NCBI RefSeq assembly: GCF_030812295.1
Contig: NZ_JAUSSK010000001.1
Coordinates: forward strand, 930,001 to 994,000
DNA from: Luteibacter jiangsuensis
Lineage (GTDB): Bacteria > Pseudomonadota > Gammaproteobacteria > Xanthomonadales > Rhodanobacteraceae
Direction of reading: 5' to 3'
Length of the DNA: 64,000 nucleotides
Of this stretch, positions 1 to 64,000 are shown piece by piece. Position numbers and translations under genes: made by a program. A model generated the notes under the pieces. It did not search any database, had not been told where the DNA came from, and worked only from the letters and a program-made list of their open reading frames with translations. Every line of letters begins with the position of its first letter. Position 1 is the first letter of the stretch.

Positions 1-183
1 TGCATCTTCGCCTTGCTCAATGGTGATGCCATCGAGCTCGGCTGACACCGCTATCGCGCCACGCATGCGGCAGTACGAACAGTTGCAGCGTCGTGCGGTT
101 CGGAGCCCGTCGGTGAGTTTGACCGAGAAGCGAACGGTACCGCAGTGACAAGCGGCTTTGGATTCGGTGATATCAGCGAGCAT
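1..183 (-). CDS. GFA-family protein (CENP-V/formaldehyde-activating fold), 5' part only
   Basis: The first 61 codons of a minus-strand gene start at the ATG at 183 and run off the left edge. The N-terminus contains CHCGTVRFSV, then CNCSYCRMRG about 20 residues later. This Cys spacing (CxCG then CxCxxC) is the zinc-binding signature of the GFA family (glutathione-dependent formaldehyde-activating enzyme, centromere protein V). Most bacterial members are small cytosolic proteins of about 120-150 residues without a proven reaction, so only the fold is called here. The stop codon and C-terminus lie outside the window. Start choice rests on family alignment only. Confidence 0.8.
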   Translation of the reverse strand, partial: MLADITESKAACHCGTVRFSVKLTDGLRTARRCNCSYCRMRGAIAVSAELDGITIEQGEDA

Positions 184-310
184 GGCAAGACCTTCGCGCC
201 GGATGATTGCCGGGAGGATAGTTCTCTTCATGGCGCCAGAGGTAGTGCGGAAGTCTCATGAGGCCTCGTGTATCCCGACTTGCGTGCCGAAGCTTTATCT
301 CGGCCAACAA

Positions 311-335
311 AAAAGCCCGCTTTAGGCGGGCTTTT
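311..335 (-). terminator. Rho-independent terminator of tRNA-Ser
   Basis: Stem GCCCGC/GCGGGC (315-320 with 326-331) with a 5-nt loop. On the minus strand it is followed by a run of T from the A-tract at 307-314. It lies just downstream of the minus-strand tRNA gene. Confidence 0.85.
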
Positions 336-343
336 CTGCGAAC

Positions 344-433
<90 letters not shown>

Positions 434-578
434 GTGAACGGTCGACGGCAGGGGTTGAGCCCTGCCGGGCCCGCAATGATAGTGGGTCTGTTCTGCCGTG
501 ACAACAGGCTTTTGATGGGGCATCCTGCCCGGGCAACGGGCGCATTGGCACCCTTCCCTTCGCTTTTCCAAGGCCTCC

Positions 579-1283
579 ATGATCGAGTTCGGACACGGCA
601 CGCATACGGGGCTCCGCCGTACGCGCAACGAGGACACCTATTACGCCGACGCGGGCCTGGGCTTGTTCCTGGTCGTGGACGGCATGGGCGGCCACCAGCA
701 CGGCGAGGTGGCTTCGGCGACCGCCCGTGATGGCGTCGTGGCCCAGGTCGCGGCCGGGCAATCGCTGGTCGACGCGATCCAGCGGGTGAACGAGGCGCTG
801 ATCGCCCGTTCGAGCGGCCTGGCCGATTCGCGCCCCATGGGGACGACCATCGCCGCCGTGCGTATCGTCGGCCGGTCCTACGAGGCCGCCTGGGTCGGCG
901 ACAGCCGAATCTACCGCTGGGACGGGACGTTAGCCCGCCTTTCTCACGACCATTCGATCGTGGAAGCGCTGGTCGAAGCAGGCGAACTGACCGAGGCTCA
1001 GGCGCGGACGCATCCCCAGCGCAGCGTGCTGACCCAGGCGCTCGGCATCACTTCGCCCGAGCAACTGCACATCGGCCTTGCGCGTGGAGAGCTTGCAGCG
1101 GGAGCGCGGCTCTTGCTGTGCACCGACGGCCTGACCGACGAAGTCGAGGACAAACGTATCGGCGAGATCGTTTCGCGGACCGACATCGCCGCGCAGGAAT
1201 GCGTGGATCACCTGCTCCTGGAAGCGCTGGGTGGCAGTGCGCGCGACAACATCACGGCGATCTTGTTGCGAGCCACGGGTTAA
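579..1283 (+). CDS. PP2C-family serine/threonine protein phosphatase
   Basis: A 234-residue protein covering a complete bacterial PP2C (Stp1/PrpC-like) domain and nothing else. Metal-binding motifs are visible in order: RNED near residue 16, VVDGMGGH at about 33-39, WVGDSRIYR in the middle, LLLCTDGLTDEV, and DNITAILL at the C-terminus. The family removes phosphate from Ser/Thr residues using two Mn2+/Mg2+ ions and usually opposes a Hanks-type kinase or works with a T6SS. No kinase gene lies beside it here, so its partner is unknown. The start has an AAGG-like ribosome site about 8 nt upstream. It is cytosolic, with no signal or membrane segment. Confidence 0.93.
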   Translation: MIEFGHGTHTGLRRTRNEDTYYADAGLGLFLVVDGMGGHQHGEVASATARDGVVAQVAAGQSLVDAIQRVNEALIARSSGLADSRPMGTTIAAVRIVGRSYEAAWVGDSRIYRWDGTLARLSHDHSIVEALVEAGELTEAQARTHPQRSVLTQALGITSPEQLHIGLARGELAAGARLLLCTDGLTDEVEDKRIGEIVSRTDIAAQECVDHLLLEALGGSARDNITAILLRATG

Positions 1284-1298
1284 CCTCAACGCGCAACC

Positions 1299-1778
1299 TC
1301 ACCTGCAGTTCTTGCAGATCCCATGCACTTCCAGCGTCTGCGCCTGCGCACGGAAACCGAAGGCCTTCGCCTGAGCTTCGATCAGCTCGGCGACGCGCTC
1401 GTCGCACACTTCCTGCGCGCACTGGCACTTGTCGCAGATCAGGAACGGTACCTGGTGCGCTTCGGCCGGGTGGTGGCAGGAGACGTAGGCGTTGATCGAT
1501 TCCAGCTTGTGGATGAAGCCGTTCTCGAGCAGGAAGTCGAGGGCGCGGTACACCGTGGGCGGTGCCGCGTTGCCGTGTTTCTCGCGTAGGCGATCGAGCA
1601 GGTCGTAGGCCTTCACGGGCTTGCCCGCGCCGGCGACCAGTTCGAGTACCTCGCGACGCAGCGGCGTCAGCCGCAGGCCACGTTCCGTGGAGGCGTGCTC
1701 CACGGCCGCGACGAAGCCACGAGCGTCGTCGTGGTGGTCGTGCGCGTGTCGGTGGGCGGCGTGGTCTGTCACAGGCAT
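1299..1778 (-). CDS. zur: Fur-family zinc uptake regulator Zur
   Basis: A 159-residue Fur-family repressor. The histidine-rich N-terminus (residues 6-17, many His and Asp) is followed by the winged helix (about 35-95, with PPTVYRALDFL), then the dimerisation domain with CDKC (115-118) and a C-terminal CKNC (155-158). These two CxxC pairs form the structural zinc site of Zur/Fur. The LESINAYVSCHHP segment and the His-rich tail favour Zur over Fur. Zur represses zinc importers when zinc is plentiful; no importer genes lie nearby. It is convergent with the PP2C gene, 15 bp apart. Confidence 0.88.
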   Translation of the reverse strand: MPVTDHAAHRHAHDHHDDARGFVAAVEHASTERGLRLTPLRREVLELVAGAGKPVKAYDLLDRLREKHGNAAPPTVYRALDFLLENGFIHKLESINAYVSCHHPAEAHQVPFLICDKCQCAQEVCDERVAELIEAQAKAFGFRAQAQTLEVHGICKNCR

Positions 1779-1812
1779 ATCCTCATGGCCGTCATCGTAA
1801 CATGAGGGCAGG

Positions 1813-2088
1813 TCAGCGTTTTTTCGACCCTGGCAGCGGGGGCGGCGTACGCCGCGGCAGGAACGGCACCACCCAGCCGAACGGCCCCAGGATCAGCGCG
1901 GCGACCACGCCCGCCATGGTCCGGCCCCGCCACCAGCCCAGCAGGCCGCCGACCACCACGAAAACGATCTGCCAGAGGATCAGCTGGCCCCAGGGAACCA
2001 GGGCCATGAGGTTCATGAATATCTGCAGGAAGGCGCCCGGATCGTCCGGGTCGACCCCTTGCATGGCGCGGGCGAGCAGCTCATTCAC
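1813..2088 (-). CDS. Small membrane protein of unknown function
   Basis: A 91-residue protein not recognised as a named family. One clear hydrophobic stretch covers about residues 34-53 (LILWQIVFVVVGGLLGW) and a second about 58-76 (MAGVVAALILGPFGWVVPF). The tail is proline- and lysine-rich (RRTPPPLPGSKKR). Two membrane helices with a basic C-terminus fit a small inner-membrane protein. It lies 27 bp downstream of gltX on the same strand and may be co-transcribed. The segment between its end and zur carries no other gene. Confidence 0.6.
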   Translation of the reverse strand: MNELLARAMQGVDPDDPGAFLQIFMNLMALVPWGQLILWQIVFVVVGGLLGWWRGRTMAGVVAALILGPFGWVVPFLPRRTPPPLPGSKKR

Positions 2089-2115
2089 CGCTCACCCCCG
2101 CTCGCGTGCCGGGGT

Positions 2116-3519
2116 TCAGGCCGCGGCACGCGCCAGCGCATCGTCGATGCGCGAGAGCGCACCCTCGCGGCCGGCGAGATAGATGGTGTGCTCGATCGAC
2201 GGCGATACCTGGGTGCCCGTCATCGCCACGCGCAGTGGCGCGGCGACCTTGCCCATGCCCAATTCCAGCGAGGCGGCGACGCGTTCGACCGCGCCGTGCA
2301 CCGCTTCCGGCGTCCACTCGGGGAGTGCGGCCAGTTCCTTCTTCGCGGCGTCGAGCGCGGCCGGCGCGGTGTCGGTGCGCAGGTGCTTCTCCACGGCCTT
2401 GTCATCCCATTCGACGATCGGGCCGTACCAGATCTTCGCGCGCTCGGCCATTTCCTTGAACGTCTGCACGCGGTCGCGCAGCGCGACGACCACGTCGGCG
2501 GGATTCGGGCCCTGCGTGGCGTCGATGCCGATCTTCGCCAGATGCCATGCGAGCTCGGGACCGAGCGATGCCGGATCGTCGGTCTTCAGGTAATGCTGGT
2601 TGAGCCAGGACAGCTTGGTCACGTCGAAACGCGACGCCGCCTTGTTGACGTCGGCGATGTCGAACAGCGCCGTCATCTCCTCCACCGAGAAGATCTCCTG
2701 GTCGCCGTGCGACCAGCCCAGCCGCACGAGGTAGTTGAGCAACGCGTGCGGCAGGAAGCCGTCGTCGCGGTATTGCATCACGCTGACCGCGCCATGGCGC
2801 TTGGACAGCTTCTGGCCGTCCGGTCCGAGGATCATCGGCAGGTGCGCGAACTCCGGCACGGGGGCGCCCAGCGCCTTGTAGATGTTGATCTGCCGCGGCG
2901 TGTTGTTGACATGGTCGTCGCCACGGATCACCTCGGTGATGCCCATGTCGATGTCGTCGACGACCACCGCGAAGTTGTAGGTGGGAAAGCCGTCCGAACG
3001 GAAGATCACCAGATCGTCCAGTTCCTCGTTCGACCACTCGATGCGGCCCTTCACCTTGTCATCGAACACGACGCTGCCCGAGGTCGGGTTCTTGAAACGG
3101 ATGACGCGGTTGGGATCGTCGCGCAACGGCTCGTTGCGGTCGCGGTAATAGCCGTTGTAACGCGGCTTCACGCCGGCGGCCATGGCCGCGTTGCGCATCG
3201 CCTCGATCTCTTCCTTCGACTCGTAGGCGTAGTAGGCCTTGCCCTCGCGCAGCAGCTGATCGGCCACTTCGCGGTAACGGTCCATGCGCAGGGTCTGGTA
3301 GTACGGACCCTCGTCGTGCGTGAGTCCGAGCCAGGACATGCCGTCGAGGATCGCCTGCACGGCCTCCTGCGTGGAGCGCTCGCGGTCGGTGTCCTCGATG
3401 CGCAGCACGAATTCGCCGCCGCGACGACGGGCTTCCAGCCAGCAGTACAACGCGGTGCGCGCGCCGCCGATATGGAGGTAGCCGGTGGGACTGGGGGCGA
3501 AACGGGTACGGACGGTCAT
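2116..3519 (-). CDS. gltX: Glutamyl-tRNA synthetase
   Basis: Class I aminoacyl-tRNA synthetase that charges tRNA-Glu. The HIGH-type signature is at the N-terminus ([17 protein letters not shown]) and the KMSKS-type loop is LSKRHGAVS near residue 240, followed by the anticodon-binding domain. No frameshift is visible. The ATG at 3519 gives 467 residues starting [13 protein letters not shown], the family's usual N-terminus and length. An in-frame ATG at 3531 would add four residues; neither start has a strong ribosome site. A tail of unknown role (small membrane protein) follows on the same strand. Confidence 0.97.
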
Positions 3520-3669
3520 CGTGGGGGTCATCGGGCGGACAAGCGGGCGATTTTAACCGATACGGCCCGTTTCCACGCCGGTTGCTGTCATCTGCCGGTC
3601 ATGCCGCCATAACCCGCGCGACACGGCGGAAGGCCAGCATGAGCCAACCAGGCCAGTAGGGGCACCGCC

Positions 3670-4830
3670 ATGCGCGTCGGCATCGTCACCGAGACCTATG
3701 CACCGGACGTCAACGGTGTCGCCCTGACCGTCCAGTCGCTCGCACGCGGTCTCGTCCGCCGCGGCCATTCCGTCGACCTCGTCCGCCCGATCCACCCGGC
3801 GACCCCGCCGTTGGCCGATGCCGGGATGGATGTACTGGCCGTGGAAGGCGCCGCGGTACCCCGTTACGCCGGCCTGCGGTTTGGCCTGCCCTCCCGCTTT
3901 CGCATCGAGCGCCGTTGGCGCTCCGACAGGCCGGATGCCATCTATGTGGCCACGGAAGGCCCCCTGGGCTGGAGCGCCGTCAGCGCCGCTCGTCGCCTCG
4001 GCATCCCGGTGGCGACCGGCTTCCATACCCGATTCGACTTCTACGTCGGCCACTACGGCTTCGGCGCGTTGACGCCACTCGTGCGCCACTACCTCGCCCG
4101 CTTCCACCGCCGTGCGCAGACCACCCTGGTGCCGACCGGCCAGCTCGCGGGTGAACTGAACGACCTCGGCGTGCACGATGTCCGCGTGCTGCGACGCGCC
4201 GTCGATACCCAGCGATTCCATCCCGAGCGCCGCGACGAAAGCCTGCGCGCCTCCTGGGGTGCCTCGGCCGATGCCCCGGTACTGCTCAGCGTCGGCCGCA
4301 TCGCGCCGGAGAAGAACCTGCACGTGGTGATCGATGCCTTCCGCGCCCTCGCCCGCCGCGCGCCCGAGGCTCGCTGCGTGATCGTCGGCGACGGCCCCGG
4401 TCGCGCGGCGCTCGAAGCCGCCAATCCCGACATCGTCTTCGCCGGTACCCGCCGTGGCGACGAGCTGGCCGCCTACTACGCCAGCGCCGACCTCTTCGTC
4501 TTCCCGAGCCTGACCGAGACCTTCGGCAACGTGGTACTCGAAGCGATGGCCTCGGGCGTTCCGGTGGTCGCCTATGCGGAAGCCGCCGCGCGCGAGTTCA
4601 TCCGCAACGGCCAGAACGGCATTCGTGTCGCGCCGGGCAACGAAGGCGGCCTGGTCGAGCGCGCCGCCGCGCTCGGTGCCGACGCCACGGTGCGCGCTGC
4701 CATGGGTGCCGCCGCGCGCAGCTCGGTGGCCGGCCTTTCGCCGGAATCGGTCGTGGCCGAGTTCGAATCGATCATGCAATCCCTCGCCGAGGAGCACGTC
4801 CATGAACGCAGCACCGCCGTCGCCGCGTAG
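3670..4830 (+). CDS. Glycosyltransferase family 4 (probable mannosyl/hexosyltransferase)
   Basis: A 386-residue GT-B fold enzyme. The N-terminal domain starts MRVGIVTETYAPDVNGVA, typical of the GT4 group that includes SqdX, MgtA and GDP-mannose-dependent mannosyltransferases. The C-terminal nucleotide-sugar domain has VGRIAPEKN and the E-x7-E motif in TETFGNVVLEAMASG. Such enzymes add a hexose to a lipid or glycan acceptor at the inner face of the membrane. Acceptor and donor cannot be told from the sequence. The PAP2 phosphatase gene starts inside its last 29 bases, so the two are translated as a pair and may act in one lipid or glycan pathway. Confidence 0.88.
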   Translation: MRVGIVTETYAPDVNGVALTVQSLARGLVRRGHSVDLVRPIHPATPPLADAGMDVLAVEGAAVPRYAGLRFGLPSRFRIERRWRSDRPDAIYVATEGPLGWSAVSAARRLGIPVATGFHTRFDFYVGHYGFGALTPLVRHYLARFHRRAQTTLVPTGQLAGELNDLGVHDVRVLRRAVDTQRFHPERRDESLRASWGASADAPVLLSVGRIAPEKNLHVVIDAFRALARRAPEARCVIVGDGPGRAALEAANPDIVFAGTRRGDELAAYYASADLFVFPSLTETFGNVVLEAMASGVPVVAYAEAAAREFIRNGQNGIRVAPGNEGGLVERAAALGADATVRAAMGAAARSSVAGLSPESVVAEFESIMQSLAEEHVHERSTAVAA

Positions 4831-5344
4831 GGCGAACCTGGACCGCCGCATGTGCGTCGCCGCCAACCGTTGGGGCGCGCGCCGGGCGATCGGCATCTTC
4901 TTCGGCGCCATCAGCCGCCTGGGCGATGGCGTGTTCTGGTATGCGCTGATGAGCGTCATCGCCCTCGTGGGCGGCTGGCACGGCGTGGCCGTGGCGGTGC
5001 AGATGGCGATCACCGGCCTCACGGCGCTGATGCTCTACCGTGTGCTGAAGCGCTGGACACGCCGCCCGCGTCCCTTCCGCACCTGCCCCGGCGTGATCGC
5101 TCACGTGCCGCCGCTGGACGAGTTCAGCTTTCCTTCGGGGCACACGCTGCAAGCGGTGTCGTTCACCGTCGTGGCGGTGGCGCATTACCCGGTGCTGGCA
5201 CCCTTCCTGATCGGTTTCGCCGCCCTGGTCGGCGCATCGCGCGTCGTGCTCGGCCTGCACTATCCCAGCGACGTGCTCGCAGCCACCGCCATCGGCGGTG
5301 GACTGGGCACGTTGTCGCTGTGGGCGGAACGCGTGCTGGTCTGA
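4802..5344 (+). CDS. PAP2-family membrane phosphatase
   Basis: A 180-residue membrane protein with the three PAP2 (type 2 phosphatidic acid phosphatase) motifs in order: K-x6-RP in KRWTRRPRP (about residue 79), PSGH (about 108-111), and SR-x5-H-x3-D in SRVVLGLHYPSD. Several hydrophobic segments surround them. The family dephosphorylates lipid phosphates such as phosphatidic acid, PGP or undecaprenyl pyrophosphate at the membrane. The ATG at 4802 is chosen because a GAGGA ribosome site lies just upstream and the coding overlap with the glycosyltransferase gives coupling. A longer frame upstream would only be a shadow of the preceding gene. Confidence 0.9.
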   Translation: MNAAPPSPRRANLDRRMCVAANRWGARRAIGIFFGAISRLGDGVFWYALMSVIALVGGWHGVAVAVQMAITGLTALMLYRVLKRWTRRPRPFRTCPGVIAHVPPLDEFSFPSGHTLQAVSFTVVAVAHYPVLAPFLIGFAALVGASRVVLGLHYPSDVLAATAIGGGLGTLSLWAERVLV

Positions 5345-5353
5345 CCCTGGGGA

Positions 5354-6226
5354 TCACGCCGCGGCGCGCGGCGCCTTCTGCAGGATGCCGAGGATCGAGC
5401 CGAGCTTGTCGCGCATCTCGCGACGGTCGACGATCACGTCCACCGCGCCATGGTCGACGAGGAATTCCGAGCGCTGGAAACCTTCCGGCAAGGTCTCACG
5501 CACGGTCTGCTCGATGACGCGCGGGCCGGCGAAGCCGATCAGCGCCTTCGGCTCGGCCACGTTGAGGTCGCCCAGCATGCCCAGGCTCGCCGACACGCCA
5601 CCGGTGGTGGGATGGGTGAGCACCGAGATGTAGGGAACGCCCGCGTCGCGCATGCGGGCGAGGGCCGCCGAGGTCTTCGCCATCTGCATCAGCGAGAACA
5701 GGCCTTCCTGCATGCGTGCCCCGCCCGTGGCGGAGAAGCACACGAGACCGCTCTTTTCGGCGAGCGCCTTCTCGGCGGCACGCGCGAACTTCTCGCCCAC
5801 CACCGAACCCATCGAGCCCCCCATGAAGGAGAACTCGAAAGCCACCGCGACGAGCGGACGCTCCAGCAGGCGGCCGGACATCGCGATCAGCGCGTCCTTC
5901 TCGCCGGTGTTCTTCTGCGCGGCGGCGACGCGGTCCTTGTACTTCTTCTGGTCCTTGAACTTCAGTGCGTCGACCGCTTCCATCTTCGGCCACAACTCGG
6001 TGGTGCTGCCTTCGTCGAAGAAGGCGGCCAGGCGCGCGCGCGCGGAGATCGCGTGGTGGTGGCCGCACTTCGGACAGACCATCAACGACTTCTCGAGCTC
6101 CGGCTTGTAGAGCACGGTGCCGCAACCGGCGCACTTCTCCCACACGCCCTCGGGCACCTTGCCCTTGCCGCCGGCCGCGCTGGGTGCGCGGGTCTTCGGC
6201 GTCATGATTTTCTGCAGCCAGTTCAT
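5354..6226 (-). CDS. accD: Acetyl-CoA carboxylase carboxyltransferase subunit beta
   Basis: 290 residues; the beta subunit of the carboxyltransferase that transfers CO2 from carboxybiotin to acetyl-CoA, the first step of fatty-acid synthesis. The N-terminal zinc ribbon has four cysteines (C32, C35, C51, C54), then the crotonase-like core with [11 protein letters not shown] and [14 protein letters not shown]. The alpha subunit (accA) is not in the window. The start at MNWLQKIM (6226) matches the family; the frame further upstream is non-coding. It is the last gene of the trpF-trpB-trpA-accD run, 37 bp after trpA. Confidence 0.97.
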
Positions 6227-6263
6227 CGTGTCTCTCCGAGTATCTGTACTACCGCACCGACCG

Positions 6264-7063
6264 TCAGCGCGCGTCGAGCGCGGCGCGGATCGGCGCGAGG
6301 AAGTCCCGTGCCCTGCCGGCGGCATCGTCGGCCGAGGTCGCACCGGCGAGGCGGTCGACCAGGGCGCTGCCGATGACCACGGCGTCGGCGAACTCGCCGA
6401 TCGCCTTCGCGCTCGCGGCGTCACGAACGCCGAAGCCCACGGCCACCGGAGCCTTCGCCCGTGCGCGGATACCGGCGACGCGCTCGGCGATCTCGCCGGT
6501 GCTCAGCTGGGCCGCACCGGTGATGCCGGCGAACGACACATAGTACAGGAAGCCGGATGCGGCCTCGCAAAGCCGGGCCAGCCGGCCCTCGGCGGTGGTC
6601 GGCGAGGCGAGCAGGATCTGGTCGAGGCCGGCGTTGCGCAAGGGCTCGAGGACATGCGATTCCTCCAGCGGACAATCGACCATCAGCACGCCATCCACGC
6701 CCGCTTCGACGGCATCTTCGGCGAACGCCGCGTATCCGTACATTTCCACGGGATTGAGGTAACCCATCAGGACGATCGGGGTCTCGTTGTCGGTCTCGCG
6801 GAAGGCGGCGACCCAGGCCAGCACGTTGCCCAGGCCGACGCCCTTGGCCAGGGCGCGCTCGCTGGCGTGCTGGATCACCGGGCCATCGGCCATGGGATCG
6901 GAGAACGGCACGCCCAGCTCGATCACGTCGGCACCGGCGGCGACCAGGCCATGCATCAACGGCACCACGGCGTCGGGCGACGGGTCACCGGCGGTGATGA
7001 ACGGAACGAGGCCGGTGCGGCCCGCGGACTTCAGCGCCGCGAAACGGCGTTCGATGCGGCTCA

Positions 7064-7064
<1 letters not shown>
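6264..7064 (-). CDS. trpA: Tryptophan synthase alpha chain
   Basis: 266-residue TIM-barrel subunit that cleaves indole-3-glycerol phosphate to indole and glyceraldehyde 3-phosphate. Family motifs are [10 protein letters not shown] near the N-terminus with the catalytic Glu in [16 protein letters not shown], the catalytic Asp in [13 protein letters not shown], and the phosphate-binding GFGVRD/VVIGSAL near the C-terminus. The start codon overlaps the trpB stop (ATGA), so the two subunits are translationally coupled and made in matching amounts. Confidence 0.98.
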
Positions 7065-8275
<1,211 letters not shown>

Positions 8276-8304
8276 TGCCTTCTCGTTACCTGCTGGAGGC
8301 CGTA

Positions 8305-8928
8305 TCACGCGGTGGGGACGGCGCGCACGGCGGAAATGAAGCGTTCCATCTTAGCCCGATCCTTGATCCCGGGCGACGATTCGATGCCGCTGGACACGTC
8401 CACCGCCCAGGGCCGGGCGATGCGGATCGCCTCGCCGACATTCCCGGCGGTGAGTCCGCCGGCGAGCAGCAGCGGTTGCGCAAGATCCTTCGGCATCAGC
8501 GACCAGTCGAACCGCTGGCCGCTGCCACCCTGCTCACCCAGGCCGTGGCCATCCAGGAGCAGGCCGGCGGCCCCCGGATAGTCGCGCAGACGGGCCAGCG
8601 CCGGAGCACCCTCGCCCATCGCGATGGCCTTCAGGTAGCGCACACCGTAGGTGGCGCACTCCGCGTCCGTCTCCGCACCGTGGAACTGCAGCATGTCCGG
8701 ACGCAGCACCCGGACCACTTCCTCCACGTAGGCCGGATCGTCGTCCATCACCAGCGCCACCGTCGTCACGAAGGGCGGCACGGCATCGCGCAGGCGCGCG
8801 GCGGATGCCGGATCGACGAAACGCTTGCTCTTGCGTGTCATGACGAAACCGACGGCATCGGCACCCAGCCACGCGGCCAGTTGCACGTCCTCGATGCGGG
8901 TGAGGCCGCAGCATTTGATCCGGGTCAT
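8305..8928 (-). CDS. trpF: Phosphoribosylanthranilate isomerase
   Basis: 207-residue TIM barrel catalysing the Amadori rearrangement of N-(5-phosphoribosyl)anthranilate in tryptophan synthesis. The N-terminal [15 protein letters not shown] carries the catalytic Cys, [15 protein letters not shown] follows, and the C-terminal [14 protein letters not shown] with the catalytic Asp in [12 protein letters not shown] completes the active site. The start ATG overlaps the truA stop by four bases (ATGA). This is a stand-alone trpF, not fused to trpC. The frame upstream of 8928 is truA shadow. Confidence 0.97.
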
Positions 8929-9692
8929 AGCGTCACTTCCTGTGGCAAACCCCAATGGGCTTCGTAGAGGGGACCGATGAAGGTCAGGCCTTCCGCGGGT
9001 GCCGTGGCGCCGGCGACTTCGCGGTCGCGGCCGGCGAGCAGTTCGGCCATCCAGCCCACGGGCTGCTCGCCGCGGCCGATGGGCAGCAGCGAGCCCACGA
9101 TGTTGCGCACCATGTGATGCAGGAAGGCGTTGGCCTCGATCTCCACCACCACGTGGATGTCTTCGCGGAACACGCGGATCGAGCGCACGTTGCGCCGCGC
9201 ATGCGCGGCCTGGCATGAGATCGCACGGAACGCGGAGAAATCGTGTTCGCCCACGATCGCCTGCGCCGCCTCGTGCATCGCCTCGGCATCGAGTGGCCGG
9301 CGCTCCCATGCCACGAAACGGGCGTCCAGCGCGGGACGGACGAAGCGCGGCAGGATGCGGTACCGGTAGCGGCGGCCCCGTGCGGAAAAACGCGCATGGA
9401 AATCGTCGGCCACCGGCAGCGCCCAGGTCACCGCCACGCTATGTGGCAGGTTCGAGCAGGCACCCAGGACCCAGCCCCGCATGTCACGCACCACGTCGGT
9501 GTCGAAGTGGACCACCTGGCAGCGGCCATGCACGCCGGCGTCCGTGCGCCCGGCGGCGGTGACTTCGATGGGCGCGTGGGCGACCCGGCTCAGCGCTTCC
9601 TCCAGCGACCCCTGCACGGTCTTCGCATGGCTGAGCCGCTGCCAGCCGCGGAAGTCGGTGCCGTCGTATTCGACGCCTAGGGCGATGCGCAT
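8925..9692 (-). CDS. truA: tRNA pseudouridine(38-40) synthase
   Basis: 255 residues; converts U38, U39 and U40 of the anticodon arm of many tRNAs to pseudouridine. The N-terminus reads [18 protein letters not shown], and the catalytic Asp is in [18 protein letters not shown]. The C-terminal [15 protein letters not shown] is also characteristic. It stands between fimV and trpF, as in Pseudomonas and Xanthomonas, except that an aquaporin gene and a REP array now separate it from fimV. It overlaps trpF by four bases. Confidence 0.97.
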
Positions 9693-9754
9693 GGAGTTGT
9701 TCGGAAGACGGTGGAAACCGGAAAGGTTACCACCGCGGGGGCGGCAGGAGCCTG

Positions 9755-9881
9755 GTGGGAGCCGACCTCGTCGGCGAACCCGCGGCAGCGGGCCAGCTCA
9801 AGGCAAGCACCCATCGCCGACAAGTCGGCTCCCACCCGGGGGTTGAGGCAAGCACCCATCGCCGACAGGGTCGGCTCCCAC
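9755..9881. repeat. Array of three REP-like palindromes between truA and aqpZ
   Basis: Three copies of a GTGGGAGCCGAC...GTCGGCGAT palindrome: 9755-9778 in direct orientation, 9813-9835 and 9858-9881 inverted. The last two sit in a 45-bp direct repeat that also shares AGGCAAGCACCC. Each copy can form a GCCGAC/GTCGGC stem. Other copies of the family lie at 35624, 46305 and 51544. This accounts for most of the gap between truA and aqpZ. Confidence 0.85.
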
Positions 9882-9893
9882 CGGGGCCGCCAA

Positions 9894-9920
9894 AGAAAAA
9901 CCCCGGCCGAAGCCGGGGTT
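9894..9920 (-). terminator. Rho-independent terminator of aqpZ
   Basis: Stem CCCCGGC/GCCGGGG (9901-9907 with 9912-9918), read on the minus strand with a TTCG loop and followed by a T run (A-tract 9896-9900). It lies 31 bp downstream of the aqpZ stop. Confidence 0.88.
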
Positions 9921-9951
9921 CGATGAGGCGTAAACCAGCCGCCCTTCTGGC

Positions 9952-10656
9952 TCAACGATCGATCGAGCCGTCGTTCTCAAGCAGCGCCCGATGGATCCAG
10001 CCGCCGACGGCACCACCGAGCAATGGCACGACCCAGAACACCCAGAGCTGGGAGATCGCCCATCCGCCCTGGTACAAGGCCACGCCCGTGCTGCGCGCGG
10101 GATTCACCGAGGTATTGGTGACCGGGATGCTGATCAGGTGGATGAGCGTGAGGGCCAGGCCGATCGCCAGCGGGGCGAAACCCACCGGGGCACGCTTGTG
10201 CGTCACGCCGAGGATGACCAGCAGGAAGAAAGCGGTCAGCACGAACTCCGCGATCACAGCGGCAAGGAACGAATACCCGCCGGGGGAATGCTCGCCGTAT
10301 CCGTTGGTGGCGAAACCGGCCGTCACGTCGAAGCCCGGCTTGCCACTGGCGATGAGGTAAAGCACGCCGCCCGCCGCCACCGCGCCGATCACCTGGCTGA
10401 CGATATAGGGCAATACGTCGCTGGCGGGAATGCGCCCGCCCGTGAAACAACCCAGCGTCACCGCCGGATTGAAATGGGCGCCGGAAATGTGCCCGACGGC
10501 GTACGCCATCGTCAGCACGGTGAGGCCGAAGGCCAGGGCGACACCGGCGAAGCCGATGCCTAGTTCGGGAAAGGCCGCGGCGAGCACCGCGCTTCCACAA
10601 CCACCGAAAACCAACCAGAAGGTACCGAAGAACTCCGCGAGCAAACGCTTGGACAT
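9952..10656 (-). CDS. aqpZ: Aquaporin Z
   Basis: 234-residue major intrinsic protein with six predicted membrane helices and both pore motifs: HFNPAVT in the first half and SVNPARS in the second. Features of the water-selective AqpZ group are [16 protein letters not shown] at the N-terminus and an Arg directly after the second NPA motif. It conducts water across the inner membrane. The start at 10656 has GGAG about 8 nt upstream. It has its own terminator and sits between fimV and truA, where these genes are commonly adjacent in gammaproteobacteria, so it appears to be a later insertion into a conserved block. Confidence 0.95.
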
Positions 10657-10750
10657 ATTCGCACTCCTTCGAATGAAGTCACTGAAGCAGGTACATGCCA
10701 GGGTGTAGCGGACCCCGCCGCGGTGGGAGCCGCTGCCACACACATGGTTC

Positions 10751-13213
10751 TTAGACGATGTCGTTGAGGATCCGGCGGGCCGTGTCCTTCTGCATCTGCG
10801 AGCCTTCGGCGAGCACTTCGTCGAGCATCAGGCGGGCGCCTTCGGCGTCGCCCATGTCGAGGTAGGCGCGGGCCAGATCGAGCTTGGTGTCCACCGGGTC
10901 ATCGCTGAAGCTCTCCGGACCGTGGTCCTCGAGCGGCTCTTCGTCCGGGAAGGTGGGTTCGTCGAAACGGGGCACGTGACTGGTCGTCGTGGCCGGCTCG
11001 GCATGGCCACGGGAGGCGAGGTCATGCTCGTCCTCGAACGACCAGGTCGAGCGTTCCTCGTCCTTGGCGACCGTTTCATTACCGGCGACACTGCCGTTCG
11101 TCTCGTGCGGCTCGGCATAGGGCGATTCCGGCGCGTCGACATCGAACACGTCCGGGGCGCTCGGGCGGCGATCCGCCTCGGCGCGCTGCACCGGCGTCAG
11201 GTCGAAGTTGAAATGGTATTCGCTGTGCTTCTGCGGCGCCGGCTTCTGCGTGGGTTCTTCCTCATCCGGACCGGTGACGTAGTTGCCGAGGTCGAATTCC
11301 TCGAGCGCCGCGACTTCGTCCTCGTTGCGCGGACGCGAGGCGGTATAGGTGTCCTCGTACGGCTCGTCGACCTCGTCCACGGGGACGCCACCGAACAGCG
11401 GATGGCTGGGCGCGAGGTCCTCGCCCATCATCATCACTTCGCGCCATTCCGGCTGGTCCGGGTCGGCGACGTGGGCGAACATGGCTTCGGCCGCGGCTTC
11501 GAAATGCTCGACGTCGCGGCGGCCGTAGTAGAGGCTCACCAGTTCGAGGTGCAGGCCGATGTCGTCCGGATGCTCGGCCAGCGCATCGAGTATTTCGCGC
11601 TGGTCCTGGTCCATGATCTCGCTGGGTTCACCGAAACCGCCGAACGTGTGTTCCTGGCCGAAGCGGTCGGCCAGCGACGTGGCGCCGGCGGTGGCGGCGG
11701 CCTTCGGCTTCTTGCGGCCAAAGACGGCCGCGACCAACAGCAGCAGGATGACGATGGCGCCGCCACCCCAGGCCCAGGGCTGCATGTACCACGGGTCCTC
11801 TTCGACCGGAACGGGAGCGACCGGCGCCCGCTTCGTCACGGGCTTGGCGGCCGGAGGCGTCGCCGCCGAAGGTTCCTTGAGCGGCGAAATCGCCACGGTG
11901 GAGGCAGGCGCCGGAGCCGAAGCCGCCGGCGTGGCCGAGGCGACCACCGGTGAGGGCGCGCTGGCGGCGGCTGGAGCCGTGGGTGCCGGTGCCGGCGAGG
12001 TCGCGGCGGCGGCCGGCGTCGGCGCGCTCGCCACGGCGGGCTGGCCGGGAGCCTTCTGTGCCTCGGCCAGCTTGCGCTGGAGTTCGGCGATTTCGGAATC
12101 CTTGAGGCTCAGCAGGCGCTGGTTCTTGGAGTTGATTTCCTCGAGGTCGCCGATGCGCGATTTCAGTTCCTCGCCCTGCTGCTTGAGCGAAGCGACGCTT
12201 TCCTGCGAGGTGGCCAGTTGCTGCTTGAGGCCCACGACCTGCGCATCGCCCGTGCCGCCCTTGCTGCCCGCACGCGTGGAAGCGGCATCGCCACCGTCCT
12301 TGGAGGGAACGATGGCGAGGCGGTCGGTCGCCGGAGCGGCCGGCTTTCCTTCACCTTGGCCCGCGGGGGACGAGGCGGCATCGGCCACCACCGACGGCGC
12401 CCGCGTGGTGCCCGCGCGCCAGCTTTCGTTCTGGCGGCGCACTTCGGCCAGCGCCGACGCGGCGGACAATGCCTGCACGTCGTCGGTGGACGGAATGCGC
12501 AGAACGGCGCCTGTCTTCAGCGCGTTCATGTTGTCGCGGTAGAAGGCCTCCGGGTTGGCCTTCTGCAGTGCCACCAGCATCTGGTTCATGTCGGCGCCGC
12601 CCGCGTGCTGGCGGGCGATGGTCGACAGGGTCTGGCCGCGTTGCACCGGACCATAGGTGTCGCCAGGCGCCGCGGCAGCAGGGGCGGCCTTCGCGGGAGC
12701 CGCCTTGGTCGGTGCCTCCGCACGCGAAGGCCGGGCTTCGCTATGCGACGGTACGCGCGAGGGAACCTCGGAGGTACGCGACGGCTGTGCCGCCGACGCG
12801 GCCACCGCGGAATTCACCGGCGTACCCGGTGGATCGAGCAGCATGGTCACTTCGCGCACGACCTTGTTGCCGCCCGTGGACACCTCGACCAGGAAGTCGA
12901 GATACGTGTCGCGCACCGGCTCGGCGCTGCTGACCCGCACCACCGGCTGTCCGGACGCGTTCTTGCCCACGGCGAAGTTCAGGGCCACCGGCAAGCCGCC
13001 GCGATTCAGGCCGGCACGCGTGAAGGCTTCTTCCGAGGCCAGGGCGACATGGACATTATCGAGGTTGCCCGACACGCCGGTCAGAGGGATTTCCGCGGCC
13101 AGCGGCTGGTCCATCGTGGAACGGACCTGGACCGGGCCCAGGTTCTGCGCCAGGGCCTGACTGCCCCATGTGGCGAGCGCCAGCATGATCGAAAGCTTCA
13201 ACGTACGGTTCAT
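10751..13213 (-). CDS. fimV: FimV/HubP-family polar peptidoglycan-binding protein
   Basis: 820 residues. A signal peptide ([22 protein letters not shown]) leads into the FimV N-terminal domain, then a LysM module ([19 protein letters not shown], about residues 185-245), a coiled coil with [10 protein letters not shown], an Ala/Pro-rich linker, one membrane helix ([18 protein letters not shown], about 490) and an acidic cytoplasmic part ending in the conserved C-terminal FimV motif ([21 protein letters not shown]). FimV proteins organise cell poles, type IV pili and twitching. The start at 13213 precedes the signal peptide directly. It lies in the usual asd-fimV-truA context. Confidence 0.93.
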
Positions 13214-13394
13214 CACTCGCTTCCCCCGAACTAAACCCATGCCGGCGGCGCGCCTCTATGGGGCGATCGGCCGCGAAGGCGCCACTGTAGTGCACCCCAG
13301 CAACAACTAACAATAGCGGGTACGGATAGTTACGCGACAACGTTAAGTCGTTCGCGAGGCCCGTACACGCCCCCCTTACATGTCCCGGCCCCGG

Positions 13395-13679
13395 TCAGTG
13401 GCCCTGTTTCGCCTCCAGCTGGCGCTGGAGTTCGGCGATCTTGCGATCGCGTTCCTCCAGTGCGCGGCGGGCGGCCTGCGTGTCCGATTCCAGCGTGTCG
13501 ACCTTCGCCTTGAGTTGTTGGACCTGGGCGTCCTCGCTCTTCACCTGGCCCTGCAAGGCTTCGAGCTTGGCGCGGGCCACGGCCGCCCCGGCAGGCGCCG
13601 GAGCCGACGACGACCGCTGCTCCGCCAGCGCCAGGGGCGAAAGCAGGACGAGCAGGCAGGCGGTGGCGCACGCTCTCAT
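13395..13679 (-). CDS. Small secreted coiled-coil protein
   Basis: 94 residues with an N-terminal signal peptide (about 1-19, LLVLLSPLALA) and then an almost continuous heptad-like coiled coil (AKLEALQGQVKSEDAQVQQL, ending KIAELQRQLEAKQGH). The residue pattern resembles the FimV coiled coil ([10 protein letters not shown]). It overlaps or abuts the asd stop and precedes fimV, so it is probably co-transcribed with them. The function is unknown; a periplasmic partner or scaffold for FimV is a guess from position only. Confidence 0.65.
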   Translation of the reverse strand: MRACATACLLVLLSPLALAEQRSSSAPAPAGAAVARAKLEALQGQVKSEDAQVQQLKAKVDTLESDTQAARRALEERDRKIAELQRQLEAKQGH

Positions 13680-14707
13680 TACAGATAGTCCTCGATCAGG
13701 ATCTCCGCGATCTGCACGGCATTGAGGGCCGCGCCCTTGCGGATGTTATCGGCCACCACCCAGAGATCGAGGCCGCGTTCGTGCGAGATGTCCTCCCGGA
13801 TACGTCCGACGAACACCGGGTCCTTGCCCGCCGCGTCACCCACCGGCGTCGGATAGCCGCCGGCCTTGCGCTCGTCCTGCACGACCACGCCCGGGGCCTG
13901 CTCGAGCAGCTCGCGCGCACGCTCGGCGGTGATCTTGTCGCGGGTCTCGATATGCACGGCCTCGGCGTGGCCGTAGAACACGGGCACGCGCACCGCGGTC
14001 GGGTTCACCTGGATGGATGGGTCCTCGAGGATCTTCCGGGTCTCCCAGACCATCTTCATTTCTTCCTTGGTGTAGCCATTGGCCTGGAAGTCGTCGATGT
14101 GCGGGATCACGTTGAACGCGATCTGTTTCGGGAACTTGGCCGTCTCCACTTCCTGGAAGTTGAGCATCTGCGCGGTCTGCTTGCCCAGTTCGTCCATGCC
14201 GCTGCGCCCCGCGCCCGACACCGACTGGTAGGTGGCGACGTTGATGCGCTCGATGCCCACCTCGCGGTGGATGGGCGCCAGCGCCACCAGCATCTGCATC
14301 GTGGAGCAGTTCGGGTTGGCGATGATGCCGCGCACCGTGTAGTCGGCGATGGCGTGCGGATTCACCTCGGACACCACCAGGGGAATGTCGTCCTGGTAAC
14401 GGAACTCCGAGGTGTTATCGATCACCACGGCCCCGGCCGCCGCCGCGCGAGGCGCGTGTTCGCGGCTCACGGAACCACCGGCCGAGAAGAAGGCGATGTC
14501 CACGCCGGCGAAGTCGTACTTGGCCAGGTCCTGGACGACGTAAGGTTTTCCATTGAAGTCGACCGTACCGCCCGCCGAGCGCTCGCTCGCCAGGGGCACC
14601 AGTTCGCTCACGGGGAAGTCCCGCTCGGCGAGGATCGACAGGAGGGTTTCGCCGACCGCGCCGGTCGCACCCACCATGGCCACCTTGTAACTCGTCTTCT
14701 TGCTCAT
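13679..14707 (-). CDS. asd: Aspartate-semialdehyde dehydrogenase
   Basis: 342 residues; reduces aspartyl phosphate to aspartate semialdehyde for lysine/diaminopimelate, threonine and methionine synthesis. The NADP-binding loop VGATGAVGETLLSIL is at the N-terminus and the catalytic Cys is in IIANPNCSTMQMLVAL (near residue 130). A catalytic His lies in the C-terminal half. Length and motifs are normal for the shorter Asd class. It is upstream of fimV, the common arrangement in this group of bacteria. Confidence 0.97.
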   Translation of the reverse strand: MSKKTSYKVAMVGATGAVGETLLSILAERDFPVSELVPLASERSAGGTVDFNGKPYVVQDLAKYDFAGVDIAFFSAGGSVSREHAPRAAAAGAVVIDNTSEFRYQDDIPLVVSEVNPHAIADYTVRGIIANPNCSTMQMLVALAPIHREVGIERINVATYQSVSGAGRSGMDELGKQTAQMLNFQEVETAKFPKQIAFNVIPHIDDFQANGYTKEEMKMVWETRKILEDPSIQVNPTAVRVPVFYGHAEAVHIETRDKITAERARELLEQAPGVVVQDERKAGGYPTPVGDAAGKDPVFVGRIREDISHERGLDLWVVADNIRKGAALNAVQIAEILIEDYL

Positions 14708-14739
14708 GCTTCGCTTTCGTCAGGCGTGGGAAAACAGGT

Positions 14740-15741
14740 TCAGCTGGCGTCGGCCAGCACACCCGGATTGAGGATCGTGGGTGGCCGGCCGGCGTCAGGA
14801 CCATGCCCGAACGCCGCCAGCACATTGTCCACAGCCAGCGCCGCCATATCGCGACGTGTGTCGCGACTTGCGCTGGCGATGTGCGGACTGAGCACGATAT
14901 TTTGCAATTTCATGAGGTCGGGATGGACCTTCGGCTCGCCTTCGAATACATCGAGGGCCGCCGCGGCGATCGTGCCATCGGCCAGTGCGCGGGCCAGGGC
15001 CGCGTCGTCGACGATGCCACCACGGGCGACATTGACCAGGGTGGCCGTCGGCTTCATCGCCTTGAGTTCCGGCTCACCGATGGCGTGGTGGTTTTGCGGC
15101 GTGTATGGCAGCACCAGGATCAGGTGGTCCGACGCCGCCAGCAAGCTCGCCTTGTCCACATAGGTCGCCGCGTACTCGCGCTCGATCTCCGGCGCCAGCC
15201 GGGAGCGGTTGTGATAGATCACCTTCGCCCGGAACCCGGAGGCACGCCGTGCGATGGCCTGGCCGATCCGGCCCATGCCGAGGATACCGATGGTCGTGCC
15301 ATGCACGTCGGCGCCCAGCCAGCCCTCGAAGCGCGAACCATGCCATTGGCCATCGCGCAACCAGCGCTCGGCTTCGCCGATCCGGCGCGCCGCCGCGAGC
15401 ATCAGCGCCCAGGCGTAGTCGGCCACGGTCTCGTTGAGCACGTCCGGGGTATTCGATGCGCCGATGCCGGCCTCGGTCAGCGCACCGATATCGAGGTTGT
15501 TGTAGCCCACGCCGAGATTGGCCACGAAGCGCAGGCGCGGGGCGGACGCGATCGTCGTCGCGTCGATGCGCTCGGCCAGGCCCACGATGGCGGCGTCGGC
15601 ACCGGCCAACCGCCCGGCCAGGTCGGCCGGCGAGAAGGAGCGTTCCTCCGTCTCCGCGCGCACCTCGAACCAGGGACGCAGGCGGTCGACGATGTCCGGG
15701 AAGAACGGACGGGAAATCCAGACGATCGGCTTGCTCATCAT
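14740..15741 (-). CDS. D-isomer-specific 2-hydroxyacid dehydrogenase
   Basis: 333 residues. The nucleotide-binding domain carries GILGMGRIGQAIARR (about 150-165), and the catalytic Arg-Glu-His set is placed as in the family (VNVARGGIVDD, DVFEGEP, SPHIASAS). Relatives include glyoxylate/hydroxypyruvate reductases and phosphoglycerate dehydrogenase-like enzymes that interconvert 2-keto and 2-hydroxy acids with NAD(P)H. The substrate cannot be read off. There is no ACT domain, so it is not a regulated SerA. The aroC stop TAG is followed at once by its ATG-ATG start, so the two genes are coupled. Confidence 0.9.
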   Translation of the reverse strand: MMSKPIVWISRPFFPDIVDRLRPWFEVRAETEERSFSPADLAGRLAGADAAIVGLAERIDATTIASAPRLRFVANLGVGYNNLDIGALTEAGIGASNTPDVLNETVADYAWALMLAAARRIGEAERWLRDGQWHGSRFEGWLGADVHGTTIGILGMGRIGQAIARRASGFRAKVIYHNRSRLAPEIEREYAATYVDKASLLAASDHLILVLPYTPQNHHAIGEPELKAMKPTATLVNVARGGIVDDAALARALADGTIAAAALDVFEGEPKVHPDLMKLQNIVLSPHIASASRDTRRDMAALAVDNVLAAFGHGPDAGRPPTILNPGVLADAS

Positions 15742-16845
15742 CTATGCCTGCAACGTGCCCGGAATGCGCGGCGGCACCTCGCCCACGTCGCCGCATTGGG
15801 CGCGATGGCGCAGGGCCTGGTCCATCAGCACGAGGGCGAGCATCGCCTCGGCGATGGGCACGGCGCGGATGCCGACGCAGGGATCGTGGCGGCCCTTGGT
15901 CACGACCTCGGCCGGCTGCCCGGCCCGGTCGACGCTGCGGCCGGGCACGAGGATGCTCGAGGTGGGCTTGAACGCCATCGAGACGACCACCGGCTGTCCG
16001 GAAGCGATACCGCCGAGGATGCCGCCCGCATGGTTGGAAAGGAAGCCGTCGGCACTGAGTTCATCGCGGTGTTGCGTGCCGCGCTGGACCACGGCGGCGA
16101 AGCCATCACCGATCTCCACGCCCTTCACCGCGTTGATGGACATCATGGCGGCGGCGAGTTCACCGTCGAGCTTGCCGTAGATCGGCTCGCCCCACCCGGC
16201 CGGCACGCCATCGGCCACCACGGTGACCTTGGCGCCGACCGAATCGCCCGACTTGCGCAAGGCATCCATGTACGACTCCAGCTCCGCCACCTGCGTGGCA
16301 TCGGGCCAGAAGAACGGGTTGCCCTCGATCGCGTCGGCATCGAAGCCGCGCGGGACGAGTTCACCGATCTGGGCCACGTGGCCGCGCACGGTCACGCCAT
16401 GGCGCTGTGCCAGCCACTTCTTGGCGATGACGCCGGCAGCCACGCGCATCGTGGTTTCCCGTGCCGACGAACGGCCGCCGCCGCGAGGATCGCGGATGCC
16501 GTACTTCTGCCAGTACGTGTAATCCGCATGGCCCGGGCGGAAGGTATCGAGGATGTTGCCGTAATCCTTCGAACGGGCGTCCGTGTTGCGGATCAGCAGG
16601 GCGATGGGCGTACCGGTGGTCACGCCGTCGTACACACCCGAGAGGATCTCGATATCGTCCGCTTCGCGACGCTGCGAGGTATGCCGCGAGCGCCCGGTGG
16701 CGCGGCGTTCGAGGTCGGCGCGGAACTCCGCCGCATCGAGCGGAAGCCCCGGTGGGCAACCGTCCACCACGCACCCGATCGCCGGGCCGTGGCTTTCGCC
16801 GAAGGTGGTGACGGAGAGGAGCTTGCCGAACGTATTGGAGGACAC
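15742..16845 (-). CDS. aroC: Chorismate synthase
   Basis: 367 residues; the last shared step of aromatic synthesis, turning EPSP into chorismate with reduced FMN. Family signatures are [19 protein letters not shown] near the N-terminus, [18 protein letters not shown] in the centre and the C-terminal [19 protein letters not shown]. Length is standard. It is downstream of prmB (18 bp) and runs straight into the 2-hydroxyacid dehydrogenase. The prmB-aroC order is common in gammaproteobacteria. Confidence 0.98.
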
Positions 16846-16863
16846 GGTACTTCCGGTGAGGGT

Positions 16864-17784
16864 TTAGTTTCTTGCGGCACGCACCGCGGAGATCTCCGCG
16901 GCGTGCTCGATGAGGTCACGCCGCTCCAGCGCGAAGATGCCCATCTGCCCGACCTTGAACTCCAGCCAGACGAACGGCACGCGCGGCAGCAGGTTGACCA
17001 GCGCGTGCTCGCTGTCGCCCACTTCGACGATCAGCAGGCCATCCTCACTGAGGTGGTCGGCCGCCTCGTCGAGGATGCGCAAGGTGATGTCCAGTCCATC
17101 ATCGCCCGATGTCAGGCCGAGGACCGGTTCATGGCTGTATTCGGCCGGCATCGCGGCGTATTCGTCGTTGGTCACGTACGGCGGGTTGGACACGATCAGG
17201 TCGTAGACCTCGCCCTTCACCCCGTCGAACAGGTCCGACTTGATCGCCCGCACGCGGTCGTCCACGTGCTGGTACTCGATATTTTCGTTGGCCAGCGAGA
17301 GGGCGTCGTCACTGACATCGACGAGGTCCACCCGCCAATCCGGGTTGTACTCGGCCATGGCGATGCCGATGCAGCCGGAGCCCGTGCAGAGATCCAGCGC
17401 ACGTTCCACATGGCGGTCGTCCAGCCACGGAGTGAACCGACTCTCGATCAGCTCGGCGATCGGCGAACGCGGCACCAGGGCGCGACGGTCGCTCTTGAAC
17501 TTCATCCCGGCGAACCAGGTCTCGCCCACCAGGTAGGCCACCGGTACGCGCTCGGTCACGCGGCGCTCGATCAGCGCCAGCACCTTCGCTTTTTCCTCGG
17601 CGACCAGGTTGCCCGCGCCGTAGGCCGGCGGGATGTCCGGCGGCAGGTGCAGCGCGGCCAGGACCAGGTGGGTCGCCTCGTCGATCGGATTGTCGTGGCT
17701 ATGCCCGAAGGTCAGGCCGGCGGCCGAGAAACGGCTGGCGCCGTAGCGGATGAAATCGATGATCGAAGAGAGTTCGCTGGTCAC
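16864..17784 (-). CDS. prmB: Ribosomal protein L3 N5-glutamine methyltransferase
   Basis: 306 residues; SAM-dependent methyltransferase of a glutamine in ribosomal protein L3. It has the HemK-type catalytic motif LIVSNPPYVTNDEY, the SAM-binding LDLCTGSGCIGIAMAEY, and the PrmB-like N-terminus with IRYGASRFSAAGLTFGH. The GTG at 17784 is the only start that keeps the family N-terminus without a long proline/arginine-rich upstream shadow; its ribosome site is weak. It is upstream of aroC on the same strand. Confidence 0.93.
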   Translation of the reverse strand: MTSELSSIIDFIRYGASRFSAAGLTFGHSHDNPIDEATHLVLAALHLPPDIPPAYGAGNLVAEEKAKVLALIERRVTERVPVAYLVGETWFAGMKFKSDRRALVPRSPIAELIESRFTPWLDDRHVERALDLCTGSGCIGIAMAEYNPDWRVDLVDVSDDALSLANENIEYQHVDDRVRAIKSDLFDGVKGEVYDLIVSNPPYVTNDEYAAMPAEYSHEPVLGLTSGDDGLDITLRILDEAADHLSEDGLLIVEVGDSEHALVNLLPRVPFVWLEFKVGQMGIFALERRDLIEHAAEISAVRAARN

Positions 17785-17942
17785 GGGAGGCGGCGTTCGA
17801 TGGGGCTGACGGGGGAGTATAGCCGTCCGGGTCCGGGCCCACACGATCGCTATCGGCCATCCTGCCGATGGGCACGCGAGCCGGGCAGGCGTACATTCCG
17901 ACCTTCCCACGGGCACGCGACGCCCGGCAAACGGAGTCTGGC

Positions 17943-19424
17943 ATGACCGGTTTCCTGCGCGTCCTCGCCGTATCGCTGCTCGTGGTGTCCGCCGCCCGGG
18001 CCCAGGAGATGCACGACCACGGTATCCCCGAGAAACTCGGCAAGGTGTCGTTCCCGATCTCGTGCGATCCCTCGGTACAGAAGCCGTTCGATCGTGGCGT
18101 CGCCCTCCTCCACTCGTTCGCCTATGCCGCCGCCGGCCAGGCCTTCGAGGGTGTCGTGGCGAAGGACCCGGCCTGCGCCATGGGCCACTGGGGCATCGCG
18201 ATGGTTTTCTTCCACCCGGTCTGGACGCCCGCCCTGCCGGCGGACACCTTCGCCCGCGGCCAGGCGGAGGCCCGGGCGGCGGCACGCCTGGCGGCGACCT
18301 CGTCACCGCGCGAGCGGACGTACATCCAGGCGCTCGGACGGCTCTATCAAGGCGGCGACGTCAAGCCCGCGCAGCGCACCCTCGCCTACGAACAGGCGAT
18401 GGCCGGCGTCGCCCGCGACAACCCGAAGGACGTCGAGGCGCAGGTGTTCTACGCCGTGGCCCTGCTGTCGAATGCCTCGATGACCGACAAGACACACGCG
18501 AAACAGAAACAGGCCATCGCGATCCTGGACCCGCTGTTCCGCGCGCATCCGGATCACCCTGGCATCGCGCACTATCTGATCCACGCCTGCGACAGCGCCG
18601 AGCTGGCGCAACGCGGCCTGCCGGCGGCGAGAAAGTATGCGGACATCGCGCCTTCGGCACCGCATGCCCTGCACATGCCCTCGCACATCTTTACCCGGCT
18701 CGGGCTATGGGACGATTCGATCCACTCCAACCTTGCTTCGGAAAAGGCGGCGCGCGAGCACGGCGACACCATGGGCCAGTTGCACGCCATGGACTATCTC
18801 GTCTACGCGTACATGCAGTCCGGCCGCGACAAGGAGGCCCGGGCGGTCATCGGCGACCTGAAGACCATGCGCGGCCTGGACATGAGCGACTTCGGAATCG
18901 CTTATGCCGCGACCGCCATGCCGATCCGCGAAATCGTGGAACAAGGTAGATGGAACGAGGCCGCTACCATCGCCCCACCCGACGGCGCACCGGCCTCGGT
19001 GGTGGCCATCGCGGTGTGGGCGAAGGGCCTGGGCCTCGCACGCAGCGGCCACCCCGACGAAGCTCGTGCCGAGGCGGCCCGTCTCGACCAGATCGAGGCC
19101 CAGCTCAAGACCTCCGGCGACGACTACTGGTCCACGCAGACCGGCGTCCTCGCTTCCGAAGTAAAGGCATGGGCCGCCCAGGCCAGCGGCGACGCCGCAG
19201 CCGCCGTCGCCCTGATGACCGATGCCGCCGAGCGAGAGGACAGGGTCGAGAAGCGGCCGGTGACACCGGGACCGATCGTCCCCGCGCGCGAACAACTCGG
19301 CGAACTGCTGCTGGCACAGAAGCAACCCGGACCGGCGCTGGCCGCGTTCAAGACCGCGCTCACCCAGGCTCCCGGCCGCGCCGGCGCGCTTCGCGGCGAG
19401 AAGGCGGCGGAAGCGATGCGGTAG
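17943..19424 (+). CDS. Secreted TPR-type helical repeat protein of unknown function
   Basis: 493 residues with a signal peptide (LRVLAVSLLVVSAARA) and a long alpha-helical body with TPR-like repeats. Conserved-looking histidine clusters stand out: GIAHYLIHACDS and HALHMPSHIFTRLGLWDDS, plus MGHWGIAMVFFHP near the N-terminus. Similar periplasmic TPR proteins exist widely without assigned function. The ATG at 17943 has GGAG about 6 nt upstream. The gene stands alone, divergent from prmB and convergent with the phospholipase C gene. Confidence 0.75.
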   Translation: MTGFLRVLAVSLLVVSAARAQEMHDHGIPEKLGKVSFPISCDPSVQKPFDRGVALLHSFAYAAAGQAFEGVVAKDPACAMGHWGIAMVFFHPVWTPALPADTFARGQAEARAAARLAATSSPRERTYIQALGRLYQGGDVKPAQRTLAYEQAMAGVARDNPKDVEAQVFYAVALLSNASMTDKTHAKQKQAIAILDPLFRAHPDHPGIAHYLIHACDSAELAQRGLPAARKYADIAPSAPHALHMPSHIFTRLGLWDDSIHSNLASEKAAREHGDTMGQLHAMDYLVYAYMQSGRDKEARAVIGDLKTMRGLDMSDFGIAYAATAMPIREIVEQGRWNEAATIAPPDGAPASVVAIAVWAKGLGLARSGHPDEARAEAARLDQIEAQLKTSGDDYWSTQTGVLASEVKAWAAQASGDAAAAVALMTDAAEREDRVEKRPVTPGPIVPAREQLGELLLAQKQPGPALAAFKTALTQAPGRAGALRGEKAAEAMR

Positions 19425-19452
19425 CTTGGGGAAATCCTGGACGCGAGACGAT

Positions 19453-21582
19453 TCAGGACTTACGTGGACCAGGATCGCTTGTCGCAGGTTTACCGTCTTC
19501 GTGATGTCCGGCGAAACGCCGGAGGTAGCGTGGTGCGCTGGGCGTGGTAACGGCGATGTCGAACCAGCCTGCGCTGCCCGTCAGATCGAGCGGCAAGGTC
19601 TGCGACTGCCCAGCGGCGAGTTCGAGATCGCGGGGTACCGTGTTGCCATAAGCATCCGCGATGCGGGCGGTCACGCTCGCCGTCCCCCGGTTGCTCAGGC
19701 GCACGTCAACGCCGCGAGTGCCTGACGTGCCGGCAACGACCACTTCCAACCCATCACCGGCGAACCCACGCAGGTGTGCGAAGTAGCCATTCGGCCCGTG
19801 GATGCGACGGTCGTAGCCATCGCCGGCTTTCGCCAGCGCCCAGCGATCCTCGATGCGTTTGCCCGCGCTGACCGCATAGCGGCGCGGCGGGGCGTCGCGC
19901 TGGAGTCCGTCGTAGACGAGGAATGCGGCGCCGAGGCGGCCGCTGTTGGTGAAGACGATGCGACTGCTGTCCGCGTCCAGGCGATGCCCGATCGTCCAGG
20001 CGTAGCCGAGGGCGCGCGATGGACGCGTGCCCGGCTCCTGCACGGGCATGGCTTGCTCGCGCGGCACCGTGATGACTGCCTTGCCATCCGAGCCGGCCGG
20101 CACACCCAGCGTCGGCACGTGCTGGTCGGCGCTGCCGGCGAAATCGAAGGCGCTGGTCAGGTCGCCGCACACCGAGCGGCGCCATGTGCCGATGTTCGGC
20201 TCCTCGACGCCGAAGCGCTTTTCGAGGAACCGCAGCACCGAGGTGTGATCGAAGGTTTCCGAGCAGACCCAGCCACCACGGGTCCACGGCGAGACGACGA
20301 TCATCGGCACGCGATTGCCCAGGCCGACCGGCTGTTCGCCGCGTGGATCGCTGTCCGGTACGAGCGGCGACGAGATCCTCGGATGGGCATCGAGGTCCAT
20401 GATCTCGTCGCCCAGGCCGACGAGCAGGTCGTCGGAAACCATGCCCTGCCCGTCCTCGCCGCTTTCCAGCGGCGGCGCCGGCGGTACCACGTGATCGAAG
20501 AAGCCGTCGTTCTCGTCGTAGTTGAGGAACAGGACCGTGCGGCTCCACACCTTCGGATTGGCGGTCAGCGCCTCGATGACGCGGCGGATGTAAAAGGCGC
20601 CGTCGGCGGGTGACGAGGTGGGATGTTCGCTGTACGTGTACGGCGCGACGATCCACGTCACCTGCGGCAGGCGGTCGTGCAACACGTCGTCGCGCAGTTC
20701 GCGCAGGCTGTGGTTCGACACCCCGTTGCGCACGAGCGACCCCTTCGGATCGGCGCCTTCCTTCACCTGGTACTTCGCGAAGAACTCCAGCGAGTTATCC
20801 GTGTAGTTGTCGGTCGGCGAACCCGGATCGCCGGTGCCGCCCTGGTACACGCGCCAGCTGACACCCGCTCTCTCCAGCCGCTCCGGATACGTGGTCCACG
20901 TATAGCCATTTGCATCGGGGCGTTCCTCGGTACCCGGACCGTTGTCCTTCGTACCCAACCGGCCGGAAGGATCGGACGTGCCGCTCCAGAGGTAGATCCG
21001 GTTGATGGCGGTGTCGGCGAGTGCCGAGGCGTGGTATGCGTCGCACACGGTGAAGGCGTCGGCGAGCGCGTAGTGGAATGCCGCGTCCTCGCGGCGCAGG
21101 TACGCCATCGTCAGCACGTCCTGCTTTTGCTCGATCCAGCGGTCGTTGCGGCCGAGGTTCCAGGCGCCGTGGCCGCTGCTCCAGCCGTGGTCGGTGCCCT
21201 CGTGATGATCGCCGCAGGCGCGCGTGTCCAGGTGGAAGGGATAGACCCAGCCCACGTCGTCGCCGATGCCGCGTGCCTTCCAGTATTTCGTGCGCGCCAC
21301 CGTCACCGGCTGGCGCCACACCGGGTCGCCATTGCCGAGTTCCAGCACGCGTGGATCGGCGAAGCCGCGCACGCCGCGCAGGCTGCCGAAGTAGTGGTCG
21401 AACGAGCGGTTCTCCTGCATGAGGATCACCACATGGCCGACATCCGCGATCGTGCCTGTGCGCCGGTCGGGACCCGTCGCCAGCGCCTTGGCGATCGCCG
21501 CCGGGAAACCCTGCGCGACCAGCGAGGCGGCGGCGGTGGCGCCCGCGGCATGGAGGAAACGGCGGCGATCGCGGGAAAACAT
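19453..21582 (-). CDS. Tat-exported phospholipase C, phosphocholine-specific type
   Basis: 709 residues. The N-terminal twin-arginine signal (SRDRRRFLHAAGATAAASLV) implies folded export. The phosphoesterase core starts with VVILMQENRSFDHYFGSLRG and includes TWIVAPYTYSEHPTSSPADG and LFLNYDENDGFFDHVVPP, typical of the PlcH/PlcN/acid-phosphatase-like superfamily. Two C-terminal beta domains (DUF756-like region) complete the usual length. Known members release phosphocholine or phosphoethanolamine from phospholipids. It is 6 bp downstream of the inositol-monophosphatase-like gene on the same strand, and divergent from a phosphonate-type importer, which suggests a phosphorus-scavenging role. Confidence 0.9.
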   Translation of the reverse strand: MFSRDRRRFLHAAGATAAASLVAQGFPAAIAKALATGPDRRTGTIADVGHVVILMQENRSFDHYFGSLRGVRGFADPRVLELGNGDPVWRQPVTVARTKYWKARGIGDDVGWVYPFHLDTRACGDHHEGTDHGWSSGHGAWNLGRNDRWIEQKQDVLTMAYLRREDAAFHYALADAFTVCDAYHASALADTAINRIYLWSGTSDPSGRLGTKDNGPGTEERPDANGYTWTTYPERLERAGVSWRVYQGGTGDPGSPTDNYTDNSLEFFAKYQVKEGADPKGSLVRNGVSNHSLRELRDDVLHDRLPQVTWIVAPYTYSEHPTSSPADGAFYIRRVIEALTANPKVWSRTVLFLNYDENDGFFDHVVPPAPPLESGEDGQGMVSDDLLVGLGDEIMDLDAHPRISSPLVPDSDPRGEQPVGLGNRVPMIVVSPWTRGGWVCSETFDHTSVLRFLEKRFGVEEPNIGTWRRSVCGDLTSAFDFAGSADQHVPTLGVPAGSDGKAVITVPREQAMPVQEPGTRPSRALGYAWTIGHRLDADSSRIVFTNSGRLGAAFLVYDGLQRDAPPRRYAVSAGKRIEDRWALAKAGDGYDRRIHGPNGYFAHLRGFAGDGLEVVVAGTSGTRGVDVRLSNRGTASVTARIADAYGNTVPRDLELAAGQSQTLPLDLTGSAGWFDIAVTTPSAPRYLRRFAGHHEDGKPATSDPGPRKS

Positions 21583-21588
21583 CCGGCA

Positions 21589-22380
21589 TCAGTCCTTGGC
21601 GAGCGATTCGATGAGTGCCGCATGCAAGGCGGGCGTGGCCGCGGCGACGACGCGACCGCCGCTGTCGAGGCCGAGCGCGCGGCCTTCCCAGTCGGTCATG
21701 ACGCCACCGGCGGCTTCGACCACCGGCGCGATGGCGAGGTAGTCGTAGGGCATGAGGTTGGCCTCGACCACGGCATCGATATGACCGGCCGCCAACATGC
21801 CATAACCGTAGCAGTCGCCACCGAAACGGCGCGCATACGCGGCACGGCTCGTGCGGTCGAAACGGGACCATTCGTCAGGGCTGAACATGTCCGGCGTGGT
21901 CGTGTAGAGCGTGGCGGCCGCGAGGGTCTCGCACGCGCGGGTACGGCATGGCAGCCCGTTCATCGTCGTTCCCACGCCCGTGTGCCCGATCCAGCGTTCG
22001 TCGAGCACGGGCATGTCCAGCACGCCGAGAACCGGCTTGCCGTGACGGAGCAAGGCCAGCAAGGTGCCCCATAGCGGCCAGCCTGAAATGAAGCTGCGCG
22101 TGCCGTCGATGGGATCGATCGACCAGACGTATTCCGCATCCACGCGCGTCGCCCCGTACTCCTCGCCGAGCAGGCCGTGCGAGGGCCACGCCAGTTCGAT
22201 ACGTTCGCGCAACATCGATTCCACACCCCGGTCCACGGCTGTCACGGGGCTCATATCACCCTTGAGCGTCACATCCACCGGGCGGCGGAATCGCGGCACG
22301 GACAACGCACGCGCGTTATCGGCGATACCCGCGGCGAATGCCTCGAACTCCTTCCGCTCAACGGCGGACAACGCTTCCAT
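21589..22380 (-). CDS. Inositol-monophosphatase family phosphatase (HisN-like)
   Basis: 263 residues with the metal-dependent IMPase signature: GLLGEEYG (metal ligand Glu), WSIDPIDGTRSFISGWPLWG (DPxDGT) and a C-terminal YDYLAIAPVVEAAGG. The phrase DGTRSFISG is common in bacterial histidinol-phosphatase (HisN)-type members, but no his genes lie nearby. It hydrolyses a small phosphomonoester in the cytosol. The ATG at 22380 has AGGAG 8 nt upstream. The stop is 6 bp before the phospholipase C start, so the two form an operon; an intracellular phosphatase acting on a product of lipid head-group uptake is plausible but unproven. Confidence 0.88.
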   Translation of the reverse strand: MEALSAVERKEFEAFAAGIADNARALSVPRFRRPVDVTLKGDMSPVTAVDRGVESMLRERIELAWPSHGLLGEEYGATRVDAEYVWSIDPIDGTRSFISGWPLWGTLLALLRHGKPVLGVLDMPVLDERWIGHTGVGTTMNGLPCRTRACETLAAATLYTTTPDMFSPDEWSRFDRTSRAAYARRFGGDCYGYGMLAAGHIDAVVEANLMPYDYLAIAPVVEAAGGVMTDWEGRALGLDSGGRVVAAATPALHAALIESLAKD

Positions 22381-22578
22381 CAATGACACTCCTGGCTGGA
22401 AAGAACATGCGCGGCCTAGCGTTCGCACATTTCGGGATGATGACAAAAACGAAAATTCTTTGGTGGACTCGGAAGCCACAGGTTTGCAAATATACCCAAA
22501 ATGCCACACGGTTGGTGCATCATGAACCTTCCGCGGGGCACCTTCGACGAACCGCGTCACAGGGTGAAAAAACCGGCC
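22381..22578. promoter_or_regulatory. Divergent promoter region between phospholipase and ABC-importer operons
   Basis: A 198-bp gap that must hold the promoters of both operons. It is visibly richer in A/T than its surroundings in the middle (22441-22505, with AAAAACGAAAATTC and GCAAATATACCC). I could not find a convincing pair of Pho-box repeats or a palindrome. The assignment is by position. Confidence 0.4.
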
Positions 22579-23583
22579 ATGCGTCCATACCGCCAAATCG
22601 GAAGCGTCATCGCGCTGCTCATGGCCGCCTGTGGCGTGGCCCGTGCCGGTACGGTCACCGTGTACTCCGCCCTGGAAAGCGACGAGATCGCCACCTACCT
22701 GGACGCGGCGAAGAAGGCCCTGCCCGGCCTCGACATCCGGGTCCTGCGCCTGTCCAGCGGCGACCTCGCCGCGCGCCTGCTCGCCGAATCGGCCGAACCG
22801 CGAAACGACGCGATCTGGGGCATGGCGGTCACCGACATGCTCGAACCGCGCATCGCCATGCTGCTCACGCCGGTGCACGGGCCGAACATCGACCGCATCC
22901 CGGCGGCGTTCCGCGCCACCGATGGGCTCTGGTTCGCACCCACGGGGTACCTCGCCGCCCTGTGCGTCAATCGCGAGGCCCTGGCCGAGCGCAACCTGCC
23001 GATGCCACGCAGTTGGCGCGATCTCGCCTCGCCGAAGTACCGGGGCCAGGTGGCCATGCCCGATCCCTCGTCGTCCGGCACGGGTTACATGCTGGTGTCT
23101 TCGCTGTCCGACGCCGGGCGCGACGCCGAAGGCATGGACCTGCTGCGCGGCATCGCGCGCAACGTCGGCCAGGTCACCCTGTCCGGCTCGGCACCGTGCA
23201 AGCTCGCGCGTATCGGCGAATTCCCCATCGGCATCTCGTTCGCCTTCTCAGCCATGCAATCCATCCGCCAGGGCTATCCGGTGACGATGGTGATCCCGGA
23301 AGGACGCAAGGGTTACGAACTGGAGGCATCCGCGCTGATGAAGGGTTCTCCGCACGCGGATGACACGAAGCGTTTTCTCGACTGGACTGCGTCGCCCGAA
23401 GCGGCCGCGCTCTATCGTGGTTACAAGGAGATCGTCGCCGCTCCCGGCAGCGTGCCGAGCGCGGAACAACAACGGCAGGGCTTGCCCGCCGACCTGGTCG
23501 CGACGCTGTCCGCGCGCGACTTCGCCACCGCGGCGCGCGAACGCGCGGCGCTCATCGCCAGATACAAGCGGCTGACGCGCTAG
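22579..23583 (+). CDS. ABC importer substrate-binding protein, 2-aminoethylphosphonate/Fe3+ type
   Basis: 334 residues from the ATG at 22579, with a signal peptide ending near CGVARAGTVTVYSA. The mature protein has the fold of the Fe(III)/phosphonate-type periplasmic binding proteins: TVYSALESDE at the start, WFAPTGYLAALCVN, and PDPSSSGTGYMLVSS. These match the putative 2-aminoethylphosphonate binding proteins (PhnS2/AepX group) more than iron binders, because the paired tyrosines of FbpA are not evident. It is the first gene of a four-gene operon. An in-frame ATG at 22522 exists but would bury the signal peptide. Confidence 0.8.
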   Translation: MRPYRQIGSVIALLMAACGVARAGTVTVYSALESDEIATYLDAAKKALPGLDIRVLRLSSGDLAARLLAESAEPRNDAIWGMAVTDMLEPRIAMLLTPVHGPNIDRIPAAFRATDGLWFAPTGYLAALCVNREALAERNLPMPRSWRDLASPKYRGQVAMPDPSSSGTGYMLVSSLSDAGRDAEGMDLLRGIARNVGQVTLSGSAPCKLARIGEFPIGISFAFSAMQSIRQGYPVTMVIPEGRKGYELEASALMKGSPHADDTKRFLDWTASPEAAALYRGYKEIVAAPGSVPSAEQQRQGLPADLVATLSARDFATAARERAALIARYKRLTR

Positions 23584-23608
23584 CGCGACGGCCTGGGGGA
23601 GTTGGGAA

Positions 23609-24610
23609 ATGCACCTGCGGATCGACGACATCGCAAAGGCATGGAGCGGGCATACCGTGCTCGATGGCGTCTCGTTCGACGCCGGGGAGAACGAGTTCGT
23701 CTGCCTGCTCGGGCCCAGCGGCTGTGGCAAGACCACCCTGCTGCGCATCGTCGCGGGATTGACCGCGGCGGACGCGGGGCGCGTGATCCTCGGCGGCCGC
23801 GACATCAGCGCCTTGCCCGCGCGCGAGCGGCGCATGGGCCTGGTCTTCCAGGCCTATTCCCTGTTCCCCGACATGACCGCGGCGGCCAATGTCGGCTACC
23901 CCATGCGCTTGCGCCGCGACGCCCCGGCGAAGATCGCCGCACGCTGCAGCGAACTGCTGGAACGGGTCGGGTTGGGTGGCCTCGGCGCGCGCTTCCCCGA
24001 CGAACTTTCCGGCGGCCAGCAGCAGCGCGTGGCGCTGGCCCGCGCCCTCGCCACCGAACCGGCCATGCTGCTGCTCGACGAACCGCTCTCCGCGCTCGAT
24101 CCCGCCATACGCGGGCAGTTGCGCAGCGAGATCCGCCTGCTCCAGCGTGCGCTCGGCATCCCGACGATCATGGTGACGCACGACCAGGAAGAAGCGCTGG
24201 CGATGGCGGACACGATCGTCTGCATGAATCGCGGCAGGATCGAACAGACCGGCAGCCCCCGCGACCTCTACGAGCGCCCGCGTTCACGTTTCGTGGCCGA
24301 GTTCATCGGACGCGCCAACCTGCTGCCGACGGCGTTCGTGCGCGATGCGATACCCGGCTTCCTCGAACGGCGCCCGCCCGGCGACGAGGCCACGTACGAG
24401 CTGTGCCTGCGCCCCGAGGACGTGGTGATCGAAAACGATCCGCGCGGCGAGGCCGTGATCGAGGACACCGTCTTCCTCGGCAACCTCGCGCGCATCACGC
24501 TCGCCTGGCGGGGACGGAAGCTGCTGGTGGAGCAGCCCGGACGCAGTGCGTTGAACCGCGGCGAGCTGGTCTCCGTGGATGCATTGCGCGGCGCATGGGT
24601 GTGCGCGTGA
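23609..24610 (+). CDS. ABC importer ATP-binding protein
   Basis: 333 residues. Walker A is GPSGCGKTTLL (about 38-48), the Q-loop lies in GLVFQAYSLFPDMTA, the signature is LSGGQQQRVALARAL, Walker B is MLLLDEPLSALD, and the switch His is in MVTHDQEEAL. A C-terminal regulatory TOBE-like domain follows (LCLRPEDVVIE). This layout fits the importer group that includes PhnT, PotA and FbpC. It powers the fused permease encoded next. The permease ATG at 24595 would overlap its 3' end by 16 bases. Confidence 0.93.
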   Translation: MHLRIDDIAKAWSGHTVLDGVSFDAGENEFVCLLGPSGCGKTTLLRIVAGLTAADAGRVILGGRDISALPARERRMGLVFQAYSLFPDMTAAANVGYPMRLRRDAPAKIAARCSELLERVGLGGLGARFPDELSGGQQQRVALARALATEPAMLLLDEPLSALDPAIRGQLRSEIRLLQRALGIPTIMVTHDQEEALAMADTIVCMNRGRIEQTGSPRDLYERPRSRFVAEFIGRANLLPTAFVRDAIPGFLERRPPGDEATYELCLRPEDVVIENDPRGEAVIEDTVFLGNLARITLAWRGRKLLVEQPGRSALNRGELVSVDALRGAWVCA

Positions 24611-26238
24611 AGAGGATGCGCACGACAGGCATGCTCTTGCTGGCGGTTCCGCTGCTGTTCCTGCTCGTGTTCTTCCTGCATCCGTTGGCGACGGTGCTCG
24701 TGCGCAGCGTCACCGATGCACAGGGAATGCCGACATTCGCGAACTACGTACGCCTGTTCGACGATCCCGGGCTTCCGCGAGCGGCAATGCGCAGCCTGGT
24801 CATCGGCGTCGCCACCACGCTATGCACCGTTTCACTCGGGCTGTGCCTGGCGATGGCGCTGCATCGCTCCCGCCTGCCCGGCAAGGCCCTGATCCGTACC
24901 GCCCTGCTCCTGCCGATGCTCGCGCCGTCGCTCGTCCTCGCGCTCGGCCTCGTTTGCCTGCTCGGACGTAATGGGCTGGTGCACCGGCTTACCGGCCTGC
25001 CCACCGACATCTATGGCTTCTGGGGCCTGCTCATCGCGAACACGCTCTACGGGCTGCCGCAGGTGGTGATCATCGTTTCCGCCGCGTTGGCCCGAACGCC
25101 TGCACGCCATTACGACGCCGCCGAATCCATGGGTGCGACGCCCTGGCGGCAGTTCCTCGACGTGACCATCCCCCGGCTGCGCTTCGCCCTGCTTGCGGCG
25201 GCCTTCCTGGTCTTCACCGAAACGCTGACCGACTTCGGCAGCGCCGTGGTCGTCGGCGGCAGCTACCGCGTGCTGGCGGTGGAGATCTACGGCGAAGTGG
25301 TCGGACAGCTGGATTTCGCCATGGGCGCGACGCTGGGCGTGGTGCTGCTGGCGCCCGCCCTGCTCTCGGTCTGGCTGGCGCGGATGGCCAGGCGCCGCCA
25401 GGACACGGGCGATGCGAGCCCGGGGCGGACACTGGTTCCCGCGCGACACCCATGGCGCGACGTCGCGCTGGGTGGCATCTCGCTGCTGGCCCTGCTGCCC
25501 CTTGTCGGCGTCGTCGCCACCGTCGCTTATGTCAGCGTGGTGAAGCTGTGGCCGTACGACCGGACGCTCACGCTGGCCAATTACATGGGCGGCATGCCCG
25601 ACGGATACGGCCCCGTGGCGACATCGATCACCATGTCCTTGCTTGCCGCGGGCGCCGGTGTGCTGCTGGTGTTCGCATTGTCCGCGGGCCTGCGCCGCGC
25701 ACCGCCGTTCATAGCCAAACCCGTGCAGTTCATCGCCTCACTGCCTGCCGCGGTGCCTGGCCTCGTGTTGGGCCTGGGCTACGTGCTGGCCTTCAACCAC
25801 GGACCACTTTCCGGCTGGCTTTATGGAAGCGTGGCGATCGTCGCCGCGTGCAGCCTCTTCCATTACCACGCGCAGGCCTTCCTCACGATGCAGACCGGCA
25901 TGCGCCAGGTGCCGGAAGCGCTGGACGATGCCGTGGCGGTATCCGGCGGCTCGACCTTCCACGTACTGCGCGACGCGGTATGGCCGTTCGCCGCACCGGC
26001 GGCGATATCCACCTTCTTCTACCTGTTCATGCGCTCCATGGTGACGCTGTCGGGCGTGATCTTCCTGGTCACCCCCGAACTCGGGCTCGCCTCGGTCACG
26101 GTGATGCGCCTGGACGAAAACGGTTTCCTCGCGCAAGCCGCCGCGTATGCGATGTGCGTCGTGCTTGCCAGCGCACTCGCACTCGGCGCGATGCGCCTCC
26201 TCCTCCACGTACTCAAGGACCGACGCCATGTGGCATGA
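24595..26238 (+). CDS. ABC importer permease, two fused membrane domains
   Basis: About 547 residues; two copies of the binding-protein-dependent permease domain in one chain, as in PhnU2, FbpB or ThiP. Twelve or so hydrophobic helices are visible, with an EAA-type loop in each half (AAESMGATPWRQFLDVTIP near 175, and DDAVAVSGGSTFHVLRDAVWP near 450). These loops contact the ATPase. The start is uncertain: ATG 24595 overlaps the ATPase gene, ATG 24616 follows its stop. The gene ends inside the start of the DeoR regulator. Confidence 0.88.
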   Translation: MGVRVKRMRTTGMLLLAVPLLFLLVFFLHPLATVLVRSVTDAQGMPTFANYVRLFDDPGLPRAAMRSLVIGVATTLCTVSLGLCLAMALHRSRLPGKALIRTALLLPMLAPSLVLALGLVCLLGRNGLVHRLTGLPTDIYGFWGLLIANTLYGLPQVVIIVSAALARTPARHYDAAESMGATPWRQFLDVTIPRLRFALLAAAFLVFTETLTDFGSAVVVGGSYRVLAVEIYGEVVGQLDFAMGATLGVVLLAPALLSVWLARMARRRQDTGDASPGRTLVPARHPWRDVALGGISLLALLPLVGVVATVAYVSVVKLWPYDRTLTLANYMGGMPDGYGPVATSITMSLLAAGAGVLLVFALSAGLRRAPPFIAKPVQFIASLPAAVPGLVLGLGYVLAFNHGPLSGWLYGSVAIVAACSLFHYHAQAFLTMQTGMRQVPEALDDAVAVSGGSTFHVLRDAVWPFAAPAAISTFFYLFMRSMVTLSGVIFLVTPELGLASVTVMRLDENGFLAQAAAYAMCVVLASALALGAMRLLLHVLKDRRHVA

Positions 26239-26983
26239 AGAACGGCATTCCCGCATTCGCGACCTGCTGCGCACCAGCGGCCAGGTGTCCGTCGAACGGA
26301 TCGTCACCGAGCTGGGCGTGTCGCGCGAGACGATCCGCCGCGACCTCGTCGAATTGGCCGAGCGCGGCGAGATCCGCCGCGTGCACGGCGGTGCGGTGCT
26401 CACTGGCGACGAACCGCCGATCGACGTGCGCCATGCCACGCGGGTGCGCGAGAAACGCGCCATCGCCAAGAAAGTGGCCAGTCTCGTCGAAAGTGGCCAG
26501 ACCATCTTCATGGATGCGGGCAGCACGATGAACCTCGTGGCCGAGGCACTCGCCACGCGTAGCGGGCTCACCATCGTCACCAACGCGGTGGACGTGGCCT
26601 CGCGCTTCGCCGCGCGGGCCGGCAACGACGTGCACCTGCTAGGCGGCCGCTTCAATGCGCAGACCGGCTGCACCCAAGGCGCCGCCACCGTCGCCGAGAT
26701 CGCCCGTTATCAACCGCACCTCACCATCCTTTCGCCGGTCGGTATCGATGCCAAGGCAGGCGCGAGCAGTTTCGAGATGGAAGAAGCCGAGATCGCACGG
26801 GCGATGTGTGCCAATGCGCGCCGCATCGTCATCGCGGCCGACCATTCCAAGATGGGCGTACGCAGCCGCGTCGCCTGGTGTCCCGCGGACCGCATCGACG
26901 TGCTCGTTACCGACCGTCGCTCGGAGAAGTCCCGCGCGATCGCCGCCATTCGTAAGGCCGTAGGCGACATCGCATACGCCTGA
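26228..26983 (+). CDS. DeoR/GlpR-family transcriptional regulator
   Basis: 251 residues. The N-terminal winged helix has the DeoR signature (RIRDLLRTSGQVSVERIV, VSRETIRRDLVEL, RVHGGAVL). The C-terminal domain is of the sugar-phosphate isomerase-like DeoRC type (IFMDAGSTMNLVAEAL, TNAVDVASRF, DHSKMG). DeoR proteins are mostly repressors that sense a phosphorylated intermediate. The start overlaps the permease stop by 11 bases, so it probably controls this importer operon. A phosphorylated effector would fit transport of a phospho-compound. Confidence 0.9.
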   Translation: MWHEERHSRIRDLLRTSGQVSVERIVTELGVSRETIRRDLVELAERGEIRRVHGGAVLTGDEPPIDVRHATRVREKRAIAKKVASLVESGQTIFMDAGSTMNLVAEALATRSGLTIVTNAVDVASRFAARAGNDVHLLGGRFNAQTGCTQGAATVAEIARYQPHLTILSPVGIDAKAGASSFEMEEAEIARAMCANARRIVIAADHSKMGVRSRVAWCPADRIDVLVTDRRSEKSRAIAAIRKAVGDIAYA

Positions 26984-27074
26984 AACAACACCGCGCCATG
27001 AAGGCCGTCATCCGTCATCCGTTTAGATCGATTGAAACCACCCCGTCACATATACCGCCTTTCCGGAGCATCCC

Positions 27075-30000
27075 ATGAGTCCCCGCCCCACCCTCCGACG
27101 TACCCTCTTATGCGCCGCGGTCGCGGCATCCTTGTCCGGCGTCGCCTTCGGCCAGGCCACCACCGGCCGCATCGCCGGCCAGGCGCCGATCGCCGCCGGT
27201 GAAACCGTCCTCATCGAGGGAAGCAACGGCATCACCCGCGAGGTGCCCGTCGACGCCCGCGGCCGTTATGTCGCCGAGTCGCTGCCCCTGGCCACCTACA
27301 AGGTCTCGCTGAAGGCCAACGGCAACGTCGTCGACACGCGCGACAACATCACGTTGCGCGTGGGTGCCGCCACCGACGTCTCGTTCGAAGCGGCTTCGGG
27401 CGGCAACGCCCAGCAGCTCGAAGGCGTGACCGTTTCGGCAACCAACATGCCGAAGATCGACGTCGCCACCGTCGCTTCCAGCACGGTGATCACCGCGGCC
27501 GACATGGCCCGCCTGCCGCTGCAGCGCTCGGCCGAGGCCGTGGCCCTGCTCGCACCGGGCGCTTCGCCGGGCTATACCGGATTCAAGAACGCCTTCGGCG
27601 GCAGCCTGGTCAGCTTCGCCGGTTCGGCCGTCTCGGAGAACGCGTATTACATCAACGGCATGAACACGACCGATCCGCTCAGCGGCTTCGGCGGCGTCAC
27701 CCTGCCCTACGGTGCCGTGGACCAGCAGGAGGTGCTCAGCGGCGGTTACTCCGCGATGTACGGCCGTTCGGACGGTGGCGTCATCAGCCAGGTCGGCAAG
27801 CGCGGCACCAACGAATGGCACTTCGGCGCCCAGGTGCTCTGGGAGCCGGACTTCGCCCGCGCCAGCGCCCGCAACATCACCTATGGCCACGACAATCCGG
27901 CACCTCCGGGCACGATCAACCAGCGCAACGACGACAACCACGAGTGGAGCACGACGGTCAGCGCTTATGCGGGTGGTCCGTTGATCAAGGACAAGCTGTA
28001 CGCCTTCGCCGCGGTGGAGATGGAGCGCAGCAAGGGCAACAGCATCGGCGACGTGAACCACGCGTACGACACGAAGTACACGTACAAGGACCCGAAGTGG
28101 TACGGCAAGCTCGACTGGAACATCAATGACAGCAACATCCTCGAGCTGACCGGCGTCAACCAGACCCACCGCTCCAACGGCAACAAGTACACCTACGACT
28201 ACGACACCAACACCGTGGGCGACTTCGCCAGCACGGATTCGACGTACAAGACCAAGGCCATGGTCTATGTCGCCAAGTTCACCAGCTACATCACCGACGA
28301 CCTGACGCTCACCGCGCTGTACGGCAAGTCCAAGCTCACGTATTACAACGAGCCGCCGAACACGGGCGTGACGGGCCCGTTCCTGGGAAGCATTAGCTTG
28401 CAGAATCCGGCCTTAAACGGCGGCACACCGATAAGCAACGGTCAGACGCTGGATACAATCGACAACCCCGACCACGAATCGACCAATCGCAATCTGCGCG
28501 TCGACCTGAACTATAAGGCGGGTAACCACTCGATCACTGCAGGTGTCGATAATCAGGACTCGCGTGACATCCAGGACGGAACGACGATTGGGGGTGACGG
28601 TTACGAATTGTGGTATGGCAAGACGGACCCCAACCTTAACATCAGCGACAGTCCCTTCGTGGACAAGCCGGGCAACTACCCCGGTGGACAGACCGGTTAC
28701 TACGGCTACTACCGCCACTACAACACGCTGGCGTCGGTACGCGTGAAGCAGCGCGCGCAATACATCATGGACGACTGGCAGGTCTCCGATCGCCTGCTGC
28801 TCTCGCTGGGCCTGCGCAACGATCAGTTCACCAACTACAACCCCGCCGGCCAGCCGTATCTGAAGCTGACCAAGCCACAGTGGGCTCCGCGCCTGGGCTT
28901 CAGCTGGGACGTGAACGGCGACTCCACCATGAAGATCTACGGCAACGCGGGCCGCTACTTCCTGGCAATGCCGGCGTCCGTCGCACTGCGCACCTCGGCC
29001 GGTTCGCTGGCCACCAACCAGTACTTCACCTATACGGGCATCGACGCGAGCGGCATGCCGACCGGCGTGACCTTCATCCAGTCGGCCACCGGTGGCGCCG
29101 TGTCTCCCAACGGCGAATACGGCCAGCCGCCCGATCCCAAGACCGTCAGCGCCAAGAACATCAAGTCGGAGTACCAGGACGAGTTCATCCTCGGCATGGA
29201 CAAGCAGCTGAACGCCGATTGGGTGGCGGGCGCGAAGGCCACGGTGCGCAAGCTGCGCAACGCGCTGGACGACGTCTGCGACAACGGTGCGATCACTCGC
29301 GCGGCCATCGCCCAGGGCGCGGACATCGATGCGGTGACGGTCGGCAGCTGCTACCTGTCCAACCCGGGTCGCGCCAACGTGTATCAGCTGGCCAATGCGA
29401 ATGGCGGCTACACGAACGTCACCGTGACCAATGCCGACTTTGGTTTCCCGCACCTCAAGCGCAACTACTACGGGCTGGACCTGTACCTGTCGCATCCGTT
29501 CGACGGCACGTGGTCGGGCAAGATCGACTATCTGTATTCGCGCAGCTACGGCAATACGGAAGGCCAGGTACGCTCGGACGTCGGCCAGGGTTCGGTCGCG
29601 GCATCTCGTGACTGGGATTACGCCACGCTGATGAACTATGCCAATGGCGACCTCGGTAACGACCGCAAGCACCAGCTGAAGCTCTACGGTTCCTATCAGA
29701 TCGCGCCGGAATGGCTGCTCTCGGCGAATATCCTGATCCAGTCCGGTCTGCCGAAGTCGTGCCTCGGCCGCTATGGCGCGGATGAGAGCGACCCGTCGGG
29801 TTACGGCAGCTACTACCACTTCTGCTTCGGTGTGCCTTCGGCCTATGGTGCGAAGGGTCGCGAGCCGTGGGAAGAGCTGGTCGACGTGAATGCGGAATAC
29901 CGTCCGCTCTGGGCCGACAAGAAGCTGGCCTTCACCGTATCGGTGTTCAACATCCTCAACCAGCAGCGCTCGCAGCGGACCAATCCCGTCTCGGGAAGCA

Positions 30001-30086
30001 AGAACTCGGTGAACGACGGCTACCAGCAGGTCATCAGCTACACGCAGCCGCGTTACGCCCGCTTCGGTGTCACTTACGACTTCTAA
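27075..30086 (+). CDS. TonB-dependent receptor, Oar-like with carboxypeptidase-regulatory N-domain
   Basis: 1003 residues. A signal peptide (LCAAVAASLSGVAFGQ) is followed by an Ig-like carboxypeptidase-regulatory domain (about 32-115, ending LEGVTVSATNMPKID), a plug (VSENAYYINGMNTTDPLSGF, YGRSDGGVISQVGKRGTN) and a long beta-barrel ending in aromatic YARFGVTYDF. The Oar-type group is abundant in Lysobacterales and is linked to uptake of peptides or other large substrates. GGAG lies 8 nt before the ATG. A patch of unlike codon use around 28386-28655 marks a possible recombined extracellular loop. It is followed after 10 bp by a CocE/NonD hydrolase, a likely operon partner. Confidence 0.92.
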   Translation: MSPRPTLRRTLLCAAVAASLSGVAFGQATTGRIAGQAPIAAGETVLIEGSNGITREVPVDARGRYVAESLPLATYKVSLKANGNVVDTRDNITLRVGAATDVSFEAASGGNAQQLEGVTVSATNMPKIDVATVASSTVITAADMARLPLQRSAEAVALLAPGASPGYTGFKNAFGGSLVSFAGSAVSENAYYINGMNTTDPLSGFGGVTLPYGAVDQQEVLSGGYSAMYGRSDGGVISQVGKRGTNEWHFGAQVLWEPDFARASARNITYGHDNPAPPGTINQRNDDNHEWSTTVSAYAGGPLIKDKLYAFAAVEMERSKGNSIGDVNHAYDTKYTYKDPKWYGKLDWNINDSNILELTGVNQTHRSNGNKYTYDYDTNTVGDFASTDSTYKTKAMVYVAKFTSYITDDLTLTALYGKSKLTYYNEPPNTGVTGPFLGSISLQNPALNGGTPISNGQTLDTIDNPDHESTNRNLRVDLNYKAGNHSITAGVDNQDSRDIQDGTTIGGDGYELWYGKTDPNLNISDSPFVDKPGNYPGGQTGYYGYYRHYNTLASVRVKQRAQYIMDDWQVSDRLLLSLGLRNDQFTNYNPAGQPYLKLTKPQWAPRLGFSWDVNGDSTMKIYGNAGRYFLAMPASVALRTSAGSLATNQYFTYTGIDASGMPTGVTFIQSATGGAVSPNGEYGQPPDPKTVSAKNIKSEYQDEFILGMDKQLNADWVAGAKATVRKLRNALDDVCDNGAITRAAIAQGADIDAVTVGSCYLSNPGRANVYQLANANGGYTNVTVTNADFGFPHLKRNYYGLDLYLSHPFDGTWSGKIDYLYSRSYGNTEGQVRSDVGQGSVAASRDWDYATLMNYANGDLGNDRKHQLKLYGSYQIAPEWLLSANILIQSGLPKSCLGRYGADESDPSGYGSYYHFCFGVPSAYGAKGREPWEELVDVNAEYRPLWADKKLAFTVSVFNILNQQRSQRTNPVSGSKNSVNDGYQQVISYTQPRYARFGVTYDF

Positions 30087-30096
30087 CGGGAAGCCC

Positions 30097-32049
30097 ATGC
30101 ATCCACTACTGCGACTCGGTATCGTCGCGCTTGCCGCCGGGGTCTTCGCGACCCCGGCGGTCGGCGGCGAAAAGACCTATAAAGACCTGCCGACGGAGAC
30201 GCCGGCCAAATTCACGCCGACGAACCCCGGCTTCGATTACGTGCGCCGCACGGTCGAGATCCCGATGCGCGACGGCGTCAAGCTGCATACCGTGATCCTC
30301 ATGCCCAAGGGCACGACGCACGCGGGCATCCTGCTGACGCGCACGCCTTATGGTGCCGACGGCATGGGGCATCGCAGCGACAGCCCGCACCTGGGCCCCG
30401 CCCTGCGCGGCTACGACAATCCGGCCGACATCATCGTCCAGGACGGCTATATCCGCGTGATACAGGATATCCGCGGCAAGAACGGGTCCGAAGGCGACTT
30501 CGTCATGAACCGGCCGCCGATCGGACACGGCAACCCTACCCCGGTCGACGAGTCCTCCGACATCTACGACACGGTCGACTGGCTGGTGAAGCACGTGCCG
30601 GAGTCGAACGGCAAGGTCGGCATCATCGGGATCTCCTACGACGGCTTCGAGGCGATGGTCGCCACGATCCGTCCGCATCCCGCGCTCAAGGTGGCCGTGC
30701 CGATCAACCCAATGATCGACGGCTGGATGGGCGACGACTGGTTCCATCGTGGCGCGTTCCGCCAACAGATGATTCCCTACATCTACGGCATGGTGAACTC
30801 GCGCGGCAGCGACATCGGCTGGACCACGGGCTACCGTGACGACTACGACCTGTACCTGCGTGGCGGTTCCGCCGGCGACATCGGCCGGGCCTACGGCATG
30901 GAGGCACTCGGCTTCTGGCAGAAACTGCTCGCCCACCCCGCGTACGACAGCTTCTGGTCCGACCAGGCCATCGACAAGGTCGCGGCGAAGGAGCCGATGA
31001 CCGTGCCGACCATGCTCGTGCACAGCCTGTGGGACCAGGAAGACAACTACGGCGACATGGCGGTGTATCGCGCGCTCGCACCGCGCGACCCCGGGCACAC
31101 GAAACTGTGGCTCGTGCTGGGTCCGTGGCGTCACGCCAAGACCTGGGAAAAGGGCGACACCATCGGCGCGATCGATCTGGGCAGCGATACGGGCACGACG
31201 TTCCGCCAGAAGATCCTCCGCCCCTTCCTCGCCCAATACCTGAAGGACGCTGCGCCGAAGGCGGACATCGCGCCGGTCAACGCCTTCGTCACCGGCGAGA
31301 ACACCTGGCGCCAGCTCGACACCTGGCCTTCGGCCTGCCGCACCGGGTGCGCCCCGACCATGCAGCGCTGGTTCGTCGAAGCCGACGGTGGCCTTGCCAC
31401 GACGGCGCCCGCGAAGGGTGAAGACGAATACGTTTCCGATCCGGCGAAGCCGGTGCCCTACCGTGTACGACCGATCCAGTCGTGGTCGCACGGCGTGGCG
31501 GATCGCCAGGATTCCTGGCCGGAATGGCTCGTGGACGACCAGCGCCAGTTCGCCACCCGTACCGACGTGCTCACCTACGTATCGCCCGTGCTCGACAAGG
31601 CCATGGGCGTATCCGGCGAGCCGCTGGTGCATTTGCTCGCATCCACCAGCGGCACGGACAGCGATTGGGTGGTGAAACTGATCGACGTCTATCCCGACGA
31701 GGTGGAGGAGAAGCCGTCGATGGGCGGTTACCAACTGCCGGTCGCCATGGAGATCTTCCGTGGCCGCTATCGCGAGGGCTATGACAAGCCCATGGCGCTG
31801 GTACCGGACAAGCCGCTCGAATACCGCTTCCCGCTGCCGACGGTGAACCACGTGTTCCAGCCCGGGCACCGGGTGATGGTGCAGGTCCAGTCGAGCTGGT
31901 TCCCGCTGTACGACCGCAACCCGCAGACCTTCGTGCCGAACATCTTCAATGCGAAGCCCGGCGATTACCGCAAGGCGACGCAGAAGATCGTTCGCGACGG
32001 GGAGAACGGCACCTACCTGGAGTTGCCGGTCGTCCCCGCGAACCCGTAG
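30097..32049 (+). CDS. Secreted CocE/NonD-family hydrolase (S15-type)
   Basis: 650 residues with a signal peptide (GIVALAAGVFATPAVGG). The alpha/beta-hydrolase core carries the nucleophile motif VGIIGISYDGFEAMV (GxSYxG, the X-Pro dipeptidyl-peptidase/cocaine-esterase signature), a cap domain with MIDGWMGDDWFHRGAFR, and a C-terminal jelly-roll with QPGHRVMVQVQSSWFP. Relatives include glutaryl-7-ACA acylases, cocaine esterase and alpha-amino acid ester hydrolases. The start at 30097 precedes the signal peptide, 10 bp after the receptor stop. The pairing suggests that the periplasmic enzyme processes what the receptor imports. Confidence 0.9.
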   Translation: MHPLLRLGIVALAAGVFATPAVGGEKTYKDLPTETPAKFTPTNPGFDYVRRTVEIPMRDGVKLHTVILMPKGTTHAGILLTRTPYGADGMGHRSDSPHLGPALRGYDNPADIIVQDGYIRVIQDIRGKNGSEGDFVMNRPPIGHGNPTPVDESSDIYDTVDWLVKHVPESNGKVGIIGISYDGFEAMVATIRPHPALKVAVPINPMIDGWMGDDWFHRGAFRQQMIPYIYGMVNSRGSDIGWTTGYRDDYDLYLRGGSAGDIGRAYGMEALGFWQKLLAHPAYDSFWSDQAIDKVAAKEPMTVPTMLVHSLWDQEDNYGDMAVYRALAPRDPGHTKLWLVLGPWRHAKTWEKGDTIGAIDLGSDTGTTFRQKILRPFLAQYLKDAAPKADIAPVNAFVTGENTWRQLDTWPSACRTGCAPTMQRWFVEADGGLATTAPAKGEDEYVSDPAKPVPYRVRPIQSWSHGVADRQDSWPEWLVDDQRQFATRTDVLTYVSPVLDKAMGVSGEPLVHLLASTSGTDSDWVVKLIDVYPDEVEEKPSMGGYQLPVAMEIFRGRYREGYDKPMALVPDKPLEYRFPLPTVNHVFQPGHRVMVQVQSSWFPLYDRNPQTFVPNIFNAKPGDYRKATQKIVRDGENGTYLELPVVPANP

Positions 32050-32067
32050 CGGCCGTCGCGGCGCCGG

Positions 32068-33504
32068 TCAACCCAGCGCCGCGATCGCCTCCGCCACGCC
32101 CTTGCCATACTCGGGATGGCAGGCGGTGCAATTGGCGATATGACGCTGCACGACCGGTGCCGAGGCGCCCTTGATCGCACGGGCGGTGTTATCGAAAAGG
32201 ACTTGCCGCTGCGCCGCGCTCATCCGCTCGAAGAGCGTCCTCGGCTGCGAGAAATAATCGGTGTCCTCGCGATGGTTCCAGCGCGCGGCGGCGGTCTCGG
32301 CGATATGCAGCGGCGGCTCCGAGAAATCGGGCTGCGCCTGCAAGGCGCCATGGCTGTTCGGCTCGTAATGGGTCGATCCGCCACCGTTGCCGTCCACGCG
32401 CATCGCACCGTCGCGGTGGTAGGCATGCACAGGACAGCGCGCGGCGTTGACCGGGATCTGCGCGTAGTTCACCCCGAGGCGGTAGCGCTGCGTGTCACCG
32501 TAGGAGAAAAGGCGGCCCTGGAGCATCTTGTCCGGCGAGAAGCCGATGCCCGGCACGATCACCGCGGGGGCGAAGGCGGCCTGCTCGATGTCCTGGAAGA
32601 AGTTCTCCGGGTTGCGGTTGAGTTCCATCACGCCGACCTCGATCAGCGGATAGTCGCCATGCGGCCAGACCTTGGTGAGGTCGAACGGGTTGTACGGCGT
32701 CGTCGCGGCCTCGGCTTCCGGCATGATCTGCACGTACATCGTCCACCGAGGGAACTCGCCGCGCTCGATCGCCTCGTACAGGTCGCGCTGGTTGCTTTCG
32801 CGGTCGTTGCCGACGACCTCTTTCGCCTCGGCATCCGTGAGGTTCTGGATGCCCTGCTGGGTCTTGAAGGTGAACTTCACCCAGAAACGCTCGTTGTTCG
32901 CGTTGATGAAACTATAGGTGTGGCTGCCGAAGCCATGCATGTGGCGGAACGACTTCGGGATGCCGCGCTCGCTCATCACGATGGTGACCTGGTGCAGCGC
33001 CTCGGGCAGCAGGGTCCAGTAATCCCAGTTGTTATCGGCGCTGCGCAGGCCCGTACGCGGGTCGCGCTTGATCGCATGGTTGAGGTCGGGGAATTTCAGC
33101 GGGTCGCGGATGAAGAACACCGGCGTGTTGTTGCCGACGAGGTCCCAGTTGCCTTCCTCGGTGTAGAACTTCAACGCGAAGCCGCGGATGTCGCGCTCGG
33201 CGTCCGCGGCGCCACGCTCACCGGCCACCGTGGAGAATCGCGCCACCATCCCGGTCGTCTTGCCCACCTCCGAGAAGATCTTCGCCCGCGTGTACTTCGT
33301 GATGTCTCCGGTGACGGTGAAGGTCCCGAAGGCACCCGCGCCCTTGGCATGCATCCGCCGCTCGGGAATCACTTCACGGTCGAAATGAGCCAGTTTCTCC
33401 AGGAACCAGACGTCCTGCAACAGGGCCGGCCCGCGTGGGCCGGCGGTCATGGTGTTGTTGTCGTCGACGACGGGGGCGCCGAACTCGGTGGTGAGCTTGC
33501 TCAT
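32068..33504 (-). CDS. Heme catalase, small-subunit type
   Basis: 478 residues; dismutates hydrogen peroxide. The distal His is in [14 protein letters not shown] (about residue 52), the substrate channel has [15 protein letters not shown], and the proximal heme-ligand Tyr is in [14 protein letters not shown]. The length fits clade 3 cytosolic catalases, and no signal peptide is seen. An unusual CTACH sequence (CxxCH, the c-type heme attachment pattern) sits near the C-terminus where relatives have a non-Cys sequence. The start at 33504 (MSKLTTEFG) is chosen by family N-terminus. It is convergent with the hydrolase gene, 18 bp apart. Confidence 0.96.
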
Positions 33505-33623
33505 GGATTCGGTCCTTGCCAAAACCCGAAGGATCACCGGCAAGGCGCCGGCTGGCTTGGACGGAATCTCCCCGTCGCGAAGGACCGGCGGCCCGGACGT
33601 CACCGCCCGGGCCGCCGCATCCG

Positions 33624-33833
33624 CTACGTGCCGGGGTTCGGTCCCCGCAATTGCGATGTCGGCACGCCACGATATCCCCAGTCCTCCATCGCGACCTCAT
33701 CGATCACGACGTGGGTCAGTTCCGGCGACTTGCCCAGGACGCGCTCGAGTGTTTCGGTGATCTCCGCGATCACCTGGGCCTTCTGCGCGGGTGTGTTGCC
33801 TTCACGAGTGATACGAACGTTGACATAGGGCAT
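33624..33833 (-). CDS. 4-oxalocrotonate tautomerase-like protein
   Basis: 69 residues beginning [12 protein letters not shown], so Pro becomes the N-terminal residue after Met removal, the catalytic base of the tautomerase superfamily. The rest ([19 protein letters not shown], then [15 protein letters not shown]) matches the 4-OT group with its typical length. Such enzymes tautomerise keto-enol acids or dehalogenate. It is 7 bp after the SDR gene on the same strand, forming an operon divergent from a LysR regulator. The true substrate is unknown. Confidence 0.88.
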
Positions 33834-33840
33834 GACGGCG

Positions 33841-34575
33841 TCACCAGCGGCCGGCGCTCGAACCGCCATCGACCGGCAGCACGACGCCATTGGTGAAGTT
33901 GCTGGTCACGAGGTAGACGACCGCTTCGGCGATGTCCTCGGGGCGGCCCAGCCGGCCCATCGGGTTCAAGCCACTCAGGAAACCATGGGTCTCCGGCGCG
34001 TGCATCGGCGTCTCGATGATCCCGGGGGCGACCGCGCTCACCTTGACGTTGTAGGGCGACAGTTCGATCGCCAAGCCGCGCGTGACGTCGTTGAGGCCAC
34101 CCTTGATCAGCACGGGCAATGCGGACGGCACGTTCCGGTCCGGCTGCAAGCCGAGGCTTGCCGTGATGTTGACGATGTGGCCGCTCTTGCGTGCGGACAT
34201 GTGGCGCGCCGCGACCTGGGACGGATAGATGAAGCCGCGCAGGTTGGTGTCGATCAGCGTGTCGATCTCGTCGGTGGTGTACTCGGCGAAGGGCTTGGCG
34301 ATGAAGATACCGGCGTTGTTGACCAGCACGTCCACCTGTCCGAACGCTTCGATGGCGTGGTCGAACAGGCGCTCGGCGGTGTCGCGCAGGGCGATGTCGC
34401 CGGCGACCGCGAGGAAGCGGTCCGGGTTACCGAGCGCGATGGCGGCTTCGTCGAGACGAGCCTGGCTGCGGCCGTTGCCGACCACGTTGTAGCCCAGGCC
34501 GAGGAAAGCCTTGGCGATGGCGAAACCGAGGCCGCTGGAAGCGCCGGTGACGATGACGGTTTGACGGGTGCTCAT
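33841..34575 (-). CDS. SDR-family oxidoreductase lacking the canonical catalytic tyrosine
   Basis: 244 residues with a Rossmann NAD(P) motif TGASSGLGFAIA (about 11-22), NNAG in VLVNNAGIFIA, and the SDR fold throughout. The usual YxxxK pair is altered: the segment reads SALPVLIKGGLND, so the lysine is kept but proline stands where tyrosine is expected. The catalytic serine region is ITASLG. It may be a non-classical SDR or have lost normal activity. It heads the operon with the tautomerase and is divergently transcribed from a LysR gene, which probably controls it. Confidence 0.9.
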   Translation of the reverse strand: MSTRQTVIVTGASSGLGFAIAKAFLGLGYNVVGNGRSQARLDEAAIALGNPDRFLAVAGDIALRDTAERLFDHAIEAFGQVDVLVNNAGIFIAKPFAEYTTDEIDTLIDTNLRGFIYPSQVAARHMSARKSGHIVNITASLGLQPDRNVPSALPVLIKGGLNDVTRGLAIELSPYNVKVSAVAPGIIETPMHAPETHGFLSGLNPMGRLGRPEDIAEAVVYLVTSNFTNGVVLPVDGGSSAGRW

Positions 34576-34683
34576 GGTGCTTGCTCCGAAAGATGGTGAG
34601 GGTTCCGGAGCGGTGGCCCCGGGCTGGTTGACAATCTATTGCCACGCCCGGCGCACATAAATAAGATCAGAAGCAATTGAATC

Positions 34684-34698
34684 ATTACATGGTGTAAT
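34684..34698. promoter_or_regulatory. Palindromic LysR-type operator next to the regulator start
   Basis: Perfect 6-3-6 inverted repeat ATTACA-TGG-TGTAAT. It contains T-N11-A, the binding pattern of LysR-type regulators. It lies in the 125-bp divergent region and ends two bases before the lysR ATG at 34701. A regulator bound here could repress its own gene and control the SDR-tautomerase operon. Confidence 0.65.
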
Positions 34699-34700
34699 CC

Positions 34701-35618
34701 ATGCACAGGCAATTCGACGACTTGATGCTCGGCAGCATCGAACTCTTTTGCCTTGCCGGTGAATTGGGTGGCTTCACCGCCGCGGCCACCGCTGCGGGCG
34801 TGACGCCCGCGGCGGTCAGCCGTTCGGTCGCCCGGCTGGAGGCGCGCCTCGGCGTGCGCCTGTTCGTCCGCAGCACGCGGCAGATCCGCCTCACCGATGC
34901 GGGCCGCGTCTACATGGAGCAATGCCGGCAGGCGCTGGCCCAGTTCGCCGACGCGGAGCGACTCGCCAGCGGCCAGCAGGCCCAGGTATCGGGACGGTTG
35001 CGCATCAGCGTGCCGACCACGTATGCGCACTATCGTTTGCTTCCGATGCTGCCCGACTTCCATCGCGAGCATCCGGACGTACGCCTCGACATGCACATCA
35101 GCAACCGCAACATCGGCTTTTCCGACGAAGCGTTCGACCTCGCGATCCGTGTGCGTCCACAGGCGGATTCCACGCTGATCCTGCGCCACCTGGAAGATGC
35201 GCCGCTGGTGCTGGTCGCCACTCCCGCCTATCTGGAAACGCGTCGCGTGCCGCGATCGCTCGACGACCTGTCGTCGCACGAGTGCATCCAGTTCGACCTG
35301 CCGAGCAGCGGCCGGCGCATCCCCTGGCTGTTTCGCGACGGCGGCGAGGATGTCGAATTCGAGGCCGAAAGCGCGTTCACCGTGTCGGAAGACGTGCTCG
35401 GCGGCGTGACGCTGGCCCGTGCGGGCGCGGGCATCTTCCAGACCTACCGTTTCATCGTGGAAAAGGATCTCGCCGAAGGTTCATTGGTGGAGGTGTTGCC
35501 GCAACTGGCAGGACGCACCCGCCCGTACAACCTGCTCTATCCGCACAGCCGGTTCGTGCCGCCCCGCGTGCGCGCGTTCATCGATTTCCTGACCGCCCGG
35601 GTGGGGATGGAGCGGTAA
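34701..35618 (+). CDS. LysR-family transcriptional regulator
   Basis: 305 residues. The N-terminal winged helix (about 8-66) includes FCLAGELGGFTAAATAAGVT and AVSRSVARLEARLGVRLF, and the effector-binding domain follows (LRISVPTTYAHYRLLPML, FDLAIRVRPQ). It belongs to the large GcvA/DsdC-like subgroup with no assigned ligand. It faces the SDR-tautomerase operon, the usual LysR arrangement, with a palindrome just upstream of its start. The expected role is ligand-dependent control of that operon and of itself. Confidence 0.93.
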   Translation: MHRQFDDLMLGSIELFCLAGELGGFTAAATAAGVTPAAVSRSVARLEARLGVRLFVRSTRQIRLTDAGRVYMEQCRQALAQFADAERLASGQQAQVSGRLRISVPTTYAHYRLLPMLPDFHREHPDVRLDMHISNRNIGFSDEAFDLAIRVRPQADSTLILRHLEDAPLVLVATPAYLETRRVPRSLDDLSSHECIQFDLPSSGRRIPWLFRDGGEDVEFEAESAFTVSEDVLGGVTLARAGAGIFQTYRFIVEKDLAEGSLVEVLPQLAGRTRPYNLLYPHSRFVPPRVRAFIDFLTARVGMER

Positions 35619-35623
35619 CGGGC

Positions 35624-35647
35624 ATCGCGGACAGGGTCCGCTCCCAC
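35624..35647. repeat. REP-like palindrome between lysR and psd
   Basis: ATCGCGGACAGGGTCCGCTC followed by CCAC: the same family as the array at 9755, inverted, with compensating changes in the stem (GCGGAC/GTCCGC), so pairing is kept. It fills most of the 43-bp gap. Confidence 0.75.
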
Positions 35648-35661
35648 CTATACTCCTGCGC

Positions 35662-36516
35662 ATGAAGCCCAATGTCCTGCTGCAGTACATCCTCCCGCAC
35701 CGCTTCCTCTCGCGCATCGTCTACCAGGCGACCCGGTGGGAGTGGGCTCCATGGAAGAATTTTCTCATTCGGGAGATCGTGCAGCGCTATGCCGTCGACA
35801 TGAGCCAGGCCGCCCAGCCGGACCCGTTCGCGTACCAGCACTTCAATGCGTTCTTCACCCGCAAGCTGAAGGCCGGCGCGCGCGCGGCCGATCCGGACCC
35901 GCAGGCGATCCTCTCGCCGGCTGACGGACGGATCAGCCAGTCCGGACGTATCCGTGACGGCCGTATCTTCCAGGCGAAGGGCCAGGAATACAGCGCGGCG
36001 GAACTGCTGGGCGACGAGGCCGCGGCCGCACCGTTCCGCAACGGCAGCTTCGTCACCATCTACCTGTCGCCGCGCGACTACCACCGCGTGCATATGCCGC
36101 TCGAGGGCAAGCTCACCGGTACCACGCATGTCCCGGGCCGCATCTTCAGCGTGGCCCCGTTCGCGGTCGAAGCCATTCCGCGGCTGTTCGCGCGCAACGA
36201 GCGCCTCGTCTGCCATTTCCAGGGCGAACACGGCCCTTTCGTGTCGGTCATGGTCGGCGCGATCCTGGTCTCCAGCGTGGCCACCGTGTGGGACGGCATG
36301 GCGATCCCGCCGTATGCCTCGGACATCATCCGCAACGACTGCCGTGGCCGCGACGTGACGCTGGAACGCTTCGCCGAGATGGCCCGCTTCAACATGGGAT
36401 CGACCGTCATCCTCCTGTTGCCTGAGGGTTACACCCTGGACGAACTCGTGCCACAACAACAGGTTATGGTCGGACAACGGATCGGAACCTGGACGGGTAC
36501 CAGCGCGGAGCAATGA
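35662..36516 (+). CDS. psd: Phosphatidylserine decarboxylase proenzyme
   Basis: 284 residues; makes phosphatidylethanolamine from phosphatidylserine at the inner membrane. The C-terminal self-cleavage motif is MGSTVILL (GST, cleavage between Gly and Ser to form the pyruvoyl group; family consensus LGST). Other motifs are SPADGRISQSG and FVTIYLSPRDYHRVHMP. The N-terminus IVYQATRWEW resembles the membrane-associated region of E. coli Psd. The length is normal. The gene stands alone after a REP-like element. Confidence 0.95.
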   Translation: MKPNVLLQYILPHRFLSRIVYQATRWEWAPWKNFLIREIVQRYAVDMSQAAQPDPFAYQHFNAFFTRKLKAGARAADPDPQAILSPADGRISQSGRIRDGRIFQAKGQEYSAAELLGDEAAAAPFRNGSFVTIYLSPRDYHRVHMPLEGKLTGTTHVPGRIFSVAPFAVEAIPRLFARNERLVCHFQGEHGPFVSVMVGAILVSSVATVWDGMAIPPYASDIIRNDCRGRDVTLERFAEMARFNMGSTVILLLPEGYTLDELVPQQQVMVGQRIGTWTGTSAEQ

Positions 36517-36523
36517 CGGAACG

Positions 36524-36538
36524 CGTCACAATGTGACG
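36524..36538. promoter_or_regulatory. Perfect palindrome upstream of an unknown gene
   Basis: CGTCAC-AAT-GTGACG, a perfect 6-3-6 inverted repeat just after the psd stop and 107 bp before the next gene. No T run follows, so it is not a standard terminator. A dimeric regulator site is plausible; the regulator is unknown. Confidence 0.45.
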
Positions 36539-36644
36539 AAAACGTCTTACATTTGACGCATCGGCAGCGTATTCTCGACGTTCCGCCGCCCTTCGGGAGA
36601 GGGCACGGGACCGCAAGAAGCATCCGTACTAGGGGAAGTAGTCC

Positions 36645-37091
36645 ATGCGTCTGGTCACCCATCTCATCGCCGTCAATCGCGAAATCCGCCTTCGCCGGCA
36701 ACTCGCCGATATCGAACGTGTCGTCCTGGCCTTGCCGGTGCGAGCCCACGCGGACCTGCAGCAACTGGTCCGGCGCGAGATGGAACAGGCCGCGGCCTGC
36801 GACTTTCCCCATCTCTACGGCACCCCGCCCGAAGAGCGTTACAGCACCTACGGTCATGGGCCGGATATCGGCCTCGGCAAGGCACGCTCGGAGAACCCGT
36901 TGATCGCCACGCGCGGTGTCGCGCTGTGGATCGCCTCGGTCTATCACGAGACCCTGGATTCGCGGCGCCCCAACATGGAAGACCTGCACCGGCAGATCCT
37001 GCGCCTGATGCGCCAGATCAAGGAATTGTCGGCGCTGGAGCGTCGCGGCACGGCCACGGCGTGGGCAAACGAGCCGCACGCTGTCGCGTAA
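36645..37091 (+). CDS. Hypothetical cytosolic protein
   Basis: 148 residues, no family recognised. It is mostly helical and rich in Arg, Glu and Leu (VNREIRLRRQLADIERVVLA, PNMEDLHRQILRLMRQIKEL), with a conserved-looking middle HLYGTPPEERYSTYGHGPD. There is no signal peptide or membrane segment. The upstream gap holds a palindrome at 36524. It is convergent with the lytic transglycosylase gene, 9 bp apart. The function is unknown. Confidence 0.6.
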   Translation: MRLVTHLIAVNREIRLRRQLADIERVVLALPVRAHADLQQLVRREMEQAAACDFPHLYGTPPEERYSTYGHGPDIGLGKARSENPLIATRGVALWIASVYHETLDSRRPNMEDLHRQILRLMRQIKELSALERRGTATAWANEPHAVA

Positions 37092-37100
37092 ACGCCCGTC

Positions 37101-38627
37101 TCAGCGGCAGACCGGCACGCGAATCGCCTGCCCCACCCTCAACTGGTGTCCCTTCAGACGATTCATCCGCGCGATGTCTTCGACATCGGCGCAACTGCTC
37201 TTGCGCGCGATGCTGACCAAGGTGTCGCCCCGGCGCACGGTGTAGTTCCTCGACGCGGTGGACGACGGTTTCGACGACGGAGCGGACGGCCCATTGGCCA
37301 GCGCAGCCGAAGTGGCGGCCGGCGGCGGTGGCGCGACGATCTTCACGGCGTTGTGCAGATCGCTGGCGAGGATCGGCCACGGACCGTCGGTGCAGGTAGC
37401 GGCATAGGCCTTCTCCAACTGCTTGGGAACCTCCAGGCGCGCGCCTACCGGCTGGCTGATCTGCGGATCGAGTCGCGGGTTGAGGTTGCGCAAGGTGCGG
37501 AACCAGCCTTCCGGCATGCCCTGGGCGGAACCGAGGCATACGGTGAGTTCGCTGATCGACGCGGGGCGCTTCAGCACGATCTGGCCCGGCTCGCCATCGA
37601 TCTTGGGCCAGGTGAGGTGATAGCTGTCCGGATGCAGGAACAGCCATGCCGCCGCGAGCACCATCGGCACGTAGTCGCGCGTCTCCGCCGACATCTGGCC
37701 GTAGATCTGCGGGTCGTAGAAACTGGCCCCGGGGCTTGTCGCCGCGATCCGGCGCATGCGGCCCTCGCCACCGTTGTACGCGGCGAGGGTGAGTTCGAGG
37801 TTGTTGTTGAAGGCGCGGAGTTGTTCGTCGATGTACTCCGCATTGGCTTGCGCCGCCATCGTCGGATCGAAACGCTGGTCGAAGCCATCGGTGTTGGACA
37901 GACCGAAGCGCAGCCCGGTGGCGTACATGAACTGCAACGGGCCCGAAGCGCCCGAGCGCGACACGGCGTGTACCTTGCCGCCGGATTCCTTCGCCATGAT
38001 GCCGAAGAGCAGCGCTTCCGGCAGGTCGGCCTTCTTGTAGGCCGGCCACATCTTGTAGCGCATCATCTGGTAGTTGACGTAGGCATCCATCAGATTCGGA
38101 CGCAGCTGCGTAAGCCACATTTCCAGCGCGGCTTTCACGGGGCCGTTCATCACCATCAGATCCGAGAACTGCTGGCCCTTGAGCATGGTGACAGCGCGTT
38201 GCGCCTGCGGCAGCGTGCCGACCGCGACCGAACCGGCGACATCGCCTGCCTGCTCCCCGGCTTCCGAACCCTGCTCGGCCTCGTCCGCGTCCTCCCCTTC
38301 GATGAAGCTGCCGTCCTTCAGGCGCAGCAGGCGGTCGAACACCGCCGCGAAACGCTGCTGGTCGCATCCCGGTGTGAGGGCGCAGCGGGCCGATGCATCC
38401 TTCAATTGGTCGAGCGCCTGCTTGCGCGTCTGTGCCGCTGCCGGCGTGTCACCGCGGCGTGCCTGGTCGATCGAGGCCTCGTACCCCTTGCTCGCCTGGT
38501 TCATCCGGTCGTACAACGCGTTGACCTCAGGCGTGGCCTTGCCGGAACGGGGGGCGCCGCTCGAGGCGCAGCCGGCGAGGATCGCCAGGGGCAGGATCAG
38601 GAGGGGGCGCGGGACGCGGACAGACAT
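37101..38627 (-). CDS. Lytic transglycosylase lipoprotein with LysM domain (MltD-like)
   Basis: 508 residues. The signal peptide ends in a lipobox (LAILAGCASS). The SLT domain has the catalytic Glu in LLFGIMAKESGGKVHAVS, then GASGPLQFM and LTLAAYNGGEGRMRRIA. A proline/serine-rich linker leads to a C-terminal LysM module (YTVRRGDTLVSIARKS, ending LRVGQAIRVPVCR). The enzyme cleaves the MurNAc-GlcNAc bond to anhydro-products in the periplasm, anchored to the outer membrane. The order of domains matches MltD, with a longer acidic insert (EGEDADEAEQ) before the catalytic part. It is divergent from the YjgR-like gene. Confidence 0.9.
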   Translation of the reverse strand: MSVRVPRPLLILPLAILAGCASSGAPRSGKATPEVNALYDRMNQASKGYEASIDQARRGDTPAAAQTRKQALDQLKDASARCALTPGCDQQRFAAVFDRLLRLKDGSFIEGEDADEAEQGSEAGEQAGDVAGSVAVGTLPQAQRAVTMLKGQQFSDLMVMNGPVKAALEMWLTQLRPNLMDAYVNYQMMRYKMWPAYKKADLPEALLFGIMAKESGGKVHAVSRSGASGPLQFMYATGLRFGLSNTDGFDQRFDPTMAAQANAEYIDEQLRAFNNNLELTLAAYNGGEGRMRRIAATSPGASFYDPQIYGQMSAETRDYVPMVLAAAWLFLHPDSYHLTWPKIDGEPGQIVLKRPASISELTVCLGSAQGMPEGWFRTLRNLNPRLDPQISQPVGARLEVPKQLEKAYAATCTDGPWPILASDLHNAVKIVAPPPPAATSAALANGPSAPSSKPSSTASRNYTVRRGDTLVSIARKSSCADVEDIARMNRLKGHQLRVGQAIRVPVCR

Positions 38628-38761
38628 GCACTTACTCAGGGTCGGACAATGCCGGCCACGTTACTGCCGGCGCCTCCGGGACTCAAGCGGCAGGCGGGAC
38701 TTTTCTCCGTAACGGCGCATCGTTGCGTACACTTGTTCAGGACATTCTTAAGGACGAAGCC

Positions 38762-40261
38762 ATGCCCACGATCCTGATCGGCCGGAACGACGAAACGGCC
38801 GTCGAACTCGACTCCCGCTACGGCAACCGCCACGGCATGATCGCCGGAGCCACCGGCACCGGAAAGTCGGTGAGCCTCATGCTGCTGGCCGAGGGCTTCT
38901 CGAAGCTGGGTGTGCCCTGTTTCCTCGCCGATGCCAAGGGCGACCTGGCCGGACTGTCCCAGGCGGCCGGTGCGCCCTCTGAAAAGCTGGCTGTCCGCCT
39001 GGCCAAACTCGGCCTCACCGACTGGAAGCCGCAGGCCAACCCGGTGGTGTTCTGGGACATCTACGGCAAGTCGGGCCACCCCGTGCGCGCCACGGTGTCG
39101 GAGATGGGCCCCACCCTGCTCTCGCGCATCCTGGAGCTCAACGACACCCAGGAAGGGGTGATGGAAGTGGTCTTCCGCGTGGCCGACGACGAAGGCCTGT
39201 TGTTGCTCGACCTCGCCGACCTGCGCGCGATGCTCGGCTTCGCGTCCGACCATGCCAAGGACATTTCCGCACGCTACGGCCTGATCAGCGCGCAGAGCGT
39301 CGCCGCGATCCAGCGGGCGCTGTTGAAGCTGGAACAGGACGGCGCGGATTCCTTCTTCGGCGAACCGGCGCTGGAGCTGGCCGACCTGATGCGCCAGGAC
39401 ATGAGTGGCCGCGGCGTCATCAGCGTGCTCGCCGCCGACACGCTGATCCTGAAACCCCGCCTGTATTCCACCTTCCTGCTCTGGCTGCTCTCGGAATTGT
39501 TCGAGCAACTGCCCGAGGTCGGCGACCTCGACGTGCCCAAGATGGTTTTCTTCTTCGACGAGGCCCACCTGCTGTTCGACGACGCGCCGCCCGCCCTGCG
39601 TCAACGCGTGGAACAGGTCGTCCGCCTGATCCGCTCCAAGGGCGTGGGCGTGTACTTCTGCTCGCAGAACCCGGACGACGTGCCGGGCGAGATCCTCGGC
39701 CAGTTGGGCAACCGCGTGCAGCACGCGCTGCGTGCGTTCACGCCGCGTGACCAGAAAGCGGTGAAGGCCGCCGCCGAGACCTTCGCCCGCAATCCCAAGC
39801 TCGATGTGGTGGAGACGATAGGCACGCTGGGCACCGGCGAGGCCCTGGCCTCCACGCTCGGCGACGGTGGCGTTCCCTCGCCGGTGCAGAAAGTGCTGGT
39901 GGCGACGCCCGTGTGCCGGATCGGGGCGATCACGCCGGAAGAGCGTGCCGCCGTGCGTTCGCGCTCCCCCGTGGGCGGCAAGTACGACACCCTGGTGAAC
40001 CGCGAATCCGCGCAGGAACGCCTCGCCGTCCGCGCCAGCGAAAAGAGCGCGGACGACGCGCCGCCGGTGAAGCCGGCCGGCAAGGACGAGGCTGGCGACA
40101 GCGGCTGGGGCGGCGCCGTGCGCGACGCCGTCTTCGGCACCAAGCGCCGCCAGGGCATGATCGAGACCATGGCCAAGTCGATGGTGCGCACGGCGGGCTC
40201 GCGCGCGGGCCAGCAGATCGTGCGCGGCATCCTGGGCAGCATCTTCGGCGGGAAGCGCTGA
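38762..40261 (+). CDS. DUF853/YjgR-family HerA-like ATPase
   Basis: 499 residues, the length of E. coli YjgR. It has Walker A GATGTGKSVSLMLLAEG (about 28-44), Walker B MVFFFDEAHLLFDD near residue 265, and FADAKGDLAGLSQAAG. The C-terminus ends in an Ala/Gly-rich helix (TMAKSMVRTAGSRAG). The family is related to HerA/FtsK hexameric ATPases, but its role is not established. The ATG at 38762 matches the family start MPTILIG. The following gene starts 2 bases after its stop, so they are co-translated. Confidence 0.9.
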   Translation: MPTILIGRNDETAVELDSRYGNRHGMIAGATGTGKSVSLMLLAEGFSKLGVPCFLADAKGDLAGLSQAAGAPSEKLAVRLAKLGLTDWKPQANPVVFWDIYGKSGHPVRATVSEMGPTLLSRILELNDTQEGVMEVVFRVADDEGLLLLDLADLRAMLGFASDHAKDISARYGLISAQSVAAIQRALLKLEQDGADSFFGEPALELADLMRQDMSGRGVISVLAADTLILKPRLYSTFLLWLLSELFEQLPEVGDLDVPKMVFFFDEAHLLFDDAPPALRQRVEQVVRLIRSKGVGVYFCSQNPDDVPGEILGQLGNRVQHALRAFTPRDQKAVKAAAETFARNPKLDVVETIGTLGTGEALASTLGDGGVPSPVQKVLVATPVCRIGAITPEERAAVRSRSPVGGKYDTLVNRESAQERLAVRASEKSADDAPPVKPAGKDEAGDSGWGGAVRDAVFGTKRRQGMIETMAKSMVRTAGSRAGQQIVRGILGSIFGGKR

Positions 40262-40263
40262 GC

Positions 40264-41526
40264 GTGCCACGCCACGAACTGGCGGATGCCGGCACGCCGT
40301 TCGCCGAGCGCATCCGCATCGGATGGCGCTATCCGATGCGTGGCGCGGCGCCGCTCACGATCGGTGCCATCACGCTATTCGAGGCGATCGCCTTCCTGCC
40401 GGTGACGGGGTTGAAGCTGCTGGTGATCGGCATCGGCTGGATGGCGCTCTACACGTATGCCTTCGAATGCCTGCGGCACACCGCCGACGGCTACGCCGAC
40501 CCGCCGGAGATGGCGATCCATACGACGGACGGGACCAGCATCGCGCTGATCCTGATCCAGCTGACAGGCAATGCCATCGCGGTGCTCGCGCCGATCTTCT
40601 TCGGTGTACCGGGGCTGCTTGTCTCGCTGGTGTTCGCCTTCGTGCTGCCCGTGATCACGATGTCGCTGACTTTCGACGGGGTCGGCGCCGCCTTGAATCC
40701 CGCCATCTGGGTCCAGGCGGTCGGACGCCTCGGCGGCAGCTACCTCCTGCTGTTCGCGATCATGCTGGCCAGCAGCCTGCTCCAGGCCGCCGCCCAATAC
40801 GCGATGAAAGATCATGGTCCCACCTTCTTCGGCACGCTGGGTTACTACCTCGTCGCCAACTACCTCACCGTCTACAACTTCCACCTGATGGGTGCGCTGA
40901 TCCACCATAAGCACGAAGTGCTCGGCTACCAGCCGGAGTCGATGGCGATCGCCGCCGTGACGGAACCCGACGACGACGGCGCGCTGCTCTCGCATGTGAA
41001 CCTGATCGCCCGGGACGACGTTCCCGGTGCCACGGACATCCTCACCGAACGCCTGCGCGAGGGCGTGGCCCCGCCCGGCTTGCACCTGCGTTATCGCGAA
41101 CTGCTGCGCATGCAAGGGCGGTTGCCGGAACTGCTCGTGCACGGCCAGATATGGATCGCGGCGCTGGTCGCCGGTGGCGAGTCGCGACGGGCGCTCGGCG
41201 TGGTGCAGGATTGCTTCGACGTCGATCCGTCCTTTCTTCCCGACGACACCGTCACCTGCGGGCCGCTTGCCGACACCGCGGCACACGGCGGCATGTCACG
41301 GCTCGCCCTGCACCTGGCCGAGGGTTACGTGCGCCGCTGGCCGCGCGACATGGGCGCGCCGCACTACGGGTTGCTGGCCGTGCGCATGCACGATCGTCTT
41401 GGCCAGCCCGCGGAGGCCGCTGCCCTGGCGCGCCAGCTCCTTGCCGATTATCCGGACCATCCGCTCGCGCGCGACATCGAGGCCTTGCTGGCCACACCCG
41501 CACCCACCCGGAAGGTCTCGCCATGA
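40264..41526 (+). CDS. Membrane protein with C-terminal TPR-like region
   Basis: 420 residues from a GTG start (40264), just after the preceding TGA, with GGGAAG upstream. The first half has several hydrophobic helices ([51 protein letters not shown]), resembling DUF4013-like membrane proteins. The second half is soluble and helical, with TPR-like repeats ([30 protein letters not shown]). No family name is certain. The greB ATG overlaps its stop (ATGA). The function is unknown. Confidence 0.7.
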
Positions 41527-42023
41527 GCCGCTGGCGTCCGCCCTCGCCGTCTTCGACGGCGATCATCACGCGCGACGGCTTCGAACGCCTGAAGGCCGAA
41601 CTCGACCACCTGTGGCACACGGTCCGGCCCGAGGTGGTCAAGGCGCTCGCCGCCGCGGCAGCCGAAGGCGATCGTTCGGAGAACGCCGAATACACCTACC
41701 GGAAGAAACAGCTCGGCGAGATCGACCGCCGTGCGCGTTACCTCAGCAAGCGCATTCCCGTGCTCAAGGTGGTGGAGGCCGCACCTTCGCAGCGCGATGC
41801 CGTTTTCTTCGGTGCGACCATCGAACTGGAAAACGTCGACACCGGCGACACCGTGCGTTACCGCATCGTGGGCCCCGACGAAACCGACGCGCGACGCGGC
41901 TGGATCAGCATCGATTCGCCCCTCGCCCGCGCTGTCCTGAAGAAGCGCGTGGACGACGAATTCGACGCCGAACTACCGGGCGGTCGCACCCGCTTCGCCG
42001 TGATCGCCGTCGGCTACGACTGA
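41523..42023 (+). CDS. greB: Transcript cleavage factor GreB
   Basis: 166 residues. The N-terminal coiled coil carries the acidic tip in [19 protein letters not shown], where the Asp and Glu sit in the RNA polymerase channel, followed by [13 protein letters not shown], characteristic of GreB rather than GreA. The C-terminal domain includes [20 protein letters not shown]. It restarts backtracked RNA polymerase by stimulating RNA cleavage. It overlaps the preceding gene by four bases. Its last 51 bases overlap, tail to tail, the 3' end of the hybrid kinase gene. Confidence 0.93.
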
Positions 42024-45000
42024 GCGTGCGAGTTGTTCGAGGCCGTCGGCGAATCGCGTCACGCGGAACGCGAAGGCGTCGATGGCGATGATGTCGACCT
42101 CGGCGCCTTCGCGGAGCGCCAGTTCGAGGCGCTCGCCTTCCTCACCGACGGGCGAGTAACCGAAGACATTCACGCCACCGAGCACATGGTGTATCCATCC
42201 CGCGACTTCCTCACGTCCCGCCCTGTCGAGCACCTCGGGCAACCGCGACAGCGCCTCGCGCGTGGTGTCCACGCCGGCCCGGATCACCCGGGCGACGTTC
42301 TCGTCCGAGCCGAACGCCCGGCGCATCCGGTCCATGTCGATCGCAGGCAAGGTCTGTCCGGCCCTGGCGAGCCAGTGCGCGACCGTCGCGTGGAAGGCTT
42401 CCAGGCGGATGGGCTTGCGCAGCAGGTCGTCCATGCCGGCCGCAAGACAGATATCGCGCTGGTCGGCACGCGCGTCGGCGGTCATCGCCACGATGGGCAG
42501 GCGTCGCCCGGTTCCCGCTTCACGTCGGCGCACTTCACGCGCCACCGCGTAGCCGTCCATGTGCGGCATGTGGCAATCGACCAGGAGCAGGTCGTAGTCG
42601 GCGAGTTCGAGGGCGGCGAGCGCGGCCACGCCATCGTCGACGATGTCGCAGCGATAGCCACGCAAGGCCAGCTGCACGCGCACCAGTTCCTGGTTCACCG
42701 GATGATCCTCGGCCAACAGGATGCGCGCCTTGTCCGGCTCGCCTTGTGGTAGGAGTGACGCCGGTGAAGCGGCTTCATCCGGCACGCGGGGCGCATCGGC
42801 CACCGCGACTTCCAGCGTCACGCTCACGATCGTGCCGCGGCCCGGCTCACTGTCCAGGGCGATATGCCCGCCCATGCGCTCGATCAACCGCCGGGAAATG
42901 CTCAGGCCCAGGCCTGTTCCGCCGAAACGCCGCGTCGTCGACGATTCGGCCTGACTGAACGGTGCGAAGACATGACGCAGTTTCGCGGCATGGATACCGA
43001 TACCGGTATCCGCGACGACGATGCGCAGACGCTGGCGTGAACCGTGCCGCTCGTCGACGTGCACCTCCACGGCCACGTCACCGCTGGCGGTGAACTTGAT
43101 CGCGTTGCCGATCAGGTTCAGCAGGACCTGGCGCAGGCGACCGTCGTCGACGACGACCGCCGGCGCCAGGTCGGGATCGACATGCATGCGCAGCGACAGG
43201 CCCTTCGCTTCTGCCTGGGCCGCCAGGATGGCGACGGCGCCCTCGACGATCGCACGCAGGTCCGACGGTTGCGGGTCGAGGGTGAGATGACCGGCCTCGA
43301 TCTTGGAGAAGTCGAGGACGTCGTCGAGGATATGCAGCAACGCTTCGGCCGAGTGCTCGATCGTGGAAACCATCTTGCGTTGCCCGTCGTCGAGGCGCGT
43401 GCGCTCGAGGACGTCGAGCAAGCCGATCACGCCGTTCATCGGCGTGCGTATCTCGTGGCTGATCGTGGCGAGGAAGTCGCTCTTGGCTTGCGTGGCGGCC
43501 TCGGCCTCGTCGCGTGCATGGGCCAGCCCGCGCGCCGCCAGTTCCTGCGCGGTGACGTCCACCCAGTAACCGTTCCAGCGCACGCTGCCATCCGCCGCCG
43601 CGAGCGGCACGGCATCCGAACTGAGGTAACGGATGCGTCCGCCGACCTGCGCACGCACCGTCACGTGCAAGGGCGTGAGTTCGCGCGCGGACCGTTCGAA
43701 GGCCTCGCGCAGTTTCTCGCGATCCTCGTCCGCCACGGGCGTGAGCATCGTCGCGTCGCCAGCGAGCAGGTCGCCATGCTCCATGCCGAGGATGCGCTGC
43801 GGGTCGCCGCCGACATAGCTCATCGCATAGGCGGCATCGGTGCCGCGCACGGCCTCGTACACCACCGCCGGAACGTGGGCGGTGACTTCGGCGAGCCGCC
43901 GCTCGGTGCGCTCGCGCCGGCGGGTTTCCCGGCGCAGGTTGAGATAGGCGTAGCTGATGGCGACGAGCGAGATCAGCAGCACCGCGACGAATGGCAGCAC
44001 GCGGCCGGCGACCTCGCGCCAGGTCGGGCCGACGACGTAGTGGGATGCGAACCAGGTGTTGCGGATTTCCTGCTGGCGGTGCGTGGGCAGATTGACGAGA
44101 ACGCGGTTGACGAGGGGCAACAAGGGAGCCAGGTCGTGACGCACGCCCACCGCGATGGCTTCGGTGTCTCCGGTGGGTGCCGCGACCTTCAACTGGCCGA
44201 GGAAGGTCTCACGGATGTGGTAATCGACCGACGCGAGGTTGCCGACGAAAGCGTCGCCCTCGCCTGCCGCCAGCCGGCGCATGCCTTCGGCCTCGGTATC
44301 GACGGGAATGGTCTGCACGTTGGGAATGCGTGCCAGCAGGCGCCGGATCGGCTCTCGGGTGACGTTGCCGAACACGCGCTTTCCGGCTAGATCGTCGCGG
44401 CCGGCCATCGTTGGCGCGCCTTCGCGCGTCACGATCATGATCGGGAAGTCGAGGTAGGGAACGCTGGGCTCCAGGTACGGTGACGTGGCGCTCTGCGGAT
44501 TGATCGCGGCGACCAGGTCCACCTCGCCCCGCTCCACCCTCTCCACGGTGCCCATCCAGTTTTCGCTGGGCACCTGGGTCAGGCGGATGCCCAGTTCGGC
44601 GGCGATTTCGCGCACGTAGTCGAGCGCCAGGCCTTCCGCCTCGCCCTGCCCCGATAGCAGGCTGAAAGGCGCGTAGCTGGGGTCCACGCCCAGGCGCAAA
44701 GGCGGCAAGGCGTTCAGCCAGGCCTTTTCCTTCTCGCTGAGCGGGATGTCGGTCTGCCGGGGTCGCGGTGCGATATCGCGGCCGACCCAGCGGGCGCGGA
44801 GCCGGCCATGGTCGGCGGCGGTCAGCTCGCCTACCGCGTGGTCGATGGCACGGCCGAGCGGCGCGCGGTCGGCCGGGACGGCGAATGCCAGCGCACTGAT
44901 CGGCAACGCCAGCGGAGCGCCCACGCGAAGCTCGCGCTCGTACCCCAGGCGGGCCACGAATTCACGGGCGGAATAAGGATTGTCGAGATACGCCGTGACG

Positions 45001-45554
45001 TCGCCCGAACGTACCCGGGCCAACGCATCGGCCGTCGACTTCGTCTCGACGAGGGTGGTTTCCGGCAGTTCCCGGCGCAGCGCCGCCATGTCGAAGTAGC
45101 CCGCGTGCACGGCCAGGCGTTTGCCGCGCAGGTCGCCCGGCCGGTGGACGATGGGAGCGTCCGCGCGTTCCACCAACGAAGGCAGGGACTCGAAGTAGGT
45201 GGCACCGACGCGGATGCCCGGCATGCCCAGTTCCAGTGGGGTGACCGAGGTGGCGACGTCGATCTCGCCACGGGCCAGGCCCGCGAGCAGGTCGGGCCAC
45301 GTGGCGTAGACCCGGGTCTGCAAGGTCACGCCGAGGTCGCGGGCGATCTCGCGCAGGTAATCCGGGCCCAGGCCCTCCAGCTCGCCGTCGCGCAGCTCGT
45401 CGAAAGGCGGATAGCCCTCGCGATAGGCGCCGACGGTGAGTACCGGGTGGTGGCGTAGCCAATCCGCGTCTTCACGCGAAAGCGCGCCATCCGGCATGGC
45501 CCGGATGGGGCCGGCCAGGCAGACCAGGAAAAGCAGGATCAGGCGTCGGATCAC
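41973..45554 (-). CDS. EvgS/BvgS-like hybrid sensor histidine kinase
   Basis: About 1193 residues from the GTG at 45554, which precedes a signal peptide ([15 protein letters not shown]). Two Venus-flytrap (SBP_bac_3) domains come first ([19 protein letters not shown], then [19 protein letters not shown]), one membrane helix ([17 protein letters not shown]), a PAS region, HisKA with the phospho-His in [15 protein letters not shown], HATPase ([20 protein letters not shown]), a receiver ([16 protein letters not shown]) and a C-terminal Hpt-like helix ([14 protein letters not shown]). This is the BvgS/EvgS phosphorelay layout. The signal sensed is unknown. The response-regulator gene is divergent, 84 bp away. 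Confidence 0.92.
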
Positions 45555-45638
45555 ATCGCAGGCTTCGTCAGGGGAACCATCATGGGCATAATCGGTTCGA
45601 AGTTCGCTGTGTGTAATGAAACAAGGAGAACACAAGGC

Positions 45639-46274
45639 ATGCCACTGAAGGTCATTCTGGCAGACGATCACCCCCTGGTTCTCGTCGGCGGCGCCCTTGC
45701 GCTGCGAAACGCGCACATCGACGTCGTGGGCGAGGCCAAGGCCGCGGACGAGTTGCTGGCCATGTTGGGCGAGCGTCCTTGCGACGTCGTTATTACGGAT
45801 TTTCTCATGCCGAGCGATCGGCAAGACGACGGTTTCGCCCTGATCGAGACGATCGTGAAGGAACATCCGCAGCTTGCATTGGTGGTGTTGACGATGATCA
45901 ACCGCCCCGCCGCGCTGCAGTCCATGCTCAACCGCGGCGTGCGCGGCATCGTGGACAAACGCGCCCCCATGGACGAACTGGCGACCGCCGCCCGTGCCGT
46001 GGCGGACGGCGAAACCTACCTGAGCGAAACGCTGCTCGACATCCTCAACGAGGCGGACGACGCCTCCGAAGCGATGCCCGGTGCGCCGCTGTCACCGCGC
46101 GAGACGGAAGTGATCCGTATGTTCGTCAACGGCATGTCGCTCCAGCAGATCGCCGACCGCGAAGGGAAATCCGTGAAGACGATCAGCCGGCAGAAGCGCG
46201 ACGCGATGCGCAAGCTGGGTGTGGATCACGACAGCCTGCTAGGCGAATACGCGCGAGACCACGGCCTGGTGTAA
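45639..46274 (+). CDS. EvgA/BvgA-like response regulator
   Basis: 211 residues. The receiver domain has acidic residues in LADDHPL, the phospho-acceptor Asp in VVITDFLMPSD (about 53), and the lysine in GIVDKRAPMDEL. The C-terminal LuxR-type helix-turn-helix is LSPRETEVIRMFVNGMSLQQ followed by VKTISRQKRDAMRKLGV. AAGGAG lies 10 nt before the ATG. It is divergent from the hybrid kinase gene and is its probable partner. The start MPLKVILADD was preferred to an upstream in-frame ATG. Confidence 0.92.
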   Translation: MPLKVILADDHPLVLVGGALALRNAHIDVVGEAKAADELLAMLGERPCDVVITDFLMPSDRQDDGFALIETIVKEHPQLALVVLTMINRPAALQSMLNRGVRGIVDKRAPMDELATAARAVADGETYLSETLLDILNEADDASEAMPGAPLSPRETEVIRMFVNGMSLQQIADREGKSVKTISRQKRDAMRKLGVDHDSLLGEYARDHGLV

Positions 46275-46304
46275 GGGCCTCTGCAACGGACTGCTGGAAG
46301 ACTG

Positions 46305-46331
46305 GTGGGAGCCGACCACTGAAGTCGGCTA
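46305..46331. repeat. REP-like palindrome after the response-regulator gene
   Basis: GTGGGAGCCGACCACTGAAG followed by TCGGCTA; the arms GCCGAC and GTCGGC flank a longer loop than in other copies. It lies between two convergent genes and may act as a transcript-end hairpin. Confidence 0.7.
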
Positions 46332-46346
46332 ACCACGCGGGTTTGG

Positions 46347-47144
46347 CTATCGCGAACTGAGCGGTGGCGGGTAGACGCGGCCGGGCCGCAGCGGCTGGAA
46401 GCACGGCGCGCTCATGTAGAAGGCCTCGTTCCCGGCCTCCGGATGCCATCCCGGAACACCCGACACCGGAAGCGGACGGAGTTCCTGTGGATCGCGGAGA
46501 GCGACACCGGCGGCGATCGCTTCCGCGCAACACGCAATGGCATCCGCCTCGCCCATCACCACCAGCGCCTTGCCCACCAGCAGCTTTCCCGGCGTGAGCG
46601 CATGCTCGAGCAAGGCGTGGCCGAAGACGTCGACACGCGCTTCACCGCTCGACCATGCCTCGCGATGCGTCCAGAACAGACGATGCCAGTCGTGCGCATC
46701 CCATGCGACCAGCATGGCCGGATCGCGCAGCGTCACGATCAATCCGGCTTCGTCGAAGTGCGTGAGCGCACACTGCGGACGCGAACGTTCGCGTGGCCCC
46801 ATCACTCCGATTTCCGCCATCTGCCGCGCATTCAACGCGCGCTTCAACGCGGTGTGGCGCAGCCAGACGAAAGCGTTGAAGAGGTCGTGCCAGTTGTCCG
46901 GCCGCGTGGCGATGGCGCCGAGGCGCGCGATGCGTTCCTCATAGTGCAATCCGTCGGCGAGCAACGCGGCGTCTTGCCTCGCGAAGCGAAAGCCCGACGG
47001 GCCGGGCCACAGGCTGTTCAGGGACTCGACGTCCGGCCATGCCTCGCCTTCGACGAAGCCGGCGAAACGTGACCAGTGCGACAGCGGCGGTGACGCCAGC
47101 ACGCGCCGGTCCAGCGCATCCCGCGTCGGCGCCACGTGCCGCAT
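46347..47144 (-). CDS. DUF3025 domain protein
   Basis: 265 residues. The family is recognised by SLNSLWPGPSGFRFARQDA, YEERIARLGAIATRPDNWHD and LFNAFVWLRHTALKRALNA near the N-terminus, then LTHFDEAGLIVTL and VDVFGHALLEHAL. It has no signal or membrane segment. The biochemical role is unknown. It lies 6 bp after rimO on the same strand, so it is probably co-transcribed with it, an arrangement also likely in relatives. Confidence 0.85.
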   Translation of the reverse strand: MRHVAPTRDALDRRVLASPPLSHWSRFAGFVEGEAWPDVESLNSLWPGPSGFRFARQDAALLADGLHYEERIARLGAIATRPDNWHDLFNAFVWLRHTALKRALNARQMAEIGVMGPRERSRPQCALTHFDEAGLIVTLRDPAMLVAWDAHDWHRLFWTHREAWSSGEARVDVFGHALLEHALTPGKLLVGKALVVMGEADAIACCAEAIAAGVALRDPQELRPLPVSGVPGWHPEAGNEAFYMSAPCFQPLRPGRVYPPPLSSR

Positions 47145-47150
47145 GGTGGC

Positions 47151-48476
47151 TCAGGCCAGGCGGCCGTAGAGGTCGTGCGCGTCGGCCTCTTCCACGACCA
47201 CGTCGATGAACTGGCCCGGCTTGAGCAACTGGCCGTCGTCGATGCGCACGGCACCGTCGATCTCCGGCGCGTCGGCGCTGGAGCGGCCCCAAGCACCTTC
47301 CGCGTCGATCTCGTCGACCAGCACCTTGATCGTCCTGCCGACCTTGCGTTGCAGCTTCGCGGCGGAAATCTCCGCCTGCACGGCCATGAACTGCTCCAGA
47401 CGGTCTTCCTTCAGTTCCTCGTCGATCTGCCCGGGCAGTTCGTTGGCGTTCGCGCCGTCCACCGGCGAGTAGGCGAACGCACCCACGCGATCGAGTTCCG
47501 CCTCGCGCAGGAAGTCGAGCAGCTCCTGGAACTCCTCGTTCGTCTCGCCGGGGAAGCCGACGATGAAGGTGCTGCGGATCGTGAGGTCCGGCACCTGGCG
47601 ACGCCAGTTCTGGATGCGCTCCAGCGTCTTGTCGACGTTGCCCGGGCGCTTCATGAGCTTGAGGATGCGCGGGCTGGCGTGCTGGAACGGAATGTCGAGA
47701 TACGGAAGGATCTTGCCCTCCGCCATCAACGGCATGACCTCGTCGACGTGCGGATACGGATAGACGTAATGCAGGCGTGTCCATGCGCCCAGTTCCGACA
47801 GGCCCTGGCAGAGTTCGGTCATGCGCGTGCGATAGGCCTTGCCCCGCCACTCGCGCTCGGCATAGCGGACATCCACGCCATAGGCGCTGGTGTCCTGCGA
47901 GATCACCAGCAGCTCCTTCACGCCCCCCTTCACCAGCTTCTCGGCCTCGAGCAACACCTGGTCGACCGGACGGCTGACGAGGTCGCCGCGCATCGAAGGG
48001 ATGATGCAGAAGCTGCAACGATGATTGCAGCCCTCGGAGATCTTCAGATACGCGTAGTGCTTGGGCGTGAGCTTCACCCCCGTGTCGGGCACGAGGTCGA
48101 TGAACTTGTTTCGCGTGGGCGGCAGGGCCGTGTGCACGGCGCTCATCACGCTGGCGTAGTCCTGCGGGCCGGTAATCGCGAGCACGTCCGGATAGCTTTC
48201 GCGGATCAGCGATTCGCGCTTGCCCAGGCAACCGGTGACGATCACCTTGCCGTTCTCGTGCAGCGCCTCGCCGATGGCGTCGAGCGATTCCTGCACGGCG
48301 GAATCGATGAATCCGCAGGTATTGACCACCACGGCATCCGCTTCGCCATAGCTGGGGACGATCTCGTAGCCTTCGACCTTGAGCTGGGTGAGGATGCGTT
48401 CGGAATCGACGAGCGCCTTCGGACAGCCCAAGGATACTATGCCAATACGGTTTCCGACTCGGGCTGAAGCGTTCAT
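47151..48476 (-). CDS. rimO: Ribosomal protein S12 methylthiotransferase RimO
   Basis: 441 residues from [12 protein letters not shown]. It is a radical-SAM enzyme that adds a methylthio group to Asp88 of S12. The N-terminal UPF0004 domain has [14 protein letters not shown] and [16 protein letters not shown]; the radical-SAM CxxxCxxC is in [18 protein letters not shown]; a TRAM domain ends the protein. The first 20 or so codons use AT-rich triplets (ATA, GTA, TTG, TGT) unlike the rest, and a second, broken rimO start lies at 51047-51148. The 5' end therefore seems to have been replaced. ATG 48506 is an alternative start. Confidence 0.93.
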
Positions 48477-48511
48477 GGCAGGTGTATTCAAGGCTAAAAA
48501 CGGCATAGTAT
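48434..48511. repeat. 10-bp inverted repeat around the rimO start
   Basis: ATACTATGCC at 48434-48443 and its exact complement GGCATAGTAT at 48502-48511, spaced by 58 bp across the rimO start. It lies at the left boundary of the proposed island. It may be a recombinase arm site, an operator or chance. Confidence 0.5.
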
Positions 48512-48737
48512 ACAGCTATTTGCGATTCAGCGATGCTCGACAGTGCACTGGTCACGGCGCAGACCGCCAGGCACAGTGCGTCGAACGGTGAGCGCGATCG
48601 AGACCTGGTGCTCGACAGGCCCTGCCCCTCCCGGACGAGGGCCTGAGCGCCTTCCGCCAGCGGCATGTCACCTAGGGCGCCGCAAAGGAAAGGAGATATC
48701 CCCTGACATCATCACCGGCTTGCGCCTGAACTACTTT

Positions 48738-49034
48738 CTATTGCGTCAAGTTCAGGTAAATACCAGCCACGAACAGCACGAGCGCCGCGACGGTCACGAG
48801 TTTTGCCGTCATGGGTGTGCGATATGTCCCCGCCCGAGCCTGCGTGTAGACCCCTCGAATCGAGTTGCCCAAAGGCGGCCCCGGCGTAAACGCCATGTTC
48901 CATGCGAGCAGTAGCATCGATGCCATGATTAGGAAATTGGCTGGCGTCGGTCGCCACAAGGCGTAGGCGACACCGCCCACGGCGAAAACGACGGCCAGAG
49001 CAGTGGCGCTTCTTGTTGATCCAGCCGTATTCAT
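48738..49034 (-). CDS. Small membrane protein (island)
   Basis: 98 residues with three hydrophobic segments (SATALAVVFAVGGVAYALW, ANFLIMASMLLLAWNMAF, LVTVAALVLFVAGIYL) and a short polar stretch with GNSIRGVYTQARAGTYR. The ATG at 49034 has GGGAGAG about 7 nt upstream. No family is recognised. It lies 13 bp after the glycine-rich secreted protein gene and is probably co-transcribed with it. The 230 bp between it and rimO hold no gene I can support. Codon use is less GC-rich than in flanking core genes. Confidence 0.65.
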   Translation of the reverse strand: MNTAGSTRSATALAVVFAVGGVAYALWRPTPANFLIMASMLLLAWNMAFTPGPPLGNSIRGVYTQARAGTYRTPMTAKLVTVAALVLFVAGIYLNLTQ

Positions 49035-49047
49035 CGCATCTCTCCCG

Positions 49048-50109
49048 TTACCAACCGCAGCCGCCACCGGCGTCATAGTACTCCTGCATCGGCTCCGCGA
49101 CGTTCCAGTCCGCATCGAACTGCACCGTCGCACCTCCTGTATTGGTGACGGGATACCCGAACAAGGCGTCGTAGGCCGATTGGTAATGGCCACGCTCTAC
49201 TTCCGTGATAGCCGCCTGGGCGGCCTCGATGCTACCCGCGATCGTGCCGCCGATCGCGTCACTCAGGCTCGGGTCGTAGTTTTCGATCAGGTAGTTGATT
49301 CCCGTCCCGATCGCGGTGCCTGCCGCCGCGGCGGGCAACACGCGTTGAGAGGCAAAAAGCGTTGTCTCGGACAGTGCACTTGCGGGGCTCAGGCTGCCGA
49401 CAGGAGCGGTGCGGAAATCAAGGTAGATCTCCTCCAGCGTCATGTCCGTGGTCGGGGCGGCCGCCGCGCTGCCTCCGCCCGTGCTCCCACCACCTGCCGA
49501 GCCACCGCCACCACCCTCCTCGCCGCCACCTGGGAGCAAGTCAGGCTGCACCGTGGACACCTGCGCGGCAAAGGATGCGCGCACCGCGTTACCCGAATAT
49601 TTTGTGACAGCCGCACGCACTGCGGCGCTATCGAACGCTCGGGCGACGCGCAATAGGGCCTTGTCGCTCAATCGCTTCGCGAAGGTGGAAAGCAGCGGCG
49701 TGTCGTGTGTGCCGCGCGTGCGCTGGTAGTGCTTCGCGATCGCTGCAAGTTCTTTGTCAGATAATCGGCCGATCAATTGCTCGGTCGAAGCGGCGGCGAA
49801 GTTGGCTTCGATCACGTCACCGAAGTTGTTATCCACGCTCTTCTCGTCCGCACCAATGACCCTCACCGATGCACCGGTCGGCGCGTGTGTGGTTAGGCCA
49901 CTCCGAATGCTCGCAGTGAGATTCAATGATTTAGGTGTCCCTGCGGTACGCAGGTCCGCCCACGGGTCACCACCGCCATCGCCACCATCGCAGACCGGCA
50001 TGAGGTCGGATCTAACGGTGACTGGCGCGGTAGAGCCGGCAAATGCCATCGCGCTGACGGCGGACGTCGCCAGCGCGATGGCGGCTGCGAGTGCAATACG
50101 ATTCTTCAT
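49048..50109 (-). CDS. Secreted glycine-rich protein of unknown function (island)
   Basis: 353 residues. There is a clear signal peptide (MKNRIALAAAIALATSAVSA) and an AAGGAAG ribosome site. The mature part starts with an acidic Gly-rich stretch (VCDGGDGGGDPW), continues with a helical domain (LSDKELAAIAKHYQRTRG, RLSDKALLRVARAF), a second Gly/Ser-rich linker (GGGEEGGGGGSAGGGSTGGG), then MTLEEIYLDFRTAPVGSL and a hydrophobic small-residue segment (AAAAGTAIGTGINYLI, IGGTIAGSIEAA), and ends YYDAGGGCGW. No catalytic motif is recognised. The glycine-zipper-like segment could enter membranes, but this is inference. It is followed by a small membrane protein gene. Confidence 0.7.
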   Translation of the reverse strand: MKNRIALAAAIALATSAVSAMAFAGSTAPVTVRSDLMPVCDGGDGGGDPWADLRTAGTPKSLNLTASIRSGLTTHAPTGASVRVIGADEKSVDNNFGDVIEANFAAASTEQLIGRLSDKELAAIAKHYQRTRGTHDTPLLSTFAKRLSDKALLRVARAFDSAAVRAAVTKYSGNAVRASFAAQVSTVQPDLLPGGGEEGGGGGSAGGGSTGGGSAAAAPTTDMTLEEIYLDFRTAPVGSLSPASALSETTLFASQRVLPAAAAGTAIGTGINYLIENYDPSLSDAIGGTIAGSIEAAQAAITEVERGHYQSAYDALFGYPVTNTGGATVQFDADWNVAEPMQEYYDAGGGCGW

Positions 50110-50446
50110 GAATTCACTTCCTTGAAAATCCCCCTGCAAGGAAGACCGTATTTGCAGGCGATGACTGCGCCAACCCGGCAGGAAAACGCGAGTTCGCGAA
50201 AACGTGCGGCGGTCCGTTCAGAGTTTCCATTCAACGGGCTGACGTGCATGGGCGCCTAACGCGTCGAGTAGGCATTCGCCTACAAGAAACCTTGCGAAAA
50301 GCCCTTTTTCGGCAGTCGCGTTCTGTGACGTGATTGGCATTCCAATGCGCTATGCCACCGCCCGCGACCGAGGCCCTATCCCAACGGAGCCTAGGCGACC
50401 AAAGTCCCTACAGCCCCCGGCACTGAAAAAGACAATCTTGCTAACG
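50110..50446. other. Intergenic region without a supported gene
   Basis: About 337 bp between the secreted-protein gene and the next small gene. It contains the ribosome site and promoter region of the secreted protein at its left end. I see no convincing ORF, tRNA or strong terminator. Base composition is mixed, with AAAAGCCCTTTTTCGG near 50297 that could form only a weak stem. Confidence 0.5.
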
Positions 50447-50794
50447 CTAGCTTGTCAGGCGATACCCGATCCAAACTCGCCGTAAATGGGTGACAAGGAC
50501 GAGCAATGCGATCAGAAACAGCGATAGGGCGGCGAAGGGAATATCCATGGCGGCAAACGTCTCTTGCTTTAGCACCGGCGGAAACACGAAGATCACTGCG
50601 CCGACGACGGCAACAGCCACACGACTCGGAAAAAGCGCCCATAGACTCACTATCACACCGGCGCCCGTGAGGAAGCCGATGTCAAGGAAATGGGCGTCCT
50701 CATTCACCTGGTACCAGCCGTAGCGCATTTTGAACGTCGCGTAGCTCGCGGCTAGGCCAAAGCATGCAAGAACCAAGAACAGAGCGATCTTCAC
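50447..50794 (-). CDS. Small three-helix membrane protein (island)
   Basis: 115 residues from the GTG at 50794, which has GGAG 7 nt upstream. It has hydrophobic segments at about 2-18 (IALFLVLACFGLAASYA), 38-54 (IGFLTGAGVIVSLWALF), 58-73 (VAVAVVGAVIFVFPP) and 85-103 (IPFAALSLFLIALLVLV). No family is recognised. It starts 4 bp after the stop of a truncated upstream reading frame (50799-51050). In effector-immunity cassettes a small membrane protein often directly follows a toxin C-terminus, so an immunity role is possible but unproven. Confidence 0.65.
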   Translation of the reverse strand: MKIALFLVLACFGLAASYATFKMRYGWYQVNEDAHFLDIGFLTGAGVIVSLWALFPSRVAVAVVGAVIFVFPPVLKQETFAAMDIPFAALSLFLIALLVLVTHLRRVWIGYRLTS

Positions 50795-50798
50795 GGGC

Positions 50799-51050
50799 CT
50801 ACTCCGCAAACTGTTGGCTGTCGATGATGTCATGCTGGTTCTTTTGCCACGTCTGTTCGACCTGGGGTGCCCAAATACTTTGCAGCAGTGGATTCTGGTG
50901 CCAGTCATTGCCTTCACCATAACTGCGAAGGGTGGTTGTGCCATCGCTGTTTTTTTCGCCGAAGCGCATGACGTAGCCTTCGGCCAGCTTATGCTCCCCT
51001 GCGATGGTGTAATTCACGACGATGTCGGAATACTTCGCTGGATTTTCTTC
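50799..51050 (-). pseudogene. C-terminal relic of an unidentified protein
   Basis: About 80 codons that look real (KYSDIVVNYTIAGEHKLAEG, YVMRFGEKNSDGTTTLRSYG, WAPQVEQTWQKNQHDII) and end in a proper stop, yet no start or N-terminal part precedes them. Upstream, the frame turns into an Arg/Pro-rich shadow, and the DNA instead matches the start of rimO in another frame. It reads as the 3' end of a gene cut by recombination near 51047. The residue pattern suggests a C-terminal domain of a larger exported or effector-type protein; the family is not recognised. Confidence 0.6.
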
Positions 51051-51148
51051 GGGCAGCCGAGCGAAACGAATCCGACTTTGGGAGCGGCCTGGGACGTTGC
51101 CGTGAGTGCCGGAGAGAGGAAACCGCGCACTATAAACTCGTCCCGCAT
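51047..51148 (-). pseudogene. rimO: 5' relic of rimO
   Basis: On the minus strand this stretch encodes TATSQAAPKVGFVSLGCPK. The last eleven residues match the N-terminus of E. coli RimO (KIGFVSLGCPK) with one conservative change. The similarity stops at CCCGAAG (51047-51053); the next bases belong to the relic frame above. The intact rimO lies 2.6 kb away and carries SLGCPK in a different codon context. I read this as the ancestral rimO start, left behind when the island entered. The upstream start codon (ATG 51148 or a later GTG) is uncertain. Confidence 0.7.
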
Positions 51149-51357
51149 TTCCTGGCTCCGCCTGGTGCGGGGCTCGGCTTCGCCCTCGCGTTGGTCGTGT
51201 GCGTCGCAGGGCGCTGCCGGGGGTTGGTGGAAGAGCAAAGCCCGCCACGTGCGGCATACGACTGGCCGTATCAGCCTCACCCGCGTGGGGCTGACACGGA
51301 ACGGCTTGCCCCACGTCGCGGGCATTGCTTGTGCCCCACGACACCTCAGTGCCCGGA

Positions 51358-51478
51358 AGAGCCGTCGGCCGCCGCCCTCGGCGCGACGGGGCGCCAGCCA
51401 TAGAACATGGCCGCGCAGCGGCCTCCCTTCCCGAGCGACGGTGCAACCGGAGCGACGAGGGTGGCGGCCGACGGCTCT
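51358..51478. repeat. Long inverted repeat, 23-bp arms
   Basis: AGAGCCGTCGGCCGCCGCCC (plus TCG) at 51358-51380 pairs with 51456-51478, with one mismatch. The 75-bp spacer is also GC-rich. It could fold into a long hairpin. It may be a MITE-like or intergenic repeat unit; no coding content is seen. Confidence 0.7.
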
Positions 51479-51543
51479 GCCCCGCGCATCCCAATGCAAG
51501 GGCAAAGCCGAGCCGGCGCAAGAAACTGGCCCGCTGCCGCGGG

Positions 51544-51567
51544 ATCGCCGACAGGGTCGGCTCCCAC
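51544..51567. repeat. REP-like palindrome upstream of the dienelactone hydrolase gene
   Basis: ATCGCCGACAGGGTCGGCTC followed by CCAC, identical over this stretch to the copy at 9858-9881. Confidence 0.85.
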
Positions 51568-51627
51568 AGACACGGCCTCCCGGTTAACCTTCGTGCTCCC
51601 TACCCCACCCCGACGGAGATCCGCCCC

Positions 51628-52299
51628 ATGGGCCGCACCCTGATCCTCGACACCTCCCGCCCCCACGAAAGCATGGACGCCTACCTGGCCGAACCTTCGG
51701 GCGCGCCCAAGGGCGGCATCGTGGTGATCCAGGAGATCTTCGGTGTGAACGCGCACATCCGCAGCGTGGCCGACCGCTTCGCTGCGGAGGGCTATGTCGC
51801 CATCGCGCCCGCCCTGTTCGACCCCGTGCAAAAAGGCGTGGAACTGGGCTACGACCATGAAGGCGTGCAGAAAGGCAGCAAGCTGATCGCCGAACTCGGC
51901 CTGCTCCGGCCCATGCAGGACAGCGCCATCGCCGCCAGTCTCATCGCCGACCAATACAAGGTGAAGGTGGGTACGGTCGGCTATTGCTGGGGCGGCACGG
52001 TGGCCGTGTTGGCCGCCTTGCGCCTCGGCCTGCCCTCGTCGAGCTACTACGGTTCGAGGAACGTCCCCTTCCTGCCTGAACCGGCCAAGGCCAACGTGAT
52101 CTTCCACTTCGGCGAGCGCGACCATTCGATCCCGCCGGAGATGGTGGAAAAGCACCGCGAACTGAAACCGGAAATGGATACCTGGGTCTATCCGGCCGAC
52201 CACGGTTTCAATTGCGACGCCCGCGCCAGCTATGACGAACCGAGTTCGAAGCTCGCCTGGGAGCGGACCCTGGCCTTCTTCGCCCGCGAACTCAAGTGA
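51628..52299 (+). CDS. Dienelactone hydrolase family protein
   Basis: 223-residue alpha/beta hydrolase. The nucleophile is Cys in VGYCWGGTVAVLAAL (about residue 119), the Asp is in HFGERDHSIPP and the His in YPADHGFNCDAR, the Cys-Asp-His triad of the DLH family. Early motifs are GGIVVIQEIFGVNAHI and ADRFAAEGYVAIAPALFD. The classical reaction opens dienelactone to maleylacetate, but most chromosomal homologues have other, unknown substrates. The HIT-protein GTG overlaps its stop, so they form an operon. Confidence 0.93.
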   Translation: MGRTLILDTSRPHESMDAYLAEPSGAPKGGIVVIQEIFGVNAHIRSVADRFAAEGYVAIAPALFDPVQKGVELGYDHEGVQKGSKLIAELGLLRPMQDSAIAASLIADQYKVKVGTVGYCWGGTVAVLAALRLGLPSSSYYGSRNVPFLPEPAKANVIFHFGERDHSIPPEMVEKHRELKPEMDTWVYPADHGFNCDARASYDEPSSKLAWERTLAFFARELK

Positions 52300-52712
52300 G
52301 TCCCCCGTTCGGGCTGGACCCTCGCCTCGCCGGCGATACGCTCCACGTGGGCGACTTGCCCCTGTGCAGGCTGCTGCTGATGCGCGACCGTCGCTACGCC
52401 TGGCTGGTACTGGTGCCGCGCCGGGACGGCATGGTGGAGGTGGCCGACCTTCCGCCGGACGAACGCGCGGCGTTGTGGCGCGAAGTGGACACCGCCGGCG
52501 AGGCCCTGCGCGCGGTGGCGCCCTGCGACAAGCTCAACATCGGCGCGCTGGGTAACATCGTCCGCCAGCTTCACGTACACGTGGTGGCCCGGGTCGCTGG
52601 CGATGCGGCATGGCCGGGGCCCGTCTGGGGGCATGGCGCGGCCGAGGCCTATGCCGATGGCGAAGCCGAGCGGCGGGTGGACGCACTCAGGGCCCGGCTG
52701 GGCCTTTCGTAG
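52296..52712 (+). CDS. HIT-domain protein
   Basis: 138 residues from a GTG that overlaps the preceding TGA by four bases. The histidine-triad motif is LHVHVVAR near residue 91, with Gln in place of the first His (QLHVHV), as in some diadenosine-polyphosphate hydrolase-like members. Upstream are YAWLVLVPRR and LNIGALGNIVRQ, typical of this short group. These proteins hydrolyse nucleotide phosphoramidates or Ap4A-like compounds, but the specific substrate is unknown. The start GTG is supported by the coupling with the DLH gene. Confidence 0.88.
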   Translation: MSPPFGLDPRLAGDTLHVGDLPLCRLLLMRDRRYAWLVLVPRRDGMVEVADLPPDERAALWREVDTAGEALRAVAPCDKLNIGALGNIVRQLHVHVVARVAGDAAWPGPVWGHGAAEAYADGEAERRVDALRARLGLS

Positions 52713-52747
52713 CCAACCGGGAGACGGCGACCTGCCACGCAGGCAGC

Positions 52748-52795
52748 GGAAAGGCCCCGTCACTGCCGCCTCGGCCGTAGTGACGGGGCCTTTCC
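52748..52795. terminator. Strong bidirectional terminator
   Basis: Perfect 16-bp inverted repeat GGAAAGGCCCCGTCAC / GTGACGGGGCCTTTCC (52748-52763 with 52780-52795) with a 16-nt loop. It lies between the convergent HIT-protein and lipoprotein genes and can serve both strands. Confidence 0.9.
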
Positions 52796-52814
52796 AAGGC
52801 CACGCGGGGGCGGC

Positions 52815-53306
52815 TTACTGCTGCGTCTGCGGGTCGTAGGCGCCGCTGGAGGCTTCCTTACCCTGCATGCGATCCGGCAAGGCGGCCTTGTGTGGGGTGT
52901 CTTCCAACTGGCGGGCCTTTTCCTCGACGGCGTTCAGGCGAACCAGCTCGCCCTTCTTGTCGTAGTACACCGCGAAGCCGTAATCCAGCTGCATGCGGGC
53001 CAGGAACCCGAGGTGGTTGTCACGGATCTTGGAGTCGTCGCTGGGCAGCACGAGTACCGTCTTCGGAAGCTTGCCCTGGTCCTTCAGGTAGGCGAAGTGG
53101 CTACCGGTGTCGGCGGCGGAAAGTACCGCGCCGTCGACGATGAACTGGCCGCTCTTGTACGCCTTGATGGTGTAGTCGAACTGGCCCTGCTCGGTCGCGA
53201 CGTGGTCGGACTTCGAGGCGCCACGATGGCAGCCGGCCAGCACCAGCATGCTGGCGAGGAAGAGCGCCGCGGTGGCGCGGGCCATCAGGGTGGGAACTCG
53301 GATCAT
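52815..53306 (-). CDS. Lipoprotein of unknown function
   Basis: 163 residues. A lipoprotein signal (ALFLASMLVLAGCHRG, lipobox LAGC, Cys near 26) leads into a mixed domain with GQFIVDGAVLSAADTGSHFA, KTVLVLPSDDSKIRDNH and ARMQLDYGFAVYYD. No family is recognised. It would be anchored in the outer or inner membrane facing the periplasm. It lies upstream of the strong terminator at 52748 and is separated from dcd by 87 bp. Confidence 0.75.
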   Translation of the reverse strand: MIRVPTLMARATAALFLASMLVLAGCHRGASKSDHVATEQGQFDYTIKAYKSGQFIVDGAVLSAADTGSHFAYLKDQGKLPKTVLVLPSDDSKIRDNHLGFLARMQLDYGFAVYYDKKGELVRLNAVEEKARQLEDTPHKAALPDRMQGKEASSGAYDPQTQQ

Positions 53307-53393
53307 GCGGTGTCTCCGTGGATCGGTATGGCGTGGAATGGGCGAGTCTACCGCGCGCCGATGTCGCGCGCGGATGCGACGTGAAGGCCGCGT

Positions 53394-53960
53394 TCAGGTG
53401 CTCGGCAGAGTGACGCCGCGCTGGCCCTGGTACTTGCCACCGCGGTCGGCATAGGACACCTCGCACTCCTCGTCGGACTCGAGGAAGAGCATCTGCGCCA
53501 CGCCCTCGTTGGCGTAGATTTTTGCGGGCAGCGGCGTGGTGTTCGAGAACTCCAGGGTCACATGCCCCTCCCACTCGGGCTCGAGCGGGGTCACGTTCAC
53601 GATGATGCCGCAGCGCGCGTAGGTGCTTTTTCCGAGGCAGATCGTGAGTACCTGGCGCGGGATGCGGAAATACTCAACCGTGCGCGCCAGCGCGAAGGAA
53701 TTGGGCGGAATGATGCAGACGTCGGACTTGACGTCGACGAAGCTGCGCTCGTCGAAGGCCTTGGGGTCGACGATCGTGGAATTGATGTTGGTGAACACCT
53801 TGAACTCGTCGGCGCAACGTACGTCATAGCCGTAGCTGGACGTACCGTAGGACACCAGCCGGTGGCCGTCGCGCTCCTTGACCTGGCCAGGGGCGAACGG
53901 CTCGATCATGCCGTGCTGCTCGGCCATGCGGCGGATCCACTTGTCGGACTTGATGCTCAC
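53394..53960 (-). CDS. dcd: dCTP deaminase
   Basis: 188 residues; deaminates dCTP to dUTP for thymidylate synthesis. The family N-terminus [19 protein letters not shown] and the substrate-binding [20 protein letters not shown] are present, and the catalytic Glu is in [18 protein letters not shown]. The C-terminal [11 protein letters not shown], which folds over the nucleotide, is complete. The length is close to E. coli Dcd. It is downstream of apbC on the same strand (70 bp), as often seen in gammaproteobacteria. Confidence 0.97.
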
Positions 53961-54030
53961 TTACTGTCTCCCTCGCTGGAGCCGGAAAGGTATAGGAACG
54001 TTGCCGTGCACGCCACTTGGGCGTCGCCGG

Positions 54031-55116
54031 TCAGGTGTTCTGGATGACGATCTTCGGGAATGAAATGGCCTTGTTGCGCGCCTGCAGCGACAGCCTGGCG
54101 GCGGTGGTGCGGGCGATGGCGCGGTAGCGCGCGGCAAGGTCGGAGTCGGGGATGGCCACCACGGTGGGCTTGCCGTCGTCCGCTTGCTGGCGGATGCGGA
54201 TGTCCAGCGGCAGGTCGCCGAGGTAGGCGATGCCGGCTTCCTGCGCCATGCGCGCGCCACCGCCGTGGCCGAAGATATGTTCCTCGTGCCCGCAGTTCGA
54301 GCAGATATGGGTGGCCATGTTTTCCACCACGCCGAGGACGGGCACCTCCACCTTGCGGAACATGCCTAGCGCCTTGCGTGCATCGAGCAGGGCGATGTCC
54401 TGCGGCGTGGTGACGATCACCGCGCCGGACACCGGCACTTTCTGCGAAAGCGTGAGCTGGATGTCGCCGGTACCCGGCGGCAGGTCGATGATGAGGTAAT
54501 CGAGTTCTTCCCAGCGGGTGTCCGTCAGGAGCTGCATGAGCGCCTGGGTGACCATCGGGCCACGCCAGATCATCGGTGTGTCCTCTTCGATCAGCACGCC
54601 GATCGACATCGCCTGGAGGCCGTGGGCACGCATCGGCACGATGCTCTTGCCGTCGGGCGAGGACGGCTTGCCGCTGAGGCCGAGCATGCGCGGCTGGCTC
54701 GGCCCGTAGATATCGGCGTCGAGGATGCCCACCGTGGCCCCTTCGGCAGCCAGGGCCAGGGCCAGGTTCACCGACACCGTGGACTTGCCCACGCCGCCCT
54801 TGCCGGAGGCGACGGCGATGATGTTCTTCACCCCCGGCAACGGCGCCAGCTGGCCCTGTACCTTGTGCGGGTGCACGCGCCAGCCGACCGACACGGCTGC
54901 CGAGGCGATGGCCGGGTCCGCCTGCAGGGCGTCCCTGGCGTCATGCGCCGCCTGCTCCAGGTACCCGGTGGCGGGATAACCCAACTGGATATCCACCGAC
55001 ACGCGGTCACCGTCCACGCCGACGGCGCGCAGGGATGCGCCCAGGGGTTGCCCGGAATGGGGATCGATAACGCGGTCGAGAATGCCGCGGACGAGGGTTT
55101 CGCTGGGCTGGGTCAT
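54031..55116 (-). CDS. apbC: Iron-sulfur carrier protein ApbC/Mrp
   Basis: 361 residues. An N-terminal MIP18-like (DUF59) domain (DPHSGQPLGASLRAV) precedes the ParA/MinD-type ATPase, with the deviant Walker A VASGKGGVGKSTVSVNLALA near residue 110 and LLDADIYGPSQP. The Fe-S-binding CxxC is in HICSNCGHEE. It binds and transfers Fe-S clusters to target enzymes. It is upstream of dcd on the same strand. The length is normal for the family. Confidence 0.95.
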   Translation of the reverse strand: MTQPSETLVRGILDRVIDPHSGQPLGASLRAVGVDGDRVSVDIQLGYPATGYLEQAAHDARDALQADPAIASAAVSVGWRVHPHKVQGQLAPLPGVKNIIAVASGKGGVGKSTVSVNLALALAAEGATVGILDADIYGPSQPRMLGLSGKPSSPDGKSIVPMRAHGLQAMSIGVLIEEDTPMIWRGPMVTQALMQLLTDTRWEELDYLIIDLPPGTGDIQLTLSQKVPVSGAVIVTTPQDIALLDARKALGMFRKVEVPVLGVVENMATHICSNCGHEEHIFGHGGGARMAQEAGIAYLGDLPLDIRIRQQADDGKPTVVAIPDSDLAARYRAIARTTAARLSLQARNKAISFPKIVIQNT

Positions 55117-55255
55117 GGGGACACTGAGGAAAATCGAAGATCAGCCATTATGCCAGCGTGAGCCCCGGCCCGGTCTGGCGCGATGCAGCTTGACGGGCGT
55201 CGCGGCGGTCGTCAGGCTCCGGCCGTACCTGACCGTATGGGGAGCCCCCGAGCCT

Positions 55256-55702
55256 ATGAAGCCTCTGATCCGCACCGCCTTCGCCCTCGCCTTTGCCGCG
55301 AGCGCCCTTCCCGCCCTGGCCGCCAACGACTCGCCCGTGGGCAAGTGGAAGACGATCGACGACAAGACCAAGGAAGTGAAATCCATCGTCGAGATCACCG
55401 AGAACGGCGGCTTGCTCGAGGGCAAGGTGCTCCAGGTGCTCAAGTCCGAGCATGGCCCGCATCCGCTCTGCACCGAGTGCGATGGCGAACGCAAGAACAA
55501 GCCCATCGAAGGCATGACCATCATGTGGGGCCTGAAGAAGGACGGCGACGAGTGGTCCGGCGGCCAGATCCTCGACCCCGCCAAGGGCAAGATCTACAAG
55601 GTCACGCTCAAGCTGGAGGACGGTGGAAAGACCCTCGACGTCCACGGATACGTGGGGTTCTCGCTGATCGGGCGCAGCCAGGAGTGGGTGCGGGCCGAGT
55701 AA
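55256..55702 (+). CDS. DUF2147 secreted protein
   Basis: 148 residues with a signal peptide (AFALAFAASALPALAA). The mature domain has the DUF2147 pattern: SPVGKWKTIDDKTKEVKSIV, HPLCTECDGERKNKPIEGM, IMWGLKKDGDEWSGGQILDP and LDVHGYVGFSLIGRSQEW. It resembles a small lipocalin-like beta barrel. A CTEC pair could form a disulfide. The function is unknown. It stands divergent from apbC and convergent with dnaJ. The start at 55256 lies directly before the signal peptide. Confidence 0.88.
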   Translation: MKPLIRTAFALAFAASALPALAANDSPVGKWKTIDDKTKEVKSIVEITENGGLLEGKVLQVLKSEHGPHPLCTECDGERKNKPIEGMTIMWGLKKDGDEWSGGQILDPAKGKIYKVTLKLEDGGKTLDVHGYVGFSLIGRSQEWVRAE

Positions 55703-55757
55703 GCCCCAGCGTCACGAGCGGCAGGAGCGCGCCATGCGCTCCTGCCCTGGCCTCGGT

Positions 55758-56885
55758 TCACGAGGTGACGCGTGACCAGAAGTCCTTGACGCCGTCGATG
55801 AAGGTGTTCGAGCGCGGCGTATGTTTTGCCGCTTCCTCCCCCACGAACGTGGCTTCCAGCTGGGTGAGCAGGTCGCGTTGCTCCTTCGTGAGACGAACCG
55901 GCGTCTCCACCACCACGGTGCAGATGAGATCGCCTGTACGGCCACCGCGAACCGACTTCACACCGCGTCCGCGCAGGCGGAATTGGTGGCCCGTCTGTGT
56001 TTCAGGCGGCACGTTCACCGGGACTTCGCCCTCGAGCGTCGGCACGGCCAGTTCGGTGCCGAGCGCGGCCTGCGCGAAACGGATGGGCACTTCGCAGTAG
56101 AGATCGGAACCGTCGCGCTGGAAGATCTTGTGCTCGCGCACGCGCACTTCCACGTAGAGGTCGCCGGCAGGCGAGCCCGCGGGACCGGCTTCACCCTGCC
56201 CCGTCAGACGGATGCGGTCGCCATTGTCCACGCCCGCGGGGATGCGCACCGACAGCGTGCGTTCTTCCTCGAGACGGCCTTCGCCGTGGCACTTCTTGCA
56301 GGGCTTGTCGATCTTCTGGCCGGAGCCATGACAGGTCGGGCAGGCTTGCTGGATGGAGAAGATGCCGTTCTGCATGCGCACGCGGCCATGGCCGGCGCAG
56401 GTGGAACAGGTGGAAACCTTGCCATCTTCCGACCCGGTGCCGTTGCAATGGTGGCAATTGACCTGGGTGGGCACCTCGATCTTCTTCTCGACGCCGAACA
56501 CGGCTTCCTCGAGATCGAGATCCATCATGTAGCGCAGGTCGGCACCGCGGCGCGTGCGCTGGCGTCCACCACCACCGCCGAAGATGTCACCGAAGATGTC
56601 ACCGAAGATGTCGCCCACGTCGCCGAAGCCAGCGCCGTTGCCGCGACCGAAGCCACCGCTCTCGAAGGCGGCATGGCCGTACTGGTCGTATGCCGCGCGC
56701 TTCTGCGCGTCGGACAGCACGTCGTAGGCTTCCTTGGCTTCCTTGAATTTATCGACCGCTTCCGGTTCCGGGTTGCGGTCGGGGTGATACTTCATCGCGA
56801 CGCGACGAAAGGTCTTCTTGAGGTCGCCCTCGCTCACGGTGCGTTCCACACCGAGGATTTCGTAGTAGTCGCGCTTGCTGCTCAT
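55758..56885 (-). CDS. dnaJ: Chaperone DnaJ
   Basis: 375 residues. The J-domain has HPD in [13 protein letters not shown], the Gly/Phe-rich linker [17 protein letters not shown] follows, then the zinc region with four CxxCxGxG repeats ([32 protein letters not shown]), and the C-terminal peptide-binding domains. It stimulates DnaK ATPase and delivers substrates. The start [13 protein letters not shown] is at 56885; the frame upstream is not coding. It follows dnaK, with a strong hairpin between. Confidence 0.98.
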
Positions 56886-56960
56886 TGCACGCTTGCTTTC
56901 CCTGGACGAACGAACGCGCCGGCGGGAAACCCTTCGGCGCGATCGATCCGGTTGAACCTT

Positions 56961-56993
56961 GCCATGCCGCGGACGCTCTGGCCGCGGCATGGC
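56961..56993 (-). other. Hairpin between dnaK and dnaJ
   Basis: Perfect 12-bp inverted repeat GCCATGCCGCGG / CCGCGGCATGGC around a 9-nt loop, in the 127-bp gap. No T run follows on the minus strand, so it may be a partial terminator or an mRNA processing/stability structure that sets the dnaK:dnaJ ratio. Confidence 0.65.
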
Positions 56994-57012
56994 ATCGCTT
57001 TAGCAGGACGAC

Positions 57013-58938
<1,926 letters not shown>

Positions 58939-58988
58939 TGAAGTTGCTCCGAATTGCTAAGCGGCCCCCGCGGCCGCGACTGTGTTTG

Positions 58989-59016
58989 AAAATGGGGCTC
59001 GGCCCCATCGATTCAA
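58989..59016 (-). promoter_or_regulatory. Sigma-32 heat-shock promoter of dnaK
   Basis: On the minus strand: TTGAA (59012-59016), a 14-nt spacer and CCCCATTT (58990-58997), matching the sigma-32 consensus TTGAA-N13-15-CCCCATTT. The -10 element is one arm of the inverted repeat ATGGGGC/GCCCCAT (58992-59008). Confidence 0.8.
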
Positions 59017-59043
59017 TGCCTGGTGAGACTCCCCGCCTGCGCG

Positions 59044-59066
59044 AAAACCGCGCCACGCGGGGTTTT
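59044..59066 (-). terminator. Terminator after grpE
   Basis: Stem AAAACCGCG / CGCGGGGTTTT around CCA. It lies 4 bp after the grpE stop on the minus strand and may partly separate grpE from dnaK, which has its own promoter. Confidence 0.65.
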
Positions 59067-59069
59067 CAT

Positions 59070-59606
59070 TCAGTGATCGCCGACGACGGCGACGAGCGCC
59101 GGGCGCAACAGACGATCGTTGAGCACGAAACCCTTCTGCACGACGGCGACTACCGTGCCCGGTACGTGCTCGTTCGAGGTGACCGAGCTGATCGCCTGGT
59201 GGTGCTCCGGGTTGAACGGCTGGTGCAGCGGATCGATCACGCTGAGCCCGTTGCCCTGGATCACCTTCTCCAACTGCTTCAGCGTCAGGTCGAGTCCTTC
59301 GCGAAGGGTCTTCGCGTCGGCCGATTCGTTGGCCAGGCCAAGCACGATGCCGTCGTACACCGGTAGCAACTCGCCCAGCAGTTTCTCGTTGGCGAAGCGA
59401 CGGGCGTTGTCCAGGTCGCGCTGGAGACGACGGCGCTGGTTCTCGATCTCCGCCCGTTCGCGCAGGACCGTTTCACGCGCGCCGGCCAGTTCGGATTCGA
59501 GGGCCGTCAGCTTGGCGGTCAGTGCGTCGAGATCGGCGTTCACGCCGTTGTCCGCCACACCGCCGTCCTGCGCCGGATCCGGCACGTGGGGATCGTTGTT
59601 ATGCAT
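59070..59606 (-). CDS. grpE: Nucleotide exchange factor GrpE
   Basis: 178 residues. An acidic N-terminus (DPHVPDPAQDGG) leads to the long coiled coil (LTALESELAGARETVLRERA, EIENQRRRLQRDLDNARRF) and the C-terminal beta domain with NPEHHQAISSV and TVVAVVQKGFVLNDRLLRPA, the GrpE signature. It drives ADP release from DnaK. The order hrcA-grpE-dnaK-dnaJ on one strand is the standard heat-shock operon of many proteobacteria. A terminator-like stem follows. Confidence 0.96.
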   Translation of the reverse strand: MHNNDPHVPDPAQDGGVADNGVNADLDALTAKLTALESELAGARETVLRERAEIENQRRRLQRDLDNARRFANEKLLGELLPVYDGIVLGLANESADAKTLREGLDLTLKQLEKVIQGNGLSVIDPLHQPFNPEHHQAISSVTSNEHVPGTVVAVVQKGFVLNDRLLRPALVAVVGDH

Positions 59607-59663
59607 GCTTGCTCCAAATGTCAGCTTACCGACCCACTCCTATGAGGGGCCGAACATTCGCGG

Positions 59664-59695
59664 GAAATAGTAAACCCGCCTCCCGTGGCGGTTTA
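59664..59695 (-). terminator. Probable terminator overlapping the hrcA stop
   Basis: On the minus strand the hairpin AAACCGCC-ACGGGA-GGCGGGTTT (with a one-base bulge) starts at the hrcA TAA and is followed by TACTATTT. It lies in the hrcA-grpE gap and may attenuate read-through. Confidence 0.5.
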
Positions 59696-60754
59696 TGAGG
59701 TCGCCGCGGCGCGATTCAAGGCGTCGCTGAGCAGTCCGGCGGTGGCCTGGACCACCGGGATGACCCGCTCATATGCCATACGCGTCGGTCCAATAACTCC
59801 GATCGCGCCGAGCATGCGGCCACTCGTGCCATAGGTGGCGGTGACGATGCTGCACCCGTCGAGGGCCGAAAACCCGGATTCCTCGCCGATGAACAAGCGT
59901 ACGCCAGGGGCCTTGACGCACATTTCCATGAGCTGGAGCAGGTCCCGCTTCTGCTGGAAGGCGTCGAAGAGGTCGCGAAGCCGGTCGATGTCGGCCAGCT
60001 CCGAATAACCCATCAGGTTGGTCTGGCCGCTGACGAGCACATCGTCGGCGTCCTCGTCGCTGGCGAACGAGGCGGTGGCCAGTTCCACCACGCTGGACAA
60101 CAGGCGGTTGATCTCGCCGCCCGCCTCGCGCAGTTCCGCGGCCAGGTGCGCACGGATATCGGCCAGGCGGAACCCGGCGAACTGGGCATTCAGGTAGTTC
60201 GCCGCTTGTTCCAGATCGGAGGCTTCCAGCGGGCGGGCCAGCTGGACGACACGGTTCTGCACCTGGTTGTCCGAGAACACCAGGATCACCAGCACACGGG
60301 CGTCCGGCAGGTTGACGAAATCGATATGGCGCAGGGGGAAATCGCCCTGGCGCGGCACGGTGACCACCCCGGCGAAATGGGTCATCGCCGAGAGCAGGTT
60401 CGATACGTTGCCGAGCAGGTCGCGGGTGGTCGTCTGGTGTGGCGGCAGGCCGCCTTGCAGGCGGGCCATCTCGTCGCGCGGCAGCGGCTTGAGTTCGAGC
60501 AGGCTGTCGACGAACAGGCGCAACCCGCGCGGCGTCGGAATACGCCCGGCCGAGGTGTGCGGCGAGGCCACCAGGCCGGCATCCTCGAGGTCGGCCATGA
60601 TGTTGCGGATCGTCGCCGGACTGACTTCCAGGCCGGAGGACCGCGCCAGCGTGCGTGAGCCGACCGGCTCGCCATCGGACAGGTATTGGGAAATCAGGGT
60701 CCGCAGCAGCCGGCGCGCGCGAGCATCGATGTCGTGACCGGAAAACGGATTCAT
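59693..60754 (-). CDS. hrcA: Heat-inducible transcription repressor HrcA
   Basis: 353 residues. The winged helix near the N-terminus includes LISQYLSDGEPVGSRTLA and SPATIRNIMADLEDAGLV, followed by SPHTSAGRIPTPRGLRLFVD, the HrcA signature. The C-terminal effector part has FIGEESGFSALDGCSIVTAT and GVIGPTRMAYERVIP. In many bacteria HrcA binds the CIRCE operator, and GroE keeps it active. I see no CIRCE inverted repeat in the gaps of this operon, so its targets are probably elsewhere (groESL). The start MNPFSGHD is at 60754. Confidence 0.96.
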   Translation of the reverse strand: MNPFSGHDIDARARRLLRTLISQYLSDGEPVGSRTLARSSGLEVSPATIRNIMADLEDAGLVASPHTSAGRIPTPRGLRLFVDSLLELKPLPRDEMARLQGGLPPHQTTTRDLLGNVSNLLSAMTHFAGVVTVPRQGDFPLRHIDFVNLPDARVLVILVFSDNQVQNRVVQLARPLEASDLEQAANYLNAQFAGFRLADIRAHLAAELREAGGEINRLLSSVVELATASFASDEDADDVLVSGQTNLMGYSELADIDRLRDLFDAFQQKRDLLQLMEMCVKAPGVRLFIGEESGFSALDGCSIVTATYGTSGRMLGAIGVIGPTRMAYERVIPVVQATAGLLSDALNRAAATS

Positions 60755-60795
60755 GCGCCTGACTGGATGGGAAGGGGGTCGGATCGTCGGGCTAT

Positions 60796-60823
60796 CAATA
60801 AGGTCTAGCCGCTCCGCTTGCAA
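60796..60823 (-). promoter_or_regulatory. Possible heat-shock promoter of hrcA
   Basis: On the minus strand TTGCA (60819-60823), a 15-nt spacer and CCTTATTG (60796-60803), a partial match to the sigma-32 consensus. It lies 42 bp before the hrcA start, at a sensible distance. Confidence 0.35.
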
Positions 60824-60888
60824 GTCTCGGCTTCTGCGACGCCGCTGCCGCTACAATCGGCGCGATTCCATTCGCCACTCCCGTGCCC

Positions 60889-62559
60889 ATGCTCACCTCG
60901 CTCTACGTCCGCCAGTTCGCCGTCGTCGAAGAAGCCGAGGTCGCCTTCGGGCCGGGCCTTACCGTGGTCAGCGGCGAGACCGGCGCCGGCAAGTCCCTGC
61001 TGGTGGATGCGCTGATGCTCCTGGCGGGTGCCCGCGCCGACAGCGGCATGGTCCGCGCCGGCAGCGACCGCGCCGAACTGGCCGCGGAGTTCGATCTGGC
61101 CGGCCTGCCCGAGGCCCTGGACTGGTTGCGCCAGGAAGAACTGGACGATGGGCAGACCTGCCAGCTCCGCCGGGTGATCCGCACCGAAGGCAGCTCGCGT
61201 GGCTGGATCAACGGCCGTCCGGCCAGCCTCGCCCAGATGTCGGCCCTGGCCGCGCTGATCGTGGAGATCCATGGCCAGCACGAGCACCAGGCCCTGCTCT
61301 CGCGCCAGCACCAGATGGCCCTGCTCGACGCGTATGCCGGCAACGAGGCGCTGCTGGCCCAGGTACGCGAGACGGCCAAGGCGTGGCGCGACGCCGTGGC
61401 GCGTATCCGTACGCTCTCCGGTGGCGACGACCGCGAACACCAGATCGAACTGCTGAGCCACGAACTGGAGGAACTCGACCGCTGGGCGCTGGTCCCGGCC
61501 GCCCTGGAAGACCTCGAAGCCCAGCACCGCCGTCTCGCCAACGCCGGCCGCCTCGCCGAGGGCGCCAACGGCGTCGTCGAAATGCTGGATGGGGAAAGCG
61601 AATTCGCGATCGGCCGCGCCCTGCTCCGTGCGCACGCGGAGCTGTCGCGACTGGCCGAACTCGACGCCACGCTCGCCCCTACGCTGGAACTGCTGGATAG
61701 CGCGCAGATCCAGGTGGGCGAAGCCGTGGACGGCCTCAGCCGCTACGCACAGGATGTCGAACTCGATCCCGAGCGGCTGGCCGAGGTGGATACCCACCTC
61801 ACCCATCTGCACGATCTCTCACGCCGCTACCGCCTGCCCATTGGCGAACTCACGGCCAAGGCCGACGAGGTCCGCGAGCGCCTGGCCGAACTCGAAGGCG
61901 CCGGCGACGCGCTCGACCGCCTCGGCCGCGAGCGAGACCGCCTGCGCCAGGCCTACGACGCTGCCGCCGCCACCCTGTCGAAGGCACGCGTCGAGGCCGC
62001 GTCACGCCTCGGCGCCACGGTCGCCGGCTTGATGGGCGAACTGGGCATGGCCGGTGGAAGGCTGGAAGTCTCGCTGGAGCGTGCCGAGGGCGACGAGCCC
62101 GACCCACAGGGACGGGAGCGCTGCGAACTGCTGGTCAGCGCCAACCCGGGGCAGCCGCCGCGTCCGCTGCGCAAGGTCGCCTCCGGTGGCGAACTCGCCC
62201 GCATCAGCCTCGCCATCGAGGTCGCCACGCTGGGCAACGACAACATCGGCTGCATGATCTTCGACGAAGTGGACACCGGCATCGGCGGCGCGGTCGCCGA
62301 AGTGGTCGGCCAGAAGCTGCGCGCCCTCGGCGAGCGCGTGCAGGTGCTCTGCGTGACGCACCTGCCGCAGGTGGCGGCCCAGGGCCACTCGCATTTGCAG
62401 GTGGCGAAAGAGAGCGATGGCGAGGCCACGCGTACCCGCATCCATGCGCTCGATGCCGCCGGTCGCCGCGACGAACTCAGCCGCATGCTTGGGGGGGTGG
62501 AGATCACCAAGGAAACCCGCGCGCATGCGAAGAAGATGCTGGATCGCGCGCAGGGGTGA
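60889..62559 (+). CDS. recN: DNA repair protein RecN
   Basis: 556 residues; SMC-like ATPase used in double-strand break repair. Walker A is VVSGETGAGKSLLVDALML (about 28-46), the long helical middle has LEELDRWALVPAALEDLEAQ, and the C-terminal half has the signature VASGGELARISLAIEV, Walker B IFDEVDTGIGGAVAEVVG and VLCVTHLPQVAAQGH. The ATG at 60889 gives MLTSLYVRQFAVVEEAEV, the family start; a GTG at 60883 is an alternative. It is divergent from hrcA and abuts the response-regulator gene tail to tail. Confidence 0.97.
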   Translation: MLTSLYVRQFAVVEEAEVAFGPGLTVVSGETGAGKSLLVDALMLLAGARADSGMVRAGSDRAELAAEFDLAGLPEALDWLRQEELDDGQTCQLRRVIRTEGSSRGWINGRPASLAQMSALAALIVEIHGQHEHQALLSRQHQMALLDAYAGNEALLAQVRETAKAWRDAVARIRTLSGGDDREHQIELLSHELEELDRWALVPAALEDLEAQHRRLANAGRLAEGANGVVEMLDGESEFAIGRALLRAHAELSRLAELDATLAPTLELLDSAQIQVGEAVDGLSRYAQDVELDPERLAEVDTHLTHLHDLSRRYRLPIGELTAKADEVRERLAELEGAGDALDRLGRERDRLRQAYDAAAATLSKARVEAASRLGATVAGLMGELGMAGGRLEVSLERAEGDEPDPQGRERCELLVSANPGQPPRPLRKVASGGELARISLAIEVATLGNDNIGCMIFDEVDTGIGGAVAEVVGQKLRALGERVQVLCVTHLPQVAAQGHSHLQVAKESDGEATRTRIHALDAAGRRDELSRMLGGVEITKETRAHAKKMLDRAQG

Positions 62560-63189
62560 TCAGGTTCGGATCAGGCCGCGCTCCTGCGCCATCCGATAGA
62601 GATCCAGTTCCGAGCCCGCGTTGAGCTTGTTCATCACCGCCGCGCGGTGGATGTAGATCGTCTTCTGCCCGATCCCGAGTTCCGCGGCCACCTGCTTCGG
62701 TGCGCGTCCAGCGGCCAGCAACAGGAAGACCTCCCGTTCGCGGGCCGTCAGGCGATTGAACGGGTCCAGGTCGGTCGTGGGCCGGCCCGAACGGCGTTCG
62801 CGCAGGTCGGAACTCAGGTACTGGTCGCCGCCGAGCACCGAACGCACCGCGGCCACCAGTTCCTCGGGCGCCACGCCCTTGGTCACGTAGCCACGCGCAC
62901 CGCGGCGCAGTGCTTCGGATACGTAGGGTTCGCCATCGTGCATGCTCAGAACGATAATCTTCATGCCCGGCGCGATGCTGCCCAGGTGCTCGATCAGCGG
63001 CAGTCCGCTGCCGTCAGGCAGGGACAGGTCCACCGCCACCAGGTCTGGCCGATGCTGGGTGACGGCGTCCACCGCTTCGTCGGCGTTGCGGGCTTCGGCG
63101 ACGACGTCGAGGTCGGGTTCCAGCTCGATGAGGCGCTTGAAACCCTCACGAACGATGGCGTGGTCATCTACAAGGACGATTCTGGGCAT
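62560..63189 (-). CDS. NarL/FixJ-family response regulator
   Basis: 209 residues. The receiver starts MPRIVLVDDHAIVREGF, with the phospho-acceptor Asp in LVAVDLSLPDGSG (about 54) and the lysine in GYVTKGVAPEEL. The LuxR-type DNA-binding domain is LTAREREVFLLLAAGRAPKQ then GQKTIYIHRAAVMNKL. It is divergent from a MASE1 sensor gene, its likely kinase partner. The stop directly abuts the recN stop. The start at 63189 is chosen because the protein begins with the receiver fold; the upstream frame is Arg-rich shadow. Confidence 0.93.
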   Translation of the reverse strand: MPRIVLVDDHAIVREGFKRLIELEPDLDVVAEARNADEAVDAVTQHRPDLVAVDLSLPDGSGLPLIEHLGSIAPGMKIIVLSMHDGEPYVSEALRRGARGYVTKGVAPEELVAAVRSVLGGDQYLSSDLRERRSGRPTTDLDPFNRLTAREREVFLLLAAGRAPKQVAAELGIGQKTIYIHRAAVMNKLNAGSELDLYRMAQERGLIRT

Positions 63190-63278
63190 GGGCAGAATGT
63201 AGCAGGCTCTCCCGACGCGTGCGTATGGCCCGATCGCCGCCGTCGGCTCCGCGCATCCGCCGTGTAACATTGCCGCCA

Positions 63279-64000
63279 ATGCGACTACACGGTCTTTCAC
63301 GCTTCGCCGGCCCCTTGTTCGCGCTCGCGTACGCCGCGGCGTGGGTGATGCTGTGGCCGACCGAGCAGCCTTATTGGGTGCTGCCCTTCGGCCTGCGCTT
63401 CGGCGCACTGCTGTTGATGCGCACGCGCCACTGGTTCTGGATCCTCGGCGCCGAGATCGCCGCCAGCGCCTTTTGCGAATGGCGCAGTGGCCTGCCGATC
63501 GGGGGCGCGGGCTTCGTCCTTGGCGACGCTCCCGAGCCGCTGATGGTGGCCGCCTGCCTGTGGCTGCTGCGTCGCGCGCACCTGCACGCCAGCCTCAATA
63601 CGCCCGAGGACGTCGCCCGCCTGCTGCTCTCGGCCATGGTCACCGCCACGGTAGCCACCGCCGGCAACGCCGCGATGATGGCCTCCATGCATCCCGCCGC
63701 CCCGGTGGAGATGCTGGGTACCACCTTCGGCAGCGACCTGCTCGGCAACTACCTGGGCGTGCTGCTGGTGGTGCCGGTCATGATCCTCGCGTTCCGCGAG
63801 CGGCCCACGCAAGCGGCGATGGGCGAACTGTTGCTCGATGGCCTGCTGGTGATGCTGCCCTCGCTCGCCATCCTGATCACGCTCGCCGAATACTCGCCGC
63901 AACCGCAGTTCGCCCGGGTCCTCTCCCTGGCGCCGGTGTTGTTCTTCGCGTTCCGCCACGGCTGGCGCGGCGCCGGCCTGGCCATGCTGATCACCAGCGT
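63279..64000 (+). CDS. MASE1-domain sensor protein, 5' part only
   Basis: About 240 codons are visible before the right edge, starting MRLHGLSRFAGPLFALAYAA. Around eight hydrophobic segments are seen (for example FALAYAAAWVMLWP, YLGVLLVVPVMILAF, LPSLAILITLAEY), with PYWVLPFGLRFGALLL and GSDLLGNYLGVLL, a pattern typical of the MASE1 sensory domain. MASE1 is fused to histidine kinase or GGDEF/EAL output domains. The divergent response regulator makes a histidine kinase most likely here, but the output domain is outside the window. Confidence 0.8.
   Translation, partial: MRLHGLSRFAGPLFALAYAAAWVMLWPTEQPYWVLPFGLRFGALLLMRTRHWFWILGAEIAASAFCEWRSGLPIGGAGFVLGDAPEPLMVAACLWLLRRAHLHASLNTPEDVARLLLSAMVTATVATAGNAAMMASMHPAAPVEMLGTTFGSDLLGNYLGVLLVVPVMILAFRERPTQAAMGELLLDGLLVMLPSLAILITLAEYSPQPQFARVLSLAPVLFFAFRHGWRGAGLAMLITS

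Follow-up and report, generated by a model that had tools for sequence, protein, structure and literature searches.

Elements that enter the 5' end of a gene and supply a new start are known for targets other than rimO, as a sequence-only reading of the locus considered here had noted; rimO is itself, however, already a published target, that of Burkholderia phage JC1. Lysogen sequencing placed JC1 integration in the 5' end of rimO, and the study gives an overlap of 18 bp with one mismatch, and an ATG 15 bp upstream of attP that holds RimO in frame (PMC9144972). Likewise, the islands and prophages associated with dusA insert at the beginning of a conserved gene for RNA modification, whose 5' end is exchanged for element sequence; -10 and -35 sites have been proposed after insertion, and the paper lists rimO in Polaromonas naphthalenivorans as a further target (PMC4482086). 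RimO is tabulated as the integration site of the serine-recombinase prophage J1_pp_2 of Variovorax boronicumulans (PMC9658991), and rimO is given as attB of an island or ICE in Acidithiobacillus ferrooxidans (PMC10322971). SpyCI, a phage-like island, occupies the 5' end of the host gene mutL, and according to the title of the paper the island encodes a promoter that brings about rescue (PMC3430984).

The window (the whole 64,000-nucleotide stretch of Luteibacter jiangsuensis DNA that was analysed) contains a 2.6-kb stretch lying between an intact rimO and a relic of a second rimO 5' end (Table 1). This stretch is very probably, on the sequence evidence, what is left of an element whose integration, within rimO codons 17-20, gave the gene a new 5' end. 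The kind of element is already known, being that of JC1, and the window island is a remnant, not an active member, of the JC1-type rimO-integrating phages.

Table 1. Features at the rimO locus of the window, in window coordinates
Feature	Coordinates	Strand	Remarks
rimO (ribosomal protein S12 methylthiotransferase)	47151..48476	-	441 aa, intact; ATG at 48476; first ~18 codons element-derived
attL core, rimO codons 17-20 (GGC TGT CCG AAG)	48417..48428	-	common to 51047-51058, one mismatch
P half-site, doubling as code for RimO residues N-R-I-G-I-V-S-L	48429..48452	-	by-eye comparison with attP of JC1, L104, L106 and attL of G019
rimO start given by element, ATG and first codons (MNASARVG)	48453..48476	-	position and type as MNVAVRAP of G019 and L104/L106
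Large serine recombinase relic, N-terminal part	48493..48684	+	start codon gone, stops, frameshifts
Putative rimO -10 element TATACT	48507..48512	-	antisense to recombinase catalytic motif
Short weak recombinase fragment, aa 312-339	48651..48734	+	tblastn 16/28 identical, E 5e-4 in 7-kb target
Small accessory protein, ~98 aa, hydrophobic by inspection	48738..49034	-	ORF
353-aa protein, accessory cargo, signal-peptide-like start by inspection	49048..50109	-	ORF
132-aa protein, membrane-type by inspection	50447..50845	-	same-place gene in G007
Orphan RHS C-terminal end	50799..51053	-	truncated at junction with relic; G007 homologue
Relic of original rimO promoter, start and first codons (attR side)	51047..51134	-	start ATG -> ACG, 51097-51095
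Dienelactone hydrolase gene (flank)	51628..52299	+	PF01738 E 6.6e-38; customary upstream neighbour of rimO

At both junctions a 12-bp core falls within the rimO codons for G-C-P-K, and re-reading of the sequence agrees with the earlier coordinates and with the single difference between the two copies (CTTCGGACAGCC at 48417-48428 and CTTCGGGCAGCC at 51047-51058). The gene read earlier as an intact rimO is so (NCBIfam TIGR01125, E 1.3e-174); the rimO of 22 genus members is 91-96% identical to it from residue 2-8 onwards, and dN/dS against three relatives is 0.036-0.071. With rimO intact and subject to purifying selection while the element is dead, the replacement of the start in the window looks permanent. 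The new start is in frame with rimO and matches in type the starts encoded in attP of JC1 and of contigs L104 and L106. It had been noted that the first 20 codons use ATA, GTA, TTG and TGT, rare elsewhere in the gene: ATA, GTA and TGT do occur once each there and nowhere among the other 421 codons, with ATA and GTA originating in the P half-site, but TTG, used once in codons 1-20, recurs three times in the remainder, and TGT is found at the same codon in some ordinary-start relatives and so is not diagnostic.

The relic 2.6 kb away proved to be real and longer than first described, for it takes in promoter, start and first codons and matches the rimO 5' end of G012/G013 without gaps at 76 of 88 bp (E 7e-25); the span of this match rules out a chance repeat or part of an unrelated gene. 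Its resemblance to the usual RimO N-terminus was rightly noticed. In 19 of the 23 genus genomes rimO has this same start, KVGF/KIGFVSLGCPK running uninterrupted into ALVDSERI, which is the empty site that the earlier reading proposed to look for and which rules out a new start common to all relatives. The dienelactone hydrolase gene stands ~125-190 bp from rimO in eight of these 19 ordinary-start genomes. No P' half-site adjoining the old 5' end was recognisable by inspection in the window, where the core passes directly into the RHS fragment, and the P' arm was presumably lost through deletion.

A relative, G019, carries an element at the same site: the order there is old rimO start, a prophage of ~40.4 kb, and rimO with a start of the window type. 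Each of the seven non-integrase ORFs submitted from this prophage has a match among the PHROG families for head, tail or lysis, and its junction core is identical to that of the window. Such a prophage between two rimO copies, together with phage attP sites that carry the new start, bears out the proposal that an element entered the 5' end of rimO and brought a start with it. The recombinase gene (PF00239 and PF07508 in G019) is divergent from and adjacent to rimO in both genomes, intact in G019 and a pseudogene in the window. The statement that no recombinase remains therefore has to be withdrawn: the relic at 48493-48684 is 61% identical to aa 2-66 of the G019 recombinase (E 7.6e-15), with one TGA and one TAG inside, and the weak fragment following it suggests a large internal deletion. 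After the old 5' end come TATA-rich arms in G019 and G006, with a resembling sequence in G007 and G010.

In phage JC1 and contigs L104 and L106 the RimO-type start within attP is followed by phage DNA, not by rimO. In all nine attP sites examined the best dyad centre falls on the TG of the conserved Cys codon, from which the crossover dinucleotide in the window is predicted to be 48425-48424; an attP encoding the first residues of RimO with its dyad centre at this place was not found in the literature searched. The JC1 recombinase is 58% identical to that of G019, which has close homologues both in viral contigs and in the genomes of phages. Of the four nearest recombinases from phages, two, those of Bcep176 and LPPA36, have no RimO mimic alongside, so that recombinase similarity alone is no predictor of target. 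Searching for the P half-site and core together as one exact pattern gave matches in three viral contigs and in none of the 369 class genomes drawn, rarely enough to indicate that the arm is too variable for exact searching. The G019 recombinase itself had no match at E 1e-80 in those 369 genomes, a sample without a positive control, and at E 1e-20 it was matched in 11 of 398 order genomes. Among 13 recombinase matches in the order, rimO lies in the same locus for three (G019, G091 and G204); the others comprise six closely related and four distant sequences. For G091 and G204, which are more distant, ~58 kb yielded neither another rimO 5' end (sought by motif) nor the neighbouring hydrolase gene.

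The island itself holds accessory genes. The ~98-aa protein has no NCBIfam match at E 0.01 and none in Pfam above cut-off, and the 353-aa protein has none in Pfam, PHROG or NCBIfam; relatives of the latter occur in nine further genomes of 233, distant from rimO in G009 and G005, the two places examined. The 132-aa protein, in a longer ORF form, shows 72% identity over 152 aa with its positional counterpart in G007, and is perhaps an immunity-type partner of the RHS fragment. Over 81 aa, that fragment shows 89% identity with the final part of a G007 ORF of 314 aa that carries TIGR03696 (Rhs_assc_core, E 4.4e-18), and matched nothing among phage records. No phage structural or replication gene was found among the island ORFs given to Pfam (four), PHROGs (two) and NCBIfam (three). 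With no structural gene found and no P' arm, the origin of the window island from a full phage rests on G019.

From what is read directly in the DNA, namely the rimO relic, the empty sites, the prophage occupying this site in a relative, the recombinase relic and the start encoded in phage attP sites, we infer the recombination reaction, its exact crossover, a promoter and an order of decay. The element, a temperate phage or one derived from such a phage, would have used its large serine recombinase to integrate into rimO by attP x attB recombination, most likely with crossover at the TG of the conserved Cys codon. The P half-site of attP, read in the rimO direction, would already code for a start codon and the first RimO residues, so that integration would sever the old promoter and start yet restore the reading frame with a phage start, the new start being read outward past the divergent recombinase gene. 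Decay in the window would then have turned the recombinase into a pseudogene, removed the P' arm and any phage genes, and allowed the old rimO start codon to mutate, leaving a few cargo genes and a phage-derived 5' end that now starts rimO.

It is less likely, but conceivable, that the window element was never a phage and was instead a small mobile island that used the same recombinase, since lost, or was mobilised in trans. The 2.6 kb that is left, its accessory genes, the lack of any phage structural gene found and the ICE or island insertions reported for rimO in Acidithiobacillus (PMC10322971) would suit such an island; against it, the prophage that G019 has at the same site, within the same genus, includes genes for head, tail and lysis, and the near homologues of the recombinase reside in phage genomes and viral contigs. 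Very improbably, the second 5' end might have arisen by duplication and homologous recombination with a divergent transferred rimO. In G006 an ordinary start has apparently been restored beside the old copy, so that exchange at the rimO locus probably does occur, which speaks for such an origin; but the match of the new 5' sequence to phage attP contradicts it, as do the recombinase relic adjoining that sequence and the core that the window shares with G019.

The four replaced-start genomes do not form a clade on a tree of the rimO body (25 rows, with G017 omitted on account of a stop interrupting its rimO frame): four changes are needed, at least three of them forced by well-supported branches. 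Cargo common to the window and G007 stands in G007 behind a different kind of new start, and this sharing is not explained by one simple history. The new-start type of G007 and G010 turned up in none of the other 231 of 233 family genomes, in no viral contig (exact pattern) and in no phage record.

It is tempting to suggest that integration by the preferred route, phage attP into rimO, also brought a rimO promoter, hidden on the strand opposite the recombinase catalytic codons. From 158 loci, 56 distinct sequences (the window relic not among them) were left after those with an unrecognised motif, less than 150 nt upstream or a duplicate were dropped; in these, the other strand of the catalytic-motif codons reads TATACT or TAAACT in 27 of the 30 elements next to rimO, vs 4 of 26 others, a bias not found in the literature searched. 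When the window is aligned with G019, 26 of 27 bp are kept at 48507-48533, vs 156 of 232 elsewhere, although, the block having been picked after viewing the alignment, the p value of 7e-4 is only indicative. We incline, somewhat beyond even chances, to a joint reading in which the phages carry a double-duty replacement rimO 5' end, the attP half-site being both recombinase binding site and RimO code with crossover on the conserved Cys codon, and the promoter lying opposite the V-Y-S-Y-L-R-F-S codons. The recombinase would die while its catalytic codons were retained as promoter, and the stretch would outlive the prophage because host rimO then needs it, making the start swap irreversible.

The same pattern could, with appreciable though lower probability, reflect nothing but A/T-rich gene starts or shared ancestry of rimO-adjacent recombinases, with no promoter involved. 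The sequences are related, hence the Fisher test overstates their independence; codon 3 (Tyr) also differs between the groups, in the opposite direction; the A/T difference at codon 2 is modest (p 0.012, vs 5.5e-5 for A alone); both bases are kept at three of ten loci where rimO is present and not adjacent; and a sigma-70 consensus scan gave no promoter near the new rimO start. Weighing on the other side, an excess of A/T or A in the adjacent group at p < 0.05 appears only at codons 1 and 2 of 45 scanned, third positions in that group being otherwise richer in G/C (0.76 vs 0.65); the recombinases come from sources that include the window's order, Burkholderia and a gammaproteobacterial MAG; and the block, albeit picked afterwards, is kept in the window despite a dead recombinase.

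The locus illustrates how an element can target a conserved gene without breaking it, and how, once the element is dead, that gene stays bound to a start taken from a virus. With the start encoded in attP, comparison of rimO 5' ends becomes a rule by which elements of this kind, and what remains of them, can be recognised from sequence. Genome engineering, moreover, has a use for large serine recombinases whose natural targets are known, the target here being a highly conserved codon block. Compared with known systems, the dusA-associated islands have another target, dusA, whereas in the window the target is rimO and the related G019 recombinase has PF00239 and PF07508. The integrases associated with dusA are tyrosine recombinases. 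SpyCI has another host and target, and undergoes dynamic excision and reintegration, unlike the window element (PMC3430984). The rimO elements of Acidithiobacillus are large, no integrase being listed in the table rows on them, and the passages on them do not describe start replacement (PMC10322971); nor do the passages on J1_pp_2, which is a table entry (PMC9658991). JC1 shares with the window element a large serine recombinase, the rimO 5'-end target and a supplied ATG, but is an active phage forming a stable lysogen, whereas the window holds an immobile remnant, in another order, whose supplied start has seemingly become permanent (PMC9144972).

The sequence-only reading of the 12-bp core at codons 17-20 of rimO as recurring, with one mismatch, in a second copy of that gene is borne out, because promoter, start and first codons are found there as well (see table). 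The 88 bp align without gaps to the rimO promoter, start and first codons of two compared genomes, G012 and G013 (76/88 bp, E 7e-25), which rules out a stray motif at the recurring core. In this relic TATAAT has become TATAGT and ATG has become ACG. With the old ATG both mutated and severed from rimO, the phage-derived start is the sole one left, and the swap looks locked in. The dN/dS of the rimO body, at 0.036-0.071 against G009, G012 and G013, is near that in four pairs with ordinary starts (0.010-0.050). The claim that no recombinase remains did not survive comparison with G019, another member of the genus, whose recombinase is matched by a relic that has lost its start codon and contains frameshifts. 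This recombinase was matched in only two of 23 genus genomes, G019 and that of the window; PF07508 occurs at two other places in the window genome, both on another contig.

Features of the rimO locus and island in the window
Feature	Position	Strand	Remarks
rimO	47151 (end) to 48476 (ATG)	minus	
Core in rimO	48417-48428		codons 17-20
Recombinase relic	48493-48684	+	aa 2-66 of G019 recombinase, 61%, E 7.6e-15, two stops
Recombinase fragment	48651-48734		weak match to aa 312-339 of G019 recombinase
Small protein			hydrophobic, judged by eye
353-aa protein			signal-like start, judged by eye
Membrane-type protein			judged by eye; 72% identical counterpart, same place in G007
RHS protein, last 84 aa only			89% identical counterpart, same place in G007
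Recurring core	51047-51058		one mismatch
Relic rimO 5' end	51047-51134		

The intact counterpart is a prophage in G019, where rimO has the same type of start as in the window and about 40.4 kb separates it from the old promoter and start upstream, the prophage filling the gap. All seven of the non-integrase ORFs submitted match PHROG families (terminase, portal, scaffold, major head, two baseplate, endolysin). A large serine recombinase of 544 aa, in which PF00239 and PF07508 are found, adjoins rimO and is encoded divergently from it. Its nearest homologues in the phage collection are from Burkholderia phages JC1 (58%) and Bcep176 (56%), Pseudomonas LPPA36 (51%) and Xanthomonas Rb1 (50%); two viral contigs are closer (L104, 85%; L106, 71%). 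At L084 (genome G091) the rimO-adjacent recombinase is interrupted by a stop and by a break in the frame, and may be a second decaying case. Six recombinases from the same bacterial family, 63-65% identical to that of G019 (L080-L083, L090, L091), have no rimO within 1.5 kb and probably use another target.

Across the window genome and 22 further genomes of the genus, the ordinary start is continuous with the rimO body in 19 and replaced in four (the window, G007, G010 and G019), each of which keeps the old 5' end upstream. The empty site, with a dienelactone hydrolase gene about 125-190 bp upstream of rimO, is seen in eight of the 19, and in the other 11 the two genes are separated by 0.65-3.0 kb of other DNA. 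In ten members with a single ordinary start (L034, L035, L042, L044, L047-L052) this extra DNA amounts to 0.65-2.2 kb, and no second rimO 5' end was found in it. In a phylogeny of the rimO body, built from 25 rows that include three outgroup rows and omit G017, the four replaced-start genomes form no clade; there are four changes, at least three of them forced by well-supported branches. The rimO frame of G017 (L016, a draft genome) has an internal TAG, either a sequencing error or a real loss. G006 (L045) has the ordinary rimO promoter and start twice, at oriented positions 9123-9207 and 12029-12121, a distance of 2.9 kb. A TATA-rich arm follows the first, old copy, and the intervening DNA includes a gene with 92% identity to the beta-lactamase-fold (PF00144) gene of G010. 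This looks like a former insertion in which homologous recombination later restored the host start. A second kind of new start, GTG followed by K-N-x-V-N-S-T, is common to G010 (L032, 18634) and G007 (L033, 1776). Ahead of it comes a short frame, MPKR..., with a stop codon that either overlaps this start or abuts it; no source element was found among family genomes, viral contigs and phage records.

The new start is already encoded in attP. In JC1, L104 and L106, where rimO is not downstream, an ATG and an open frame reading ...IGIVSLGCP lie just outside the recombinase gene and run on into phage sequence. The half-site CGTATAGGTATAGTATCC reads R-I-G-I-V-S, and the ATA and GTA codons of the window's rimO come from it. 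When eight distinct attP sites without rimO downstream, and one assembled from the G019 ends, were searched for dyad symmetry, all nine had their best centre on the TG of the Cys codon (scores 12-17 of 23). Shuffling one site 500 times gave a best-centre mean of 10 and a maximum of 15, a range into which some attP scores fall, so the argument is from the position shared by the nine sites. In serine recombinases the centre of the site is the crossover dinucleotide, and we infer that strands would be exchanged at this TG. The Cys encoded there belongs to the enzyme family's N-terminal cluster cysteines. The attP sites of four other phage sequences (L113, L119, L154, L093) carry mimics with changed residues (ISFIALGCP, IHFISLGCP, IAMISLGCP); lysogens of these phages would have altered RimO N-termini.

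Since integration takes away the old promoter, rimO must be given another, and little space separates the recombinase from the new start. A scan for sigma-70 consensus promoters near the new start found none. The rimO strand of the recombinase codons preceding Y-S-Y reads TATACT in both G019 and the window. This -10-like motif was compared in 56 distinct recombinase upstream sequences, drawn from 158 loci. Of these sequences 30 are adjacent, with no more than 115 nt between the motif and the start of rimO or an attP mimic, and 26 are not. The final T is present in 28/30 adjacent sequences versus 8/26 others (Fisher p 9e-7, uncorrected for kinship), and TATACT or TAAACT in 27/30 versus 4/26. 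Among third positions of 45 codons, only those of the two codons before Y-S-Y show an A/T or A excess in the adjacent group at p < 0.05 (codon 1, A/T p 9e-6; codon 2, A/T p 0.012, A alone p 5.5e-5), third positions there being otherwise richer in G/C (0.76 vs 0.65), with A-ending codons elsewhere making up 15% of Lys/Arg, and GTA plus GTT 20% of Val. Ten loci have rimO present and not adjacent to the recombinase: both bases occur in none of the seven with 0.85-1.4 kb between, and in the other three (L077, L198, L201). A 27-bp block over the window's TATACT, picked afterwards, is identical to G019 at 26/27 positions, versus 156/232 in the remaining alignment. Although the consensus scan speaks against it, it is likely that a putative rimO promoter is hidden antisense in the recombinase codons. 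In six viral contigs (L190, L191, L195, L202, L205, L223) an ORF of 303-402 aa lies between rimO and recombinase, possibly a cargo slot of this phage group.

As to the island's own cargo, relatives of the 353-aa protein occur in nine further genomes of 233; in two of these, G009 and G005, they lie at a distance from rimO that is large. The RHS ORF of G007 is longer than the window's and includes TIGR03696. An RHS tip accompanied by a small partner gene often makes up a toxin/immunity pair with it; the tip in the window is an orphan. G007 shares cargo with the window, yet it is not its sister on the rimO tree and has the different kind of new start.

In the parts of the open-access literature covered, we found in print neither attP serving as coding sequence as a rule, nor the antisense promoter, nor a permanent swap. 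Insertion into rimO is itself established. JC1 is described as inserting in the rimO 5' end, its serine recombinase lying alongside; the overlap is 18 bp, of which 1 bp differs, and RimO is held in frame by an ATG located 15 bp upstream of attP (PMC9144972). A table row in PMC9658991 gives RimO as the integration site of a Variovorax prophage with a serine recombinase, rimO is named as the seat of Acidithiobacillus islands (PMC10322971), and an account of dusA elements reports replaced 5' ends, with putative promoter sites, and also mentions rimO of Polaromonas (PMC4482086). Given these precedents, the island in the window is a decayed case of a kind of element already known to integrate in rimO.
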